NCBI RefSeq assembly: GCF_023638055.1 | Contig: NZ_JAKRVY010000001.1 | Coordinates: 565,815-629,814, forward strand | DNA: 64,000 nt | Source of the DNA: Natranaeroarchaeum aerophilus | GTDB lineage: Archaea > Halobacteriota > Halobacteria > Halobacteriales > Natronoarchaeaceae | Reading direction: 5' to 3' | Shown here: in pieces, positions 1 through 64,000 of the stretch | Position numbering within the stretch: position 1 is the first letter of the stretch | Layout: each line of letters opens with the position of its first letter | The notes under the pieces: generated by a model | What the model saw: the letters and a program-made list of their open reading frames with translations, nothing else | Databases searched by the model: none | What the model was told of the DNA's origin: nothing | Translations under genes and position numbers: made by a program

Positions 1-723
1 GTTGAATGTTGGCGCAAAGTGATCGCGAATTTGGTTTACGTTTACCCTCACCGAATTATCGTAGCCAACTGCCTGTTCACCCCAAATCCCACAGATTGCA
101 ACGGCTAGAATTTCCTTTTCCATCTGCTCAGTCAAAACAAACTCTTCCTTGGGGTTCACGGGAAGCTCAATGCCGTCCTCAAATCGGTGTTGCAGACGCC
201 CGGACTCGAACTCTCCAGCAACACGACGCAGCGTGCCACCGAAGTCCTGTGTCAGAACCGCCGCTTCCTGCTCTAGCCGTTCGAGTTGTTCCTGGCAATT
301 ATCCCACTCGTTTCGGCACTGCTCAACCCACTCTTCGTCGATATCGTGATAGACGATACAGCGATCAATGGTCTGCACTTCTCCGTTGTACGGAGTTTTG
401 TCTTGTACTTCCGCCGCTTCCAGTTCCTCTTCAACCCCATCAATAGAGAGTTGGTTGCAGTGCTCCATCTGGCCAATATCTCGTTCGCGAATATTGTCCC
501 CTGATTTCACCTCTACGAGCAAGCACGTGTCCCCGTCGTACAGTACAAAGTCAGGTCTAGCCACAACACCAGCGTACGGATCATTGATCTCTCCGAACTT
601 GATAGGGACACGCCATCCATGGTCAGCGAGGCAGGGGGACGCGCGAGCTGTCAGAGCACTGTAGAATAGATTGTAGGTTTGCTTCTCTCTCAGTTGCCGA
701 TCCACTTCTGGCGATCCCGACAT
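1..723 (-). CDS. PD-(D/E)XK nuclease-like protein, partial
   Basis: Translated by hand from an ATG at 721-723. The frame stays open for 241 codons to base 1, so the C-terminus lies outside the window. Residues 56-75 look like a PD-(D/E)XK nuclease core: P57-D58, a short hydrophobic strand, then E71-V-K73 (LLVEVKSG), with Q85 in the next helix. Residues about 120-150 are rich in Glu and Gln and are probably helical. The start lies five bases after the stop of the 385-residue gene upstream, so the two genes probably share one transcript. No methyltransferase or helicase motif is visible in the part present. A defence role is inferred from the fold and from the neighbouring recombinase and toxin-antitoxin genes; the substrate is unknown. 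Confidence 0.7.
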   Translation of the reverse strand, partial: MSGSPEVDRQLREKQTYNLFYSALTARASPCLADHGWRVPIKFGEINDPYAGVVARPDFVLYDGDTCLLVEVKSGDNIRERDIGQMEHCNQLSIDGVEEELEAAEVQDKTPYNGEVQTIDRCIVYHDIDEEWVEQCRNEWDNCQEQLERLEQEAAVLTQDFGGTLRRVAGEFESGRLQHRFEDGIELPVNPKEEFVLTEQMEKEILAVAICGIWGEQAVGYDNSVRVNVNQIRDHFAPTFN

Positions 724-728
724 TTATA

Positions 729-1886
729 TTACGATGAGGCAACCGGATTCCCGACTTTATTTTGAGAGTACGTCGAGTCGTACTCGAAGATTTCCTGCAC
801 GATATCTCTCAGACTCATCGAAGTCGCTGTCTCACGCGGATATACGATTATGTTCGGTCCTTCAACAGCAAGATCGAATATCTCGTCGTGGTGTGTGTCG
901 TAAACCCTAAGCGTATCTCGCTCTCGCTCTCCGAACCGGTACTGGTTCCCGTTCAGAACATTGTCCTTGAGTTCCTCAATCAACGACTCGTTAGACTCGG
1001 CGTCCCGATCTGGGTTAGTCAACTCAATCGCAGTAAACCCGTCTACGGAAAATCCTGTATCAGTACTCCTGTGTGTTGGCGCATGTTCGACCTCAAAACT
1101 GGCCTTGTCCAGATCTTGGTACTCCTCAGAGACACTCAGAAGCGTTTCCACAGCTTTGTCTTGCGATCCTCGCACCACAGACTGCAAGGAGAGACGTCCC
1201 TCATTAGTACTCGATCCTTGGATAGCCGCGGTTGGACTATTCGTCTGATCGAACTCAATCCGGGTTGGCTTCGCATCGAAGACCTCCTCGGCCTTCTCAA
1301 GATCTTCTTTGCGCCCCCCATGGAACCGGAGGGTCGCTTTACGCTCAGCGTATGGAGCGTGATATTTTGCTGTAAATCCGGAGACGTAGGAGTCTTGAAT
1401 AACATTATCATCGGTAACTGCATCCAAGTAATCTGACGAGAGATACAGACGTTCGACCTGTGGGAGGTACTTGATTAGCTTCTCTATCGTCTTCTTACGC
1501 CACTTCTGTCGCACAGTCGTGAGCACCCAAATGTACTCGCCATGGGCGATCCACACAGATTCATCTGTGCGTGACTTTTTCGGAACGGTGACTCCGACAA
1601 TTGCTGTATCGTCACCGAGCGTCTCCTCTGAGAATGTGTACTTCTCGACGAATTTTTTAGCGTGCCCGCGAACCCGTTTACTTTGGGTGATGTGGTTGAT
1701 GTAGTCGTCGAGTGATCCTACTTCCATCCCCTGATTGTCCAACAAATAGAGATTAAGATCGGTAGAACTCCCACTCCGGTGTTCCTTGTCCTCGTTGTCT
1801 TCTTTCGAGGTGGCAACGTGTTCGATGAACTCACGGAGGATCTCCCGTTTGCTCATATCTCGGTACCGGTCGGGATCCAGATTCAT
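729..1886 (-). CDS. Protein of unknown function, first gene of a pair with a nuclease-like gene
   Basis: Encodes 385 residues if the ATG at 1884-1886 is the start (MNLDPDRYRDMSKRE). The frame stays open further upstream, but that extension is unlike protein. The product is acidic and soluble, with no signal peptide or membrane segment. I do not recognise a family or catalytic motif. The middle (about 130-230) is rich in aromatic and basic residues (WRKKTIEKLIKYLP) and could bind nucleic acid, but this is a guess. It is followed after five bases by the PD-(D/E)XK-like gene, which suggests a two-gene module in which this protein senses or regulates and the other cuts. Codon use is less GC-rich than in the core genes to the right, consistent with acquisition. 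Confidence 0.7.
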   Translation of the reverse strand: MNLDPDRYRDMSKREILREFIEHVATSKEDNEDKEHRSGSSTDLNLYLLDNQGMEVGSLDDYINHITQSKRVRGHAKKFVEKYTFSEETLGDDTAIVGVTVPKKSRTDESVWIAHGEYIWVLTTVRQKWRKKTIEKLIKYLPQVERLYLSSDYLDAVTDDNVIQDSYVSGFTAKYHAPYAERKATLRFHGGRKEDLEKAEEVFDAKPTRIEFDQTNSPTAAIQGSSTNEGRLSLQSVVRGSQDKAVETLLSVSEEYQDLDKASFEVEHAPTHRSTDTGFSVDGFTAIELTNPDRDAESNESLIEELKDNVLNGNQYRFGERERDTLRVYDTHHDEIFDLAVEGPNIIVYPRETATSMSLRDIVQEIFEYDSTYSQNKVGNPVASS

Positions 1887-2279
1887 AGAGGGGTGTGTTA
1901 TTGGATATTTCTGATTCCGTCTTTTTACATCTGGGGGTTTTTGGTTCTCCTCAAATAAATGTATGTGAAACACGTACATAGTGGTCAGCCTCACACTGAA
2001 AGTGGAATCGAGATGTCTATGTTCACTCGTTGTCTCGTAGTTCTTCCGTAAACGGGTATCGACTAGCCACTGATAACCCCGTCTTCGTATTCGGGCTCTT
2101 CCGGCCATCCGCGTGTGGTGACGCTAGTAACTGTTTCGCCAGACAGGCACGTATTTGTAAACTAATTCTGATCGGGTTATTCCATAATCCGATTACAAAC
2201 AGCCCTCTGATCCACCAATCTCGGTGAGACCACCCGAGAAGAAGCAAAGTTATAATCGGATACGCAGTGATTTCCGATT
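1887..2279. other. Gene-free region between divergent genes
   Basis: 393 bases between the minus-strand 385-residue gene and the recombinase. I see no convincing gene. It should hold both promoters. On the recombinase side it carries the palindromic motifs listed separately; on the other side nothing stands out beyond a weak AT-rich stretch near 1905-1912. Confidence 0.5.
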
Positions 2280-2281
2280 AT
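2185..2281 (+). promoter_or_regulatory. Promoter and palindromic operator of the recombinase gene
   Basis: TTATAAT at 2250-2256 is centred 27 bases before the ATG at 2280, the spacing of a leaderless haloarchaeal promoter. The same bases form the left arm of an inverted repeat: ATAATCGGA (2252-2260) and TCCGATTAT (2273-2281), separated by 12 bases, so the right arm covers the start codon. A perfect palindrome of the same sequence, TAATCCGATTA, lies at 2185-2195. A repressor on this repeat would cover both the TATA box and the start site; autoregulation is inferred. Confidence 0.65.
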
Positions 2282-2873
2282 GGTTCGTGTGGACGATAGC
2301 AACGACGTGACGAAGTGCTGGCTTTCCCCGGACAAATTAGAGCAGCTGGAGCGAACAGCTGGGGAAGACGGCTGGACCCGTGAGGTGGCTGTCCAACTAA
2401 TGGGCCGGTGCGGGCTTCGAGCGTCAGAGGTGAGCTACCCGAGCGACAGTAACCTCCGATACTCCGACGACGGCGACATCTGGCTCTTCGAGGTTCAGGG
2501 AAAGAATACGAAAGGTGGAGCAAAGAAAACGCGCGATGCGTGGATGCCCGACGACGTTGCCGATGATATCCACAAATTCAGCCGTGAGCGTGGTCTCAGC
2601 CCGTCCGAGCCGTGGGTCGACGCCAGCACCCCGTCCGTCCGTCGTTGGGTGAAAGAAGCCGCTCACGCCATCGCAGAGCAAACAGGGGAGCAACGGTGGC
2701 AATCAGTCTCTTCGCACGATCTTCGTCGCTCCTGGGCGACCTATCATCTCGTAGAGCGCCAGGTCGATGTCCGGACTATGATGAGCATCGGCGGTTGGTC
2801 TGACTACTCCGCCGTCGAGCCCTACCTTGCAGAGCCAACCGAGTCGCGTATTGGGGAGGCTATGCAGGTATAG
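2280..2873 (+). CDS. Tyrosine recombinase/integrase, catalytic domain only
   Basis: 197 residues forming just the catalytic domain of a tyrosine recombinase. The core residues are visible: R47 in GLRASEV, a candidate Lys at 75-82 (GKNTKGG), H146-x-x-R149 in SSHDLRRSW, W173 in IGGWS, and the nucleophile candidate Y182 in EPYLAEP. The usual N-terminal core-binding domain is missing, and the start is fixed by the TATA box 27 bases upstream, so this is not a mis-annotated long gene. As I recall, short stand-alone enzymes like this recur in haloarchaeal mobile regions. It probably acts in excision, integration or dimer resolution of the surrounding island, but its own att site is not identified. 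Confidence 0.88.
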   Translation: MVRVDDSNDVTKCWLSPDKLEQLERTAGEDGWTREVAVQLMGRCGLRASEVSYPSDSNLRYSDDGDIWLFEVQGKNTKGGAKKTRDAWMPDDVADDIHKFSRERGLSPSEPWVDASTPSVRRWVKEAAHAIAEQTGEQRWQSVSSHDLRRSWATYHLVERQVDVRTMMSIGGWSDYSAVEPYLAEPTESRIGEAMQV

Positions 2874-2981
2874 CGGGAAGCCATCCGTAGCAAGCACGTC
2901 GTGAATTGGATTAGATCGGCTCTGTTGAGATCATATTCACCCTATAAATACAGAGATCTGTCCGGCCTACTAATCGGCTGT

Positions 2982-3575
2982 TCACTCTAGATTTTCCAGG
3001 ATTTGGAGGAACCGGAATGCGGGGGAGCCATAATTACTGGTGTCATCCTTTGCTTTGTCTCGTAAATCCTCGATCCGATCGGAGTATTTGGCGTTGGTAA
3101 TGAGTTCCAGCTGTTCACCAGTTTCATCCTCAAATTCATCTTCAAGCTTCTCAAGTCCTTGGATGAGATATCCGTGATTTTGACTGCCTGTCACCACTGG
3201 TGCCCAGAACTGGAACGAATACTCAGCGTTGGGAAAGGTCTCGTCAACGTACTGATGGGCATCTATGAATTTTCGCCATAGCGTCTCTAAGGAGTAGTGG
3301 TAGGAACTGGTGTTTGAATAGTCCATCCACCAACCTTCCTTATCATCTGGCGTGCCAGAGTACAGACTGCCGCCTAGATGGGTTACAACCTCGCAGACGT
3401 AGATGTGCTGTTTATTGTTTTCACTATCGTTTTTTATTGCGAGAACATCAGTCTCCATCTGGTTTCCTGGTTCTGCCGAGCGATTGTTATAATTTACAAG
3501 CTCACATTCGTTGAGGAGCTGGTGATATGCGCCAACAAGTAATTCTCCCCAGCTAGCATTTCCGGGCATGGACAT
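2982..3575 (-). CDS. Hypothetical protein with a possible nuclease-like core
   Basis: 197 residues from the ATG at 3575. An ATG at 3569 and a GTG at 3581 are alternatives; an AT-rich box at 3593-3600 is spaced for a leaderless start near 3570. The product is acidic and soluble. Residues about 40-70 carry ETDVLAI, then a polar loop, then a strand VCEVVTHLGG. This resembles the D...ExK arrangement of PD-(D/E)XK nucleases, but the Lys is not in place (E-V-V), so the enzyme assignment is weak. It lies between the recombinase and the MNT/HEPN pair, in an accessory context. I do not recognise the family with confidence. Confidence 0.65.
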   Translation of the reverse strand: MSMPGNASWGELLVGAYHQLLNECELVNYNNRSAEPGNQMETDVLAIKNDSENNKQHIYVCEVVTHLGGSLYSGTPDDKEGWWMDYSNTSSYHYSLETLWRKFIDAHQYVDETFPNAEYSFQFWAPVVTGSQNHGYLIQGLEKLEDEFEDETGEQLELITNAKYSDRIEDLRDKAKDDTSNYGSPAFRFLQILENLE

Positions 3576-3730
3576 GAACACTGCCTCACACGTAATAATT
3601 CATTCTCCACCCATGCCTGTGGAACTTGTTTAAAACATCTGTGCGCTGTATTCAGCACGGTCCTCTGGAGCGATCGCTACTCGACATTTCTACAGGACCA
3701 CTAGTTCACCACCAGAGTTTTCAAGTTATT

Positions 3731-3757
3731 CCTATTAGGAATAGTATGCCTAATAGG
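3731..3757. promoter_or_regulatory. Paired palindromes around the start of the MNT antitoxin gene
   Basis: CCTATTAGG (3731-3739) and its exact reverse complement CCTAATAGG (3749-3757) lie nine bases apart, with the ATG (3746-3748) between them. Each 9-mer is itself a 4+1+4 palindrome. A dimeric regulator bound here would block a leaderless transcript, and the encoded protein has a winged-helix N-terminus, so autoregulation is the simplest reading. Confidence 0.65.
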
Positions 3758-4414
3758 AAAGAGTCTATTTCGATCGAACTGGAGTATCCGTTCCCGAATG
3801 AGCGGGTATTCCGGTATCAGGCGATGCAGGACATTCTCGATATCCTGATCGACCAACCGTATACTGCGTACTCGATAAGTGAACTCGCAACCCTCACGGA
3901 AGCCAATCAGGGCACGATCTCCAAGGCAGTCGGACTGCTTGGCGAACTCGACGCCGTGCAGATTGCACAGGACGGTCGAGCTCAACAGGTGCAGATCAAT
4001 CGCGAGCGGCTCACGAAGCCAGAGCCAGTACTCGCCATTCCCCAGACGGAGTTCCACCAACCAATTCGGGCGTTCCTGCACCGACTCAAGGAAGAGGTGG
4101 AGGAGTTGGTCGGGGTCCTCCTCTTCGGTAGTGTCGCCCGGGGTGATGCCGACAGGACCAGCGACATCGATCTCCTGGTGGTCGTCGACGGCGACAAGAC
4201 GGAGGCCAGGCGCACGGTCCAGTCGATCGTCGCCGACCTAGAGGACCGGAAGTTCGAGGGGAACAGGTACACGTTCCAGCCGCTCGTCGAATCGACAGAC
4301 AGCGCCCGGCGAATAGGTGGGCAGCTACGGGCGCAGTTCGACGACGGGATCACGTTGGTCGAGTCCGACCAACTCACCGAGCTCCGGGCGGAGGTGTACG
4401 CCGATGGTGAATGA
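3746..4414 (+). CDS. MNT-type nucleotidyltransferase with winged-helix N-terminus (antitoxin)
   Basis: 222 residues from the ATG at 3746; the upstream open frame is unlike protein, and the flanking operator supports this start. Residues about 20-90 form a winged helix (SISELATLTEANQGTISKA). Residues about 105-200 form a minimal nucleotidyltransferase domain with GSVARG (128-133) and D140-I-D142. In HEPN/MNT pairs studied elsewhere, MntA silences the HEPN toxin by adding AMP to a tyrosine. The gene overlaps the HEPN gene by 11 bases, so the two are translationally coupled. The fused DNA-binding domain is absent from the minimal bacterial MntA and fits with the palindromes around the start codon. 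Confidence 0.85.
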   Translation: MPNRKESISIELEYPFPNERVFRYQAMQDILDILIDQPYTAYSISELATLTEANQGTISKAVGLLGELDAVQIAQDGRAQQVQINRERLTKPEPVLAIPQTEFHQPIRAFLHRLKEEVEELVGVLLFGSVARGDADRTSDIDLLVVVDGDKTEARRTVQSIVADLEDRKFEGNRYTFQPLVESTDSARRIGGQLRAQFDDGITLVESDQLTELRAEVYADGE

Positions 4415-4895
4415 CGAGATTCGCGACCAATTGATTGCCGCTGAACGAACGTTCGAGGGGAGCCCGGGAACGATTGAGGAAGGATTGGATGTAGATGACG
4501 CGGAGTTGGTCCAACTTCGTCGCGCTTGCCGACTGTTAGAAGTCGGATCGACATTGCTCGACCAGGGGTACTACACCGTTGTAATCGAGTCGGCATTTGT
4601 CGCGATCGAGCGAACCATCCAGTTTCGGCTGATCCACGACGGGGCGATGTCCCCCGAGGAAGTCATTAGCAGCCACCGGCGGCTATACCAGCGCGGGGCC
4701 GAGATAGGCCTGTACGACGACGCGTTCGGGGATGATCTCGCCGAGCTGTGGAATCGGAACCGAACGAAGACCTATTACCGGCTCGGCATTGCGACGAAAG
4801 AGCAAGCCGAGGCGATGCACCGACTCGCCGCCGACGTCCACCGGCACCTCGTCGACATGAGCCGGGTGTCTCACGAGTGTCTCTGTCGGGAATGA
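4404..4895 (+). CDS. HEPN-domain toxin, partner of the MNT antitoxin
   Basis: 163 residues from the ATG at 4404, inside the end of the MNT gene. The protein is all-helical in appearance. Near its C-terminus, W116-N-R118-N-R-T-K-T123-Y-Y125 lines up with the RX4HXY ribonuclease motif of HEPN toxins. Arg and the final Tyr, the AMP acceptor in studied systems, are kept, but the catalytic His position holds Thr123. It may therefore be a variant nuclease or a catalytically altered member. Gene order, overlap and the paired MNT protein support the assignment; toxicity is inferred. Confidence 0.75.
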   Translation: MVNDEIRDQLIAAERTFEGSPGTIEEGLDVDDAELVQLRRACRLLEVGSTLLDQGYYTVVIESAFVAIERTIQFRLIHDGAMSPEEVISSHRRLYQRGAEIGLYDDAFGDDLAELWNRNRTKTYYRLGIATKEQAEAMHRLAADVHRHLVDMSRVSHECLCRE

Positions 4896-5893
4896 CCTGA
4901 ACCCCCTCGGCGAATAGGTAGGGACCGGGTCCTGGAACCCGGTAAGTTGGTCGGGGGTGCATGGAGTTCGTCAGTGGGGAATGCTTGCCGACGGAAGTGT
5001 GATCCGAGCTATCCGTAGAATCGACATTTCGGCCGGACGGAACGTCGAAATTCGGTTTAGGAACACGAGTGAGATGGCCGGGAGCACGGCGGGCTTTCCC
5101 GGCTTGTCAGGGCGAATTAGCCGAGGGTATCGGAAAAGTGTGTATTTCTAACAACGACTCAGTGGAAACCTGAGCAAGGCGATCCCAGTCCGTCGGCAGA
5201 ACCGTCTTTTTCGCCGGTCGAAACCGTCATATTCGGATTATACAACAGTAGCGAATTACCACCTATTGTCCGGTCGAATTGGTCGGGGGGAGCAGGGAGT
5301 TCGTCAGTGGGGAATACTTGACGAGGGAGTGATATCCGGACTATCCGCAGAACCGGGATCTCGGCCGGGCGGAACGTCGAAATTCGGTCTAAGAACACAA
5401 GTCCAATGGCCGGGGCATGGGTTGGCCATTCCCGGCCCGTCGGGATGAAATAGTCGGGGTCTCAGAGAACTGGCTATTCCTAACAGGAATTAGCAGAGAG
5501 CGGAGAGAACCAATACCAGTCTGTCGGCAGAATCGTCTTTCTCGCCTGGCGAAACCGCCGTATTCGACTTATACAAGAGTACCGATCCACCACCTACTGA
5601 ATCGGATCGAATGGTCGGACGAGTCCCGGCGAGGCCGGGGGTTACTCGGGGATACACGGATATGAGTCGAAACCGGCTTTCGGTATCAAATACTGTTGGT
5701 CCATCTATCGCTTAAACCGTCTTTCTGTCCGGGCGAAACGTCGGAATTCGGTTCCGAGGTGTCTGAGACAACTACGTTCCGCGTCGCCGGGTTGGTCCGG
5801 GAGTTGGCCGGGGGAGCTGGTCAGTTAGTAGGGGGTTCCAAGGGAACGATAGAGCAGGGGCCGACACAGACGAGGGAGACCGGCCGCCCCGAC
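4896..5893. repeat. Gene-free region with degenerate tandem repeats of about 332 bp
   Basis: No credible gene in 998 bases. Two head-to-tail copies start at about 4946 and 5279. The block GGAGTTCGTCAGTGGGGAAT occurs at 4963 and 5296 (offset 333), and the block CCAGT-CNGTCGGCAGAA at 5185 and 5516 (offset 331). A shorter third echo of the phrase around CGGAATTCGG lies near 5710-5760. Within each copy, variants of CGGGCGGAACGTCGAAATTCGG recur, giving a nested sub-repeat. The copies are diverged by scattered substitutions. Function is unknown; an origin-like array, a decayed gene duplication or a recombination scar are all possible. Confidence 0.7.
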
Positions 5894-6253
5894 CTATTTT
5901 TTGTCCGGGGATTGCACGATCTCCCCGACCGACCGGACGAGTTGGACGGCGTTCTCGTAGCTCGTCACGATCCGATATCCCTCTTCGGCCTGTTCGACGA
6001 CTCCAATACTCGGGTGGCTCAAGAATTGGAGCGCACTCTTGACATCCCGTTCACTGGGGACTTCGTCCGAGTTCTGCATACCGACGACGATCCACCGGAC
6101 ATCGGCGGCGGTCTCGACCGGACCGTCCGCCCGTTCGAGGGCCAGGATGACTGCCAGCAGCGTCTCACCGGCGTCAACCCGGTCCTGGATGCTCTCGTCG
6201 AGAAGGTCCAGCCGATCGTCCTGGAAGGTCCCCGGTCGGGTCAGCGGCTCCAA
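5894..6253 (-). CDS. Possible truncated winged-helix-like protein, start uncertain
   Basis: 119 residues from a TTG at 6251-6253. Codon use is strongly coding (nearly all third positions G or C), unlike the opposite-strand frames. The frame stays open and protein-like upstream (reading IIKYLILHKRLGLQSQYAIPP through about 6325) but contains no ATG, GTG or TTG before it runs into the divergent gene at 6334. The original start therefore seems to have been lost, perhaps when the AT-rich neighbour inserted. Residues about 20-100 alternate helices and a short hairpin and could be a winged helix. No family recognised. Confidence 0.55.
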   Translation of the reverse strand: MEPLTRPGTFQDDRLDLLDESIQDRVDAGETLLAVILALERADGPVETAADVRWIVVGMQNSDEVPSERDVKSALQFLSHPSIGVVEQAEEGYRIVTSYENAVQLVRSVGEIVQSPDKK

Positions 6254-6333
6254 GATTTCCTCGGGGGGAATGGCGTATTGACTCTGTAGACCCAGCCGTT
6301 TATGTAAGATGAGGTATTTGATAATGTTAACAC

Positions 6334-7710
6334 ATGGACATAATTCGTGATGATTTAGGCCAACACAATAGCTATGTGTTTTCTCACGTCAAAGAACCGG
6401 AGGCTGAATCAACCTTGGGAGAGCTCCGTTTTGATAATCTCCCGGATCCCCTGGAAATTAATTCACCCCCATTCTGTACTATTGAACAAGTCGACAATCA
6501 AGAAGGGAAAATAACAATCAAGCTTGAGAAAGGCGGCAAAATGCGTGGGAATATATCTATACAAACAATTGGGAAGTCGTATCATATATCGCTTTTTTCG
6601 GCTCCAGCATATTTTGCAGTGATTTCTGCTATTGATGGACGTGGTGAACAAGCAATTGATGTACTCAACCGATATTACGGCGATTCTCGACTAGAGTGGG
6701 AATTTCGGACAGCTTGTAGAGCTACTCTTCAGTACGAGGCTTTTATAACAACTATGGATGAACTTGCAGAATATTCTGGACAGTTTGAGAATGTAATGTA
6801 TCGTTCGGCCACTGGTTATTTCGCAAAGCGCATTGATGATCGTGGTCCGCAAGGCATCAATTCGTATCAGATGCTAAAGGACCGTGTAGATCAGTGGAAC
6901 CGTGCCGAGAATCTAACACAGATCTCAATTAATGATATTCTCGCAGAGTATCTGGGCCGAGGTTGGATTCATAACTATCTCACAAATGAACGAGAGAGAT
7001 TACAAGATATAGGATTTAACCCAACTAGCTACGACCCATCTTGGAACACAATCGTTCCTGCAAGCTGGATTGCTCATCTTCTATTAACTGAAGGAGAAGA
7101 CGCTGCAAGAGACTATATCAAGAACCGTCTAGTTCCTCATGAGACATCTTACGGAAAGCTAAGCGAGAAGGCAAATAATGCCAATGAGGATCGATGGAAA
7201 TCCTGGGGGGATGTAGTAGCAGTTACAGGTAGTGAAGCTGAAGAGAACTTTCACTATGCCACTTACCAGTACCTGAGATTTGCTGGTACGGATTATCATG
7301 GAAATGCAAAAATCAATCCAATGCTGTACTCGGCGGCTACAACACTTACTGGCCCGCTGCCGGAATTCTTTCACCAAAGAATAAGATTTGAGGAGCAGAT
7401 TTCGTTAGGACATGAATACAGACGAGATAAAAATTGGCAAGCAGCACAAGAAGCGTTCCAAAATGCAAAAGTGATTGCTACTGGAGAGTCAGTTGGTAGT
7501 TATGACTTTGATCGGCGGAAAGTGGCGCAAGCAAAAAAGAGTCTTGGTCATATTGAGGCAACAGTCTTAGCTATAGACAATGATATCGAAGCTGCCATAG
7601 AGAAGTATCAGACAACTATATCAGATCTCCGACGGCTCGAAAATGATCCCGATGTCCGCGTTCAACAGTACATCGACTTCCTTGAACAAGAAAGAGATAG
7701 TATGCTGTAG
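6334..7710 (+). CDS. AT-rich gene of unknown function with repeat-like helical C-terminus
   Basis: 458 residues, coded with many A/T-ending codons (ATA, AAT, TTA), in sharp contrast to the GC-rich genes on either side, so recent transfer is likely. There is no signal peptide or membrane segment. The C-terminal 100 residues (HEYRRDKNWQAAQEAFQNAK, later AIEKYQTTISDLRRL) look like tetratricopeptide-type helical pairs. The N-terminal part has no motif I recognise. It stands upstream of the AbrB-methyltransferase-TBP operon on the same strand but is separated by 68 bases and differs in composition. A scaffold or sensor role is only a guess. Confidence 0.72.
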   Translation: MDIIRDDLGQHNSYVFSHVKEPEAESTLGELRFDNLPDPLEINSPPFCTIEQVDNQEGKITIKLEKGGKMRGNISIQTIGKSYHISLFSAPAYFAVISAIDGRGEQAIDVLNRYYGDSRLEWEFRTACRATLQYEAFITTMDELAEYSGQFENVMYRSATGYFAKRIDDRGPQGINSYQMLKDRVDQWNRAENLTQISINDILAEYLGRGWIHNYLTNERERLQDIGFNPTSYDPSWNTIVPASWIAHLLLTEGEDAARDYIKNRLVPHETSYGKLSEKANNANEDRWKSWGDVVAVTGSEAEENFHYATYQYLRFAGTDYHGNAKINPMLYSAATTLTGPLPEFFHQRIRFEEQISLGHEYRRDKNWQAAQEAFQNAKVIATGESVGSYDFDRRKVAQAKKSLGHIEATVLAIDNDIEAAIEKYQTTISDLRRLENDPDVRVQQYIDFLEQERDSML

Positions 7711-7778
7711 AAGTATCAGTTTCTGACTAGTCGAAGTAAAGACTATACCCCTCCAGTGATTCGTGAAGTCCATACCTG

Positions 7779-7970
7779 ATGACGCAGAAACAAGTCGGGC
7801 GAAACACCGGCAACTCCGGTCGGATCAACGTCTCAGGGTCCGAGTTGGACAAACTCGGAGTAGATATCGGCGACGCGGTCGACGTTGACGTCGTCGACGC
7901 CAAGACGATCGCCCACGCGCTCATCGACAGCAAAGAGTCCGAAGAGTTTCTCATCGTTACCCCTGCCTAA
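7779..7970 (+). CDS. Small AbrB/SpoVT-like protein, first gene of the methyltransferase-TBP-SNF2 operon
   Basis: 63 residues. GRINVSGSELDKLGVDIGDAVDVDVVD matches the pattern of swapped-hairpin AbrB domains (GRIxIP, then a short helix, then LGIxxGDxV), the DNA-binding fold of MazE- and AbrB-type regulators. It ends three bases before the methyltransferase ATG, so the two are cotranscribed and probably translationally linked. TATACC at 7745-7750 is a candidate promoter element. The likely job is transcriptional control of the operon or an antitoxin-like restraint on the nuclease; neither is shown by the sequence alone. The fold call rests on pattern only. Confidence 0.7.
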   Translation: MTQKQVGRNTGNSGRINVSGSELDKLGVDIGDAVDVDVVDAKTIAHALIDSKESEEFLIVTPA

Positions 7971-7973
7971 CGC

Positions 7974-10900
7974 ATGCAAACAGCACTCAACTATCGTACG
8001 AACCGCGATCTGTTTTCCAATCACTACCTCGACAAGCATCTCCCCGAGACCGAAGAGTGGGACGAGGTCAGCGACGACGAGCTCCAGGAGGCGTACGACG
8101 ACATCATGGACCTCTGGGAGCGGGAGAAGGATACAGCACCGAAGCGAAACGAGTCCCAGCTCGAAGAGAAGTTCATCCGGCCGATGTTCCGGAAGCTGGG
8201 GATTCCCTTCGAGGTCGAAGAAAGCACAAGTCGGACCCAGCGCCGACCCGACTACGGCTTTTTCGAGTCCGACGACGCAGCCCGTGACGCGTTCGAGCGC
8301 CGGGAGGAAGGCGGCGACTTCTACAAGAACTCGGTCGCCGTCGCCGACGCCAAGCGGTGGGGCCGCCCGCTCGACACCCGCGGGAGCGGTGAGCACGAGC
8401 GCGACTTCGAGAACCCGAGCTACCAGATTCACGTCTACCTGCAGGAGACGCCCGCCCGGTGGGCCGTCCTGACCGACGGGAAGAGGTGGCGGCTCTACTA
8501 CGGTCCGACGAGCCACCGGCTGGACTCCTACTACGAGATCGACTTGCCGACTGTGCTGGAGAAGGGCGATCTGGAGGACTTCAAGTACTTCTACCTCTTC
8601 TTCCGCCACGGCGCGTTTCTCGAAGACGCTGGCGGCGATAGCTTCCTCGACGACGTTTACGATGAGTCCAACGTCTTCGCCCAGGAGCTGGGGGAGGACC
8701 TCCAAGACAATATCTACGAGGCGATAAAAGTCCTTGCTGAGGGGTTTCTGCAGTATCCTGACAACGACCTCGACGAGGAGACCCTGGTCGAGCAGGACGT
8801 CCTCCCCGACAGCTACGCGGAGTTCGAGGAGGCCCGGCTCGATCTCATCCACGACTCCTCGCTCATCTACCTGTACCGGCTCATCTTCGTCCTGTACGCC
8901 GAGGCAGAGGGTCGTGAGCTACTCGACACCAATAACGAAATATACGAGCAGAGATACAGCCTGAACTCGCTCAAGCAGGAAGTCGCCGAAGAACTCGACA
9001 GCGCGGATCCCACGTATCGCGCCTGGCAGGACGACCTCCAGTCCAGCCTTGACGGGCTGTTTACCCTCATCGACCAAGGGAGCAAGTCCCGAGGTATTCC
9101 GGAGAAGGACCTCTACATTCCGGCTTACAACGGTGGGCTGTTCCGCACCGACCCCGACGAGGACGACAGCCGGGAGGCACAGTTCCTTGCCGACTATCAA
9201 GTCGGCGACGCCTATCTCGCGCGAGTCATTGAGCTGTTGACCCGGAGCCAGAATGCGAACGCTGAGGGGAAAATCTTCGTCGACTACTCCTCGCTAGATG
9301 TCCGTCACCTAGGCAGCATCTACGAGGGACTGCTTGAGTACCAGCTCAACGTCGCAAACGATCCGCTGGCGCTCGACGACGGCGAGTACGTGGAAGCCGA
9401 AGAGGGGGATGAGATTGTCGTCCACAAGGATGATGTGTACCTCACCACCGGGAGCGGGGAGCGAAAGGCAACCGGTTCGTACTACACTCCCGAGTATGTA
9501 GTCGAGTATATCGTCGATGAGACACTCGGGCCGGTCGTCGATGAGATCCGCGAGGATCTCGTTGGCTATGATTCATACAGTGAGGGCGGTTTTGCAACGG
9601 AATTCGCAGACCGCATCTTCGAGCTGAAAATTCTCGACCCGGCGATGGGCAGCGGTCACTTTCTCACAAGTGTGGTCGACTACCTTGCTCGCGAAATCAT
9701 CGACGCTCAAGAGAAGCAGGCCGCGCAGGAGGGCATCGAGACAGTCGATGAGCACCGGGACATCAACTGGGCCCGCCGGCAGGTCGCCCAGCGGTGCATC
9801 TACGGCGTGGACCTGAATCCGCTGGCGGTCGAACTGGCGAAGGTGTCGCTGTGGCTTCGGACGCTCGCGGCCGAGCAACCGCTGGCCTTCCTCGATCACC
9901 ATCTGAAGACGGGGAACTCGCTGGTAGGAAGTGATATTGAGACGGTACTGGACAACGGTGACTCCGACACCGGAACTGAGAAGGGTCAGTTGACGCTGCA
10001 AGAGTCGTTCGACCGAACCCGTCGGCAGGCACTCGAACATGTCACCGATCGGTTCGAGAACCTGCTCGCAATCGACAATGAGACACTGGACGATATCAAA
10101 GAGATGGAAGCAGTCTACGAGGATGTACGCGACGACCCACTATATCTGCATCTCATAGCCATGGCAAACGTCCACACCGCCGAACAGTTCGGCCTTGATA
10201 TTCCAGCCGACGCCTACGAGCGCATGGCTGAGGCCCTACGGGGCGATTCGTGGAATGAAGTCGAAGGTCTAGACTGGTACCGCTCTGCGCAGACAATGGC
10301 AGAGGATCAGCGATTCTTCCACTGGGAACTAGAGTTCCCAATTGCCTTTTATGAACAAGACGGCGAACGGAAAGAAAATAGTGGATTCGATGCAGTGATT
10401 GGTAATCCACCATATGGGGCTGAATTTTCGGATTCGCAGGAAACATATCTTCGAGATCGGTATCCTAATCAGGACTATCAATTAGATACCTACTTATTGT
10501 TTATAGAACAAGGATTAAATCTTAATCGTAGTAGGGGCAGATTCGGAATGATTGTGCCAAATACATGGCTTTCGAATCTGCAACTACAGAGCATTAGAAA
10601 ACTACTTTTTACAGAGAAGACAATCCGAAAGATCCGATACTATCAGAAGCCTGTCTTTGAGAATGTTACAGTTGATACACTTGTACTAATCGCTCAAAAC
10701 AAGACATTCAACAAAGATTCCAAAATAAAAATTGAGTTAGTTGATGACAAGTCAGAAGAGTATCAAATTCCACAGGAACGTTGGTCTGATCGTGGTGGAG
10801 AGGCGGTCAATATTTTTGAACGACCAGAAATTATTGGCTTAAGCGATAAAATTCGCAACCAGCCACGATTAGATAAGTTTTGTAAGGTGACCCAAGGTAC

Positions 10901-12089
10901 AAAACCGTTCCAAGTTGGAAAAGGAAGTCCAGAGCAGACGCAAGAAATTGTCAATAAAAAGCCATACGTATCAGATGAGCAAAAAACTGAACAGTTTCGG
11001 CCACTTCTAAGTGGAAAACATGTAAATCGTTACGTAATCAATTGGGATAGTAATTATTGGATTAAATTTGGGGATTGGTTAGCAGAGCCCCGCTATTCAG
11101 CTAATTATGATGTTTCTTCAAAAATCCTAATCCGACAGACTGCTGATTCACTTATTGCCACTCTTGATACAGATCAATTTATTGTCCGAGATAACCTCTA
11201 TACTATAACGTGTGATTGTGATTTTGATCACAAATATCTCTTAGGGCTTCTAAATTCAAAATTACTTAATTGGTATTATCAGCAGGTTGTTAATCCAGAG
11301 AAAGGTGAAGCATTAGCTCAAGTTAAACGTGGACATGTTTCTCAGCTGCCGATCTGTCCAAGAAGTTCTATAGATTCTGAAATCAATATCAGCACCTTTA
11401 GTTCAGATAGTTTGTTTGAGGAAAATAATATAGATCTATATCAAGGTATCTGTAATGGTGTTCAACAGTTGCTTGAAATCAAGGATCAGAGACAATCTCT
11501 CAATCTTTCTTTACTTGACTATCTCGGTAATTACAAAAAGGGCCCCTCTCTTCCAGATGCTGGTCTCTTTCAGCCGACCGATTCAACTATACTTGATGCT
11601 ACTACTACGGACTACGAGAAACTGCGTGTTGGAGATGTTATGACTGAACGCAGCGGTAACCGTGTCAGTATTCACGCGACAGCGCGTTACAAACCAATCG
11701 ATGAAGATGAATACGAAACCGATCGCTGGGGGTACACTGAGACAGAGCAATACGAGGCATTCACCCTCACTAACCTCACTGACGAGGAGGCTACTCTGAT
11801 TGAGGCTTTCGTTCCGGTTGCTGTTGAAAAGAGCGACGGCTTCGCAGGCTTCCGAGATAATGCGACGAAGAACATCTCTTTAACAGACCGGTTGAAAACG
11901 ATTACGCTACCAGATCCTAACGATGTCACAGACGATCTCCGTCGGTACACTGAGGTAAAAGAACAGGCCGAGGATCTGGACGAAAAAATAGAGAAAATCA
12001 ATTACTTCCTCAACGAAATTGTCTATCAAATTTATGACCTCACTGATGATGAAATTGAAATAATAGAATCGGCATTTCAAGATGACTGA
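7974..12089 (+). CDS. Eco57I-type DNA methyltransferase with N-terminal PD-(D/E)XK motif (type IIG/DrmMI-like)
   Basis: 1,371 residues. P92-D93 followed by D125-A-K127 in the N-terminal domain suggests a PD-(D/E)XK nuclease core. The adenine-methyltransferase motifs follow: motif I DPAMGSGH at 555-562 and motif IV N811-P-P-Y814, in the gamma order of Eco57I and PglX/DrmMI enzymes. The C-terminal third would be the target-recognition and helical region. Base composition changes inside the gene: GC-rich to about 10,330, AT-rich to about 11,600, then mixed again. This is the mark of an exchanged specificity domain. The small AbrB-like gene precedes it by three bases; a TBP paralogue follows after 57 bases. 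The pairing with an SNF2 ATPase recalls DISARM class 1 (drmMI/drmD), but drmA, drmB and drmC are absent. N6-adenine methylation and restriction are inferred from family. Confidence 0.88.
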   Translation: MQTALNYRTNRDLFSNHYLDKHLPETEEWDEVSDDELQEAYDDIMDLWEREKDTAPKRNESQLEEKFIRPMFRKLGIPFEVEESTSRTQRRPDYGFFESDDAARDAFERREEGGDFYKNSVAVADAKRWGRPLDTRGSGEHERDFENPSYQIHVYLQETPARWAVLTDGKRWRLYYGPTSHRLDSYYEIDLPTVLEKGDLEDFKYFYLFFRHGAFLEDAGGDSFLDDVYDESNVFAQELGEDLQDNIYEAIKVLAEGFLQYPDNDLDEETLVEQDVLPDSYAEFEEARLDLIHDSSLIYLYRLIFVLYAEAEGRELLDTNNEIYEQRYSLNSLKQEVAEELDSADPTYRAWQDDLQSSLDGLFTLIDQGSKSRGIPEKDLYIPAYNGGLFRTDPDEDDSREAQFLADYQVGDAYLARVIELLTRSQNANAEGKIFVDYSSLDVRHLGSIYEGLLEYQLNVANDPLALDDGEYVEAEEGDEIVVHKDDVYLTTGSGERKATGSYYTPEYVVEYIVDETLGPVVDEIREDLVGYDSYSEGGFATEFADRIFELKILDPAMGSGHFLTSVVDYLAREIIDAQEKQAAQEGIETVDEHRDINWARRQVAQRCIYGVDLNPLAVELAKVSLWLRTLAAEQPLAFLDHHLKTGNSLVGSDIETVLDNGDSDTGTEKGQLTLQESFDRTRRQALEHVTDRFENLLAIDNETLDDIKEMEAVYEDVRDDPLYLHLIAMANVHTAEQFGLDIPADAYERMAEALRGDSWNEVEGLDWYRSAQTMAEDQRFFHWELEFPIAFYEQDGERKENSGFDAVIGNPPYGAEFSDSQETYLRDRYPNQDYQLDTYLLFIEQGLNLNRSRGRFGMIVPNTWLSNLQLQSIRKLLFTEKTIRKIRYYQKPVFENVTVDTLVLIAQNKTFNKDSKIKIELVDDKSEEYQIPQERWSDRGGEAVNIFERPEIIGLSDKIRNQPRLDKFCKVTQGTKPFQVGKGSPEQTQEIVNKKPYVSDEQKTEQFRPLLSGKHVNRYVINWDSNYWIKFGDWLAEPRYSANYDVSSKILIRQTADSLIATLDTDQFIVRDNLYTITCDCDFDHKYLLGLLNSKLLNWYYQQVVNPEKGEALAQVKRGHVSQLPICPRSSIDSEINISTFSSDSLFEENNIDLYQGICNGVQQLLEIKDQRQSLNLSLLDYLGNYKKGPSLPDAGLFQPTDSTILDATTTDYEKLRVGDVMTERSGNRVSIHATARYKPIDEDEYETDRWGYTETEQYEAFTLTNLTDEEATLIEAFVPVAVEKSDGFAGFRDNATKNISLTDRLKTITLPDPNDVTDDLRRYTEVKEQAEDLDEKIEKINYFLNEIVYQIYDLTDDEIEIIESAFQDD

Positions 12090-12146
12090 GATAATGCTCA
12101 TCTACATTACACTTGTCCACCGGAGGGACAGAATCAACGAAATACT

Positions 12147-12677
12147 ATGAGTAGATTGACAATTGCTAGTATAGTCGCCACTGGAAAGATAGATAGAGAA
12201 TTCGATTTGGCGACTCTTGCGAATGATATAGATTGTTATTCGTACGACTATGAAGAAGGTCGCTCTGGGTTACATGTACAATTTTATGAAGAAGGCCCAA
12301 CAGCCACGATCTTCAGAAGTGGTTCCTGCAACATCCGAGGTGCATCCTCTGAGAAAGCATTATATGAAAACAAGTCGATGTTGGAGGATGCTATATCTAA
12401 TTTAGGTATTGAGGGAACGATATCTAGATTTCAGATTACCAATATCGTGTTTACTGCAGATTTAAACAAGTCCATTGATCTTAATGAACTTGCTGTCAAG
12501 CTGGGATTAGAAAATGTAGAGTATGAACCAGAGCAGTTTCCAGGATTAGTATACCGATTAGATCAAGGAGTTATCTTGATCTTCGCTTCTGGTAAGTTAG
12601 TTCTCACAGGATTTACGAATCGCAAAGATGCAAAACAGGCACTCAATACACTATCCAACAAATTGACCGATGTCTAA
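12147..12677 (+). CDS. TATA-binding-protein paralogue 1, defence-operon associated
   Basis: 176 residues with the two-fold TBP repeat. The C-terminal half is near canonical: VEYEPEQFPGLVYR with F131, and LIFASGK with F146, the two phenylalanines that kink TATA DNA. In the N-terminal half the matching stirrup reads YDYEEGRSGLHV, so the first phenylalanine is gone, while F56 in TIFRSG remains. The gene is AT-rich compared with the next one. Its last eight bases overlap the SNF2 gene. It is too diverged to be the cell's general TBP and sits inside an operon with a methyltransferase and an ATPase. The likely partner is the SNF2 ATPase; whether it binds TATA DNA asymmetrically, or binds TFB or RNA polymerase, is open. 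Confidence 0.85.
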   Translation: MSRLTIASIVATGKIDREFDLATLANDIDCYSYDYEEGRSGLHVQFYEEGPTATIFRSGSCNIRGASSEKALYENKSMLEDAISNLGIEGTISRFQITNIVFTADLNKSIDLNELAVKLGLENVEYEPEQFPGLVYRLDQGVILIFASGKLVLTGFTNRKDAKQALNTLSNKLTDV

Positions 12678-15621
12678 CTTCAAAGCGGGAGAACATATCA
12701 AGTTCGCTGGCGGGCGTGGAGAGATCACAAAAATCGAGGAACGGCCCAACGGCGGCCACCTCCTCCACGTCTACACCTCGGAGGGACAACTCCGCAAACT
12801 CCCTAGCGGCCTCCCCCATATCAAGAAACTCGATTCGCTCGTCGACCGCCTCGCAGCCGGCCAATCCGACGCCCCGCTCCAGTATGATCTTCGAGAGCGA
12901 GCGATTCGACTCGATCTCGCATACAAGTACGACCGCTTTCTCTCGCTCGCGAACAACCGCATCGAGATCGAACCGTACCAGGTCCAGGCCGCCTACGAGA
13001 TCCTGAACACCTACGACCACCGTTATTTGATCGGCGACGAGGTCGGTCTCGGGAAGACTATCGAGGCCGGGATTGTCATCGAGGAGCTCATCGCTCGTGG
13101 CCGTGCCGACCGCGTACTTATCGTCGCGCCAGCACCGCTTACCGTCCAGTGGCAAGCCGAAATGCGCGAGAAATTCGACCGGAACTTCGTCATCTACGAT
13201 CGCGAGACAGTCCAGACCTACCGCCAGTCTCACCCGAACCAGAACGTCTGGGAACAGGAGGACTTGATCATTACGTCGATCGACTTCGCGAAACAGACGA
13301 CGGATGACCCCGAGTCGGACAAGGTGTCCGTGCTCGACGCCCTGGGCAATCTCGAAGCGGAGTGGGACGTGGCGGTCTTCGACGAGGCTCATCACCTGAC
13401 TGCCCGACGATCGAGCGACGACTCGATGGAGCGCACCCAGCGCTACATGGTCGGGGAAGCTGTGGCGGATAACTCCGACGCGCTCCTGTTCCTGACCGGG
13501 ACGCCGCACAAGGGTAAGTCCGACCAGTTCTTCTTCCTGTTGAGCCTGCTCGATCCCTACCGGTTCAGCCACGAGTCACAGATCCATCCCGACAAGCTCG
13601 ACGACCTGCTGATCCGGCGGCTCAAGGACGATATGCACGACACCGACGGGACGCGGATGTTCCCCGAAAAGAACATCGAGGCACTGCCGGTCGAGATGTC
13701 CGACGCCGAGCGTCAGCTCTACGAGGACGTTACCGAGTACATCCGCGAGTACTACAACATGGCCCAGCAGGAGGAAAATCAGGCCGCTGGCTTTACGATG
13801 GTGATCTATCAGAAGCGGTTGGTCTCCAGCATATACGCCATCAGGAAATCGCTTGAGAACCGAATGCGGGCCATTCAGAACGACGCCGTCGCCGAGGACC
13901 TGCCGGACGATGTGCAAGAGCTCATCCCGCGGTACAGCACCGAGCCGGAAACGCTGACCGATGCGGAACGTCGAAGCGTCGAGGAAGCTCTCGAAACCGT
14001 CACGATCACACTGAACCGGTCGCAGATGCAGGCCGAACTGAACCGGGTCAAAGAGCTCTGGCAGCAAGCAAAGGCGATCGAGACCGACTCGAAGGCCCAG
14101 CTACTGCGTAACTTCGTCGATCGTGTCCTATCGGAGGATCCTGACGAGAAGATCCTCATCTTCACCGAGTACACGGACACGCTCGAATACCTGCGCGACC
14201 AGGTGCTCAACGACTACGATATCGCCCAAGTGTATGGCGACCTCGACCAGGACCGTCGGCGACAGGAGATGGAAGACTTCGAGGACGGTGCGAACATTAT
14301 GCTCGCGACCGACGCGGCACAGGAGGGCCTCAACCTCCAGTTCGCCCATATCATGGTCAACTACGACCTACCCTGGAACCCGACCCGTATCGATCAGCGG
14401 ATGGGGCGGCTCCACCGCTATGGGCAGGACAGGACCGTCGAGATCCGCAACCTGTTCTTTGACGATACTCGTGAAAGCGAAATCCTCAAGCTGCTCATCG
14501 AAAAGATGGATCAGATCGAATCTGACCTCGGAATGCGGTCGGACGTACTTGGTCGGGTACTAGAAGATGAAAACCTCGACGACACGATTATGGCCGCCGT
14601 CGCCGAGGAGCGTTCGACTGACGAGGTTGTTGCGGATATCGACGAAAAAATCGAGGAGCGAAAGGAAGCACTGGAGACCGTCGAGAACGACCTGCTCATC
14701 CGTGACCGGTTCGACCTCTCCGACGAGGACCAGGAGATCCTAGAGGTTATCGAGAAAAGCCGCCACGGAGAGGTAAGCGAGGAAGACATCGAGACGCTCG
14801 TCCGGGAGTTTTTCGATGTCTTCGGCGGAGCCATCAAAGGCGTACGTCCCGGCCCTTCTCGCGAGGAGGGCGACGTCTACCGGCTCGAAGTACCGAACCA
14901 CATTTCCGGCGATCAGGTCAGCGGCCACTACGAGCGAGCTACCTTCACCAGATCGGTCGCGATCGAGCACGATGATGTCGACTTTATTGCCCTTGACCAC
15001 CCACTGGTGCAGTCTATCATCGAGTTCTGCCTCGACTCAGACCATGTCCAGGGGCAGATCGTCGCCAAAACGACGACCAGTGACGCGGCACCGGGGATAC
15101 TGTTCAACTATCGCCTTGGCTATCTCTCGGGGGCGGGCGACGTAATCACTGAGAAGCTCGTTCCGCTCTATGCGCCGCTGAAGGGTGAGGTGACGAGAGA
15201 GGTACCGGAACTTATCGAAACGCTCCAAGAAGACGAAATAGACGCTATGACTCTAGAGAGGCTTGCGGCGGACGCTGAAGATCTGCACTCCGACGCGGAG
15301 GCAAAGGCATGGTACGAAGTCGAAGCCTTCGCTGATGAGGCCCGAGAAGAGCGGGAACGGGAAGTCGAGATCAAACGCGAGCACGCAGAGCGACATTTCG
15401 ACGAACAGATCGAAGAGTGGCAGGACCGACTGGATACGTATCGCCAGCGAAATGAAGAGGGTGCGGATATGAGTGCCCCGATCGGCAACGCCGAGCGCAA
15501 GCTGGAAGATCTCAGACGCGAAAAAAGACAAGAGCTACAGCAATTGGCTGAAGAAAAACACGTTACACCCGAACAGCCGGAGCTCGTGACTGCGGCGTTC
15601 GTTCTCCCAACAGATGAGTGA
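12670..15621 (+). CDS. SNF2-family ATPase, RapA/HepA- and DrmD-like
   Basis: 983 residues. Residues 1-60 look like a small SH3- or Tudor-like barrel. The helicase core follows: Walker A GLGKT at 126-130 in GDEVGLGKTIEAG, DEAHH at 238-242, LTGTPH at 275-280, and motif VI QRMGRLHRYGQ at 576-586. The segment before Walker A (DRLAAGQSD, then YQVQAAYE) resembles RapA/HepA, the RNA-polymerase-associated SNF2 branch that also includes DrmD of DISARM. Residues about 850-960 are charged and probably coiled-coil. The gene starts inside the first TBP gene and ends inside the second (8-base overlaps each). DNA translocation or protein remodelling is expected; the flanking TBPs suggest that these are its cargo or its DNA anchor. 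Confidence 0.9.
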   Translation: MSNFKAGEHIKFAGGRGEITKIEERPNGGHLLHVYTSEGQLRKLPSGLPHIKKLDSLVDRLAAGQSDAPLQYDLRERAIRLDLAYKYDRFLSLANNRIEIEPYQVQAAYEILNTYDHRYLIGDEVGLGKTIEAGIVIEELIARGRADRVLIVAPAPLTVQWQAEMREKFDRNFVIYDRETVQTYRQSHPNQNVWEQEDLIITSIDFAKQTTDDPESDKVSVLDALGNLEAEWDVAVFDEAHHLTARRSSDDSMERTQRYMVGEAVADNSDALLFLTGTPHKGKSDQFFFLLSLLDPYRFSHESQIHPDKLDDLLIRRLKDDMHDTDGTRMFPEKNIEALPVEMSDAERQLYEDVTEYIREYYNMAQQEENQAAGFTMVIYQKRLVSSIYAIRKSLENRMRAIQNDAVAEDLPDDVQELIPRYSTEPETLTDAERRSVEEALETVTITLNRSQMQAELNRVKELWQQAKAIETDSKAQLLRNFVDRVLSEDPDEKILIFTEYTDTLEYLRDQVLNDYDIAQVYGDLDQDRRRQEMEDFEDGANIMLATDAAQEGLNLQFAHIMVNYDLPWNPTRIDQRMGRLHRYGQDRTVEIRNLFFDDTRESEILKLLIEKMDQIESDLGMRSDVLGRVLEDENLDDTIMAAVAEERSTDEVVADIDEKIEERKEALETVENDLLIRDRFDLSDEDQEILEVIEKSRHGEVSEEDIETLVREFFDVFGGAIKGVRPGPSREEGDVYRLEVPNHISGDQVSGHYERATFTRSVAIEHDDVDFIALDHPLVQSIIEFCLDSDHVQGQIVAKTTTSDAAPGILFNYRLGYLSGAGDVITEKLVPLYAPLKGEVTREVPELIETLQEDEIDAMTLERLAADAEDLHSDAEAKAWYEVEAFADEAREEREREVEIKREHAERHFDEQIEEWQDRLDTYRQRNEEGADMSAPIGNAERKLEDLRREKRQELQQLAEEKHVTPEQPELVTAAFVLPTDE

Positions 15622-16165
15622 GCTACAGATCGTGAATATAGTCGGCGCAGGGGACCTGCAGCAAGAGCTGGACATCGAGCAGGTCGGAAGAGACATTGCA
15701 GTGCCGTACAGCGAATACGATCCATCGAACTATCACGGACTCTACCTCCGACCCGTTGAGGACGGACCGCTCATCACCGTATATCGAAGCGGAAAGTACA
15801 TCGTGACCGGGCCATCAAGTCTCGAAGAGCTCTACGGGACAAACGAGAAGTTCCTGACGAAATTGGGCGAACTGGACGGGGTTGGTGAGTTTGTGGACAC
15901 CGGATTTGCGGTCCAAAATATCGTCAGTACTGCTGAGCTAGATGAACATATAAACCTGAACGCCCTGTCTATCAGTCTCGGACTCGAAGCGACCGAATAC
16001 GAGCCTGAGCAGTTTCCCGGGCTGATTTATCGACCGGCGGAGTACCCTGTCGTCCTGCTGGTGTTTGCAACCGGGAAGGTCGTTATCACGGGGACAGCCG
16101 ATACCGAAGTCGCAAGAAAGGGGTTCGAGCATCTTCAGTCAGAGATGGACTTTGAATCGGCATGA
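15614..16165 (+). CDS. TATA-binding-protein paralogue 2, defence-operon associated
   Basis: 183 residues, about the usual haloarchaeal TBP length. The C-terminal half is canonical (TEYEPEQFPGLIYR with F134; LVFATGK with F151). In the N-terminal half both intercalating phenylalanines are tyrosines (Y40 in SNYHGL, Y57 in TVYRSGK). The gene begins eight bases before the end of the SNF2 gene. It is GC-rich, unlike TBP paralogue 1, so the two did not arise by a recent tandem duplication. The basis is the TBP repeat pattern, which is clear; the role in the operon is inferred. A general transcription role is unlikely given the location but is not excluded. Confidence 0.88.
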   Translation: MSELQIVNIVGAGDLQQELDIEQVGRDIAVPYSEYDPSNYHGLYLRPVEDGPLITVYRSGKYIVTGPSSLEELYGTNEKFLTKLGELDGVGEFVDTGFAVQNIVSTAELDEHINLNALSISLGLEATEYEPEQFPGLIYRPAEYPVVLLVFATGKVVITGTADTEVARKGFEHLQSEMDFESA

Positions 16166-16167
16166 GA

Positions 16168-17322
16168 TCATTTCTTACGCTCGATCTCGAAGGCCCGTTC
16201 CAGTAAATCGGCGATTTCAGAAAGCCCATTGACTGCTCGACGATCAACCACCATACTGACTCGATCAGTCTCTTTCGGGTGCTTCTTTCCAAGGGCAATA
16301 ACGATATCATCGTCAGGTGAAAATGTGGCAGAAAGCCATGCAGTAATGGTATCAGTTCCGGACAGCCATTCTGTAAAGATGTCGTGCCACGCCTCCTCCC
16401 TTTCAGGCGGTGACGGGGGCTCTGATTCGAACCCTTCGCGTTCGAGTCGGTCAGCAAACGCTCGGAGCCGGTCACAATCCTCAGGAGATACCTGAACGGT
16501 AACACTCTCGATATCCGCATTATATCCACTTTCGCGCTTGCCCAGTTGGAATGTGAGATCACCCCAAGGGCTGCGCGAAATCGTCGCCCAGGCTCGACCG
16601 CGCCGACGGAGTACTTGCTTTGCGATTCTAACCCACTCGTCGGATTTGTCGAACGATATCCAGAACTCACCGGGGAGCGGAATCTCACGTTCTACCGTCG
16701 GCGATTTCTCTTGGCGCAGCCATCGCACGATATCAGGATATCCTTCTAGTGCGGATCGATCGGGGAGGGCATACGGCCAGACGGTCAGGATACCGGATAG
16801 ATCGACATCGTAGTCCGAAAAGTCGTCTTCGTCCAGCCAGACAACACTATAGCCGCTAGCCAGATAGTGGTCCGTGACGGCCTCGATGTCCTTCCCCTCG
16901 TTGCGGTACTGGACCTCGACGGCGATACCCCTGCCATAGGGGTTCCGTGGCTCGTCAAACGTGAGGAGGACATCGGCGACACGGTCACCGATACCGGATT
17001 CGAGCTCCAGCGTAGCCTCGGAAAAATCATTGTCGAGTCGGGCATAGGCGATCGACTTCATTTTGAGGTGCTGGTCCGACTCGCCGGGGCATTTACCCGT
17101 CTTCCCGATTTCATCAAGGGTTGCCTGTCCGGTTGTCGTACTAGCTTCGACATCGGCTTCCTGCTTTTCGTGTCGAAAGTGGCGCGAGACGAAGCTATTC
17201 TCCCGTTCGTACGAGGAGATAACAGTCATCTGTTCGTCACAGACCGGACACACAACAGTCGCGTTGTCCTCTACTTGCGGTGGGATGACGCGGTCTCCCT
17301 CAAGAGTTCCGAGAAATGGCAT
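16168..17322 (-). CDS. CoiA-like nuclease with zinc finger
   Basis: 384 residues. The N-terminus has a probable zinc site, C25-P-V-C28 and H48-x-x-H51 (RHFRH), as in CoiA and related competence nucleases. A PD-(D/E)XK core follows: E81 in PGESDQH, D117 in RVADVLL and E136-V-Q138 in IAVEVQYR, then a helical strand-rich region to about 170. The C-terminal half is uncharacterised. The stop is two bases from that of the convergent TBP gene. It is the last gene of a minus-strand set exonuclease-helicase-nuclease, with 27 bases between it and the helicase. The nuclease assignment is good; the substrate is unknown. Confidence 0.8.
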   Translation of the reverse strand: MPFLGTLEGDRVIPPQVEDNATVVCPVCDEQMTVISSYERENSFVSRHFRHEKQEADVEASTTTGQATLDEIGKTGKCPGESDQHLKMKSIAYARLDNDFSEATLELESGIGDRVADVLLTFDEPRNPYGRGIAVEVQYRNEGKDIEAVTDHYLASGYSVVWLDEDDFSDYDVDLSGILTVWPYALPDRSALEGYPDIVRWLRQEKSPTVEREIPLPGEFWISFDKSDEWVRIAKQVLRRRGRAWATISRSPWGDLTFQLGKRESGYNADIESVTVQVSPEDCDRLRAFADRLEREGFESEPPSPPEREEAWHDIFTEWLSGTDTITAWLSATFSPDDDIVIALGKKHPKETDRVSMVVDRRAVNGLSEIADLLERAFEIERKK

Positions 17323-17349
17323 CTGTTATCGTATGATCCTGTGGAGTGG

Positions 17350-19596
17350 TCACGCTCCGAAATCGTCAAGGCTCGTCCTACGGCTATACCCACCGGTGGT
17401 ATCACCAGACGATGAAACGTCGGAGTCGTCTGTCGATTCGAGATACCGACTATCGACATCCCCATGCTCGATAAACGCCTGAATGTTACCGGCAGTTGCC
17501 GGTCCGATGCCGTCAACGCCGTCCCTCAGGACATCCTCGAACTGTGTCGAGTCGCCGATCGATTCGTAGAATGCAGTCAGTTTGGTCCAGAGCGTTCCGT
17601 CGGGGAGATCCCGTCCAGCTACAATATCAGAGCCTCTCAGGTATTCCTGTAGCGACCGAACTCGATACCGTCCAAGACCGGAGATATTTTCGACCAGCGG
17701 CACCTCCTCGTGTCGAATTCCCCGATCGACACGGAACGTCAGGCTATCGAACCACTCGGGGCGGCGAGCGTTCGGTGCAGCATCGATCAGATACTGGGTA
17801 GCCTCGATCGTCGACGAAAGACTGCTTGCTGTGCTGGATATGTACGCGGCGTCGACCTCCGTTCGATCTTCGATATCCCGGGTGTCGAGGTTGTTCATCC
17901 AGTACCAGCGGATTACCCCAGTGGTGATTCCATACTTATCCAGGGCAATACCATGTTCTTCGAGTTTTGCTTCGAGCTCTGAGGAACCACCTCGTGCACT
18001 GATTGAGTGGTCAAAGAGCCGTGTCGTTTTGTCAAGCATGGCAGTTCTGGTAACCTCGTCGTGGTCTGTCTCCTCGACCCACTGGTAGAACTCTTTGATC
18101 GCCAAGAGAGTGGCGCTAGCAAAGCTATTGAAGGCGAAATCAACTGCCCCGTCCCCCAGTGCAGTCGTCTGGAACTGACGTTTGGTATCGTGCTCGGAAA
18201 TGAAACCGTGCTCGATCAACCAGTCCGCTGTCTCCCGGAGTCGGGTATTCAGTCGTTCATCACGGGATCCATGTTCTCGTCCCCATGCCCCGAGTTCCGT
18301 GAGCTGGTCCCAGTAGAGCATCTCCTTGACGAACGCCTCTATCTCGTGAGGAGTATCCCATCCTGTCGCGACCAGCTCAAGAACGAGCCACTGGAACCGT
18401 TCTTGATTTTCGATGTGTGTTTCTACCCGTTCAAGTTCTCGCTGGGGCTCGAAAAAGCGCTGAGCAGTCTCATCGGGCTCGTCAGTAAGCGTATAGGCAA
18501 ATCCCTTGTCGTATCCATATCCCGGACGAGCGGCTCGTCCGATCCACTGAATGTACTCCCAGACTCCGACGTAATTCGGACCGCGTTGGATATCTGCGAC
18601 CAGCACGGTCTGGACAGGCGAGTCGAAACCATACGCGATCGTCGTAGTGGCAAAGAGACACTCGATCTCCCCCTCGTAGTAGAGATCCTCAATCCAGTTC
18701 GTGATGTGTTTCGGGAGGTCCGCATGATGAAACGCGACACCATTGTTCAGCGCATGAGCCAGTTTCTCGAACGTTTCAGTGAGCCGCCCATCGACCTTAT
18801 TTTCGAGCTCTACGTGGAAATTGCGGTCAGATGAGCCACGGAAGGCTCTGGTATCAGCAACTGCTTTCGCTCGTGATTCCGTCCACGGTTTTGCATAGTT
18901 GAAGACGAGGAAGGGTCCTTTGTCGCGGTGTGTCCTGACCGCATCGACGACCGCTTCCTTTGTTTCGTTGTTCGCGGTGTCTATGGCGTGCTCTTCGATC
19001 TCGATCTGTCGACCTTCCGGGCTGACGGTGACGTCAGCATCCATCCACTCGGCGAGCTCTTCGGGGTTGCCGACCGTCGCACTCATGGCGAAAATGTCGA
19101 TACCTTCGTACTTGGCAGCCGCAATCGACTTCTCGATCTCCGGGCCGCGAAAGCCGCCGTAAATTTCGTGGAAGTCATCGAGTACGATCAGATCCAGATT
19201 TCGAGCGTTCCCCGTATTTTGGAGAATCGCCCGATAAAACGAGTCAAAGGTTTTTACAGCAACGTCTGCCGTTCGATAGGCAGTCCGATCGGACTCGATC
19301 CGATACTGGTCTCCTCCCCATTCCCGCAGCGCATCGCGCTTGTCTCGCACCAGTTGTCTGGAAGGAACCAGATAGCCGACACGCCCACCGTCGTCCAAGA
19401 TCTTCTTTGTGACTGTCTCCGCGCAAAGCGTTTTGCCGTTCCCCGTCTCGGCCACAAGAAGATGGTTTCCGGGATCCAAAATGCCGTCCTGGAACGCCAG
19501 CCGTTGCGTTTCTTTGAGGCTCTCGTAGCCGTGGGCGGCCATCACTGTCTCGACGGTTTCCACGTCTTCAGGCGAAAGGTCACTTGGGACGGTCAT
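17350..19596 (-). CDS. Hel308/Ski2-like superfamily 2 DNA helicase
   Basis: 748 residues from the ATG at 19596, which shares ATGA with the stop of the exonuclease gene; a longer frame to 19623 is less likely. Motifs: Walker A AETGNGKT (about 49-56), DDFHE in place of DEAH/DExH (about 140-144), SATVGN (about 172-177), HHADLP, and QWIGRAARPGYG (motif VI, with the PG-G loop typical of the Hel308/Brr2 branch). The C-terminus carries a helix-hairpin-helix-like stretch (ISGLGRYRVRSLQEYL) and a second one (GVDGIGPATAGNI). It should be a 3'-5' DNA helicase by family. Direct coupling to an exonuclease and a CoiA-like nuclease suggests a DNA-degrading or processing machine rather than the housekeeping Hel308. 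Confidence 0.88.
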   Translation of the reverse strand: MTVPSDLSPEDVETVETVMAAHGYESLKETQRLAFQDGILDPGNHLLVAETGNGKTLCAETVTKKILDDGGRVGYLVPSRQLVRDKRDALREWGGDQYRIESDRTAYRTADVAVKTFDSFYRAILQNTGNARNLDLIVLDDFHEIYGGFRGPEIEKSIAAAKYEGIDIFAMSATVGNPEELAEWMDADVTVSPEGRQIEIEEHAIDTANNETKEAVVDAVRTHRDKGPFLVFNYAKPWTESRAKAVADTRAFRGSSDRNFHVELENKVDGRLTETFEKLAHALNNGVAFHHADLPKHITNWIEDLYYEGEIECLFATTTIAYGFDSPVQTVLVADIQRGPNYVGVWEYIQWIGRAARPGYGYDKGFAYTLTDEPDETAQRFFEPQRELERVETHIENQERFQWLVLELVATGWDTPHEIEAFVKEMLYWDQLTELGAWGREHGSRDERLNTRLRETADWLIEHGFISEHDTKRQFQTTALGDGAVDFAFNSFASATLLAIKEFYQWVEETDHDEVTRTAMLDKTTRLFDHSISARGGSSELEAKLEEHGIALDKYGITTGVIRWYWMNNLDTRDIEDRTEVDAAYISSTASSLSSTIEATQYLIDAAPNARRPEWFDSLTFRVDRGIRHEEVPLVENISGLGRYRVRSLQEYLRGSDIVAGRDLPDGTLWTKLTAFYESIGDSTQFEDVLRDGVDGIGPATAGNIQAFIEHGDVDSRYLESTDDSDVSSSGDTTGGYSRRTSLDDFGA

Positions 19597-20300
19597 ATTT
19601 CCACGCCATCGGCTGAAAGACATCGATGGAGCTCAATGAGAGGACGGACATCTTCAGTGGCATAGTCCACCAGGAGACGTTCGAGTTCTTTGAACGACTT
19701 GCGGTCATCGAGACCCGCATCCAGCCAGCTGACGTACTTCTCCCCCCAGACTTCACCGATGTGCTGTCCCACTACCTGCTCGTCAGTAATCTGGCTCTGT
19801 TCGATAATACCATCGTCGAGGCCGTAATCGGAGTAGCGGGTCGGGATGGTTTCGATCCCAAGCCGTTCACAAGCTTCCTCGAATTTGGGGAAGCCGTACC
19901 CATCTAGTTGCTCTTCCGCCAGGAGGGCAACATCAACGTGTTTGGAGAAAAGCTGATCCAGTTGCCGACTAGCGTCGACTGTCAACCCATGATTGTCGAC
20001 CTCAGTAGCCCACTCCCGTAGGTGGATCTCATCGAAGTCCTCTCCGTTATACGTAAGAACGTGCTCAGCAGGTCGCTGTTCACACCAATCGAGGACTCGA
20101 TCGAGAAGGGTAGCGGTGTGATCGATTTCCCAGTCTCCGTTCCGGAGGAAGACCTCAGTCTCGACCTCATCACCTGGCGATGATTGATACCCCGCTGCGA
20201 CGGCGACAAGCTCGAAATAATCGGTGTTCTTGAACTCCTCCCGATTGTCAGGTGAGTTGAAGGGACTCGCGGTCTCGATATCGATAGCGAGGGTTGCCAT
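19593..20300 (-). CDS. DEDDy-type 3'-5' exonuclease
   Basis: 235 residues from the ATG at 20300, where the protein begins MATLAIDIETAS. The earlier open frame reads as low-quality sequence and is left out. The active-site set of the RNase H-fold DEDDy exonucleases is complete: D7-I-E9 (Exo I), N85-x3-F-D90 (Exo II, YNGEDFD) and Y213-x3-D217 (Exo III, YATED). It resembles the stand-alone PolB-type exonuclease domains of archaea. The stop overlaps the helicase start (ATGA), so the two are translated together. Likely role: removing 3' ends produced by the helicase and nuclease partners. Confidence 0.85.
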   Translation of the reverse strand: MATLAIDIETASPFNSPDNREEFKNTDYFELVAVAAGYQSSPGDEVETEVFLRNGDWEIDHTATLLDRVLDWCEQRPAEHVLTYNGEDFDEIHLREWATEVDNHGLTVDASRQLDQLFSKHVDVALLAEEQLDGYGFPKFEEACERLGIETIPTRYSDYGLDDGIIEQSQITDEQVVGQHIGEVWGEKYVSWLDAGLDDRKSFKELERLLVDYATEDVRPLIELHRCLSADGVEI

Positions 20301-20603
20301 GGATACTGGCAATTCACAGCCATCTAACATATTGTTTTGGAAAACCACGGTCGAACCACCGTTTCGAGTGCTTCGACTGGAACGTTGCGGTGCGGGTGCG
20401 GGGTATGTTTTTTCGCCAGTGCCCTTAGGCACACTTCCTAAGGGGATCCTCCCACTGAGTGGGAAGATCTCGACCGCAGAGCTCCCGGCTACAGGTAAAA
20501 ATACCACTCCTATCGAAACAGGGGTCGGAAAATACCCCCTCGCGGGACGAAATAGACCCGAAAATAGACCTACAGAATAGTGTTGCCACTCGCCAGTCAG
20601 GCG
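20301..20603. promoter_or_regulatory. Gene-free leader of the exonuclease-helicase-nuclease operon, with inverted repeats
   Basis: 303 bases without a gene. It holds CCCTTAGG (20422-20429) and CCTAAGGG (20437-20444), a perfect eight-base inverted repeat with a seven-base loop, followed directly by the palindrome CCCACTGAGTGGG (20451-20463). Both lie about 120-160 bases upstream of the exonuclease ATG. They may be operators, or a terminator for the 542-residue gene that ends at 20604 on the same strand. Confidence 0.5.
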
Positions 20604-22232
20604 TTACCGGGTGAGCGATCGCACCCGTCCGCAGCGGCGATCACCGTCGGCGTTTAGCCACTCGACGCTCGCCTCCAGGAGGTCGACGATGTCGCGACCG
20701 TCTTTCATCCAGGCCTCTCTCGCTTCCTGGAGGACCTCTTCGACACGAGGGTACGATGAAGCTTTGAACTCGCCGAGCCGCGTGTCGATCCGGACCGTCC
20801 GGTTATCGTGGTCGTCGACATCGAACGACACCGCGTACTTCTGCATCCACTTCTGGAACGCGCTCGACGCCGACTGGCGAGCGTTTACGTTCATTAGCTT
20901 CGCCGCTCGGTCAGCTGCGTTTTCGATCCGGTGCTCGGCGCTCTCGACGATCGCGGCGATCTCCTGCTCTATCTTCCGGCTGGTGAACTCGACGGCGGCG
21001 TTGTCGTTCCGGACAAGCCCGTCAAGTCGATCCAGGCATCGGTACAACGTCGAGATACCTCTGTCAGCGTTGTTCGCTAGTTCCTGCGGGTGCTGGCCGT
21101 CTCCGTCAGCGACCAGCGCCTCCAGAAAATCGATATCCGCCTCTGTCATATCTCGCAGTGTCGTGATCAGGAGCGCGTCCTGCTTGGCTTCGATCTCCGG
21201 TGTCGGGTCCGCGAAGAACTCGATATCTTCCTCAGCTGGGGCGGCATCGAAATGATCGTCGGGAACAAACGTAGTTCCGCCCGCGCCGATGGGGATATCC
21301 GACCATCGGAGCGTGTTGATCAGCGTCTCGTCGATTTCCCGACGGAGCTCGTTACGATCGCTCCATGCGAACGACTGACCTTTGTTCAGCGACTTCTTGA
21401 GCAGAACCCCGATCTTCGGATGGTACAGCGCGTCCTCGTCGTCGCCGTGGACGTACTCGGGATGGTAGTGTTTCAGTTGCTTGCCCCGCGAGTGCATCGG
21501 GATCAGCTCCCGGGCATCCGGTTTGGGCAAAACGAGACGGTGGTTGTAGCCCACAATATCCTTGTTCGGCCCGCTGTTGCTCGGTTTGTAGACGATATCC
21601 GAGCCCTCCTTCTGTGCGAGCAGCTCGAAGATCCGACGCATGGCACCGGTCGAGCGGACGTACTTCTCGGCCATTGACCGGTGAACGCGCACATAGCGCT
21701 CGTAGGTGGTGATGTTACTCGTCGGATGAATCGCGGTGAAGTAATTCGAATTGATACCCATCTCGGCTTCCTCAGCCAGCGCGTTCAGGGCCTTTCGGAA
21801 CAGTACCGGGTAGGTGTCCGGTTCCAGATTACTCCCCGATATTTTGACGTTTGTCGCCTCGTTCGGGAGGTCGTCGCTATCGCAGGGCGACGTGATCTCA
21901 TCGCCCGTGTCGTAATGTTCCATCCCGGCGAAGCGGGGGCGAATGTGGAAGTTAGCCTTCCTCTCGCCGCGACCATACGCACTGACGCGGAACTCTTTCA
22001 GACGTTCGTTTACGTCATCTTCCGGCCGTGGGGCGATACCGCTCTTCTGATATTTGAGGTTGACAATCCACTTCTCACCGCCGATTTCCGTGGCTATCTC
22101 TCCCGAATATCCGTCGAATCCGCGGTGCAACAACATCGACACCGCCCAGTAGGGACTGAGCCCACGGTCGAAGAAGTTCAGATTTCCTTCGAGCTCGTGG
22201 GGCGCGGTCGCGACGTGACTCACGCGAGACAC
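20604..22232 (-). CDS. Haloarchaeal winged-helix protein of unknown function
   Basis: 542 residues starting MSRVSHVATAPHELEGN. No catalytic motif is visible. Residues about 365-425 look like a winged helix (HPQELANNADRGISTLYRCLDRLDGLVR), and the following 60 residues are a long charged helix. The N-terminal half is rich in aromatic and His residues. As I recall, proteins of this general kind occur next to tRNA genes and mobile regions in haloarchaea. Here it is the gene nearest tRNA-Ala and ends the accessory island. It could be an element-encoded regulator or replication protein. No function is assigned. Confidence 0.78.
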   Translation of the reverse strand: MSRVSHVATAPHELEGNLNFFDRGLSPYWAVSMLLHRGFDGYSGEIATEIGGEKWIVNLKYQKSGIAPRPEDDVNERLKEFRVSAYGRGERKANFHIRPRFAGMEHYDTGDEITSPCDSDDLPNEATNVKISGSNLEPDTYPVLFRKALNALAEEAEMGINSNYFTAIHPTSNITTYERYVRVHRSMAEKYVRSTGAMRRIFELLAQKEGSDIVYKPSNSGPNKDIVGYNHRLVLPKPDARELIPMHSRGKQLKHYHPEYVHGDDEDALYHPKIGVLLKKSLNKGQSFAWSDRNELRREIDETLINTLRWSDIPIGAGGTTFVPDDHFDAAPAEEDIEFFADPTPEIEAKQDALLITTLRDMTEADIDFLEALVADGDGQHPQELANNADRGISTLYRCLDRLDGLVRNDNAAVEFTSRKIEQEIAAIVESAEHRIENAADRAAKLMNVNARQSASSAFQKWMQKYAVSFDVDDHDNRTVRIDTRLGEFKASSYPRVEEVLQEAREAWMKDGRDIVDLLEASVEWLNADGDRRCGRVRSLTR

Positions 22233-22500
22233 CCCCGTTTGACAGAGCTGGGATTGTAGCTACCAACCTCTGAAACTCCGGAATATGTAAGGGTGGATAA
22301 GAGTCTGCTGGAGATGGTACATCTGTGTCGAAACAGGCTATTCCTTCTGTTAACCGCAATACTGCGGGCACCCGGAAGAAGAATCTTCGTGGACTCACTT
22401 TCAATCGGGGTTTCTTTCGCAGAAACGATTTCCGAGTATTGGCAACTAAACGTCGGAGACGGCTCTACCCGGCAGAACTCTACATGAAGAATATCCGATA

Positions 22501-22572
22501 TGGACTCGTCGGGATTTGAACCCGAGGCCTCTTCCTTGCGAAGGAAGCGATCTACCGCTGATCTACGAGCCC
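22501..22572 (-). tRNA. tRNA-Ala, anticodon CGC
   Basis: The 72 bases fold into a full cloverleaf on the minus strand. The acceptor GGGCTCG pairs with CGAGTCC and includes the G3-U70 pair that identifies alanine tRNA. The anticodon arm is CTTCC-TTCGCAA-GGAAG, giving anticodon CGC for codon GCG. The T-loop is TTCAAAT. The discriminator base is A, and CCA is not encoded. No intron. Its 3' end faces the accessory island, the usual orientation for integration at a tRNA 3' end. Confidence 0.95.
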
Positions 22573-22598
22573 GTACACCTGTTTGTACTCGGAGAAGC

Positions 22599-23207
22599 CT
22601 ATTTCAGGCTTGCGTTTCGGGGCGGTCGAAGCAGGTTCAGCTGTCCGGCGACGAGCCCGAGCAGGAAGCCGAAAAAGTGGGCAGCCAGAGCGACGCCGGG
22701 AGCGGCGGTGACGAGCGTCACGACCACGGCAAGGAGGACAAAGAGCACGAGCATCGCGCGACCGGAGAGATCGATCCGGTCGAACAGCCGACCGGAGAGT
22801 CGGTTGCCGGTGACGACGTAGCCGATCAGCGCGAAGACGGCTCCGCTGGCACCGAGCAGTGCGGCGTCGACCCCGAAAAGGGATGCAATACCGATCTGAA
22901 AGACCCCGGCGGCAACGCCGGTCGTGAGGAAGAACGCGTGAAAACGTGCCCTCGTGGTGTGGCGTTCGAGCAGGAACCCAACGACGGCTAGCGCGATTGC
23001 GTTCGCGAGGAGGTGGTCGAGCCCGCTGTGGGCGTAGACGCTCGTGACGAGCGCCCAGGGGTCGGCCAGTACTGGGGCCTGGAGCGTAAAGAGCACGAAT
23101 GCAAGCGGCTGGCTGACGAGCGCGACCAGCTGCTGGAGTACGAACACTACCGCGATAACGAGCAGGATCTCCAGCGTTGGGCTACGAGCGTCAGCGGACC
23201 CATCCAT
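22599..23207 (-). CDS. Rhomboid-family intramembrane serine protease
   Basis: 202 residues from the ATG at 23207 (MDGSADARSP); the longer frame is unlike protein. About six membrane helices. The family marks are present: HSGLDHLLAN in the first conserved loop, the catalytic Ser in GASGAVF, and the catalytic His in AHFFGF. It would cleave membrane proteins within the bilayer; substrates in haloarchaea are mostly unknown. It ends 26 bases upstream of tRNA-Ala, so the tRNA promoter must lie within or just after its 3' end. This is the first core-type gene right of the island. Confidence 0.88.
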   Translation of the reverse strand: MDGSADARSPTLEILLVIAVVFVLQQLVALVSQPLAFVLFTLQAPVLADPWALVTSVYAHSGLDHLLANAIALAVVGFLLERHTTRARFHAFFLTTGVAAGVFQIGIASLFGVDAALLGASGAVFALIGYVVTGNRLSGRLFDRIDLSGRAMLVLFVLLAVVVTLVTAAPGVALAAHFFGFLLGLVAGQLNLLRPPRNASLK

Positions 23208-23327
23208 ACCGCTCCGTAGGGTGGCGAGGCACAAAAGCATACGACTCCCGTAACTATCGCTGGCCGTTCGTCATAAATCGAAGAAAGTGCACGCGAGTGT
23301 GCGAGCGGACGTCCCGAGTCTCAATTA

Positions 23328-23636
23328 TCAGTCTTCGAGAACGATCTCGATGCTGACGTCGTTGGGGACCTGAATCCGCATGAGCTGACGGAGCGCACGC
23401 TCGTCGGCGTCCAGATCGATCAGGCGCTTGTGGACGCGCATCTCCCAGTGCTCCCACGTCGCAGTCCCTTCACCGTCAGGGGACTTGCGGGTGGGGATCT
23501 CCAGCGTCTTGGTCGGGAGCGGGATCGGCCCCGACAGCGCAACGCCAGTTTTGTCCGCGATGTCGCGGACGTCCGCGGTGATGTCGTCGAGATCCTCGGG
23601 GTTGGTTCCCGCGAGGCGGACACGTGCTTGCTGCAT
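23328..23636 (-). CDS. rps10: 30S ribosomal protein S10 (uS10)
   Basis: 102 residues, the normal length for archaeal S10 ([12 protein letters not shown] at the start, conserved [18 protein letters not shown] loop). It follows EF-1A directly (start 23636, EF-1A stop 23637-23639), the usual archaeal tuf-rps10 pairing and certainly one transcript. It is a component of the small subunit head. The 91 bases between it and the rhomboid gene hold no tRNA that I can fold. Confidence 0.97.
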
Positions 23637-24899
23637 TTATTTCTCGTCGACGCTCAGGACCTTGCCAGCGGCGATAGTCTGACCCATGTCTCGGATCGCG
23701 AAGGAGCCGAGTTCGGGAATCTCGCTGCTGGGTTCGATCGAGAGCGGTTTTTGCGGTCGGATCGTGACGACCGCGGCGTCGCCGGACTGGATGAAGTCCG
23801 GGTTCTCCTCGGCGACTTCGCCCGAGGACGGGTCCATCTTCTTGTCGATGGACTCGATGGTACACGCGACCTGAGCGGTGTGGGCGTGGAAGACCGGGGT
23901 GTAGCCCGCGGTGATCACGCTGGGGTGCTGCATGACGACGACCTGAGCCTGGAACGTCTCGGCGACGCTTGGCGGGTCGTCGGCGGGGCCACAGACGTCG
24001 CCACGGCGGATGTCGTCCTTGCCGATGCCGCGGACGTTGAATCCGACGTTGTCACCGGGTTCTGCCTTGGGCACCTCTTCGTGGTGCATCTCGATCGTCT
24101 TCACTTCGCCGCCCACGTCGCTGGGCTGGAAGGAGACGTTGTCCCCGATGTTCATGACACCGGTCTCGATACGTCCAACGGGGACAGTACCGATACCGGA
24201 GATGGTGTAGACGTCCTGGATCGGGAGTCGGAGCGGCGCGTCCGTCGGCGGTTCCGGAGCCGGAAGGTTGTTGAGCGCTTCCAGCAGGATCTCGCCGTCG
24301 TACCAGTCGGTGTTCTCGGACTCCTCGGCGATGTTGTCGCCCTCGAAGGCGGAGATCGGGATGAACTCCGCGTCGTCGGTGTTGAACTGGACCTGCTTGA
24401 GCAGGTCGGTGACCTCGGAGACGACCTCCTTGTAGGAGGACTCCTTGTAATCGACGAGGTCCATCTTGTTGATGCCGACGATCAGCTCGTCGATACCAAG
24501 CGTACGGGCCAGGAAGACGTGCTCCTGGGTCTGGGGTGCGACACCGTCGTCTGCCGCGACGACGAGAACCGCGTTGTCGGCCTGACTCGCGCCCGTGATC
24601 ATGTTCTTCACGAAGTCACGGTGGCCGGGACAGTCGACGATGGTGAAGTCGTAGGCGTCCGTGCTGAACTCCTGGTGGGCGATGTCGATGGTGACACCAC
24701 GCTCTCGCTCCTCGGCGAGGTTGTCCATGACGTAGGCGAACTCGAAGCCACCCTTGCCTTTCTCTTCTGCTTCTTCTTTGTGCTGTTCGATGACGTGCTC
24801 TGGTACGCTGCCTGTCTCGTACAGGAGGCGTCCCACGAGCGTGCTCTTCCCGTGGTCAACGTGGCCGATAATGGCCAGGTTCTGGTGTTGGTCGCTCAT
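23637..24899 (-). CDS. tuf: Translation elongation factor EF-1 alpha (aEF-1A)
   Basis: 420 residues. GTPase motifs: G1 GHVDHGKS near residue 14, G3 DCPGH, G4 NKMD and G5 SAF. Domains 2 and 3 follow with the expected VGRIETGVM and QKPLSIEP blocks. It delivers aminoacyl-tRNA to the ribosome. First gene of the tuf-rps10 transcript. It uses an optimal GC-rich codon set, as expected for high expression. The very long frame on the opposite strand is its antisense shadow. Confidence 0.98.
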
Positions 24900-25135
24900 T
24901 GTTGTGTCTCACGCGCAGAGGCGCTATATCGGATCCTTTCGCCTGTAGCAGTTAAAACGATTTCGATACCGTGCGTTGCCCATGCCGAAGCCCTCTTGCG
25001 GTTTGTGTACCGTTGCCACGACTGGTGGGAGGAAGACGGACGGATCGGCGTCGTTCGTTGGGACGTTCAACCGGATTCTACTTGAGTCAGAGCAATGAAT
25101 ATAACTATCACTCACCGGTTCCGATTCCCGTCCGA

Positions 25136-25384
25136 ATGGCATCTCCCGTGCGAACCATCCTGTTCGACCTCGACGAGACGCTCTGCGAGCGACCACCGTC
25201 CGAAGATCCAATCCTTGGCCGGGCGTTCCGGATCGCAGGCGTCGATCCACTGTTTGATCGGGCGGACTATCACCGCGTCGCCCAGTCTATCGGTGGCACC
25301 GACAGCGACGTCGATCGCCGCGTCGAGAGCTTCGAACGGCTGGCGCGCGCTGTCGAGCCTTCATGGCGAGACAGCAGTGCGTGA
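25136..25384 (+). pseudogene. HAD-family hydrolase fragment, 3' truncated
   Basis: 82 residues from the ATG at 25136. ILFDLDETLCERP is HAD motif I with both aspartates, followed by a helical cap start (VDPLFDRADYHRVAQS). HAD hydrolases of this kind normally run to about 220 residues, so motifs II-IV are missing. The frame ends where a repetitive hairpin element begins (from about 25380), and no remaining HAD sequence is found before homoserine dehydrogenase. Insertion of the element or a linked deletion probably destroyed the gene. Confidence 0.65.
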
Positions 25385-25454
25385 GGGATGAGTGAGGGAA
25401 CGTAGTGACCGAACGAATCGGTTGGGGAGGGCTGGGGTGCTGTCCGGGTGGGAA

Positions 25455-25558
25455 TGAAAAGGGCCGCCACGGTCGGCCCGGTGAAGCGACGTAAGGACCG
25501 CAGCCGACGGCGAGGACCGCAACGAGCTGCAACCGGTCGAGCGTGGCGGGGGTTTTCA
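25455..25558. repeat. Long hairpin element, copy 1
   Basis: The left arm 25455-25475 (TGAAAA, GGG, CC, GCCACG, G, TCG) pairs with the right arm 25538-25558. The stem is interrupted by a GGG opposite GGG and a single G opposite G, around a loop of about 60 bases. Copy 2 (40017-40115) shows the same layout with a different but again self-complementary core, which is strong evidence for a selected structure. It lies between the broken HAD gene and the end of homoserine dehydrogenase. Confidence 0.7.
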
Positions 25559-25640
25559 GGGAAGTCCCAAGTACTCGGCACTGCTCTCCGGAGAATACAA
25601 CTACGGCCCGAACAAAAACGACAAAGACCGATCGCGATTC

Positions 25641-26597
25641 CTATTCGAGCGGTGGCAGTCGTCCGACGTCCGCGAGCACGGCTGTTGCCGTCTCGGGACC
25701 GCCCGCACCGCGACCGCTTACGTTCAGTTCCCCTGCGTTCTCGGTCTCAAACTGGATGATGTTCCGGGTCCCCGTCACGGCAAGGACGCCGTTCTGTGGA
25801 ACGAGCTTTGGTGCGACCTGAACCCCGTCGGGTGTCGCCTCGCCGATCAGGCGGATCGTCCGGTTGTCCTCGGCCGCGAGGTCGAGCGCGTTTCCGGGGA
25901 TGTTCTGGATGCCCTCGACGGTCGCGTCCTCGAGCGTATACTCGCGTTCTCCCTGTGAGAGTACGTTCGATATGATGACGAACTTCAGGGCGGCGTCGGT
26001 TCCGTCGACGTCGAAGGTCGGGTCCGCTTCTGCGACACCCAGATCTTGCGCTTCGGCGAGGACGTGCTCGTAGTCGAGCCCGTCGGCGGCCATCCGCGAG
26101 AGAATGAAGTTCGCCGTGCCATTCAGGACGCCGCGAGCGGCGGTGATCTGGTCCGGCCCGAAGTCGTCGATCGTCGAGAGGATGGGGATAGCGCCACCGA
26201 CGGTCGCCTCGAAAAGCACGTCGCCCGCGCTCTCGTCGGCTAGCGCCATTAGCTCGGCGTAGCGTTCGGCGACAGGCCCCTTGTTCGCCAGCACGACGTG
26301 ACGGTCCCGGGAGAGCGCCGTCTCGACGTGACTGAATCCGGGCTGGGCGTCGCCCAGCGTCGTGGGGGTCGCCTCGACCAGTACGTCGTACTCGGCGGCG
26401 AGGACGTCCTCGGGGGTCCCATCGCCAACCGTTCCCTCCTGATCTTTCCGTTCGAGAACGCCCTCAACCTCGATGCCCTCGGCGTCGACGACGCCGCTGC
26501 TGGAGTCGGCCAGCGCGATCACGTCGTGACCGTACTGCCCGGCGAGTTCGACGACCGAGCGCCCGACAGCACCGGCACCCAGCACGGCGAGTTTCAT
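25641..26597 (-). CDS. hom: Homoserine dehydrogenase
   Basis: 318 residues. The N-terminal Rossmann motif GAGAVG (about 7-12) binds NAD(P). The catalytic region has NGTANFI and the substrate-binding E-AQDLGVAEADP with D...D/K residues (DAALKFVII) typical of homoserine dehydrogenase. The C-terminal ACT domain of many bacterial enzymes is absent; instead the upstream gene encodes a separate ACT-domain protein and overlaps by ATGA. It reduces aspartate semialdehyde to homoserine for threonine and methionine synthesis. The pairing suggests that the ACT protein is its allosteric partner. Confidence 0.93.
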   Translation of the reverse strand: MKLAVLGAGAVGRSVVELAGQYGHDVIALADSSSGVVDAEGIEVEGVLERKDQEGTVGDGTPEDVLAAEYDVLVEATPTTLGDAQPGFSHVETALSRDRHVVLANKGPVAERYAELMALADESAGDVLFEATVGGAIPILSTIDDFGPDQITAARGVLNGTANFILSRMAADGLDYEHVLAEAQDLGVAEADPTFDVDGTDAALKFVIISNVLSQGEREYTLEDATVEGIQNIPGNALDLAAEDNRTIRLIGEATPDGVQVAPKLVPQNGVLAVTGTRNIIQFETENAGELNVSGRGAGGPETATAVLADVGRLPPLE

Positions 26598-27157
26598 GCC
26601 GAACCACCCGCGATCTGGGGCTCGATGACGTGGATATCCTTCTCCTCGGCGATATCCCGAACTGTTGCCAGCACCTCGTCGGCGCGATCCGCCTCCGTTG
26701 CGAGCCGAAGCCGTGCGCTGGAGACTCCTTCCGTTCCCTCGGGGGCTGACAGCGAGACGTCGACGACTTCCGCCCGTGAGGTCGTCTGGAACTTCCGCAG
26801 GCTATCGGAGAGATCGGTGTCGATCAGGTGCCCGACGAGGATCACGGTCAGCTCCTCGCTGTACCGTTCCGCACCGGCCTGAATGACGTTGATGCCCGCA
26901 TCGCGAAGCGCTTCGACGATGGTCTCGAACCGGTCGGGTGGGCACTCTATATCGACTTCCACGGGGATATGCCCGCGCGGCGTGACGTTGCCCCGCTCGT
27001 GGAAGATCGAAAGGAGATTTGCGCCGTGATCGGAGATCGGCTGGAGCGCGTTCAGCAGTTCCCCCGGCTCGTCGACGAGTTCGAGACGGACGGTGTACGC
27101 CTGCACGGACTGGCCGCCGTCCGTCTCGGCGTCCTCGTCTGCGGCGTCGTCACTCAT
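26594..27157 (-). CDS. ACT-domain protein, likely regulator of homoserine dehydrogenase
   Basis: 187 residues from the ATG at 27157 (MSDDAADEDAET). After an acidic leader of about 20 residues comes an ACT domain (YTVRLELVDEPGELLNALQPI, then the second strand NLLSIFHERG). A second ACT-like or ferredoxin-fold half follows (VSSARLRLATEA). ACT domains bind amino acids and control biosynthetic enzymes. The stop overlaps the hom start, so the two proteins are probably made in equal amounts and may form the complex that other organisms encode as a fusion. The amino-acid ligand (threonine is likely) is inferred. Confidence 0.85.
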   Translation of the reverse strand: MSDDAADEDAETDGGQSVQAYTVRLELVDEPGELLNALQPISDHGANLLSIFHERGNVTPRGHIPVEVDIECPPDRFETIVEALRDAGINVIQAGAERYSEELTVILVGHLIDTDLSDSLRKFQTTSRAEVVDVSLSAPEGTEGVSSARLRLATEADRADEVLATVRDIAEEKDIHVIEPQIAGGSA

Positions 27158-27305
27158 CGTTGACCACCCCGACGACAGGTCGTGCGTATCGATCAATCAT
27201 ATCCGTCCCTGAGGGGAAGGAGGTATAAGAGTACCATCATTCCGGACTGTGTGGCGTTCGCACGGAGTCGGCGAGTTTTTGCGCTCGGCGGGCCAAACTC
27301 GGGCC

Positions 27306-27524
27306 ATGTCCGTCTACCGTCGCCTGTTCGATGCACTGATCGCAGTTGTCCTGTCTGCAGTAACGATCGCAGTTACCGCACCGGTGGTTCCCGGTCTCGC
27401 CCAGTCGCTGGGGATGCTCATCGCGGCCACTTTCTACTTCTCACGAAACCCGTGGGGGTCGGGCGATGGCGAACGGATCAACGAGCGAATCGACGGGTTG
27501 TACGATCGGTTCTTGCCTGTGTAG
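27306..27524 (+). CDS. Small membrane protein
   Basis: 72 residues from the ATG at 27306 (MSVYRRLFDALIAVV). Two hydrophobic segments (about 8-27 and 32-46) and a polar, charged C-terminus. No family recognised. It is divergent from the ACT gene and followed by another small membrane protein 74 bases on. Function unknown. Confidence 0.6.
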   Translation: MSVYRRLFDALIAVVLSAVTIAVTAPVVPGLAQSLGMLIAATFYFSRNPWGSGDGERINERIDGLYDRFLPV

Positions 27525-27598
27525 GACTGCCTGAACTTGATAATTCACGCGGCAATAGTAGCAAGAACTAATAATCTGCATGTATAAATTAGCAATCA

Positions 27599-27880
27599 AT
27601 GACTGCGTCCGCAAACTCGATCACGTCCCGATACCGAATCCTCGCTCCGTGGCAGTTCGCCGCCAGGGCCGTTCTACTGGGTCTGTTCACCGGTGGGGCA
27701 CTCGGAGCGAGTATCAGTCCCGAACTCGGCGTTGCTGGTGGACTCTTCGTCACGACAGTCGTATATTTCGGGCTCTTCTTTCTCGCTCGTCGACTCCGTG
27801 CCACGACCTCAGCCACCAGCCGTCGAGCGATCAATCCTGTCGTCGCGGCCGACGGCGGGCAATCGAACGACCGGGACTGA
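27599..27880 (+). CDS. Small membrane protein
   Basis: 93 residues. Two membrane segments (about 18-40 and 44-64) are followed by an Arg-rich cytoplasmic tail (ARRLRATTSATSRR). No family recognised. Downstream, before EF-2, lies a short hairpin CTCACT (27917-27922) / AGTGAG (27932-27937) with the loop GGCGAACGT, related to the loops of the 65-bp repeats. Confidence 0.6.
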   Translation: MTASANSITSRYRILAPWQFAARAVLLGLFTGGALGASISPELGVAGGLFVTTVVYFGLFFLARRLRATTSATSRRAINPVVAADGGQSNDRD

Positions 27881-28011
27881 GCAGAATCGCAGGTTCTGGG
27901 AGGGTCGATGAGTTCACTCACTGGCGAACGTAGTGAGGACGGAAGTGGGCTGGTCGAGACTGAGCAAACGCTTTGCGTCTGATATAGAGAACGGAGAGAA
28001 GAGAAGCCGGA

Positions 28012-30198
28012 TTAGAGGTAGTCGACGGCCTGTGGCAGTTCGAGCTTCATTCCCTTGCGTTCGCGGATCTCCATGATCTGCTCGCGCTGGAGGTTGTCGG
28101 CCATGACCTGGAAGCCGGCGTTCTCGGTGTTCCAGGAGGCACGACCCTCGGTCGCCGAGCGGATGTCGCTGGCGAATCCGATCATCTCTTCGACCGGCGC
28201 GACGCCTTCGACGACCATCAGATCGCCTTCCTGGTACATGTCGTCGACGCGGCCACGACGGCCCTGGATCTCGCCGGATGCCGAGCCCATGTAGTCGTTC
28301 GGAACGTCGATTCGGACGTCCTGGATGGGTTCGAGCAGCTTGATGTCGGCGTCGATCAGCGCGTTATGGACGGCGTTGCGCACTGCGGGGATGACCTGTG
28401 CCGGACCGCGGTGGATGGTGTCCTCGTGGAGACGCGCGTCGTGGAGGCGGATGAGCGATCCCTGGACCGGCTCGGCGGCCAGCGGACCGTCGTTCAGCGC
28501 GTCTTCGAGGCCCTCGATGAACAGCTCCATCGTCTCGTTCAGGTGCTGGATACCTTTCGTGTCGTCGATCAGCACGTTCGTGCCGTGGATGGTCTCGATG
28601 TTCTGGCTGGTATCCTTGTCCATACCCGCTTCTTGGAACGCTTCACGTCGCTCCTGCTCGGGCATGTCCATCGAGGCCTCGCCTTTCTTGATCACATCGA
28701 CGATATCCTTGTCGAGCGGGTGAACGGAGATGTAGAAACGGTTGTGGCGGTTTGGCGAGATCCCCTCGACCTCGCGGCTCTCGCTCTGGGGCATCTCGCG
28801 GAAGACGACGATCGGTTCACCGGTGTTGATCGGGATGCCCTGGTTGCGCTCGATCCGCTGACCGATGACTTCGAGGTGAAGCTCACCCTGTCCGGAGATC
28901 AGGTGCTCGCCGGTGTCCTCGTTGATCTCGATCTGGATCGTCGGGTCCTCTTTGGAGACCTGTCGAAGCGTCTCGATGAGCTTCGGCAGGTCGTCCATGT
29001 TCTTGGCCTCGACGGCTTTCGTGATGACGGGCTCGGAGATGTGCTCGATCGACTCGAACGGCGTCATCTCGACGGAGGAAACGGTCGAACCGGCGATGGC
29101 GTCGGCCAGGCCGGTGACTGCCGCGATGTTCCCTGCGGGAACACGGTCCACTTCCTCGCGTTCGCCACCCATGTAGATACCGACGCTCTGGACGCGGTTC
29201 GTCCCGGCGGTCCCGGAGACGTAGAGGTCCTGGCCCTTCTCCAGCGTTCCGGAGAAGACACGACCGGCGGCGATCTCGCCTGCGTGCGGGTCGACACCGA
29301 TGTCGGTGACCATCAGGACGACTTCGCCTTCCTCGTTGACCAGGCGCATGTCGCCCGCGAGCTCGGACTCGGCGTCGCCACGCCAGACCCGCGGAATACG
29401 GCGGGGCTGCGCGTCGACGGGGTTCGGGAAGTGCTCACAGACCATGTCGAGCACGACGTCCGAGAGCGGCGTACGCTCGTGGAGCTCCTGGCGCTTGTCG
29501 GCGCGTTCGAGGTCGATAATGTCGCCGAAGTCCATGCCGGTGCGCTGCATCGACGGCATCGAGACGCCCCACTTGTACAGGGCGGATCCGAAGCCGACGG
29601 TACCCTCCTCGACGGAGACCGTCCAGTCGTCGATGTCGTCCATCTCCTCGGTCATCCCCTCGATCAGCTCGTTGACGTCGCGGATGACCGCCATGAGACG
29701 CTGTTGCATCTCCTCGGGACCTTCCTGCAGTTCGGAGATGAGGCGGTCGACCTTGTTGATGAACAGCGTCGGCTTGACACCCTCTCGAAGGGCCTGCCGG
29801 AGCACCGTCTCGGTCTGGGGCATCGCCCCTTCGACGGCGTCGACGACAACGAGCGCACCGTCGACGGCGCGCATCGCTCGGGTCACGTCGCCACCGAAGT
29901 CGACGTGGCCCGGCGTGTCGATCAGGTTGATGAGGTGGTTGGTGTCCTCGTACTCGTGGGTCATCGACACGTTTGCCGCGTCGATGGTGATCCCACGTTC
30001 CTGTTCGTCCTCTTCCGTGTCCATCGCGAGCTGCTCGCCTGCGGTGTCCTGGGAGATCATCCCGGCACCGGCCAGCAGGTTGTCCGTCAGTGTCGTCTTG
30101 CCGTGGTCGACGTGTGCGGCGATGGCGATGTTCCGGATGTTCTCCGGCTCGTCCATCAGTCGCTCGCACTCCTCGACGATCTTCTTTCGTCTACCCAT
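28012..30198 (-). CDS. fusA: Translation elongation factor EF-2
   Basis: 728 residues, the standard archaeal length. GTPase motifs [10 protein letters not shown] (about 26-35), DTPGHVDF and NKVD. Near the C-terminus, in domain [10 protein letters not shown] carries the histidine expected to be modified to diphthamide. It catalyses ribosomal translocation. It is monocistronic here. The long frame on the opposite strand (over 600 codons) is its antisense shadow. Confidence 0.98.
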
Positions 30199-30235
30199 TA
30201 CCCTCTCATATCGTTAGCGGGGTGAAAAGGGTGCT

Positions 30236-30410
30236 GTTTCGTGGCGGCGAACCGTGTGAAGCCGCCACGAGGCTCATAACGAGCGAAGCGAAGTTATGGT
30301 GTTTCGTCAGCGCCGAGTGTGCGAGGCGCTACCGAAGCTCGGCACGAGCGTAGCGAAGTGCCGGCGTTTCGTCAGCGCGCGGTGTGTGAAGTACTGACGA
30401 AGCTCGTAAC
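30236..30410. repeat. Tandem 65-bp double-hairpin repeats, 2.7 copies
   Basis: Units begin with GTTTCGT at 30236, 30301 and 30366, an exact 65-base period. Each full unit holds two hairpins in the same register: in unit 1, GTGGCGGC/GCCGCCAC and CATAAC (30275-30280)/GTTATG (30293-30298); in unit 2, AGCGCC (30309-30314)/GGCGCT (30325-30330) and CGGCAC (30340-30345)/GTGCCG (30358-30363). The second loop is constant (GAGCGAAGCGAA or GAGCGTAGCGAA) while the stems differ but stay complementary. The third copy is cut short. It lies between the start of EF-2 and a small membrane gene. Confidence 0.75.
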
Positions 30411-30426
30411 GAGTTGTTTCCTACGG

Positions 30427-30660
30427 CTACTTCGCGGCGTCCGAGTCCAGCGAGCACGTGTCGACGCCGAGCACCGAATAGAGCCCGCAGGTTCCCGTTG
30501 CCGCCGTTCCGAGCATTACAATCGCGACGATGCCGAGTACCGCTGCGAGCGTTTCCGGAAGGGCGAGGACGCCACCGAGGATCGCGATTGAGAGAAGTCC
30601 AGTGATCGCACCGACGCCCGTTCTGACCTGCCGATCCATCGAGCCAACGTTCATGTTCAT
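30427..30660 (-). CDS. DUF2892 (YgaP transmembrane domain-like) membrane protein
   Basis: 77 residues. It begins MNMNVGSMDRQVRTGVG, the standard opening of DUF2892 inner-membrane proteins (N-x-G-x-x-DR-x-x-R), then has two membrane helices (about 20-37 and 39-54) separated by a short loop, and a Cys-containing tail (GTCGLYSVLGVDTC). In bacteria the domain is often fused to rhodanese (YgaP); here it stands alone. Function unproven; a link to sulfur or thiol chemistry is suggested only by family context and the two cysteines. Confidence 0.75.
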   Translation of the reverse strand: MNMNVGSMDRQVRTGVGAITGLLSIAILGGVLALPETLAAVLGIVAIVMLGTAATGTCGLYSVLGVDTCSLDSDAAK

Positions 30661-30750
30661 ATCACCTGTAAGGACTCGGCAGAGATAATGGTTTGTATTG
30701 GGCTGATTGAGAAATACTACTTTGGATAGGGAATTGCCCGTTCCGACAAA

Positions 30751-30810
30751 ACTACAGGTTTCGAAGTATTAGCTTCAATTACTGTAGTATAATACTTCAA
30801 TATTCGAAGT
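30751..30810. repeat. 22-bp-period repeat cluster, divergent promoter region
   Basis: CTTCAA boxes at 30773 and 30795 are exactly 22 bases apart, with CTGTAGTATAATA between them. An inverted unit (ACTACAGGTTTCGAAG, 30751-30766) lies to the left and a half-site TTCGAAG at 30803-30809. The same unit recurs four times with a 22-base period at 57195-57278. Two helical turns per unit suggests protein binding on one face of the DNA. Confidence 0.6.
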
Positions 30811-30876
30811 CAAGGGCCTCCGTCGCCAGCAACGATCAACCAGCACATCTAAGGGAGCATCCGACGTGCGCCCTGT

Positions 30877-31272
30877 ATGAGCGACGCTGGAATCCACCCC
30901 TGGGTTGGCATCCTGCTCGGCGCGTTGCTCGCCGGTGCAAATACGGCCGTCGTGGGTCTCGTAATCGACGGCCCGGAAGCGGTCGCCGCCGGGCTTGGCC
31001 TCGCGATGCCGATCCTCCTGCTGTACGGCGCAGGTGAGACGTTCGATCGGGAGCAGTATCTCGCGGATCACTCAACGGGCGAGACGATGAGCGACATGGT
31101 CGTCATCGCCATCGGTGCGGTCCTCGTGGGCGTTCTCGGGGTTGTCGCGACGAGTGCGGTGACCGAGAGCCAGCTCGCCGTCTACGGGATCGCGGCCGGA
31201 GCGACGTTCCTGGGCGGCTACGTCGCGCTGTACGTCCGCCAGCCGGAGTATCACGGTCCGGTCGGAAACTGA
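30877..31272 (+). CDS. Haloarchaeal membrane protein, four predicted helices
   Basis: 131 residues with four hydrophobic segments (about 8-30, 33-50, 71-90 and 98-118) and short charged loops. No catalytic motif. Family not recognised. Its promoter region contains the 22-bp-period repeats. A polar C-terminus (YVRQPEYHGPVGN) ends the protein 33 bases before dgcN, so it may be read into that operon, although a separate TATA-like box (TTCTTAAGTT near 31277) precedes dgcN. Confidence 0.65.
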   Translation: MSDAGIHPWVGILLGALLAGANTAVVGLVIDGPEAVAAGLGLAMPILLLYGAGETFDREQYLADHSTGETMSDMVVIAIGAVLVGVLGVVATSAVTESQLAVYGIAAGATFLGGYVALYVRQPEYHGPVGN

Positions 31273-31305
31273 GCGGCAGTTCTTAAGTTCCCAGTCTGCG
31301 ATGAC

Positions 31306-32325
31306 ATGGCTATGCGCGTCGCCGTACTTGCCCACGGGAAGTTCCCCGACCGGGCAAAGACTGCCGTAGGAGTCCTCAGATACGCCGACTACGATGTCGT
31401 CTCCGTCATCGACAGGGACCATGCGGGCTCGCGAGTCACCGATCACGTCCCCGGTGTTCAGGATGCACCCGTCGTCGCTGGCTTCGGCGAGGTGCCGGAG
31501 CCGGTCGACGCCCTCCTGATCGGTATCGCACCGATCGGCGGCGGCTTTGACGAGTCCTGGCGGCCGGATGTCCTTGCTGCACTCTCACGGGGCTGTGACG
31601 TGATCGCCGGACTGCATTATTTTCTCAACGACGATGAGGAGTTCGTCAGTCTCGCCGCCGAAAATGACTGCGAGCTGCGGGACGTCCGGCGACCACCTGA
31701 CGATCTCTCTGTAAGCGAGGGCCTTGCAGGTGCGGTCGACGCCGAAGTGATCCTGACCGTCGGCACCGACTGCTCGGTCGGCAAGATGACGACGACGATG
31801 GAACTCGCGCGGGCCGCGAAGGCGGCCGGACACGAGGCCGCCGTGATCCCCACCGGTCAGACCGGGATTATGATCGAGGGGTGGGGGACGCCGATCGACC
31901 GCGTGGTGAGTGACTTCACCGCTGGCGCGGTCGAGGCGATGATCCGAAAGAAAGGAGACGACTACGAGTACCTGTTCGTCGAGGGGCAGGGCAGCATCGT
32001 CCACCCCGCCTACTCGGCGGTCACCTGTGGCATTCTCCACGGTGCGATGCCGGACGCGCTGGTGCTCTGTCACGAGGCCGACCGGGACCGGATCCACGGC
32101 TACGAGCCGTTTCCGCTCCCGTCGATCGAGGAGTATGTCGACCTGTACGAGGGCCTTGCCGCTCCGGTGAGTGACGCGTCAGTCGTGGCTGGAGCGCTGA
32201 ATACGAGCGACCTCGGGGACGCAGCAGCGCGAGACGCGCTGGTCGACTTCGAATCCGCGATCGACGCCCCGGCAACTGACGTGTTGCGGTACGACATCGA
32301 TGACGTACTGGAGGCGATCGTATGA
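31306..32325 (+). CDS. dgcN: DUF1611 protein, DgcN-like D-glutamate N-acetyltransferase
   Basis: 339 residues from the ATG at 31306 (an ATG at 31312 is possible). An N-terminal Rossmann-like domain is followed by a P-loop-like GTDCSVGKMTTTMEL (about 155-170) and VEGQGSIVHPAYSAV, the signature of DUF1611. In marine bacteria DgcN acetylates D-glutamate and DgcA converts the product to N-acetyl-L-glutamate. The stop overlaps the start of the dgcA-like epimerase gene (ATGA), which strongly supports the same pathway here. Substrate preference in haloarchaea is untested. Confidence 0.82.
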   Translation: MAMRVAVLAHGKFPDRAKTAVGVLRYADYDVVSVIDRDHAGSRVTDHVPGVQDAPVVAGFGEVPEPVDALLIGIAPIGGGFDESWRPDVLAALSRGCDVIAGLHYFLNDDEEFVSLAAENDCELRDVRRPPDDLSVSEGLAGAVDAEVILTVGTDCSVGKMTTTMELARAAKAAGHEAAVIPTGQTGIMIEGWGTPIDRVVSDFTAGAVEAMIRKKGDDYEYLFVEGQGSIVHPAYSAVTCGILHGAMPDALVLCHEADRDRIHGYEPFPLPSIEEYVDLYEGLAAPVSDASVVAGALNTSDLGDAAARDALVDFESAIDAPATDVLRYDIDDVLEAIV

Positions 32326-33377
32326 GCCTGAGCACATCCGTCGAGCGCGTCGAACTGCCCTTCGAGTTCCCGTTTACCATCGCGCGGGGGACGACGACCA
32401 GCGCGGAGAACGTGGTCGTTCGGATCGAGGACGATGATGGACGGGTTGGGATTGGCGGGGCAGCACCGTCGCCCCATTACGGCGAGACTGTCGATACGGT
32501 CGAAGCCGTCCTGCCCGAGCTGCTAGCGATCGTCGAGGACATCGGCGACCCACACCAGCTCGCCCGGATCGAACGCCGGATGCGGGAAACGGTCCGGCAA
32601 AACCCTGCCGCACGGGCCAGCGTGAGCATCGCCCTCCACGACCTCGTCGCCAGGCGTCTCGACGTGCCGCTGTACCGCTACTGGGGGCTCGATCCGACCG
32701 AGAGCGTCCGGACGTCCTACTCGATCGGTATCGACGACACCGAGACAATGCGCGAGAAAGTCGAGACCGCAACCGATCGGGGTTTCGAGGTGTTAAAAAT
32801 CAAAGTCGGCACTGGCCGGGACGAAGAAATCGTCCGCACGATTCGAGAGGCTGCACCCGACGCGACGATTCGCGTCGATGCCAACGAAGCGTGGCCCCCG
32901 AAGGAGGCGGTGCGGACGATCGACCGGATTGCCGACTACGACATCGAGTTCGTCGAACAGCCGGTGCCTGCCGAGAATCCAGAGGGGCTGCGCTACGTCT
33001 ACGAGCACTCCCCGATCCCCATTGCGGCCGACGAGTCCCTCGAAACCGTCGTGGATGTCCCGCAGATCGCCGACCGCTGTGACATCGCTGTACTGAAGCT
33101 GATGAAATGCGGTGGGCTCCGTGAAGCGCGGCGGATAATCGAGACAGCCCACGCGCACGGGCTAGAGGTCATGTGTGGCTGTATGTACGAGTCGAACGCC
33201 TCGATCGCTGCCGCGGCACAGCTCGCGCCCCTGCTCGATTACGCCGATCTGGATGGCTCCCTGTTACTCGACGACGACCCGTACGAGGGGGTTCCGATGC
33301 CGGCCGGTCGAATCGGATTGCAGCCACTCGAACGGAACGGGAGCGGTGTGCTGGAGCCACAGACGCGACGGGGATGA
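32322..33377 (+). CDS. dgcA: Enolase-superfamily epimerase, DgcA/dipeptide-epimerase-like
   Basis: 351 residues with the full muconate-lactonising subgroup active site: K159-I-K161 (base), metal ligands D186 (RVDANEA), E212 (VEQP) and D237 (AADES), and the second base K262 in LKLMKCGG. It is annotated in relatives as L-Ala-D/L-Glu epimerase; next to DUF1611 it is more likely the N-acetyl-D-glutamate racemase DgcA. Translationally coupled to dgcN. Cell-wall dipeptide recycling is implausible in a haloarchaeon without murein, which favours the D-glutamate reading. Confidence 0.85.
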   Translation: MSLSTSVERVELPFEFPFTIARGTTTSAENVVVRIEDDDGRVGIGGAAPSPHYGETVDTVEAVLPELLAIVEDIGDPHQLARIERRMRETVRQNPAARASVSIALHDLVARRLDVPLYRYWGLDPTESVRTSYSIGIDDTETMREKVETATDRGFEVLKIKVGTGRDEEIVRTIREAAPDATIRVDANEAWPPKEAVRTIDRIADYDIEFVEQPVPAENPEGLRYVYEHSPIPIAADESLETVVDVPQIADRCDIAVLKLMKCGGLREARRIIETAHAHGLEVMCGCMYESNASIAAAAQLAPLLDYADLDGSLLLDDDPYEGVPMPAGRIGLQPLERNGSGVLEPQTRRG

Positions 33378-33513
33378 GCAACCGTGGTCCGGAGTGGCGC
33401 TGAGCGACACGGCGTTACCCCGAATTGACAGGTGGTATCTCCCATTTATTCACAGCACAAGTATAAAAGAAAACAGTGGCTTTAAGTAGGTGAGAATCAT
33501 CCGGCTAATCGAC

Positions 33514-33876
33514 ATGTCCGAGATGCAATCGGAGTCACCGAGACCTGATGAACAATTCTGTCAAAGTTGCGGGGAGACGATAAAAAAGGAAGCCGAGGTG
33601 TGTCCGAACTGCGGAGTGAGGCAGAAAGGTGCTTCGGGAGGAGAAATCAAGAACGCAGGCGTTGCAGCGCTTCTTTCCTTCCTTTTCGGTGGTGGCGGTC
33701 AGATCTACAACGGTCAGATCGGCAAAGGCATCGGGATCATCGTTCTTCAGTTCATCAACGTTATGTTGATGTTCGTACTGATCGGGTTCTTGACGTATCC
33801 CGCAACGCTGGCATACGCAACGTACGATGCGTACAACGTTGCCAACAAGATCAATAACGGCGAGATAGAACCGTAG
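33514..33876 (+). CDS. Zinc-ribbon and TM2-domain membrane protein
   Basis: 120 residues from the ATG at 33514 (MSEMQSESPRPDEQF). A zinc ribbon CQSC...CPNC (about 16-34) is followed by a TM2 domain: helix one (AGVAALLSFLFGGG), the conserved turn GQIYNGQIGKGI, and helix two ending in YDAYNVANKINNG. The TM2 fold is widespread and of unsettled function. A longer start (MRIIRLID) exists but adds nothing recognisable. Monocistronic; the next 285 bases before the dioxygenase hold no gene. Confidence 0.82.
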   Translation: MSEMQSESPRPDEQFCQSCGETIKKEAEVCPNCGVRQKGASGGEIKNAGVAALLSFLFGGGGQIYNGQIGKGIGIIVLQFINVMLMFVLIGFLTYPATLAYATYDAYNVANKINNGEIEP

Positions 33877-34161
33877 AGGCCGATTCCCGTTCTTTCATCT
33901 GCAGGAGTGCTGTGCTCGACCAAACCAATACCAGCGGACAGCGACGTTCTGGATTCGAAATTCGTTGCGAACTGCTCAACTGAATCCGGTTCGAAGTGTC
34001 CATCGTCTGCCAACTGCTGATACACTTGCCAGCCCCGGCACCGGGCATACCGTTGTGACACCCATGGAGAAACCACCCGGCGGGATTCATGTCAGGGTTC
34101 CTTATAAAGACCTGCCATTTATTGGCTGTTGGAAAAGCCCCCACAGTCGTAAGAACCGCGT

Positions 34162-35202
34162 ATGGGGACGGGAACGTGGCAACTCGCCGAGACACGGACG
34201 AGACGGATCGAGAACTGGACGATACAGGCATCCCGCGGAGCCTTGCTTGCGCTGTTTGTCGTCTTCGCCGCTGCAGGACTGACGGGGTCGATCCCCTCCC
34301 TGGAGGTGCAGATGATCATCTACCTCGTCGGAATGGTCGGGCTGAACCTCCCACACGGCGGCTACGAACACTTTGAGAACCTCCGGCGCAGGGGGCTCCC
34401 GATGGGCGCGAAGTACGTCGCGATGTACGTGAGTTTCGTTGCTGGATTCATCGTACTGTTTTTCATCGCGCCGCTGATCGCGCTCTCGCTGGCGTTTGCC
34501 ACGGCTGTCGCGAAGGGCGGCCACGGCGATCTTCGAGTGATGGACGCGCTCGTCGGGAGCGATCACCTGCAAAGCGATCTCCAGCGGGGCCTCGCCGCGT
34601 TCGTTCGCGGTGGCGCGGTGATGATCGTCCCGCTCGTCTTCTGGCCCGAGACGTTCTACGGCTTTGCCTCCTACATGGTGTCGATGTTCGACCCGGGTGC
34701 CGTGGGCGCACTTCACACCCGAATGGAGCTCGTGACCCCGATCTTCGGTGGTGCGTACGGACTCGCGGTCGTCGCCCATCTGGTCTGGGGCTACGCGACG
34801 AGTGGTGGCTCGACGGCGTGGCTCGCCGACCTCGGTGAGACCTCCCTGCTGGTTGGCTACTTCGCCGCCGTCCCGGTCGTCGTCTCGATCGGGCTGTACT
34901 TCCCGCTGTGGTACTCGATGCGACAGTCCGGCCGGACGTTCGCCGCTCACCGGAAAGAGCCCGCAGAGGACGAACAGGGGCTCCCCGTTCCGATCGTGTG
35001 GGGCGTCCTGATCGTCGGGGCGCTGGCGACCGGTCTCGTCGCGGCGACGCTGTGGCTCGTCGCGCCGAACCCCCTCGGAACACAGGGGCTCCTCCCCGGA
35101 CTGGTCGCGTTCTATACGATCTTCATCTGTATCGTCGCCCTGCCACACGTCGTCGTCGGCGAGTGGCTCGACTTCAAGCGCGGTATCTGGTACGTACCCT
35201 GA
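34162..35202 (+). CDS. brp: Brp/Blh-family beta-carotene 15,15'-dioxygenase
   Basis: 346 residues, about eight membrane helices. Four iron-ligand histidine motifs are in place: NLPHGGYEHFE (about 62-72), KGGHGDL (about 118-124) and ALPHVVVGEW near the C-terminus. The family cleaves beta-carotene to two retinals, the chromophore of rhodopsins. TTATAA at 34102-34107 is a possible promoter, giving a leader of about 30 bases. It is followed 46 bases later by a phytoene-desaturase-type gene, a carotenoid-retinal pair. No rhodopsin gene is seen in the window. Confidence 0.88.
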   Translation: MGTGTWQLAETRTRRIENWTIQASRGALLALFVVFAAAGLTGSIPSLEVQMIIYLVGMVGLNLPHGGYEHFENLRRRGLPMGAKYVAMYVSFVAGFIVLFFIAPLIALSLAFATAVAKGGHGDLRVMDALVGSDHLQSDLQRGLAAFVRGGAVMIVPLVFWPETFYGFASYMVSMFDPGAVGALHTRMELVTPIFGGAYGLAVVAHLVWGYATSGGSTAWLADLGETSLLVGYFAAVPVVVSIGLYFPLWYSMRQSGRTFAAHRKEPAEDEQGLPVPIVWGVLIVGALATGLVAATLWLVAPNPLGTQGLLPGLVAFYTIFICIVALPHVVVGEWLDFKRGIWYVP

Positions 35203-35248
35203 AACCCGCCATCGAACGGCTAGCAGTTTCCCAATGCGATTATCAGCT

Positions 35249-36802
35249 ATGAGCAAGACACCATCCACTACGACTTCACTTGCCGGCACTTCGATCGGAA
35301 TCGTCGGTGCCGGGATCGGCGGCCTCGCCGCGGCGGCGTATCTCGCCCGCGATGGGGCCGACGTGACAGTGTACGAACAGCGCTCGCAGGTCGGCGGCGT
35401 CGCCGGCAAGCTCGTCGACGGCGAGTTCCAGTTCGACACCGGGCCATCGTGGTACCTGATGCCGGAGCTGTTCGAGCGCTTTTTCGAGGACTTCGGCCAC
35501 GACCCCTCGGACTTTTACGAGCTCGAACGCCTCGACCCGAACTACCGGGTGTACTGGAAAGACGGCGACAGCGTCGACGTGCCCGCGGACCCGGATCAGG
35601 CCGCCAAGCTGTTCGAGTCCTACGAGCCCGGCGGCAGGGAGGCGTTCGAGCGCTATCTCGACCAGGCCGAGGAGGCCTACGAGATCGGGATGAACCGGTT
35701 CGTGCTGGCCAACCGCTGGCGGTTCCGCGACTACGTGTCCGCCGACGTTGCTCGGTCGGGGAAGGGATTGAGCTTCCTCGGTAACATGGACGAACACGTC
35801 GCCGAGTACTTCGATCATCCGAAGCTCCAGCAGCTCGTCCAGTACACGCTCGTCTTCCTCGGCGGCTCGCCGTACAACACGCCTGCCCTGTACACCCTGA
35901 TGAGCCACGTCGATTACGGGCTGGGTGTCTACTACCCGCAGGGCGGGATGTGGTCGTTCATCGAGGCGATTGAATCGGTTGCCCGCGAGCAGGGCGTCGA
36001 GATCCGGACCGACACGCCGGTGACCGGGCTCAAGCCGTACGGCAGCGGCGTCACGGTCGAACACCGTGGTGGCCCCACGAGCCACGATCGCGTCGTCAAC
36101 AACGCGCCACCCGCACATGTCGAGCGTGACCTGCTGCCCGACGGCGCGGCCGGCTCCCGGCCGATCGGCAGGTTGATGGGTGACAGCAACGAGTACTGGG
36201 ACGGCCGAACCCTCGCCCCCTCGGCCTTTATGCTCTATCTCGGTATCGACGGCGAGCTACCGGAGTTCGAACACCACACGCTCGTCCTTCCGACCGACTG
36301 GTCGGGCCACTTCGAGGCGATCTTCGACGAGCCAGGCTGGCCCGATGACCCGGCGTATTACGTCAACGTCCCGTCCAGAACCGATCCCTCCGTCGCCCCC
36401 GACGACGCCGAGACGATGGTCGTGCTCGTCCCGATCGCCGCGGAGCTGGCGGACGACCCGGAGCAACGCCAGCAGTACCGCGACGACGTGCTCGACAGCC
36501 TCGCGGAACACGCGGACGTCGACCTGCGCGATCGGATTCGCGTCGAGCACACGGCCTGTGTTACCGACTACAAGGTGCAGTTCAACAAGCTCGGCGGGAC
36601 GGCACTCGGCCTGGCCCACACCCTCGAACAGACCGGCCCCCTGCGTCCGGGGTTCAAAGTACCGGGGGTTGAACGAACCTATTACGTCGGCGGCGACGTC
36701 AACCCCGGTATCGGCGTCCCGATGTGTCTGCTGAGCGGCGAGCACGTCGCGGAGGTGGTCCGGGGCGATGTCGCCGATCAGGGCCTGCTTGACGCGGTCT
36801 GA
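35249..36802 (+). CDS. crtI: CrtI-type phytoene/carotenoid desaturase
   Basis: 517 residues from the ATG at 35249. The N-terminal FAD-binding motif IVGAGIGGLAAAAYLA is followed by GGVAGKL and the substrate-domain phrase FDTGPSWYLMPELFERFF, typical of CrtI desaturases. The C-terminal FAD loop YYVGGDVNPGIGVPM is complete. It would desaturate phytoene toward lycopene or act as a later desaturase in bacterioruberin synthesis; sequence alone does not separate these. It follows the carotene dioxygenase on the same strand, consistent with shared control. Confidence 0.88.
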   Translation: MSKTPSTTTSLAGTSIGIVGAGIGGLAAAAYLARDGADVTVYEQRSQVGGVAGKLVDGEFQFDTGPSWYLMPELFERFFEDFGHDPSDFYELERLDPNYRVYWKDGDSVDVPADPDQAAKLFESYEPGGREAFERYLDQAEEAYEIGMNRFVLANRWRFRDYVSADVARSGKGLSFLGNMDEHVAEYFDHPKLQQLVQYTLVFLGGSPYNTPALYTLMSHVDYGLGVYYPQGGMWSFIEAIESVAREQGVEIRTDTPVTGLKPYGSGVTVEHRGGPTSHDRVVNNAPPAHVERDLLPDGAAGSRPIGRLMGDSNEYWDGRTLAPSAFMLYLGIDGELPEFEHHTLVLPTDWSGHFEAIFDEPGWPDDPAYYVNVPSRTDPSVAPDDAETMVVLVPIAAELADDPEQRQQYRDDVLDSLAEHADVDLRDRIRVEHTACVTDYKVQFNKLGGTALGLAHTLEQTGPLRPGFKVPGVERTYYVGGDVNPGIGVPMCLLSGEHVAEVVRGDVADQGLLDAV

Positions 36803-36853
36803 TCCCGACGACAGGACCGCAGGCTCTTGTTCGTCCGGTCCCTGACACGACTG

Positions 36854-37753
36854 ATGAGTAACCTCCCCGAACGGATCGCGGACGTCGAAGACGCCGACTG
36901 TACCGGCATGCAGGCACTCGTTACCGGCTCAACAAGTGGTATCGGTCGTCACGCCGCCCTCGCGCTCGGTCGCCTCGGTGCGGACGTGATCGTGCATGGA
37001 CGCGATCGACAGGCAGGTGAGGCCGTCGTTGACGAGCTCACCGCCCTCGGCGTGGAGGGACGGTTCGTCGAGGCTGACTTTGCCGACACCGACTCGGTCT
37101 GGGAACTCGCAGCCACTGTCCGGGCGGAGACAGAGAGCCTCGACATCCTCGCGAACAACGCGGGTGGGTTCTTCCGAAACAACCGATTGACGGGTCTCGG
37201 CGTGGAGTACACCTTCCACGTTAACCATCTCTCCCCGTACCTGCTGACCGCCGAACTGCTCGACCACCTCGCGGCCGACGCCCGTGTCATCACGACGGCA
37301 TCAGCCGCACATAAGGGGGCATCGCTGGATCTGGACCGGGTATCCGAAGCTGACAGCGGAATGGGCGCGTACAGCCACTCGAAGCTCGCGAACATCCTGT
37401 TTTCGACGGAGCTCGCCCGGCGACTCGATGCCGCCGGAGAGGACGTGACCGCCAACAGCTTCCATCCCGGTGCGATTCCAGGGAGCGGGTTCAGTCGCTT
37501 TCTCCCAGGTCCACTGCCGGATCTGTTCGCAAAGCTCGACGCAGTACCGGGTGTCACATCGGTCGAGGACGGCGCAGCGGCGCTGGTTAATCTCGCTGTG
37601 TCGCCCCGTCTCGACGGGACGTCCGGGCGATATTTTTCAGGGCAGGACGTCACGACGCCATCGAGTGCAGCGAGAAACCGGGATGGCGCAAAGCGGCTCT
37701 GGGAGCGAAGCGCCGAGTGGCTCGACGTGGAAGAGCCGCTTTCGGGATACTGA
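36854..37753 (+). CDS. Short-chain dehydrogenase/reductase
   Basis: 299 residues from the ATG at 36854. The cofactor motif TGSTSGIG, the structural NNAGG and the catalytic Y-S-H-S-K (YxxxK) are clear. The length and FHPGAIPGSG resemble the retinol dehydrogenase/WW-oxidoreductase-like SDR branch. Position just after brp and crtI makes a retinoid or carotenoid substrate tempting, but the SDR family is too broad to assign one. Confidence 0.85.
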   Translation: MSNLPERIADVEDADCTGMQALVTGSTSGIGRHAALALGRLGADVIVHGRDRQAGEAVVDELTALGVEGRFVEADFADTDSVWELAATVRAETESLDILANNAGGFFRNNRLTGLGVEYTFHVNHLSPYLLTAELLDHLAADARVITTASAAHKGASLDLDRVSEADSGMGAYSHSKLANILFSTELARRLDAAGEDVTANSFHPGAIPGSGFSRFLPGPLPDLFAKLDAVPGVTSVEDGAAALVNLAVSPRLDGTSGRYFSGQDVTTPSSAARNRDGAKRLWERSAEWLDVEEPLSGY

Positions 37754-37801
37754 ACTGATCGGTTTCGCAAGCTTTTGACCACCACAGCAACCAGCTTTGC
37801 T

Positions 37802-38707
37802 GTGAGCCGATACCGCACCACCCTGTTGTTTCTCACCCTCGCCGCAATCTGGGGAACCGCGTTTATGGCGATCAACGCGGGGCTCGCGTACTTCCCGCCG
37901 GTCCTCTTTGCTGCGCTTCGGTTCGATATTGCTGCCCTCGTTATGCTCATGTACGCGGCCTCCGTGGTCGACGATCCGATCCCCCGCGGTCGTCGCGAGT
38001 GGGCCGACGTAGCGATCGGCGCGACGCTGATCATCGCTGGGTATCATGCCTTCCTCTTCATCGGCGAGAGCGACCCCGCGGTGACCAGCGCCATCGCCGC
38101 CGTCATCGTCGGGCTCTCGCCCGTCCTGACAACGGTCTTTGCCCGTGCGTTTCTCCCCTCGGAACGACTGACGCTCGTCGGGGTCATCGGACTACTGGTC
38201 GGCCTGCTCGGCGTGGTCGTCCTTGCCGCTCCCGACCCCGGAAACCTGATCGGGAGCGGGACGACCGCAAAGTTCCTCGTCTTCCTCGCCGCGGCGTCGT
38301 TCGCGCTGGGCTCGGTCCTGACACGGGCACTTGACAGCGGGATGCGGATCGAGACGATGGAGGCCTGGTCGATGCTCGTCGGCGCGGCACTGACCCACCT
38401 GATCGCCGTTGCACTCGGCGAGTCCCTTTCCGCCATCGTCTGGACGACAGAGGCCGTGCTGGCGCTTGGCTACCTCGCGTTCGTCGCCAGTGGGCTTGGC
38501 TTTCTCATCTACTTCGACCTCCTTGACCGACTCGGCCCGATCGAGATCAACCTCGTCTCCTATGTCGCCCCCGTCTTCGCCGCTCTCTCCGGTTGGCTCG
38601 TGCTGAACGAGGGACTCACGCTTACGACTATCGTGGGCTTTCTGCTCATCTGTGCCGGGTTCGCAGTTGTGAAGCGTTCGGCGATCCGGGACGAGCTATC
38701 GGAGTAG
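37802..38707 (+). CDS. EamA/DMT-family transporter
   Basis: 301 residues if the GTG at 37802 is the start (reading SRYRTTLLFLTLAAIWGTAFMAIN); a TTG at 37775 would add nine residues. Ten predicted membrane helices in two EamA repeats. The first has AAIWGTAFM, and the second ends in VAPVFAALSGWLVLNEGLT, both typical of drug/metabolite transporters such as RhaT and YdcZ relatives. The substrate is unknown. It ends eight bases before the first tRNA-Pro fragment. Confidence 0.85.
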   Translation: MSRYRTTLLFLTLAAIWGTAFMAINAGLAYFPPVLFAALRFDIAALVMLMYAASVVDDPIPRGRREWADVAIGATLIIAGYHAFLFIGESDPAVTSAIAAVIVGLSPVLTTVFARAFLPSERLTLVGVIGLLVGLLGVVVLAAPDPGNLIGSGTTAKFLVFLAAASFALGSVLTRALDSGMRIETMEAWSMLVGAALTHLIAVALGESLSAIVWTTEAVLALGYLAFVASGLGFLIYFDLLDRLGPIEINLVSYVAPVFAALSGWLVLNEGLTLTTIVGFLLICAGFAVVKRSAIRDELSE

Positions 38708-38714
38708 TGAGATG

Positions 38715-39113
38715 TGGGCCGGCGCGAATTCGTATCACGCCCGAGAACCTGCGTTGCGCGCGCCCGGCCTCATTCGAATTCGCTTGCGTGTATTTTCACC
38801 CCGCTATGGACTCCTCGCTATCGCTCGTCGTCGTAGAGTGGGGTGAAAATGGGCCGGCACGAATTCGAATCACACGAGACCTCCGGTCTCGCTTGCTCTC
38901 GTTCGCTTCGCTCACGAGAACGCGGTTACGGCCACCCGACGGCGGTAGCTCACCTGTTGAGAATGCGGGAAAAGTGGGCCGGCGCGAATCGCAAATTACG
39001 CCCAGACGTGCTCGCTTTGCTGCGCGCGCCTGGCCTCATTCGAATTCGCTTGGATGAACTTCCCCGCATTCCGGACCGCTCGCTACGCTCGCGGTATTGG
39101 AATGCGGGAAAAG
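38715..39113. repeat. Array of tRNA-Pro 3'-end fragments
   Basis: Copies of the tRNA-Pro 3' end (TGGGCCGGCGCGAATTCG and variants, in the same orientation as the tRNA at 39114) start at 38715, 38850 and 38975. The copy at 38850-38871 continues after a short insertion with GCGGTTACGGCCACCCGA (38922-38939), identical to tRNA bases 39136-39153. The spacers are also related: TACGCCC..., then CTCATTCGAATTCGCTTG, occurs after the first and third fragments. They look like attachment-site scars from repeated integrations at this tRNA. Apart from these, no gene is seen in the 406 bases. Confidence 0.65.
39063..39108 (-). terminator. Hairpin just after tRNA-Pro
   Basis: CCCGCATTCC (39063-39072) and GGAATGCGGG (39099-39108) form a perfect ten-base stem starting five bases beyond the tRNA 3' end. 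The loop contains GAGCGTAGCGAGCGG on the minus strand, related to the 65-bp repeat loops. It could end transcription or guide 3' processing. Confidence 0.4.
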
Positions 39114-39186
39114 TGGGCCGGCGCGAATTCGAATCGCGGTTACGGCCACCCGAAGGCCGAAGGATACCAAGCTACCCCACCGGCCC
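39114..39186 (-). tRNA. tRNA-Pro, anticodon CGG
   Basis: The 73 bases on the minus strand fold fully: acceptor GGGCCGG/CCGGCCC; D-arm with A14, G18-G19 and A21; anticodon arm CGGCC-TTCGGGT-GGCCG giving anticodon CGG (codon CCG); variable loop TAAC; T-arm CGCGA-TTCGAAT-TCGCG; discriminator A. CCA is not encoded. No intron. GTTAAAAA at 39211-39218 (minus strand) is well placed as its TATA box, 25-32 bases upstream. Confidence 0.93.
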
Positions 39187-39233
39187 GCACCCGAAAGAAG
39201 GGTGGTATCGTTTTTAACGCTTCCGGACTGGTA

Positions 39234-39824
39234 TCAAAACCGCGTGTAGCCGTCGGTGTCGAGGTACTGCTGGACGACGGTGATGGCGTGGTCGGCGTGC
39301 AGTCGCTCCGGGCCGAGTCGGACATGCAGGTCGCAGTGCTCAACCAGCAGATCGGCCTCCCACGGCTCGAAATCGTGGTGATCCGAGAGAACGAACACGG
39401 GATCGCTCGGCGCGTCGACCTCGACGATCGCATCGCCGTCCTCATGGAGCTGGACAATTGTCCCCCCGATGTCGTCGAGCAGGTCCTCGAATCCCATCCG
39501 CCTGAGCGAGACGCCGGGCGAGGTCTCGACGGGGATATGCCCGATCGCTTCTTCGCGTTCTTCGAGGGCCTTGCGGACGAGCGCGGCGGTCGAGCGCTCG
39601 TCGGGGTTGAGACGCTGCAGATCGCTCCCCTCGAACGTAACTGTAAATTCGTCCTGCAAGACGAGATGGACGCGGACGTCCTCACGAATGTCGTGGGAGA
39701 GAAAGAACGCGGAGTTGACACACCGACAGAGGACGTCGAGGCGACCGGCCCCGCCCGCGAGATCCGAAAGCGCGAAATCCGACTCGATGGGCGCGTCGTG
39801 GCCGAGCACGATGAACTGGCGCAT
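39234..39824 (-). CDS. trmY: tRNA (pseudouridine54-N1)-methyltransferase TrmY
   Basis: 196 residues from the ATG at 39824, where the conserved MRQFIVLGHDA begins; a longer frame is not protein-like. It is a SPOUT-family enzyme; the knot region contains IVEVDAPSDPVFVLSDHHDFEP, matching archaeal TrmY. It methylates pseudouridine 54 in the tRNA T-loop to m1-pseudouridine, the archaeal substitute for ribothymidine. The divergent neighbour 465 bases away is pus10, which makes its substrate. Confidence 0.92.
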   Translation of the reverse strand: MRQFIVLGHDAPIESDFALSDLAGGAGRLDVLCRCVNSAFFLSHDIREDVRVHLVLQDEFTVTFEGSDLQRLNPDERSTAALVRKALEEREEAIGHIPVETSPGVSLRRMGFEDLLDDIGGTIVQLHEDGDAIVEVDAPSDPVFVLSDHHDFEPWEADLLVEHCDLHVRLGPERLHADHAITVVQQYLDTDGYTRF

Positions 39825-40016
39825 ACCGGTGATTCGACCAGCGAATAAAAAGGGGCGTCGAATCGTCGACAGACCCGGACAGTAACGGCGCACGCTGGCG
39901 GGACTGCCGAGCACCGCGAGGCGTCCCGCCGGAGCCGTGCGAGGGGTGAGGAGCGCAGGAGCAATGCGACGAGCACCGCAACCGGTTGGGGAGGGCGAGG
40001 TCCTGTATGGGTGGAT

Positions 40017-40115
40017 CGAAAGGGGCCGGATCGGTCGGCGAGCGAGGCGACGCAAGCACGGGACGTAGTCCCGCGCACAGCGAGCCGCAGCCGGCGAGCG
40101 ATCCGGGGGCTTTCG
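40017..40115. repeat. Long hairpin element, copy 2
   Basis: The left arm 40017-40037 (CGAAAG, GGG, CC, GGATCG, G, TCG) pairs with 40095-40115. The mismatched GGG opposite GGG and single G opposite G fall at the same places as in copy 1 (25455-25558), while the six-base core is GGATCG here and GCCACG there, each complementary to its own partner. Upstream bases (CCGGTTGGGGAGGGC) are also shared with copy 1. The rest of the 465-base trmY-pus10 gap shows no gene. Confidence 0.7.
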
Positions 40116-40289
40116 TGGTAGTGTTCCCCCGTGATCAAACGATTCCACGAGCGACCCGAGACTGTTCTAGGGAGAGTCATCCAGAACGATTCCAGTACCG
40201 AAAACCAATCCAGAAGACGCGACTACCAACTTCCCGACTTCTGGTCGGCTTCCACAAGCTAGTTACCCCCGCTCCGACTGGATACGGGT

Positions 40290-41591
40290 ATGACGGTACT
40301 CGACGACGCCCGCGCGCTTCTGGAGACGGGACCGCTCTGTGACGCCTGTCTCGGGCGACCCTTCTCGGATCGGAGCTTCGGGCTGACCAACGACGAGCGC
40401 GGCCGGGCGCTCCGAACCGCGATCGCGCTGGAAGACGACGATGATTACGAGCCCACGCCACCCGAGGACTGCTGGGTCTGTGAGGGGTTCTGTGGCGAGT
40501 ACGACGAGTGGGCCGAGCGCGTCGCCCAGGCGGTCGAAGACATCCACTTCGAGACGTATCAGGTCGGGACGCGCACCCCACCGCTAATCGAGGAAAACGA
40601 CGTCTTGCTGCGGGAAGACGCCGGACTCGACGCGGATGCGGGCGAGCTGTTCAAATCCGAGTTCAACCGCGAGGTCGGCAAGCGCGTTGGGCAGAAGACC
40701 GACACGATGGTCGACTTCGAGCGGCCCGACGTGCTGGCCCTGCTCAACCTCGAACGCGACGGCGACGTCGAGATCCAGGTCAACCCGGCCTTTGTCTACG
40801 GCCGGTACCGCAAGCTCGAACGCGACATTCCCCAGACCGAGTGGCCCTGCCGGGAGTGTGGCGGCAGCGGGAAGGATCTCGGTCCCGAGGGCGAGATCGA
40901 CTGCGACCACTGCGGCGGTAGCGGCTACCTCTACGACGACAGCGTCGAGGGATACGTCGCACCGCACGTCCGCGAGGCCATGGAGGGCGAGGACGCCGTC
41001 TTCCACGGCGCTGGCCGCGAGGACGTCGACGCGCTGATGCTCGAGCGCGGTCGGCCGTTCGTCGCGGAGGTCAAAGAGCCCGGCTTCCGGAGCCCAGATG
41101 TCGAGGCGCTTGAAGCACAGATCAACGAGGAAGCGGAGGGATCGGTCGAGGTCGAGGGGCTTCGCCTCGCGACCCACGAGATGGTCGAGCGCGTCAAGGA
41201 ACTGGAAGCGAGCAAGACCTATCGGATGGACGTCGAGTTCGCTGAACCGGTCGAGAATGGCGAGTTCGAAGCCGCCCTCGACGAACTGGAGGGGGCGACG
41301 ATCGAGCAGTACACGCCCGAGCGGGTCGACCACCGCCGAGCAAGTCTCACGCGCACGCGAGAGGTCTACGAGGTCGAGGGAGAACTGCTCGACGACCGTC
41401 ACGCTGACATCGAACTCCACGGTGCGGGCGGGCTCTACGTCAAGGAACTGGTCAGCAGTGATAATGGTCGAACCGAGCCGAGTCTTTCGGGGATCCTCGG
41501 CGTCGACGCCGAAGTGACGGCGCTGGACGTGCTGGATGTCGAAGGCGAGGAAGAGGCGTTCGAGCAGGCGGAGTTCTTCCGCGAGAGCTAG
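40290..41591 (+). CDS. pus10: tRNA pseudouridine(54/55) synthase Pus10
   Basis: 433 residues. N-terminal zinc-binding cysteines C17-x-x-C20 and C61-x-x-C64, a THUMP-like middle, then the catalytic region with GREDVDALML, holding the catalytic aspartate. Between them is a second Cys set, CREC-GGSG and CDHC-GGSG (187-212), a zinc ribbon that archaeal Pus10 proteins usually carry in some form. The enzyme makes pseudouridine 54 and 55 in tRNA. Divergent from trmY, whose substrate it makes. Confidence 0.93.
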   Translation: MTVLDDARALLETGPLCDACLGRPFSDRSFGLTNDERGRALRTAIALEDDDDYEPTPPEDCWVCEGFCGEYDEWAERVAQAVEDIHFETYQVGTRTPPLIEENDVLLREDAGLDADAGELFKSEFNREVGKRVGQKTDTMVDFERPDVLALLNLERDGDVEIQVNPAFVYGRYRKLERDIPQTEWPCRECGGSGKDLGPEGEIDCDHCGGSGYLYDDSVEGYVAPHVREAMEGEDAVFHGAGREDVDALMLERGRPFVAEVKEPGFRSPDVEALEAQINEEAEGSVEVEGLRLATHEMVERVKELEASKTYRMDVEFAEPVENGEFEAALDELEGATIEQYTPERVDHRRASLTRTREVYEVEGELLDDRHADIELHGAGGLYVKELVSSDNGRTEPSLSGILGVDAEVTALDVLDVEGEEEAFEQAEFFRES

Positions 41592-41648
41592 CTCGATAAC
41601 CAAACTTTCGGTATAGTGTCGCCGATATCGTTTCGCTACGTTTGAATC

Positions 41649-43322
41649 TTAGTCGCAGTTCAGATCGATTTCTTGATTTTGGTCAGTGAGTTCTCCCGTA
41701 CAGGTGGAAGTAGTGCCAGTATCATCCTGAACGATCACCTCTACCGGCAGTGGATTTCCATTATTCACTTTGGTGCTGTCAAAGCCACTGAACGAATATG
41801 TACCCTCAAAGTTCACTTCCGGACCCTGTTCTTCATCAGATTCTCCGCCGTGTTTTACCACGAACTCCACTTCGTAGTCAGTATTACCCGGGTTATCCAC
41901 TTCGACATTGAAATCAACATTATCAACTTCGTTGGGGTGAACATCGTTGGATTCAGCACTGACGCTCTCTACCTCAACCGGGGTTTCCGATTCGTCTTCT
42001 GTGACCGTCACATCCGTCATATCGCTGTCGTCCTCACTGGCCACGGTCGCCATGTAATCGCCCGCGTCACCGTTGCTGGTAGACCACGTGAGCGTCACCG
42101 TTTCAGTCTCGCCAGCGTCGACATCGACCGATTGGCTGTCCTTTTGCTCACCGTCGATCTCCAGTGCGATCGTCTGGTCGCCGTCTTCCGACCCGGTATT
42201 CTCGATATCGGCAGTCACTGTGAGCTCCTCGTCCTCTTCGACCGGGCTGTTCGTGCCGGTGATGTCGACCTCGAAATTCACTGGATCACCCGCCCCGTCG
42301 CTTTCTACCTCGACACCAGTGTCGTCGCTGGCGTCCTCACTGGCCACGATCGCCGTGTAATCGCCCGTGTCACCGTCGCTGGTAGACCACCTGAGCGTCA
42401 CCGTTTCAGTCTCGCCATCGTCGACATCGACCGATTCGCTGTCGCGCTGCTCACCGCCGACATCCAGAGTAATCGTCTGATCTCCGTTTTCGGAGCCGGT
42501 GTTGGTAATTTCCGCGGTCACGTCGAGGTCCTCACCCTCCTCGACCGGACTGTTCGTGGTGTCGATCGAGACCTCGAAGTTGGTACCGCCGGCACCACCC
42601 GAGACCGTGACGGCTTCCGTAACGCCATCGTCGTCGCTGGCGACACGCACATCGATCTCCGGTGTATCACTTCCATCAGTGGTGTACGAGAACGTGTCGC
42701 TATGGGTGTCACCTTCGTCGAGGGTCAGATCGTCCTCCGTCCCTTCGACCGTCCCGTCGATGCGGAATTCGATGTCCTGTGTCCCTTCGTCGCTGCGGGT
42801 GTTTTCCACTGTGTACTCGACCTTGACGGTATCTCTGGCGTCGACATCGTTGTCATAGTCGTCGATCGAGACCGCAAAGTAGGTTCCACCGGACAGGTCT
42901 GTACGCACGGTATGACTGCTAAACGTGCTTGAGCTACCTCCTCCGGAGTTCCAGATGACGGAGACCGAATCTCCCTGATCGATCGGCTGGCCGTTACACT
43001 CATCGAACTCCACCTCGTCGCTCGTTTCGATCGTCCCCGATCCATCCCAGACTCCCGTACACTCTACGCCGCCAACGTAGACCTCGACCTGGTCTTCCGG
43101 GACGTTAGTGCCCCGGTCGGCGATTAGGGTTACATTCCCGTCCGGCGATTCGATCGCTTTGAATTCACCGTGCGGTGAGGGCTCCGCCGGGTTTGCAGCG
43201 AGTGCAAAGCCACCGATGACAGCCATGATCGTCACAAAAATCGCGATCATCAGGACGACGCCGATTACGGGTGATACGGCCCGTTTGTCGGCCGGCAACG
43301 ATGGGAAGATTGTAGGAGTCAT
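41649..43322 (-). CDS. Type IV pilin-like surface protein with CARDB-type repeats
   Basis: 557 residues from the ATG at 43322. The N-terminus DKRAVSPVIGVVLMIAIFV is a PibD-type class III signal with the cleavage site before the hydrophobic helix. The extracellular part is very acidic. Two tandem CARDB-like domains begin TNSPVEEGEDL and TNSPVEEDEEL and share DQTI, GETETVTL and GDYTA/GDYMA phrases, suggesting a recent internal duplication. A third, more diverged domain (VESVSAESNDVHPNEV) ends the protein. It occupies the place downstream of atpB where atpD might be expected. Adhesion or a pilus-tip role is inferred. Confidence 0.82.
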   Translation of the reverse strand: MTPTIFPSLPADKRAVSPVIGVVLMIAIFVTIMAVIGGFALAANPAEPSPHGEFKAIESPDGNVTLIADRGTNVPEDQVEVYVGGVECTGVWDGSGTIETSDEVEFDECNGQPIDQGDSVSVIWNSGGGSSSTFSSHTVRTDLSGGTYFAVSIDDYDNDVDARDTVKVEYTVENTRSDEGTQDIEFRIDGTVEGTEDDLTLDEGDTHSDTFSYTTDGSDTPEIDVRVASDDDGVTEAVTVSGGAGGTNFEVSIDTTNSPVEEGEDLDVTAEITNTGSENGDQTITLDVGGEQRDSESVDVDDGETETVTLRWSTSDGDTGDYTAIVASEDASDDTGVEVESDGAGDPVNFEVDITGTNSPVEEDEELTVTADIENTGSEDGDQTIALEIDGEQKDSQSVDVDAGETETVTLTWSTSNGDAGDYMATVASEDDSDMTDVTVTEDESETPVEVESVSAESNDVHPNEVDNVDFNVEVDNPGNTDYEVEFVVKHGGESDEEQGPEVNFEGTYSFSGFDSTKVNNGNPLPVEVIVQDDTGTTSTCTGELTDQNQEIDLNCD

Positions 43323-43431
43323 ACAGGTTGCGCGTTGGCTACATATAGCATCGAACATATATATCGGTCACGTATCAAATCCCCGGAGACAGAACATATA
43401 ACAAACCGAAGACGGCGTGAAAATATACTGC

Positions 43432-44847
43432 CTAGTCGGCGGTCGTCTCGACGAGTTCGGAGTCGTCCTCGCGGTAGTGCTCCTCGATGAGGTCCTCGTC
43501 GATGCGGTTCAGCGCCTCTTTCGGGAGCATCGAGAGCAGATCCCAGCCGAGTTCGAGCGTCTCCTCGATCGATCGGCTGTTGTCGTAGCCCTGCTCGACG
43601 AACTCGGCCTCGAAGCGATCGGCAAAGTCGAGGAACTTGTTGTCCCGTTCGCTGAGCGCCTCGCGCCCGACGATGTTCACCAGATCGCGCAGGTCCTCAC
43701 CCTCGGCGTAGGCAGCGTACATCTGGTCGGAGACGTCGCCGTGGTCACCGCGGGTCAGTCCCTCGCCGATCCCGTCGTCCATCAGCCGGGAGAGGCTCGG
43801 CAGGACGTTGATCGGCGGTTTGATACCCTGGCTGTTGAGGTCCCGATCGATGTAGATCTGGCCCTCCGTAATGTATCCCGTCAGGTCCGGGATTGGGTGG
43901 GTGTCGTCGTCGCCGGGCATCGTGAGGATCGGAATCTGGGTGACCGAGCCCTCGCGGCCTTCGATTCGCCCGGCACGCTCGTAGAGCTGTGCCAGGTCGG
44001 TGTACATGTACCCGGGGTAGCCACGCCGGCCCGGGACCTCCTCACGTGCGGCACCGATCTCTCGCAGTGCCTCACAGTAGTTGGTCATGTCGGTCAGGAT
44101 CACCAGCACGTGGTAATCCTTCTCGAAGGCGAGATACTCGGCGGTGGTAAGCGCGAGTCGCGGCGTGACGGTCCGCTCGACTGCGGGGTCGTCCGCGAGG
44201 TTCATGAAGACGACAGAGCGTTCCAGCGCGCCGGTGCGCTCGAAGTCGTCCATGAACTCGTTTGCCTCCTCCTGGGTGATCCCCATCGCGCCGAAGATTA
44301 CCGCGAACTCCGAGCCCTCACCGTCGCCCTCCTCTTCTTCCGGCACGGACGCCTGCCGTGCGATCTGGAGTGCGAGATCGTTGTGTGGTAGGCCCGAACC
44401 CGAGAAGATCGGCAGCTTCTGGCCGCGAACCAGCGTGTTCATGCCGTCGATGGCCGAAACGCCGGTCTGGATGAACTCCTCGGGATACTCGCGGGCGTAG
44501 GGGTTGATCGCCTCGCCGACGATGTCGATCCGGTCGTCCGGGACGATCTCCGGCCCGCCGTCGATTGGGTTCCCGGAGCCGTCGAGCACCCGTCCGAGCA
44601 GGTCCTCAGTGACGGGCATCTTCATGGTCTCGCCGAGGAACCGAACGGAGGACTTGCGGTCGATCCCTTCGGTCCCCTCGAAGACCTGAATCGCGACGAG
44701 CCCCTGGCTCGATTCCAGAATCTGTCCGCGCTTGGTGTCGCCGGATGGCGTCTCGATCTCGACGATCTCGTCGTAGCCGATCGGCTCGTCGACCTCGGCG
44801 AACACCAGCGGACCGCTGATCTCAGTGATTGTCTGATACTCTTTCAT
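43432..44847 (-). CDS. atpB: A-type ATP synthase subunit B
   Basis: 471 residues, the regulatory, non-catalytic subunit of the A1 head. The nucleotide-binding loop is degenerate ([13 protein letters not shown] in place of a Walker A), as expected for subunit B, and [11 protein letters not shown] and [14 protein letters not shown] are conserved. It is two bases from the end of atpA. It is the last ATP synthase gene seen; atpD does not follow within the window. Confidence 0.97.
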
Positions 44848-44849
44848 TG

Positions 44850-46610
44850 TTAGTACAGCTCCCGCAGCTGTGTTGCGATGTCGTCTTCCAGGTCGCTGAT
44901 AAACTGTTCGTACTCCTCGGCGACGCCCATCCGGTTCAGCTGGGGCGCAGCGTCGATGTCCTGGATCTCCTCGACCGGCACACCGGCATCAAGGGCGTCG
45001 AACGACTCGTCGTTGAACGTCTTGATCGCCTGGAGCATCCGGTAGGTCTTGTTCGGCTCGCAGTAGGTGTCCACGTCGTGGAACGCGTTCTGCTGGAGCC
45101 ACGACTCACGCAGGTAGCGCGCGACCTCGAGGGTCAACTGCTGGTCCTCCGGCAGGGCGTCCTTCCCGACCAGCTGGACGATCTCCTGGAGCTCCGTCTC
45201 CTCGTCGAGGACGTCGATCGCCCACTGGCGGATCTCCGGGTAGTCCTCGGCGACGTTCTCTCTGTACCACGGATCGAGCTGATCACGATAGAGCGAGTAC
45301 GACTCGTTCCAGTTGATCGAGGGGAAGTGACGCCGTTCCGCGAGGTCGGCGTCGAGTGCCCAGAACGTCTTGACGATCCGCAGCGTGTTCTGGGTGACCG
45401 GCTCGGAGAAGTCACCGCCTGGTGGCGAGACTGCACCGATCGCCGACACCGATCCCTCGGTCCCGTTGATGTTCTCGAAGTAGCCGGCTCGCTCGTAGAA
45501 CTGTGCGAGGCGGGCGGCGAGATAGGCCGGATACCCCTCCTCGCCGGGCATCTCCTCCAGTCGCGAGGAGATCTCGCGCATGGCCTCTGCCCACCGCGAG
45601 GTGGAGTCGGCCATCAGCGCGACGTCATAGCCCATGTCGCGGAAGAACTCCGCGATCGTGATCCCGGTGTAGATACAGGATTCGCGGGCTGCGACGGGCA
45701 TGTTCGAGGTGTTCGCGATGAGACAGGTTCGGCTCATCAGCGGCTTCCCGGTAACCGGGTCTTCCAGTTCGGGGAAGTCCTCGATCACTTCGGTCATCTC
45801 GTTGCCGCGTTCGCCACAGCCGACGTAGACGACGATGTCCGCGTCGGCCCACTTGGCGAGCTGGTGCTGGGTCACGGTCTTGCCCGACCCGAACGGACCG
45901 GGAATCGCCGCGGTCCCACCCTTCGCGATCGGGAACAGCCCATCGAGAATGCGCTGTCCCGAGACCAGCGGGGTCGTCGGCGTCTGCTTCTCGGCGGCCG
46001 GACGCTGCTTGCGGACCGGCCACTCCTGGTGCATCTGGATCTCCTCGCCGCTGTCGAGTTCGGCGACTGTCTCCTCGACGGTGAACTCGCCGGACTCGAT
46101 CGAGACGACCTCGCCACCCTCGTAATCGGGGGGCACCATTACCTTGTGTTCGATACTCTCGGTCTCGGGGACGGTGCCGATGATGTCGCTGGCGGCGACC
46201 TCGTCGCCCTCCTCGACAGTCGGCGTGAACTCCCACTTTTTCTCCAGGTCGATCCCCGGGGCGTCGACCCCACGGTCGAGGAACGCACCCATCTTCCCCT
46301 CCAGCACGTCGAGGGGGCGCTGGACGCCGTCGTAGATGGAGTCCAGCATACCCGGGCCGAGGTCCACGCTCAGTGGTTCGCCCGTGTTCTCGACGGGTTC
46401 GCCGGGTCCGACACCCGACGTTTCCTCGTATACCTGGATCGTCGTGACGTTGCCTTCGATCTCGATGACCTCGCCCATCAGCCCTTCCTCGCCGACGTAG
46501 ACCACGTCGTTCATCCGGGCGTCGAGGTCGGTCGCCGTCACGACAGGGCCGCTCACGCTGTCGATGACACCGTCCTCCTGGATAGTGTCCGTGTCTGTTG
46601 CTTTACTCAT
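44850..46610 (-). CDS. atpA: A-type ATP synthase subunit A (catalytic)
   Basis: 586 residues. Walker A GPFGSGKT (about 233-240), the catalytic Glu region GERGNEM, and [17 protein letters not shown] are all present; the large A-type bulge domain lies before Walker A. No intein interrupts it. Three A and three B subunits form the ATP-producing hexamer. Start ATG 46610, three bases after the atpF stop. Confidence 0.98.
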
Positions 46611-46613
46611 GAT

Positions 46614-46946
46614 TTAGCTCTCTTCTTCTTCGTCCATCAGGTCGATCCCGATGGCTCGTTTGATCTGGTCGCGCAGTCCGCCGCTCCCGGCTCCGCCGCC
46701 GAGGGTCACGACCACCGGTTCGACGCTCGTCTCGACGTCCTGTCGCACCGCTCGCGACAGGTGATCGAGATCGTCGTCGTGCATGACGACGATGCCGATG
46801 TCCTCGTCGTCGAGCACTGCGGTTACCGCGTCGTCGAGGTCGTCGTCTTTGTTCTCGTCGGCGACGTTGTGGAACTCGCGAACGCCCGCGAGCCGGAAGC
46901 CGGTGGTGAACTCCGGACTGCCGACGACTGCGATCTCCTGGCTCAT
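46614..46946 (-). CDS. atpF: A-type ATP synthase subunit F
   Basis: 110 residues. The fold matches V/A-type subunit F (IAVVGSPEFTTGFRLAGV, then DDEDIGIVVMHDDDLDHL). It belongs to the central stalk and transmits rotation. Start overlaps the end of atpC by four bases (ATGA). Confidence 0.95.
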   Translation of the reverse strand: MSQEIAVVGSPEFTTGFRLAGVREFHNVADENKDDDLDDAVTAVLDDEDIGIVVMHDDDLDHLSRAVRQDVETSVEPVVVTLGGGAGSGGLRDQIKRAIGIDLMDEEEES

Positions 46947-48001
46947 AGTATCACCAGCTCCTCTTCGATTTCTGCCTCGTCGAGGCCGACTTCTCGTCCG
47001 CGTGCGATCGCACGGATGTTCTCGACTTCCCGTTCCTTGGCGAGAATGTACGACATCACCGCCGTGATCGAAACCGGGTAGATCGTCGACAGGCGATCCG
47101 TGTACTCGAGCAGCGCCGCGTCGAGCGCGTGCTCGAACTGAATCAGGCTGTCCGCGTCTTCCAGCTCGTCCAGCGCGCGCGAGAGGTCGTCGCCGTACTT
47201 GCTCTCACGGATGTGCGTGATCAGCTGGTCGGTATCGGCGACCAGCGATCGAAGCTCCCGTGGTGTAAACAGGCGACCCCCCTCGATGAAGTACGAGGCA
47301 GGATCGAGATCGGCGCCGCTGCGGGCCAGTCTGAGCGCATTCCGCGCGTTCAGGAAGTCGATCTCGGCCTGCAGGAACTCGACGTACCGGGCTTTCGGCC
47401 CTTCGGCGAGTCGGTCGGTCGACAGGTCATCGAGCAGATGTGTGTAAAACTCGCGGTCGACCGCGTTCTCCAGCGGCACGAGCACGCCGTTTTGCTCGAA
47501 CTCCTCCAGAGCATCCTCCAACGCGTCACCGTACAGCGTCTCTTCGAGTTGTTCGACGACCGACTCGAGGCTATCGGCCTCAGCGAGCCTGTCGAGCAGT
47601 GACTCGTCGAGTTCGCCGGCCCGGATCAGGTCCGATTGAATGGCCTCCGGGGACGCCTCGGAGTAGACACCACGGATGATCGTCTTGATATTCCAGGTGT
47701 CGTACTTGCGCAGATAGCGCCCGATCAGATCGTTCAACTGCCCCTCCGACCAGTCCAGCAGGTCGTGGAAGTGTTTCGCGAGATTCCGGTTCAGCGCGTA
47801 CTCGATCAGATCCGTTCCGCTGTAGCGCGCGCCGAGCGCGTTGATCTCCGTCTCGTACTCGGTCTCTTCCATGAACCGCGCGATACCGCCGGGACCCATC
47901 CGGACCAGCTTCCGGTAGTCCTCGTCGGCCAGCAGCGCCGCTCGTCGAGCACGGATGCGGGCGTTGACGTACTCGGGATTCGATGCGCCGAGATAGCTCA
48001 T
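46943..48001 (-). CDS. atpC: A-type ATP synthase subunit C
   Basis: 352 residues, mostly helical, with three repeated helical bundles typical of V/A-type subunit C/d. Conserved opening NPEYVNARIRARRAALL. It caps the rotor ring and joins the central stalk. Its start overlaps the atpE stop (ATGA), and its stop overlaps the atpF start. Confidence 0.95.
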   Translation of the reverse strand: MSYLGASNPEYVNARIRARRAALLADEDYRKLVRMGPGGIARFMEETEYETEINALGARYSGTDLIEYALNRNLAKHFHDLLDWSEGQLNDLIGRYLRKYDTWNIKTIIRGVYSEASPEAIQSDLIRAGELDESLLDRLAEADSLESVVEQLEETLYGDALEDALEEFEQNGVLVPLENAVDREFYTHLLDDLSTDRLAEGPKARYVEFLQAEIDFLNARNALRLARSGADLDPASYFIEGGRLFTPRELRSLVADTDQLITHIRESKYGDDLSRALDELEDADSLIQFEHALDAALLEYTDRLSTIYPVSITAVMSYILAKEREVENIRAIARGREVGLDEAEIEEELVIL

Positions 48002-48579
48002 TGGTCGAACAGCCGTGCGCTGATGTCTCGAAGGTTATCCTCCCAGACGTCCTCCAGCACGGAATCGAAGGTGTTGTTCACGCGGATGTTCGAGGAGTCG
48101 CTTTCGAGGACGACGCCACCGAGGCAGTCGTACTCGCCCGCGAACTCGAAGCCGTCGTACTCCGCGACGATCGACGTAAGTAGCTCCTCGTCGTCGGCAC
48201 GGCCGTACACCTCGACGTCGGCATCGTCGTCGAACTCGACTGCAGCCGCATCGAGGAGTGCCGTCGTCAGTTCCTCGCGTTCGTCCGTCTCGAGGGAGGT
48301 CAGTTCGTCCTCGACCGTATCGTAGACGGATTCGAGGGTGTCACGGCGCGCCTCGAGGCGCTGTTGTTTCGCTTCGAGTTTGGCGCTGGAGAGACGCTGT
48401 TCTCGCTCCTGTTCGATCTGTTTTTCGACCTCCGCCTCGGCCTCCGTGAGGATCTCCTCCTTTTCGGCTTCGGCCTCGGCGACGATCTCGTCGGCACGCT
48501 CGTCGGCGTCGGAGCGGATCTCCTCCGCACGCGCGCGGGCCTCGTCTCGAATGTCCTCAACTACCGTTTCTAAACTCAT
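47998..48579 (-). CDS. atpE: A-type ATP synthase subunit E
   Basis: 193 residues. A long N-terminal charged coiled coil (ARAEEIRSDADERADEIV, to about residue 95) is followed by a small globular domain, the layout of the peripheral-stalk subunit E. It pairs with AtpH in the stator. It overlaps atpC by four bases. Confidence 0.95.
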   Translation of the reverse strand: MSLETVVEDIRDEARARAEEIRSDADERADEIVAEAEAEKEEILTEAEAEVEKQIEQEREQRLSSAKLEAKQQRLEARRDTLESVYDTVEDELTSLETDEREELTTALLDAAAVEFDDDADVEVYGRADDEELLTSIVAEYDGFEFAGEYDCLGGVVLESDSSNIRVNNTFDSVLEDVWEDNLRDISARLFDQ

Positions 48580-48604
48580 GGTTGGAAATAGAGGATGGTC
48601 GCGT

Positions 48605-48889
48605 CTACAGCACCAGGATGAAGACGACCAGTGCGAAGATCACGAGCGTCTCCGGCAGTACTGTAATGACCAGCGATTTACCGAACAGGTCCTCGTCTTC
48701 GGCGATCGCACCGATGGCGGCGGACCCGATACCTCGCTCCGCATACCCGGATGCCAGCGCGGCGAGGCCCACGGCGATCGCGGCCGCAGCCTGCGCGTAG
48801 CCATCCGCGAGGTTCGCTGCGGTATCCGGACTCATTGCTTCGAGAAGCGTTGCGTTCTCTGCCAGTGTCGTTAGTAGTTCAATTGCCAT
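48605..48889 (-). CDS. atpK: A-type ATP synthase subunit K (rotor ring proteolipid)
   Basis: 94 residues with two membrane helices. The ion-carrying carboxylate is E80 in ITVLPETLVIFAL of helix two; the residues around it lack an obvious sodium-site signature, so proton coupling is the default. Helix one contains the usual small-residue face (AIAVGLAALASGYAERGIGSAAIG). Gene between atpI and atpE. Confidence 0.95.
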   Translation of the reverse strand: MAIELLTTLAENATLLEAMSPDTAANLADGYAQAAAAIAVGLAALASGYAERGIGSAAIGAIAEDEDLFGKSLVITVLPETLVIFALVVFILVL

Positions 48890-48897
48890 GTATGTAA

Positions 48898-51105
48898 TCA
48901 GTCTTGTGTCGTGTGGTTTCGATCGTAACCGAACGGTTCATATCTCTCCCCGCCGCCTTCATAAAACTTCTGAAAGAACTCGACATACTCGAGGCGGACC
49001 ATCTGAATGCCTGCGGACGTGATACCGAGCAGCAGGACAAAGAAGTGTCCGACAGCGAATACGAGTATGGCGATCGGCAGGACGAGTAGGAACGGTACTG
49101 CGTCGATGTGGAGTAGGCCGACGAAGCCGGTCTCCATCGTGCTGAGGTCTTCGGTCGGTAGTCCGAACATCTCGGTACCGTCGTCGATGTACTGACCGAA
49201 GACCAACACGTTCACTGCGAACGCCATGCCACCCTTCGCGAGCAACACAGCCGGGATTCGCAGGAACGAGAGGGTGTGTCCGAACAGGTTCGCGAACACT
49301 TCGACGAGTCCGAGTAGCCCTTCGCCGAGTCCGATCCCGACGAGGCCGACAACGAACAGACCGAGCCCAGCGAGTCCCACGATTTCGGGTAGGCCGGTGA
49401 TCGCCGGAAGGATCGGCAGTCCCGGATCGACCAGGGCTGCATTCTCCCCGACGAGGAAATCGGGTTTCGCGTCCGCCAGATGCATCGAGAACACCCACGC
49501 GAAGAAGCCGTTGAGCGCGACGACCCACGAGAGGTTCTCGAGGGCGGCCTCTTTGACGCCGTGATTGAGGTCGTTGACGAAGCCGATGATCCAGCCGGCA
49601 CTCAGCATCGCGATGCCGAACAGCACGGCGACCACGAGCCAGAGGTCGACGTACGCGACGTAGGCTTCGTCTAACCCCTTCGAGATGATCCCCGCCAGCG
49701 GGAGGTTGATCCCGACATCCGACATATGTACGCCGAACACGTCGTCGTACAGGTAGCCAAACAGCACGGTGAACACACCTGACCAGATCGCGATCGCCCC
49801 CATCGCCTGCATCGCCATCGAGTCGTATCGGAGCAGGGCATAGCCCATGACACCGTAGAGGATCCCGTACCCGATGTCACCGATCATGAACCCGAACGCG
49901 AACGGGAAGGTCAGGAACACCAGCACCGTCGGATCAAGCTCGCTGTAACTCGGTCGGCTGACCGTGTTGACGAGCATCTCGAACGGCTCAGTAATGTCGG
50001 GGTTGTCCTGGACGACCGGCGGCGCGTCGTTCATCATCGCGACGCCGCCACCTGCCGCTGCCGCGCTGCCCGTAGAGTGGCCGCCGTCGGTTGCTGCTTT
50101 TGGCGGCGCTTCCTCTTCGTCTGGCTGCGCTGTTGCCGATTCCTCGTCGTCGTGATCGACTTCCTCGGCGTGGGTCGCGTGGCCGTGATCGTCGTACTCC
50201 GCGACGACGAGCTCCTCGATTTCGAGGCTGTCACCGACCGCATCTCGCAGTTCGGACTCGAACTCGTCGTATCGATCCGTAGGGATCCACCCCTCGGCGA
50301 TGAACGCTCGTTTCGACGTCGCGAACTGCAGCGGCGCTTCCGAGCGCTGGACGTCGATCGAGAGCTTCTCCTCGGCCGCCAGCAGGAAGCCGCCGACCTC
50401 CTCTCGAAGCTCGTCGATCTCGGTCTGGATCTGATCGCGCTGTGCCTGTAGCTCCCGTTTTTGCTCGCGAAGCTCCGCGAGGAACTCCTCGGGCGCACGG
50501 TCGCTTTCCGGCACCTCGTAAGTCGAGAACTCGACGCCGACCAGGGCGTCGTCGATGACGTGTTCGGCACCGTCTGCGGGATGGGCAAACACCGCAACGA
50601 CATCATCGCCAGTGAACGTCTCGTAGGCATCGACGCTCTCCTCGTCGTCGAGCGCCGCCTCGATCTCGTCGACGTTCCCCTGACCGATCCGCACTTCCAG
50701 GGAGTCGTAGCCGCCAAGAAGATCCAGCTCGATTCCGAGATCGACAAACGGTTCGATCGAGCCGATCCGTTCGTCGACGGTACGGAGCTCGTCCCGAATC
50801 TCGTCTCGGCGGTCATCGAGGGCGTTTACGTCCTCGCGGATCCCCGGCAGTTCGTCGTCGATCTCCTCGCGTGTGACGATCCGGCTCGGGCCGGCATCGT
50901 CGTTTTCGATGTCGAGGATGCTCTCGAGCGCACGGACAGTGACGAGCTTCTCGGAGGCCTGTTCGGAGCCCTCGATCGGGTCTCCGTTGTCAAAGCCCTC
51001 CCAGGAGCCGTCGTAGTCACTCAGGTGCACCAGATTCATCCCGTGGACGGTCTCGATGACTGGCTCCATCACTGATCGGGAGCCCGCCACCGACACCTTG
51101 CTCAT
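48898..51105 (-). CDS. atpI: A-type ATP synthase subunit I (a-subunit)
   Basis: 735 residues from the ATG at 51105, four bases after the atpH stop; longer frames overlap atpH and are not needed. The N-terminal half is soluble, with coiled coils (REQKRELQAQRDQIQTEIDELREE). The C-terminal half has about seven or eight membrane helices and the channel arginine region near LFGHTLSFLRIPAVLLAKGG. An acidic, His- and Ala-rich linker (about 345-405) is a haloarchaeal addition. It is the stator part of the ion channel. Confidence 0.95.
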   Translation of the reverse strand: MSKVSVAGSRSVMEPVIETVHGMNLVHLSDYDGSWEGFDNGDPIEGSEQASEKLVTVRALESILDIENDDAGPSRIVTREEIDDELPGIREDVNALDDRRDEIRDELRTVDERIGSIEPFVDLGIELDLLGGYDSLEVRIGQGNVDEIEAALDDEESVDAYETFTGDDVVAVFAHPADGAEHVIDDALVGVEFSTYEVPESDRAPEEFLAELREQKRELQAQRDQIQTEIDELREEVGGFLLAAEEKLSIDVQRSEAPLQFATSKRAFIAEGWIPTDRYDEFESELRDAVGDSLEIEELVVAEYDDHGHATHAEEVDHDDEESATAQPDEEEAPPKAATDGGHSTGSAAAAGGGVAMMNDAPPVVQDNPDITEPFEMLVNTVSRPSYSELDPTVLVFLTFPFAFGFMIGDIGYGILYGVMGYALLRYDSMAMQAMGAIAIWSGVFTVLFGYLYDDVFGVHMSDVGINLPLAGIISKGLDEAYVAYVDLWLVVAVLFGIAMLSAGWIIGFVNDLNHGVKEAALENLSWVVALNGFFAWVFSMHLADAKPDFLVGENAALVDPGLPILPAITGLPEIVGLAGLGLFVVGLVGIGLGEGLLGLVEVFANLFGHTLSFLRIPAVLLAKGGMAFAVNVLVFGQYIDDGTEMFGLPTEDLSTMETGFVGLLHIDAVPFLLVLPIAILVFAVGHFFVLLLGITSAGIQMVRLEYVEFFQKFYEGGGERYEPFGYDRNHTTQD

Positions 51106-51109
51106 CTGC

Positions 51110-51442
51110 TCAGGTCTGAGCATGCACCGCCTCCTCGAAAAGGTCGAGGACGAACTCGACAGCGTCGTCTTCGCGCTCGCTCGCCTCTGCGGCGAGACGC
51201 TCACGCTTCTGGCGACCCTCTTCAAGGATTGCCTCCCGTTCGTCCTCTATCTCCTCGCGTGCGTCAGCGAGGCGCTGTTCTTTCAGCTCTCGTGCCTCGG
51301 CCTCCGCCTCCTCGCGGATCTCCGCGGCACGCTCACGGGCGTCGGCGATACGGTCGTCCCGCTCCGCCTCGGCCTCGGCAACGATCTCGTCAGCTTCGTC
51401 TTCAGCCGTCTGAATTTGGTCAAGGACCTCTGGCCTCGGCAT
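51110..51442 (-). CDS. atpH: A-type ATP synthase subunit H
   Basis: 110 residues from the ATG at 51442 (MPRPEVLDQIQTAEDEADEIV); the upstream frame is not needed. Almost the whole protein is a charged right-handed coiled coil, as in peripheral-stalk subunit H (AhaH). It is the first gene of the operon, so the promoter lies just upstream, before the divergent methyltransferase at 51608. Confidence 0.92.
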   Translation of the reverse strand: MPRPEVLDQIQTAEDEADEIVAEAEAERDDRIADARERAAEIREEAEAEARELKEQRLADAREEIEDEREAILEEGRQKRERLAAEASEREDDAVEFVLDLFEEAVHAQT

Positions 51443-51607
51443 ATCTTTTGGCAGGCGGATGTTTGCGAAGGAGCCTATAAGGTAGTTGCGAAACTGAATC
51501 CACTCATTTATTGGGGATTGATATCGTCCAATTCGACTCGAAGCCACGGTGTACGAGCGGGCGTGGAACGGTCAGGATTATGATTGTCCAGTTCTAACTC
51601 GCGGTCA

Positions 51608-52234
51608 ATGGGTGTTCTCGAAGACAAACGACGTGCACGGGTATTCTACAAGTACCTCTCGCAGGTATACGATCAGATCAACCCGTTCATCTGGAACGAA
51701 GCGATGCGAACCGAAGCGATCGGCCTGCTCGATATCGATGACGACGATCGCGTCCTCGATGTCGGTTGTGGTACCGGCTTCGCCACCGAAGGTCTGCTCG
51801 AAGAGACGGAGACCGTCTACGGTATCGACCAGAGCGTCCACCAGCTAGAGAAGGCGTGGGCCAAACTCGGTAAACACGACCCGGTACAGTTCTCCCGCGG
51901 TGATGCCGAGCGTCTGCCCTTCAAAACCAATAGTTTCGACGTGCTCTGGTCGTCCGGCTCCATTGAGTACTGGCCGAACCCGGTCAACGCCCTGCGGGAG
52001 TTCCGCCGCGTGGTCAAACCCGGCGGCCAGGTGCTCGTCGTCGGGCCGAACAATCCCCGAAACTCGGTGATGCAGCGGGTTGCCGATGCGATCATGCTGT
52101 TTTACGACGCCGACGAGGCCGACGAGATGTTCGAGCGCGCGGGCTACGAGGAGTTCGATCATTATCTGATGGGTCCCTCACACAAGCCCGACATCGCAAT
52201 CACGACCGTTGCAACGGTCCCTGACGACGAATAA
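51608..52234 (+). CDS. SAM-dependent methyltransferase, quinone-methyltransferase-like
   Basis: 208 residues from the ATG at 51608 (MGVLEDKRRARVFYKYLSQ). The SAM site VLDVGCGTGFATEGLLEE is clear, followed by D-Q-S, DAERLPF and the LREFRRVVKPGGQVLVVG region. The N-terminal phrase FYKYLSQVYDQINPFIWNEAMR recalls MPBQ/MSBQ and menaquinone methyltransferases. Haloarchaea use methylated menaquinones, so a quinone substrate is plausible, but no other quinone gene is nearby. Confidence 0.85.
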   Translation: MGVLEDKRRARVFYKYLSQVYDQINPFIWNEAMRTEAIGLLDIDDDDRVLDVGCGTGFATEGLLEETETVYGIDQSVHQLEKAWAKLGKHDPVQFSRGDAERLPFKTNSFDVLWSSGSIEYWPNPVNALREFRRVVKPGGQVLVVGPNNPRNSVMQRVADAIMLFYDADEADEMFERAGYEEFDHYLMGPSHKPDIAITTVATVPDDE

Positions 52235-52241
52235 CAGCGAC

Positions 52242-52730
52242 TCACCGGGCAGTTACCGTCGTTTCTGCGAGCACGTGGTCGCCGTAGACGAGCGTCAGCC
52301 CTACGCGATCGCCGCCCTCGATTCCGGCTGGGTCGTTCGTCGACGCGATCCGGACTGTCCCAGTCTCGCCTGCCGTCCACTCGCTGTCAGTTTCCGGGTT
52401 GAACGGTCCCGTCGGACCCGGAACGAATCCGTGAGCAGAAAAGAACGGGATCGGCGGCTGTTTGTCCAGCTCGGTGCCGTTGACAGCGATCTGCAGGGAG
52501 AGCGCTGATGGATCGAGCGCGCCCCCTCGGACGTGACGCACGGTGACTGTGTTCGTTGTCGGCTCAGCACTTGCGTCGACGACGACAGTCGGTCTGGGAT
52601 CGGGGGACTCAGCGGTGATCAGTCCGCCAGCAGCGATGCCAGCGAGTAGTATCGTGAGCGCGACCAGTAACACGACGCCGATGACCGGCGACACGCCACG
52701 GTCTCTCGCTCGTCCCCCGATACGCACCAT
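52242..52730 (-). CDS. Type IV pilin-like protein
   Basis: 162 residues. RGVSPVIGVVLLVALTILLAG is a PibD-type class III signal followed by the assembly helix of archaeal pilins. The rest is a single beta-rich extracellular domain of about 125 residues with few lysines. It is convergent with the methyltransferase (seven bases between stops) and followed upstream on its strand by a secreted protein gene. Probably a minor pilin or surface protein. Confidence 0.8.
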   Translation of the reverse strand: MVRIGGRARDRGVSPVIGVVLLVALTILLAGIAAGGLITAESPDPRPTVVVDASAEPTTNTVTVRHVRGGALDPSALSLQIAVNGTELDKQPPIPFFSAHGFVPGPTGPFNPETDSEWTAGETGTVRIASTNDPAGIEGGDRVGLTLVYGDHVLAETTVTAR

Positions 52731-52774
52731 GTCGACTCATCGCCGCGGTTCCCATTATAAATGTGTGGGTGCGA

Positions 52775-53968
52775 TCAGGAGCTCGGATCCCGGACCGTAA
52801 TCGAGATCTCGCCTTCGTCAGTCGTCGCCGTCACGTCAACGTCACCTTCGGGCGCGAGCACCCACGCAGTCCCGTCCTCGCCGGTCTCGACCGGGTGTTG
52901 CCCCTCGACTGTGATACTCGCATCCATCGGGTCCTCGGACTCCGGTTCGGTTACTTCGACCCAGACGGGCCCGCCGTCCGTGACGCGATTGCTGGAAATA
53001 GTCGCGTTCTCGTTCGTCCGGCTGACCGTGCTCGTCGTCGGGAGTGATTCGACGTCGAGCGTGTGGTACTCCATCACGACATCCTGAGTAGTCGCGTCAA
53101 TATACGACATCGACTGTCCGCGTGGATGATCGAGGCTGAGTCCGATCAGCCAGTCGTAGCCGCTGATCCCGAACTCGAACAGGTTCGCGTAGATCCATGG
53201 GTACAGTTCGGGGCCACGGTCATCAAGCTCGGTGAGGCTATCGAACGTCCCCGGCTCGTCGGGGGCGAACCGATCGAACTGGACTCCTTCACGCACGTAC
53301 GTTCCGTTCTCGAGGGTGCTCAGAACCAGCCGGTCCTCCGCCGCGGACAGCAGGATTGGCTCCGTCCGGTCCGCATCGCCGTATGTCGCGTCGAGCGCAT
53401 CCTGACGGATCGGGCTATCGAACCGGTCGAGCTCCCCGCGAACGTTACGAACGCTCACCGAAATCCGGGGGTCGGTCGCACTGAGTTCTTCGATCGTGTC
53501 GGCTGTATTGCTGAGCGTCCGGGCCTCTTCGCTCAACTCGGCGAGGTCGCGTAGCAGTGTGTCGCTGTCGATTTCGCCGGCTCTGTACTCCGCAGCGATC
53601 GCCGCCTCGCGCTCGTGCAGTGCGATCGTTCGCTCACCGACTTCCTCTCGGTACGCTTCGAGCAGCGACTCCTTTTCCTCGGGTGAGTCGACGTTCTGGA
53701 ACTCGCGTTCGAGCGCGCCCAGTTCAATTCGGTTCTCGAACTCCGTATCGCCCATCGAAAGTGCGCTTCCAAGATCGGGTCCCTTCGTCGTCGTCTCGGC
53801 AGTCGAATCCGCCCCGGTCGTTACCCAGGAGATCTCGTCCGGCGTTTCCTGTTCCGTGCTGTCGAGAGAGGACGCCGTGCCGCCGGCCGGTGTTGGGCCG
53901 ACCGCTGCCGTCACCGGGGCCGTGACGACGAGGAGGGCGACGAACACGGTCGCGAGGATACGCGTCAT
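52775..53968 (-). CDS. Secreted haloarchaeal protein of unknown function
   Basis: 397 residues. A typical signal peptide (TRILATVFVALLVVTAPVTAAV) is followed by an acidic region, then a helical segment rich in Glu, Arg and Leu (about 95-165) and a beta-rich C-terminal domain (ASITVEGQHPVETGEDGTAWVL) resembling a PEGA/carboxypeptidase-regulatory type fold. It is divergent from a membrane-anchored winged-helix protein, with 129 bases between starts. I do not recognise the family beyond that it is haloarchaeal. Confidence 0.72.
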   Translation of the reverse strand: MTRILATVFVALLVVTAPVTAAVGPTPAGGTASSLDSTEQETPDEISWVTTGADSTAETTTKGPDLGSALSMGDTEFENRIELGALEREFQNVDSPEEKESLLEAYREEVGERTIALHEREAAIAAEYRAGEIDSDTLLRDLAELSEEARTLSNTADTIEELSATDPRISVSVRNVRGELDRFDSPIRQDALDATYGDADRTEPILLSAAEDRLVLSTLENGTYVREGVQFDRFAPDEPGTFDSLTELDDRGPELYPWIYANLFEFGISGYDWLIGLSLDHPRGQSMSYIDATTQDVVMEYHTLDVESLPTTSTVSRTNENATISSNRVTDGGPVWVEVTEPESEDPMDASITVEGQHPVETGEDGTAWVLAPEGDVDVTATTDEGEISITVRDPSS

Positions 53969-54070
53969 TACCGGAGATGTATGCGACTCCTATATAAAAG
54001 TTCGCGGATCACCGCGGTGAACCGGTCCAGAGAGCACCCTGATGAAACACCACGAGCGGGCGTGAGATCA

Positions 54071-54077
54071 TTTATAA
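54071..54077 (+). promoter_or_regulatory. TATA box of the membrane winged-helix gene
   Basis: TTTATAA at 54071-54077 is centred about 24-27 bases upstream of the ATG at 54098, the spacing expected for a leaderless transcript. This supports the 54098 start over the longer open frame from 53981. Confidence 0.6.
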
Positions 54078-54097
54078 CCCGTGGAGACGTTTTATTT

Positions 54098-55351
54098 ATG
54101 AAAAGCGTTTTCTACCGGGAGATAACACGAATCTATATGCGGATACCTGCCGCCCTGCTGGTCGTTTCCCTCACGTGTGCCCTCCTCGCAGTCGCAGCTG
54201 GCGGTGTCGTAGCCGCGCCCAACGACCGATCCGTAGCCCTTGACGGGAGTGCGGCATCGGAGAGCCTTCAGACAGTCCAGGAGACGGATGACGTAAACGA
54301 GTCGGTCCGACAGACCCTTCAGATCCAGCTTACCGGTGACGGTCATGCCGAGTGGACGGTGACGACCGAGTACGAACTCGAAGACGAAGGGGATCAGGAG
54401 GCGTTCGAGCAACTGGTCGAAGATCTCCGGGATGGCGATGACGATGATGTCGGATATTCGGCCGATACGTTCCGTCCGTACGCTACGGAGGCGTCCGCGG
54501 CGACCGGCCGCGACATGGAGATACGTGACGAGACGTGGGATGGGACGGTCGAAGACGACACCGGAACCCTCCGTCTGTCGTTTACGTGGACGAACTTCGC
54601 TGCGGTCGACGGTGACCGGACCGAACTGGGTGATGTCTTCCAGACCACCGACGACGAAACATGGCTCCCGGATCTGAACGACGAACAGCGACTCATCATC
54701 ATTGCGCCCGACGGCTACGCAGTCGATGGATTCAGCCTCGATACGCCACCCGACGACGGGTTCGAGGACCGGACTGCCCAGTGGACTGGTCCGGTGACGT
54801 TCGGGGCAAACGACATCCGGATCACCTACGTCCAGACTGGTGGATCGCAGCCGCCGGGCACCGGTAGTAACGGTCTCTCGTCGATGGCGCTGATCGGCGG
54901 TGGCGTCGGCGTGTTGTTGCTCGTGGCGCTCGTAGCTGCGGTTCTGCTGGTCAACCGTCCGGAAAAACGGGATCAGGTCGAGAGCGCACTTCCGGGTGCG
55001 GTTACCGGAATCGGGAGTCAGGACGAGGAGAGTGTCGCTGACCTGCCACCCAACGAGGAATCGAAACAGGCCGGTGAGGAGCCAGTCATGACCGATAGCA
55101 GTGACGACGCAACCGAGGAGGAGGTCGACCCCGAGCTCCTCAGCGACGAGGAGCGCGTACTCCGGCTTATCGAACAGAACGGCGGGCGGATGAAACAGGC
55201 CAATATCGTCACCGAGACCGGCTGGTCAAACGCGAAAGTCTCACAGTTGTTGTCGGCGATGGACGAGGAAGACCGGATCAACAAGCTCCGAATCGGTCGC
55301 GAGAATCTGATTAGCCTTCCCGACCAGGATCCTGCAGACCCCGAACCCTGA
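54098..55351 (+). CDS. Membrane-anchored protein with cytoplasmic winged helix
   Basis: 417 residues from the ATG at 54098. A signal or anchor helix (about 15-39) is followed by an extracellular acidic beta domain (about 70-255), a linker, a transmembrane helix (MALIGGGVGVLLLVALVAAVLLV) with basic residues after it, an acidic linker, and a C-terminal winged helix (LSDEERVLRLIEQNGGR...TGWSNAKVSQLLSAM). The layout, sensor outside and DNA-binding domain inside, suggests a one-component signal transducer. Divergent from the secreted protein gene, which may be its functional partner. Confidence 0.8.
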   Translation: MKSVFYREITRIYMRIPAALLVVSLTCALLAVAAGGVVAAPNDRSVALDGSAASESLQTVQETDDVNESVRQTLQIQLTGDGHAEWTVTTEYELEDEGDQEAFEQLVEDLRDGDDDDVGYSADTFRPYATEASAATGRDMEIRDETWDGTVEDDTGTLRLSFTWTNFAAVDGDRTELGDVFQTTDDETWLPDLNDEQRLIIIAPDGYAVDGFSLDTPPDDGFEDRTAQWTGPVTFGANDIRITYVQTGGSQPPGTGSNGLSSMALIGGGVGVLLLVALVAAVLLVNRPEKRDQVESALPGAVTGIGSQDEESVADLPPNEESKQAGEEPVMTDSSDDATEEEVDPELLSDEERVLRLIEQNGGRMKQANIVTETGWSNAKVSQLLSAMDEEDRINKLRIGRENLISLPDQDPADPEP

Positions 55352-55417
55352 TCAACCGGAAGCGACGGATTTCAGGTTTCAAAAAGGTTTAGCGACTGCC
55401 GGGTGCAATAGATAATT

Positions 55418-56209
55418 ATGAAGGTTCTGGTAACAGTCAAGGAAGTCGTCACAGTCGGTGACGAGTTCGAGATCAGCGGCACCGAAATTGCCGAGCAGTA
55501 CCGGGAATACGACCTCAACGAGTGGGACAACTACGCGGTCGAGGAGGCCGTCCAGATCAGTGAATCGGAAGAGGACATCGAGGTTGTTACGGCGACGATC
55601 GGGCCGGAGCGCAGCGACGAAACGATCCGCATGGCGCTTGCGAAAGGTGCGGATCGCGCGCTTCGCATCTGGGACGACGACCTCGAAGCGGCCGAAACCC
55701 TCGACGTCGAAGCGAAAGCCGAAATCCTCTCGGCTGTTGTCGAGGCAGAGGATCCCGATCTCGTGCTCACCGGCGTCCAGGCCGAGGACGACGCCTTCGG
55801 TGGGACTGGCGTCGCGCTCGCCGAACGCGTCGGCTACGAATGGGCGGCGGTCGTCAACGACCTCGATTTCGACGCCGACGCGGGGGTAGCATCGGTTCGC
55901 CGCGAACTCGAAGGTGGCGTCGAGGAGCTGACCGACGTCGACCTCCCCGCTGTGCTGACGATCCAGACGGGGATCAACGAGCCACGCTACGCGAGTCTGC
56001 GCGGGATCCGGCAGGCCCAGTCCAAACCCCTCGACGTTCGGACACTGGCCGACCTCGACGTCGACGCGTCGGTGACCGACAGCGCGCTCGATGTCACGGA
56101 GATGTACGTTCCCGAAACTGACAGCGACGTCGAGCTGATCGAAGGCAGTGCGGACGAAAGCGCCGGGCGGTTGGCTGACGTCCTTCGCGAGAAGGGGGTG
56201 GCAGAATGA
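55418..56209 (+). CDS. etfB: Electron transfer flavoprotein beta subunit
   Basis: 263 residues (MKVLVTVKEVVTVGDEF). The beta-subunit signature region is seen as VNDLDFDADAGVASVRRELEGGVEELTDVDLPAVLTIQ. It binds AMP or FAD and pairs with EtfA to carry electrons from acyl-CoA and other flavin dehydrogenases. It overlaps etfA by four bases (ATGA). Confidence 0.93.
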   Translation: MKVLVTVKEVVTVGDEFEISGTEIAEQYREYDLNEWDNYAVEEAVQISESEEDIEVVTATIGPERSDETIRMALAKGADRALRIWDDDLEAAETLDVEAKAEILSAVVEAEDPDLVLTGVQAEDDAFGGTGVALAERVGYEWAAVVNDLDFDADAGVASVRRELEGGVEELTDVDLPAVLTIQTGINEPRYASLRGIRQAQSKPLDVRTLADLDVDASVTDSALDVTEMYVPETDSDVELIEGSADESAGRLADVLREKGVAE

Positions 56210-57168
56210 GCGACGTACTCGCCGTCGCGGAACACCGCCGCGGCGACCTCCGGGACGTGAGCCTCGAACTGATCACGGCAGGCCGCGAACTCGCCGACGG
56301 GACTGGCGGCAACCTGCACGTCGCCGTCATCGGTGGGGACGTCGACGCGTTCGCCGACGAACTGAACCGCGAGGGCGTCGACCGCGTGCTCACCGTCGCC
56401 GAGGGCGAGGAGTTCAACCACGGCGTCTACACGCAGGCCGTCGCAGCGCTGTACGACGAGGTCGCGCCACAGTTCCTTCTGTTGCCCAACACGGTCAACG
56501 GACTCGATTACGCCCCCGCCGTGGCGACACGCCTCGGTCTTCCCTACGTCCCCGACGCGGTCGGTCTCGACGTCGACGCCGACCGCCTCGTGGCAACCCG
56601 GGAGATGTACGGCTCGAAGGTTGCGACGACCAACGAGGTCGATGCAAGCGGCGGTGTTACGGTCAGTGTCCGGGACGCCGAGTGGCCGCCAACCGAAGCG
56701 GCGGGTGACGCCGTGATCGAGTCAGTCGACGTCGAGATCGACGAGAGTACGATCCGCTCGACGGTAAAAGGCTTCGAGGAGGTCGGTGCGGGCGACGTCG
56801 ATATCAGCGAGGCGGACCTCCTGGTCTCGGTCGGTCGCGGGATCGAAGAAGAGGAGAACCTCGAACTGATCGAGGAGCTCGCGGAGACGCTCGACGCCAC
56901 GATCTCGGCGTCCCGGCCGATTATCGATAACGGCTGGCTCCCGAAGAACCGGCAGGTCGGCCAGTCGGGCAAGGTCGTCATGCCCGATGTCTACCTCGCC
57001 GTCGGTATCTCCGGGGCGGTCCAGCACGTCGCCGGAATGAAGGGCGCGGAGACGATTATCGCCATCAACACCGACCCGAACGCGCCGATTTTCGACCTCG
57101 CGGACTACGGGATCGTCGGCGACCTCTTCGAGGTCGTACCGGCACTGACCGAGGAGTTCGGCGGGTAA
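56206..57168 (+). CDS. etfA: Electron transfer flavoprotein alpha subunit
   Basis: 320 residues. The C-terminal FAD domain is complete: [32 protein letters not shown], and [20 protein letters not shown] followed by [21 protein letters not shown]. It forms the heterodimer with EtfB. No EtfQO (FixC/FixX) gene follows; the next gene is convergent. Confidence 0.94.
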
Positions 57169-57194
57169 CGCCGCTTTAGCCCCCGTTTTCTTCG

Positions 57195-57278
57195 CTTCGA
57201 TTTTTGTAGCAATACGCTTCGAAAGCTGTAGTAATAGACTTCGAGTTTTGTAGCAATACGCTTCAATAATTGTAGTAC
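57195..57278. repeat. Four tandem 22-bp repeats between convergent genes
   Basis: CTTCGA/CTTCAA boxes start at 57195, 57217, 57239 and 57261, an exact 22-base period. Each is followed by four variable bases, TGTAG(C/T)A and ATA(C/G). The units are AT-rich in a GC-rich genome and lie in the 194 bases between the stops of etfA and the glpA-like gene. The same unit occurs at 30751-30810. Confidence 0.75.
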
Positions 57279-57362
57279 AGGAGAGACAGGCCCTACTGGT
57301 GGCCGACGGTTTCGTTGGTCGTCAACGGGCCCTCGATCGTCGATATCGGGACGAAGGAGCGG

Positions 57363-58589
57363 TTACTGCGCGCGTCCGACCACGTCGGCGTCGGCGGGGC
57401 CGTCGATATCGAACTCCTCGACCAGCGCGTCTAGCGTTGCCGGATCGTCGTGGGCGTACAGCTGCTCGTCGGCGGTTCGGCAGGGCTCGTCGACGCCGAG
57501 GCGCTCGGCAATCGCGTCGGCCGCGGCTTCGGCCATCATCCTGTGGGTCGTTAGTTTTCCGCCGACGACGCTGGTAAAGCCGCCGACACCGTCGCGCTCG
57601 TCGTGATCGAGGACGAAGAACCCACGGGAGATCCCACGTGCACCGCCGGTTTCGGCTTCCTCGGGAGCGTACAGCGGGCGGACCCCCCAGTAGGTTCGCG
57701 TTTCGGGTGCGTCGGCCGCGGGCGGGAAGATCGCAGCACACTCCTCGATGGTGCGTTCTACCTCCCAGTCGGCCTCCTCGTACTCGTCCGGATCGTCGAC
57801 TTCGACACTCGTTGTCCCAAGAATCACCTCGTCGGCGTGCGGGATGACGATGTCGCCGTCGTCGGGATCCCGGGCCCGGTTGAGGACCGTGCCGAGTCCC
57901 TCGTACTCCTGGCAGATCATGACGCCACGTGTCGGTTTCATCTCGACGTCGACGCCAGCCATGTCGCCCAGCTGTCCAGCCCACGCTCCGGTCGCGTTGA
58001 CCACGTGGTCGGCGTGGATCTTCCCGACGTCGTGATCGACCGCCGCACCGATCACCCGCTCGTCGTCTTTGAGCAGGTCGGTCACGGGGGCGTCGGGAAG
58101 GATCGTCGCACCGTGCTCGCGGGCGTCAGCCGCCGTCGCCGCGACGAGTCGCGACGGGTAGATCACGCCGTCCGGAACTTCCATCACTTCAGCGACATCG
58201 TCGGCCAGATCCGGTACTGCTTCGCGAGCCTGCTCGACCGGGATCCGTTCGGCCGGGATCTCGTAGTCGAGACAGGCCTCGTACTTTTCCTCGAAGTAGT
58301 CGGGATCGTCGTCTTCGAGCCGAATGAAGTACCCACCCGTATCTCGGATGCAGGCCCCGGCGATCTCCCGCAGGATCTCGTTTTCCACGATACACTCGCG
58401 TGCGCCCGCCTCGTCGGCCTCGGCGTAGCGCGCACCGCTGTGTAACAGGCCGTGTGATCGGCCGGTCGTTCCGATCCCGAGTCCTCCCCGGTCGACGAGT
58501 GTCACATCCACGCCGCGCATCGCCAGATCGCGTGCAATTCCAGTGCCGGTTCCCCCACCGCCGACGACGAGTACGTCGGTACTGTGCAT
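57363..58589 (-). CDS. FAD-dependent glycerol-3-phosphate dehydrogenase, GlpA-like, without C-terminal BFD domain
   Basis: 408 residues from the ATG at 58589 (MHSTDVLVVGGGGTGTGIARD). The FAD-binding GGGGTG, GLGIGTTGRSHGLLHSGARY and GGKLTTHR motifs define the GlpA/GlpD branch of the DAO family. Haloarchaeal GlpA usually runs on into a C-terminal BFD-like [2Fe-2S] domain; this one ends just before it, and no such domain is found in the next bases. No glpB, glpC or glpK is adjacent. The neighbour EtfBA, convergent, is a possible electron acceptor but this is inference. Confidence 0.82.
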   Translation of the reverse strand: MHSTDVLVVGGGGTGTGIARDLAMRGVDVTLVDRGGLGIGTTGRSHGLLHSGARYAEADEAGARECIVENEILREIAGACIRDTGGYFIRLEDDDPDYFEEKYEACLDYEIPAERIPVEQAREAVPDLADDVAEVMEVPDGVIYPSRLVAATAADAREHGATILPDAPVTDLLKDDERVIGAAVDHDVGKIHADHVVNATGAWAGQLGDMAGVDVEMKPTRGVMICQEYEGLGTVLNRARDPDDGDIVIPHADEVILGTTSVEVDDPDEYEEADWEVERTIEECAAIFPPAADAPETRTYWGVRPLYAPEEAETGGARGISRGFFVLDHDERDGVGGFTSVVGGKLTTHRMMAEAAADAIAERLGVDEPCRTADEQLYAHDDPATLDALVEEFDIDGPADADVVGRAQ

Positions 58590-58792
58590 CACGCGTACTA
58601 GGGACGGAGCGGACTTTATACGCACGGTGCGTGCGGTGAGCAACCGCTACCGAGAGATCAATATAGCATCGGTCCTACTGGTGTTACCGCTCCGGCAGTA
58701 CGCCCTGCAGACGCCGGAGGCGTCGTCACTGTTCGATGTGAGTCCGAAATAAAATATCGTTCGTATTCGCCGTCTGAAAACGGAGAACCGAA

Positions 58793-58987
58793 TTAGAGTC
58801 GGGTGACGTTGGTCGCCCGGGGGCCCTTGGGGGCCTGTTCGATATCGAATTCGATGTCTGTGCCTTCTTCGAGGTCCGGACCGCCAACGTCTTCCATGTG
58901 GAAGAAAACGTCATCGTCCGCGTCGTCCGTCGAAATGAAACCGTAGCCGCCTGTGTCGTTGAAGAAATCAACGTTTCCTTTCGCCAT
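58793..58987 (-). CDS. cspA: Cold-shock protein
   Basis: 64 residues, a single cold-shock domain. RNP1-like GYGFIST and RNP2-like VFFHMEDV carry the aromatic nucleic-acid-binding face. It is very acidic for the family, as expected in a halophile. It binds single-stranded RNA or DNA and probably melts RNA structure. Monocistronic. Confidence 0.95.
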   Translation of the reverse strand: MAKGNVDFFNDTGGYGFISTDDADDDVFFHMEDVGGPDLEEGTDIEFDIEQAPKGPRATNVTRL

Positions 58988-59174
58988 TGCAACCAGACCG
59001 ACGCCGGAAACACGGATAAGGGTTGTGATACGTGTTCAGAACTGCGGTGAATTGTAAAACACTGTGGAAAAAAGTGCGTAATAACGTGAACATTTGTTTC
59101 TCTGTGCTCTCGGAGAGAGAACCTACAGCGACAACCGACCCATCGACGGTGCGAGTTGCGCCCTATCGACCGAG

Positions 59175-59867
59175 CTACGGTAGCAACCGGTCGACAGCGT
59201 CGTGATACTCGGCGGGTGCAAGCTCCCGAAGCGCGGCCACGTCGGTTTCGCCATCGACGTTGACCAGATACGCGCGGCCGCGCTCGTCGGTGTAGACGCC
59301 CTGGAAGTCGTAGACGAAGCCGTAGACGGTCTCGGTCTCCGGTACGTCGTCGCTCTCCAGCAGGAACTCGATCTGGCGGTCGACGTTGTACTCGACGAGC
59401 TGGTCGACCAGACTCACGTCGCGGTCCGCGTCGACCCGCTCGTCGTCCAGTCCGGCCTCGACGACGGGAACGAGCAGATCGACCCATTTCTCGATTCCCG
59501 GCGGAACGTCCCCGGCTCCGTGCTGGACGGCATCGAGGGCGGCAGTCACCGCGCCACAGCCGGTGTGGCCGACGACGAGCGTGACGTCCGTTTCGGTGTT
59601 GACCATCGGATACAGCAGGCTCCCATCGACGACGCGCTCGCCATCCTGAATGTCCCAGACCTGATTACCGATCGTGCTCGGGGTGAACAGCCAGCCCGGA
59701 TCCTCGACGTCCCACATCCCGTCCTGTGGCACCCGCGAGTCCGAACAGCAGATCGAAACTGCGGCGGGCTGTTGTGCGTCCTGTACGGCGTCAAAGTGGT
59801 CGTCGTGAAGCGATTCGACGTGGCGGGCGTTGCGTTCGAGCAGTTCTTCGAGTGACGTGTCCGGCAT
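59175..59867 (-). CDS. Beta-class carbonic anhydrase
   Basis: 230 residues. Zinc ligands and the active dyad are visible: C-S-D-S-R (CxDxR, ICCSDSRVPQ) and VGHTGCGAV (HxxC). Haloarchaeal members of the family are acidic and of about this length. It interconverts CO2 and bicarbonate. It starts 90 bases from a small divergent zinc protein. No carboxylase gene is nearby. Confidence 0.92.
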   Translation of the reverse strand: MPDTSLEELLERNARHVESLHDDHFDAVQDAQQPAAVSICCSDSRVPQDGMWDVEDPGWLFTPSTIGNQVWDIQDGERVVDGSLLYPMVNTETDVTLVVGHTGCGAVTAALDAVQHGAGDVPPGIEKWVDLLVPVVEAGLDDERVDADRDVSLVDQLVEYNVDRQIEFLLESDDVPETETVYGFVYDFQGVYTDERGRAYLVNVDGETDVAALRELAPAEYHDAVDRLLP

Positions 59868-59957
59868 ATGTGCGGATGTGATGCGGACGGGTTTTTATGT
59901 ACCGATTCGCGTAACGATTCGGCGGGGATTAAGCCATCCCGACGACTACCTCCCGCC

Positions 59958-60125
59958 ATGCCCACCGAAGATAGCTACGAATGTGACGCCTGCGGTGCAT
60001 CCGTCCCGGTCGAGGACGCTATCCGGTCGGAGACGTACGGCGATCTCGATCCGACGAAGTGGCAGACGCTGAACTGTCCGCAGTGCAAGGAGCGGCTCGC
60101 GACAGTGTATGTGGGCGATGAGTGA
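59958..60125 (+). CDS. Small zinc-binding protein
   Basis: 55 residues from the ATG at 59958 (MPTEDSYECDACGA). Two Cys pairs, C-D-A-C (about 9-12) and C-P-Q-C (about 40-43), would bind one zinc as a zinc ribbon. Haloarchaea encode many such small zinc proteins, mostly without known function. Its stop is three bases from the convergent FNT gene. Confidence 0.72.
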   Translation: MPTEDSYECDACGASVPVEDAIRSETYGDLDPTKWQTLNCPQCKERLATVYVGDE

Positions 60126-60128
60126 GCG

Positions 60129-61937
60129 CTAGCCGAACAGTCGTTCGCGAAGCGATCGGCGAGAGGGCCGCTCGGCCAGCAGGACCGAGCAGTCGACCTC
60201 GTTGACGACATCGAAGTGAAGCGAGTCGGTAACGAGGCGGGAGAGCAGGCCACGTTCGGTCGCTCCAAGCAGGAGCAGTGTCCGCTCGTCGGCCTCGCGT
60301 TTGATCGCTCCTTCCACGTCACCGGAGTCATCGACGATGATCTCGGCATCCTCGAGATCGTGGTCGATGGCCCACTCACCGATGAAACGCTCACCGTCGT
60401 CGCGCTCGTCGGGCCCGTCAACGACGTGAAGCACCGAGACCGACGCGCCAGCGACGGACTGTAACATGTTCGCGATCTCGGCACTCAGATCGGAGTCCGG
60501 GCCACCTGCAGTCGGCAGGAGGATCCGGGAGGGATCCAGTCCGCGATCCTTGACAACGAGGAAGTCACAGGGCAACTGGTTGGTGAGCTCGGAGATGGGC
60601 CGCTCCGCACGCGCATCGCTCCACAGTCTGTCTTCCTCCCAACCCAGCAGTACGAGATCCGGCTCGACGCGCCGAGCCGTGTCGAACACCTCCTCGAATG
60701 ACCGGTTCGTGATGATGCGGGACGTGCTGACGTCGACATCGTAGTCCTCGGTCCGTTCCGTGAGATCCGTCATCAACCGTTCGGACTCGTCGGTGATATT
60801 CTGGTGTTGGCCGGGGCGTAGATTCCTGGAGCGACCGCGCGGGGTCTGCACGATGTGGACCAATTGAACGCTGGCTCCCTCCCGGCTACTGGCGAGGCGA
60901 CACGCGAAATCGACGACCGGTCCCTCTGTCCGTGGGTTCGCGATGGGGACGAGAATCTGGAACTCGCTTTCCTCATCACCGATCTCGCGCTCTGCGCTGT
61001 CCAGAATCGGGACGTAGGAGCGACCGGCGAGGCGGCCGAACAGCCACTCCCGAACGGTTAGTCGTCGCTCGATCCCGTCGAACCGGGCGGATTCGAGCCG
61101 GTTTTCGCTGGTCTGGAAGTAGTTGACGATCGTTACCAGCGCGACGCCGCCGATTGTGTTGCCGAGCAGGACGGGAACGACTATCCCGGTGACGCCGGGG
61201 AGTAGTGCCAGCTCGCCATGGAAGATCAGGTACAGCACTTCGGTGTAGGTGACGACAACGTGAAAGAGTCCTCCGAGCGGGATCCCGAGGAATGCGAGAT
61301 ACGTAATAACGATCCGGGAGATCGTATCACGAGATGCGAAGCCAACCCAGACGACACCCGCAACGATCAGACCGGCAAACACGGCCTTGAAAAAGAGCGA
61401 CCACCAGCCGACCTCCATCGCGTGTCGAGAGATCTCCAGCGCCTCGGTCGCCGCGGCAGGGTCGAACACGCCACCCCAGGTGAGCACGATGGCACCGATC
61501 GTCCCGCCCGCGAAGTTCCCTGCCAGCACGATCGTCCAGTGACGGAACAACGCCGGAATCGATGCGAGGCGTTCGAGCGTGAGCGTGACCGGGGGCAGCG
61601 TGTTCTCGGTGTAGAGCTGATAGCCGCCGATGATGATATACAGGAATCCGAGCGGGTAGAGCAAGGAGGCGACGAACTTGCTGTCGGTCGTCGCGGAGAC
61701 CGATGCGTACAGGAGAAATGTAATCGTGATCGCGAAGCCAGCAGCGATCCCACTGAAGAACAGTTCACGCCCGCTGGCAGTGATTTCCTCGTCCGCGGCA
61801 ACGACGATTCGCTGGTATACCTCGTCCGCCGAAAATCGGTCGTGAACGGCCTCGCCGACGGCGGGTGCACCCATATGTGACCGTTCGACTGTGTCGTTCC
61901 CATGAGAGTCTGGATCGTCCCTCTCCGGAGGTCGCAT
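60129..61937 (-). CDS. FNT-family channel fused to two universal stress protein domains
   Basis: About 602 residues; starts at 61955 (GTG), 61943 and 61937 (ATG) are all possible. Residues about 50-290 form a formate/nitrite transporter fold of six helices, with NFAGGTIGAIVL and LLGNTIGGVALV marking the two repeated broken helices. Two UspA-like domains follow: about 320-450 (FQILVPIANPRTEGPVV) and about 465-600 (RILLPTAGGPDSDLS, with LLLLGATERGLLSR). The Usp G-x2-G-x9-G(S/T) nucleotide motif is not clear in either. The domains may gate transport by nucleotide or energy state. The transported anion is unknown. Confidence 0.85.
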   Translation of the reverse strand: MRPPERDDPDSHGNDTVERSHMGAPAVGEAVHDRFSADEVYQRIVVAADEEITASGRELFFSGIAAGFAITITFLLYASVSATTDSKFVASLLYPLGFLYIIIGGYQLYTENTLPPVTLTLERLASIPALFRHWTIVLAGNFAGGTIGAIVLTWGGVFDPAAATEALEISRHAMEVGWWSLFFKAVFAGLIVAGVVWVGFASRDTISRIVITYLAFLGIPLGGLFHVVVTYTEVLYLIFHGELALLPGVTGIVVPVLLGNTIGGVALVTIVNYFQTSENRLESARFDGIERRLTVREWLFGRLAGRSYVPILDSAEREIGDEESEFQILVPIANPRTEGPVVDFACRLASSREGASVQLVHIVQTPRGRSRNLRPGQHQNITDESERLMTDLTERTEDYDVDVSTSRIITNRSFEEVFDTARRVEPDLVLLGWEEDRLWSDARAERPISELTNQLPCDFLVVKDRGLDPSRILLPTAGGPDSDLSAEIANMLQSVAGASVSVLHVVDGPDERDDGERFIGEWAIDHDLEDAEIIVDDSGDVEGAIKREADERTLLLLGATERGLLSRLVTDSLHFDVVNEVDCSVLLAERPSRRSLRERLFG

Positions 61938-62103
61938 TGGCATAGCTACTGCCACAGGGATCCTTGAAGCCTGTCATATGCTGCCGAACATCGAGTACGA
62001 GCGCGTGATGGTAACCGACACGCCGGGGATCGGTACAAAGTATTGGAGACGGTGAGCTGATACAGCCCCCGGTCGTTTTCGTGTCCGCTGTGGAACTCCG
62101 TCT

Positions 62104-62379
62104 ATGACCGAAGCGCGCGCTCACATTTTTGTCGAAGGCGACGTTCAGGATGTACACTTTCGAGACAATGCACACGAGACCGCCCGCGCACACGACATCG
62201 AAGGGTGGGTTCGGAACCTCGACGACGGGCGAGTGGAAGCGCTTTTCGAGGGAACCGAAGAGGACGTCGAGGCGATGATCGAGTGGTGCGAACGCGGTCC
62301 GATCAAAGCCGATGTCACCCACGTCGAGGTCGAATACGGGGATCCGCAGGGCGACCTCGAGGACTTTGAGAAGCACTAA
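62104..62379 (+). CDS. acyP: Acylphosphatase
   Basis: 91 residues, one acylphosphatase domain. The catalytic R20 (VHFR) and N38 (GWVRNLDDGRVEA) are in place. The usual VQGVxFR loop reads VQDVHFR, with Asp16 in place of the glycine, next to the phosphate-binding loop; activity may be altered. It hydrolyses acyl phosphates such as 1,3-bisphosphoglycerate in studied relatives. Monocistronic. Confidence 0.88.
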   Translation: MTEARAHIFVEGDVQDVHFRDNAHETARAHDIEGWVRNLDDGRVEALFEGTEEDVEAMIEWCERGPIKADVTHVEVEYGDPQGDLEDFEKH

Positions 62380-62461
62380 CAGTAGCTACGCTCCTCGAAA
62401 TGACGACTTTCTTGACCGAATCATTAAGTGGACAGTCTCCGATAGTACGTTATAGATAATT

Positions 62462-64000
62462 ATGACAGATATGGGCGGATTCAACGACCACCTGGCGCGG
62501 GTCGACCTCGGCGAGGGCGAGGTGAACTACGAGGCCATCGACGACGAGGACGCGAAAAAGTACATCGGTGCCCGCGGGCTGGGCGTCAAGTACGTCTTCG
62601 AGCAGGGCCCGGACGTCGACCCCCTGGGCCCGGACAACCTGATCGCGTTCATGAACGGGCCGCTGACGGGAACCCAGACCACGATGAGCGGACGGATCGC
62701 CGTCTGTACGAAATCGCCGATCAGAGGCCAGGTAACTGACTCCCATCACGGCGGCTGGTCGGGTGCGCGCCTGAAGTGGGCGGGCTTTGACGGCCTGCTG
62801 TTCGAGGGCAAAGCCGAGGAGCCGGTGTACGCCTACGTCGAGGACGGCGAGGTCGAACTCAGGGACGCCTCGCATCTGTGGGGAAGCGGCGTCCACGAGA
62901 CCGTCGAGACGGTCGAAGACGAGATCGACGGCCAGTACGGCAAGAACCTCTCGATCATGGCGATCGGGCCGGGCGGCGAGAACCAGGTCCGGTACGCCTG
63001 TATCGTCAACGAGGACGACCGGGCCTCGGGCCGCGGCGGTACGGGCGCGGTAATGGGCTCGAAGAACCTCAAGGCGGTCGTTGTCAAGTCCCAGACCAGA
63101 ATGCCAAAGCCCGCGGACAAGGAGACGTTCCGCGAGGGCCACAAGCAGGCGATGCAGCTCATCCAGGAGTCCGACGTCACCCGTCCCAACGAGGGCGGGC
63201 TGTCGGTGTACGGCACCAACGTCCTGATGAACCTCACCGAGGAGATGGATGGCCTGCCGACCAAGAACGCGAAGTACACGTCGACCCGGTCGATGCGGGA
63301 GTCCGAGGGCGGCGACCTCGACGCCGAACTGGTCTCGGGCGAGCACGTCCGGGAGAACATCCTCGTCGACGAGCCGACCTGTCACTCCTGTCCGGTCGCC
63401 TGCAAGAAGGAAGTCGAGGTCCAGACCCAGCACAAAGGCGAGGAGCTGAACGTCCGGATGGAGTCCTTCGAGTACGAGTCCGGCTGGGCACTCGGCCCGA
63501 ACTCCGGACAGACCGACGCCGAGGCGACCACGGTGATGATCGACCGCTGTAACGACCTCGGCATCGACACCATCGACGCGGGCAACACCATGGCGATGGC
63601 CATGGAGATGACCGACGAGGGGAAATTCGACGACCTTGACGATGGGCTCGACTGGGGCGACACCGAGGAGATGATCGACATGCTCGGTCGGATCGCTCAC
63701 CGGTCGGACGACCTCGGCGATCACCTCGCTGGCGGCCCGGCACACCTGGAAGACGAGTTCGACGCCGAAGAGAACTCGCTGGCGGTGAAAGGCCAGACGA
63801 TGGCAGCCTACGATCCACGGTGTATGAAAGGGATGGCGATCGGCTACGCCACCTCGAACCGCGGGGCCTGTCACCTGCGGGGGTACACCCCCGCAGCGGA
63901 GATCCTCGGTATTCCCGAGCAGGTCGACCCACACGATCCCGAGGGGAAAGGCGAACTCTGCGCGCTCTTCCAGGACCTGCACGCCATCTCGGATTCCTTT
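62462..64000 (+). CDS. aor: Tungsten-containing aldehyde ferredoxin oxidoreductase, partial
   Basis: The frame is open for 513 codons to the right edge, so the C-terminus is missing. The N-terminal domain binds the tungstopterin (GARGLGVKYVFE, MSGRIAVCTKSP, SHHGGWSGARLKWAGFDG). The [4Fe-4S] ligands C-H-S-C-P-V-A-C lie at about 305-312 in EPTCHSCPVACKKEV; the fourth Cys would be further on, in the visible GACHLRGY or beyond. The family oxidises aldehydes to acids with ferredoxin. The opposite strand carries a 510-codon shadow frame. Confidence 0.95.
   Translation, partial: MTDMGGFNDHLARVDLGEGEVNYEAIDDEDAKKYIGARGLGVKYVFEQGPDVDPLGPDNLIAFMNGPLTGTQTTMSGRIAVCTKSPIRGQVTDSHHGGWSGARLKWAGFDGLLFEGKAEEPVYAYVEDGEVELRDASHLWGSGVHETVETVEDEIDGQYGKNLSIMAIGPGGENQVRYACIVNEDDRASGRGGTGAVMGSKNLKAVVVKSQTRMPKPADKETFREGHKQAMQLIQESDVTRPNEGGLSVYGTNVLMNLTEEMDGLPTKNAKYTSTRSMRESEGGDLDAELVSGEHVRENILVDEPTCHSCPVACKKEVEVQTQHKGEELNVRMESFEYESGWALGPNSGQTDAEATTVMIDRCNDLGIDTIDAGNTMAMAMEMTDEGKFDDLDDGLDWGDTEEMIDMLGRIAHRSDDLGDHLAGGPAHLEDEFDAEENSLAVKGQTMAAYDPRCMKGMAIGYATSNRGACHLRGYTPAAEILGIPEQVDPHDPEGKGELCALFQDLHAISDSF

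What the first reader, a model, noticed from the sequence alone, without database searches (positions are those of the whole stretch)
7779..16165. Candidate new system: AbrB-like, Eco57I methyltransferase, TBP, SNF2 ATPase, TBP
Seen: five co-directional genes, with 8-base overlaps joining TBP1, SNF2 and TBP2. Two TATA-binding-protein paralogues bracket a RapA/HepA-like SNF2 ATPase behind a type IIG/DrmMI-like methyltransferase. Known: SNF2 plus DrmMI is part of DISARM class 1, but drmA, drmB and drmC are missing; in eukaryotes the SNF2 ATPase Mot1 removes TBP from DNA, and RapA acts on RNA polymerase. Inference: the TBPs may target the ATPase to promoters or bent DNA, or sense foreign transcription, giving a restriction system coupled to transcription factors.
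Basis: partly seen in the sequence, partly recalled or inferred. Interest (0 to 1): 0.92.

Follow-up and report, generated by a model that had tools for sequence, protein, structure and literature searches.

The report
Restriction cassette carrying half-defective TATA-binding proteins
This stretch of a salt-loving archaeon's genome holds a mobile DNA restriction-modification cassette that carries two degenerate copies of the basic transcription factor TBP; related degenerate TBPs sit beside restriction, BREX and DISARM systems across haloarchaea, which gives a probable job to a family (TbpC) previously suspected of being dead.

Summary
In detail: five co-directional genes at 7779-16165 (small AbrB/MazE-like protein, 1371-aa type IIG/DrmMI-like methyltransferase, TBP1, SNF2 ATPase, TBP2), with 8-nt overlaps on both sides of SNF2. 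It is not accidental: 21 of 31 haloarchaeal loci with a close SNF2 relative (74-81% identity) have a TBP directly beside it. It is not DISARM, ARMADA or BREX: no DrmABC, YprA, PglZ or BrxC lies nearby. But the TBPs are not specific partners of SNF2. In 23 genomes, TBPs that had lost DNA-intercalating phenylalanines lay beside restriction, BREX, DISARM or type IIG genes at 14 of 16 loci, against 0 of 22 canonical TBP loci and 0 of 20 random windows on the same replicons. Two haloviruses carry the same pairing. TBP2 fits the published TbpC family, suspected of being non-functional; dN/dS of 0.05-0.15 argues against that. The TFB-binding stirrup is kept and gene placement varies, so a dedicated transcription factor for the cassette is the likeliest role, rather than a Mot1-like ATPase partner. 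That mechanism is untested. The cassette is a new variant of a known kind; the general TBP-restriction link was not found in the literature searched.

The parts
7728..7747 (+). Conserved palindromic operator-like element TAGTCGAAGTAAAGACTATA, covering the TATA/BRE position about 32 nt upstream of the first gene
   Evidence: Aligned in 19 of 20 upstream regions of the cassette, including those without TBP; one match within 3 mismatches in the whole 3.29-Mb genome, 0.01 expected in the window
7779..7970 (+). 63-aa AbrB/MazE-like protein, probable autoregulator (tentative)
   Evidence: Conserved first gene of the cassette (60-86% identity, 22 loci); only weak MazE-type matches
7974..12089 (+). 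1371-aa type IIG-like restriction-methyltransferase (PADLOC DrmMI / REase_MTase_IIG): N-terminal PD-(D/E)XK-like residues D93, D125, K127; MTase motifs DPAMGSGHF and NPPY; variable TaqI_C specificity region
   Evidence: Pfam/PADLOC; catalytic residues invariant in 13 homologues, specificity region hypervariable
12147..12677 (+). TBP1: divergent TBP, N-half first Phe lost (RFFF pattern), C-half intact
   Evidence: Pfam TBP 4e-38; Phe quartet; isolated long branch
12670..15621 (+). 983-aa SNF2/RapA-like ATPase (BrxHII/DrmD/HmaA-type) with intact Walker A, DEAH and motif VI
   Evidence: PADLOC BrxHII 556 bits, HmaA 421, DrmD 400; nearest solved relative RapA; motifs read in the translation
15614..16165 (+). 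TBP2, TbpC-type: N-half Phe pair replaced by Tyr (YYFF), C-half Phe pair and EYEPEQFPG stirrup kept
   Evidence: clade with the NRC-1 pNRC100 TBP, support 100/99; AF2 pLDDT 88, TM about 0.85 to solved TBPs

Best explanation
A mobile haloarchaeal restriction cassette. A type IIG-like enzyme (nuclease + N6-adenine methyltransferase + variable target-recognition region) methylates host sites and cuts unmethylated foreign DNA, helped by a DISARM/BREX-type SNF2 translocase. The small AbrB/MazE-like protein probably represses the operon at a palindrome covering its TATA box. The two TBPs belong to a restriction-associated class of degenerate TBPs (TbpC family and relatives) in which usually one lobe has lost its DNA-intercalating phenylalanines while the C-terminal, TFB-binding stirrup is kept. 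The most likely role of the TBPs is as dedicated transcription factors that, with TFB, set expression of their own restriction cassette, rather than as DNA-targeting subunits of the ATPase. Shown here: gene content, conservation, Phe loss, purifying selection on TBP2, statistical association with restriction loci, the conserved operator-like palindrome. Inferred: nuclease and methylase activity, repression by the AbrB-like protein, TFB binding, regulation by the TBPs.
For: Cassette conserved in 31 loci and on plasmids of H. salinarum, Hrr. lacusprofundi and Halorientalis. In genomes sampled without reference to this locus, degenerate TBPs lie within about 4 genes of RM/BREX/DISARM genes at 14/16 loci vs 0/22 canonical (Fisher p=1.2e-8; 2.9e-8 with the window left out) and vs 0/20 random windows on the same replicons; Pfam N6_Mtase 10, HSDR_N 8, Eco57I 8, Methylase_S 7 among 82 neighbours vs none listed among 104. 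All orientations (divergent, convergent, upstream, downstream) fit a trans-acting regulator. C-half EYEPEQFPG invariant across 22 TBPs from several kinds of restriction system, a halovirus and the canonical gene, and TBP fold kept. TBP2 dN/dS 0.05-0.15. Haloviruses HRTV-9 and HJTV-2 pair a degenerate TBP with a type IIG enzyme or an N4-MTase, without SNF2.
Against: No expression, binding or restriction data. The cassette already has a candidate repressor, and its palindrome is kept where TBP is absent, so TBP is not needed for that site; 10/31 close relatives lack an adjacent TBP. A type IIG enzyme needs a 'methylate first' controller less than a two-protein system does. TBP2-SNF2 co-inheritance (Mantel r=0.77) and the usual 4-nt overlap also fit a protein complex. 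A few mirror-type TBPs lost the C-half Phe pair instead.
Confidence: 0.5

Rival explanations
1. The TBPs are working subunits: TBP2 (and TBP1) bind the SNF2 ATPase or the MTase and direct it to promoters or bent DNA, or let it sense foreign transcription.
For: 4-8-nt overlaps with SNF2 in most loci, strong co-divergence with SNF2 (r=0.77), RapA-like ATPase class, two TBPs in several operons, some with complementary lobe losses (L054, L062).
Against: Degenerate TBPs accompany systems without such an ATPase (halovirus type IIG, L145, L170) and type I RM, in any orientation; lost repeatedly while the MTase-SNF2 pair persists; no HEAT-type TBP-binding region.
Confidence: 0.22
2. The TBPs are interference factors: with one dead lobe they compete with normal TBP or sequester TFB, to quiet viral (or host) transcription during infection, a transcriptional arm of the defence.
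For: Single-lobe Phe loss with the TFB stirrup kept; haloviruses themselves encode TBPs.
Against: The two halovirus TBPs of this type come with the virus's own restriction or modification genes, so they are unlikely to be anti-viral; no direct evidence.
Confidence: 0.13
3. Passenger or decaying TBP paralogues carried along on plasmids and islands where restriction genes are also common.
For: Frequent loss; PMC4230888 considered TbpC possibly non-functional; several fragments exist (L146, L177, L152).
Against: dN/dS 0.05-0.15 with both lobes equally constrained; canonical TBPs show no such link; 0/20 random windows on the same replicons.
Confidence: 0.08

Closest known systems
DISARM class 1 (DrmD + DrmMI + DrmABC)
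   Same: MTase and SNF2 are nearest to haloarchaeal DrmMI (about 50-63% identity) and DrmD (49-61%)
   Different: No DrmA, DrmB or DrmC; adds an AbrB-like gene and TBPs
ARMADA (PMC12458937)
   Same: Pairs a BrxHII/RapA-like helicase with a PglX-like MTase
   Different: Defining YprA helicase absent here
BREX (BrxHII, PglX)
   Same: SNF2 best PADLOC model is BrxHII
   Different: No PglZ, BrxC or BrxA
Type IIG restriction enzymes (MmeI/Eco57I type)
   Same: Nuclease-like N-terminus, N6 MTase and TaqI_C-type specificity region in one chain
   Different: Embedded with a SNF2 ATPase and TBPs
Haloarchaeal TbpC family (PMC4230888; tbpC knockout in PMC2121645)
   Same: TBP2 has lost the N-lobe Phe pair, kept the C-lobe pair, and forms a clade with the NRC-1 pNRC100 TBP
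   Different: Known only as an orphan TBP, possibly non-functional; its link with restriction loci was not found in the papers searched
TOTE / TALON conflict systems (cited in PMC12458937)
   Same: Predicted defence operons that contain TBPs
   Different: TALON is bacterial (mainly Chloroflexota) and both pair TBP with TPR-OB proteins; none is conserved here
Metazoan TRF2/TLF (from memory)
   Same: TBP relative without intercalating Phe that still uses TFIIB/TFIIA
   Different: Eukaryotic, genome-wide role; analogy only

Membership tests
DISARM class 1 | DrmMI-type MTase with DrmD-type SNF2 helicase | tested here: inconclusive
   PADLOC DrmMI 325 bits and DrmD 400 bits, but the best SNF2 model is BrxHII (556) and NCBIfam DrmD is 451 against a cut-off of 610
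DISARM class 1 | DrmA, DrmB, DrmC present | tested here: not met
   Absent in clade-A loci, present in clade-B loci; own-genome MZB/DUF1998 only on C5 and C11
[quoted passage not shown]
   No MZB/DUF1998 protein on the window's contig
BREX | PglZ and BrxC with PglX | tested here: not met
   No PglZ in the own genome; BREX genes only in clade-C loci
Type IIG restriction-modification enzyme | Nuclease, N6-MTase and specificity domain in one chain | tested here: met
   REase_MTase_IIG model matches residues 9-822; Pfam Eco57I + TaqI_C, weak MmeI_N; D93/D125/K127, DPAMGSGHF and NPPY invariant. By sequence only
Type IIG restriction-modification enzyme | Methylates and cleaves DNA | not testable with these tools
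   Needs an assay or a methylome
TbpC family | N-lobe Phe pair lost, C-lobe pair kept | tested here: met
   TBP2 YYFF; TBP1 RFFF meets it only in part
TbpC family | Groups with Halobacterium TbpC in a tree | tested here: met
   TBP2 with L104 (the only YYFF TBP seen on pNRC100) in a 20-row clade, 100/99; TBP1 does not. That L104 is TbpC rests on the Phe pattern and gene order, not on a locus tag
TOTE/TALON | TPR-OB(CSD) protein beside TBP and effector | tested here: not met
   No such conserved gene in clade-A loci; a single non-conserved 458-aa gene at 6334-7710 has no Pfam match

The most novel reading that the evidence does not exclude
Archaeal restriction, BREX and DISARM systems use degenerate one-lobed TBPs, sometimes as complementary pairs (one with only the N-lobe Phe pair, one with only the C-lobe pair), as integral parts that couple restriction to the TBP/TFB transcription machinery, e.g. 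sensing or gating on foreign promoter activity.
Probability: 0.2. Interest if true: 0.92.

Novelty: new variant of a known kind. Interest (0 to 1): 0.78.

Why it matters
Haloarchaea carry many extra TBPs whose purpose has long been debated; TbpC was even proposed to be non-functional (PMC4230888). Linking this class of TBPs to restriction-type defence gives them a testable job, offers a reason why tbpC deletion in NRC-1 shows no phenotype (its partner MTase gene is split by a transposon), and shows a general transcription factor recruited repeatedly into mobile defence systems and into haloviruses. It also gives a sequence marker (loss of a Phe pair in one lobe) for finding archaeal defence loci.

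Tried and rejected
Specific SNF2-TBP partnership as the general rule: weakened when TBPs were found beside restriction genes without this ATPase. DISARM, ARMADA and BREX membership: rejected for missing core genes. TBP as binder of the conserved palindrome: disfavoured, as the palindrome stays where TBP is lost. Pseudogene/passenger TBP: disfavoured by dN/dS and controls. The AF2 model of the MTase N-terminus (mean pLDDT 38) was too poor to use; the nuclease claim rests on motifs. The genome-contig scan returned only 6 loci. A look for an island boundary at tRNA-Ala found no clear att repeat. AbrB family assignment stayed below threshold. Caveats: the seed set for the locus calls was partly drawn from the same loci, but the independent Pfam counts agree; of the canonical neighbours' Pfam families only the 25 commonest are listed, though the PADLOC list (7 families, none of the RM type) is complete. 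One search used 23 canonical loci by a miscount; one search gives the corrected 22. In 12 genomes chosen because they carry the cassette, some degenerate TBPs had no clear restriction neighbour (L142, L148; fragments L146, L152).
Full report
OBSERVATION. The five genes, their coordinates, direction and the two 8-nt overlaps are as described. Domain searches confirm two full TBPs (E=4e-38, 6e-40), an Eco57I/TaqI_C/N6 methyltransferase and an SNF2 ATPase. PADLOC ranks the MTase as DrmMI (325 bits) and type IIG REase-MTase, and the ATPase as BrxHII (556), HmaA (421) and DrmD (400). The nearest solved relative of the ATPase is RapA. The AbrB label is plausible but sub-threshold.

CONSERVATION. A search of 394 haloarchaeal genomes splits SNF2 relatives into clade A (74-81% identity; this cassette), clade B (49-61%; neighbours DrmA, DrmB, PLD protein, C5 MTase: DISARM class 1) and clade C (33-38%; neighbours PglZ, BrxC, BrxA: BREX). 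Among 394 genomes drawn from the phylum, the strong matches (E <= 1e-140) were all within the same order. In clade A the shared core is AbrB-like, MTase, SNF2 and TBP; nothing else is constant, although a GmrSD-type gene (PADLOC HEC-05) recurs in 10 loci. A TBP is directly adjacent to SNF2 in 21 of 31 clade-A loci; five, including the window, also have an upstream TBP, and one (L035, on a short contig) has only the upstream one. NRC-1 pNRC100 carries the cassette with its MTase gene split by ISH27-2, followed by SNF2 and TBP; Hrr. lacusprofundi pHLAC01 and Halorientalis marina carry intact versions.

TBP ANATOMY. TBP has two lobes, each with a pair of DNA-intercalating Phe. Canonical haloarchaeal TBPs show F,F/F,F. 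The clade-A downstream TBPs show Y,Y/F,F almost without exception. This is the pattern reported for TbpC (PMC4230888), whose authors left open whether it is dead or specialised. The SNF2-linked TBP of pNRC100 is the only one with this pattern among the pNRC100 TBPs examined, so I take it to be TbpC (inferred). The window TBP2 and the NRC-1 protein fall in one 20-row clade (100/99) apart from the canonical clade. Eleven close pairs give TBP2 dN/dS 0.05-0.15 with both lobes equally constrained, so it is not decaying. The model of TBP2 is a complete two-lobed saddle (pLDDT 88; TM about 0.85 to solved TBPs, including 1ais, P. woesei TBP-TFB). The C-lobe stirrup EYEPEQFPG is invariant in 22 aligned TBPs; by established TBP-TFIIB structures (from memory) it carries the TFB contacts. 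A mirror class, seen upstream in L054 and L062 and in the BREX locus L147, keeps the N-lobe Phe pair and loses the C-lobe pair. The window TBP1 is R,F/F,F, on its own long branch.

THE GENERAL RULE. Annotated plasmids showed TbpC-type TBPs inside BREX-5, a BrxL-type BREX, a DUF1156-DUF499 locus, an MTase-helicase pair and an MTase-SNF2 locus. To test this without selecting for the cassette, all TBPs of 22 further genomes plus the own one were listed and their surroundings fetched. Non-canonical TBPs lay within about four genes of RM, BREX or DISARM genes at 14 of 16 loci; canonical TBPs at 0 of 22 (Fisher p=1.2e-8, or 2.9e-8 with the window left out). Pfam on +-3 neighbours, window excluded: N6_Mtase 10, HSDR_N 8, Eco57I 8, Methylase_S 7, SWI2_SNF2 6 of 82 proteins, versus none of these in the list for 104 neighbours of canonical TBPs; PADLOC 340 versus 7 families. 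Random windows on the same replicons: 0 of 20. In 12 further genomes chosen because they carry the cassette, most other intact degenerate TBPs again sat in type I, type IIG or BREX loci, with exceptions (L142, L148). Haloviruses HRTV-9 (TBP directly after a type IIG enzyme) and HJTV-2 (TBP near an N4 MTase and an Eco29kI-type enzyme) carry the same pairing, whereas seven viral TBPs with four Phe do not.

HOW IT WORKS. MTase: PD-(D/E)XK-like D93, D125, K127, motif I and NPPY invariant in 13 homologues, with a hypervariable specificity region, as expected of a self-contained restriction-modification enzyme under selection for new targets; the structure model of this region failed. SNF2: intact ATPase motifs. 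A palindrome TAGTCT-N6-AGACTA covering the TATA position upstream of the AbrB gene is conserved in 19 of 20 loci, also where TBP is absent, and occurs once in the genome: most likely the AbrB-like protein's operator. The TBPs: association with many kinds of adenine-methyltransferase systems, free orientation, the conserved TFB stirrup and repeated gain and loss favour a dedicated transcription factor for the cassette. Overlap and co-divergence with SNF2 (r=0.77) keep the subunit model alive. I put about 0.5 on the regulator model and 0.22 on the subunit model.

NOVELTY. Searches for TBP with restriction-modification, BREX, DISARM or haloarchaeal defence found no prior report of this link. The nearest precedents are TOTE and TALON operons with TBPs (PMC12458937). 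Only open-licence papers were searched. The cassette is a new variant of a known kind; the TBP-restriction association is the more important result.

Noticed in passing
window 7728-7747 and upstream of the AbrB-like gene in L039-L061: Very strongly conserved palindrome over the TATA position, unique in the genome; operator of the cassette, independent of TBP presence.
   Followed up: partly
L054 8079-8627 and 11590-12147; L062 2821-3369 and 6310-6858; L147 6559-7107 and 11119-11667: Pairs of TBPs in one defence locus in which one has lost the C-lobe Phe pair; in L054 and L062 the other has lost the N-lobe pair, so the two are complementary half-TBPs.
   Followed up: partly
G000 C7:49790-50317 (L153 6781-7344): A fourth, highly divergent TBP of the own genome lies between a 1197-aa MTase-like gene and a 1270-aa helicase-like gene.
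   Followed up: partly
L165 5001-5540 and L166 4974-5588 (haloviruses HRTV-9, HJTV-2): Haloviruses carry a degenerate TBP beside their own type IIG enzyme or MTase/restriction genes.
   Followed up: yes
L069, L074, L079, L080 (DISARM class 1 loci): Haloarchaeal DrmMI keeps the same PD-(D/E)XK-like D, D, K residues as the window enzyme, so it may itself be a nuclease-methylase.
   Followed up: no
window 16168-22232 (-): CoiA-like gene, DEAD helicase, exonuclease-like gene and DUF7845 gene next to the cassette; the CoiA-like and DUF7845 families recur near other defence loci (L041, L044, L046, L063).
   Followed up: no
L104 4426-10004 (pNRC100): The cassette's MTase gene in Halobacterium NRC-1 is split by ISH27-2, so tbpC knockouts there may not reveal TbpC function.
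   Followed up: partly
L146 6545-6916, L177 6712-7083: 123-aa N-lobe-only TBP genes in two genomes with the same neighbours; a remnant or a genuine single-lobe TBP.
   Followed up: no
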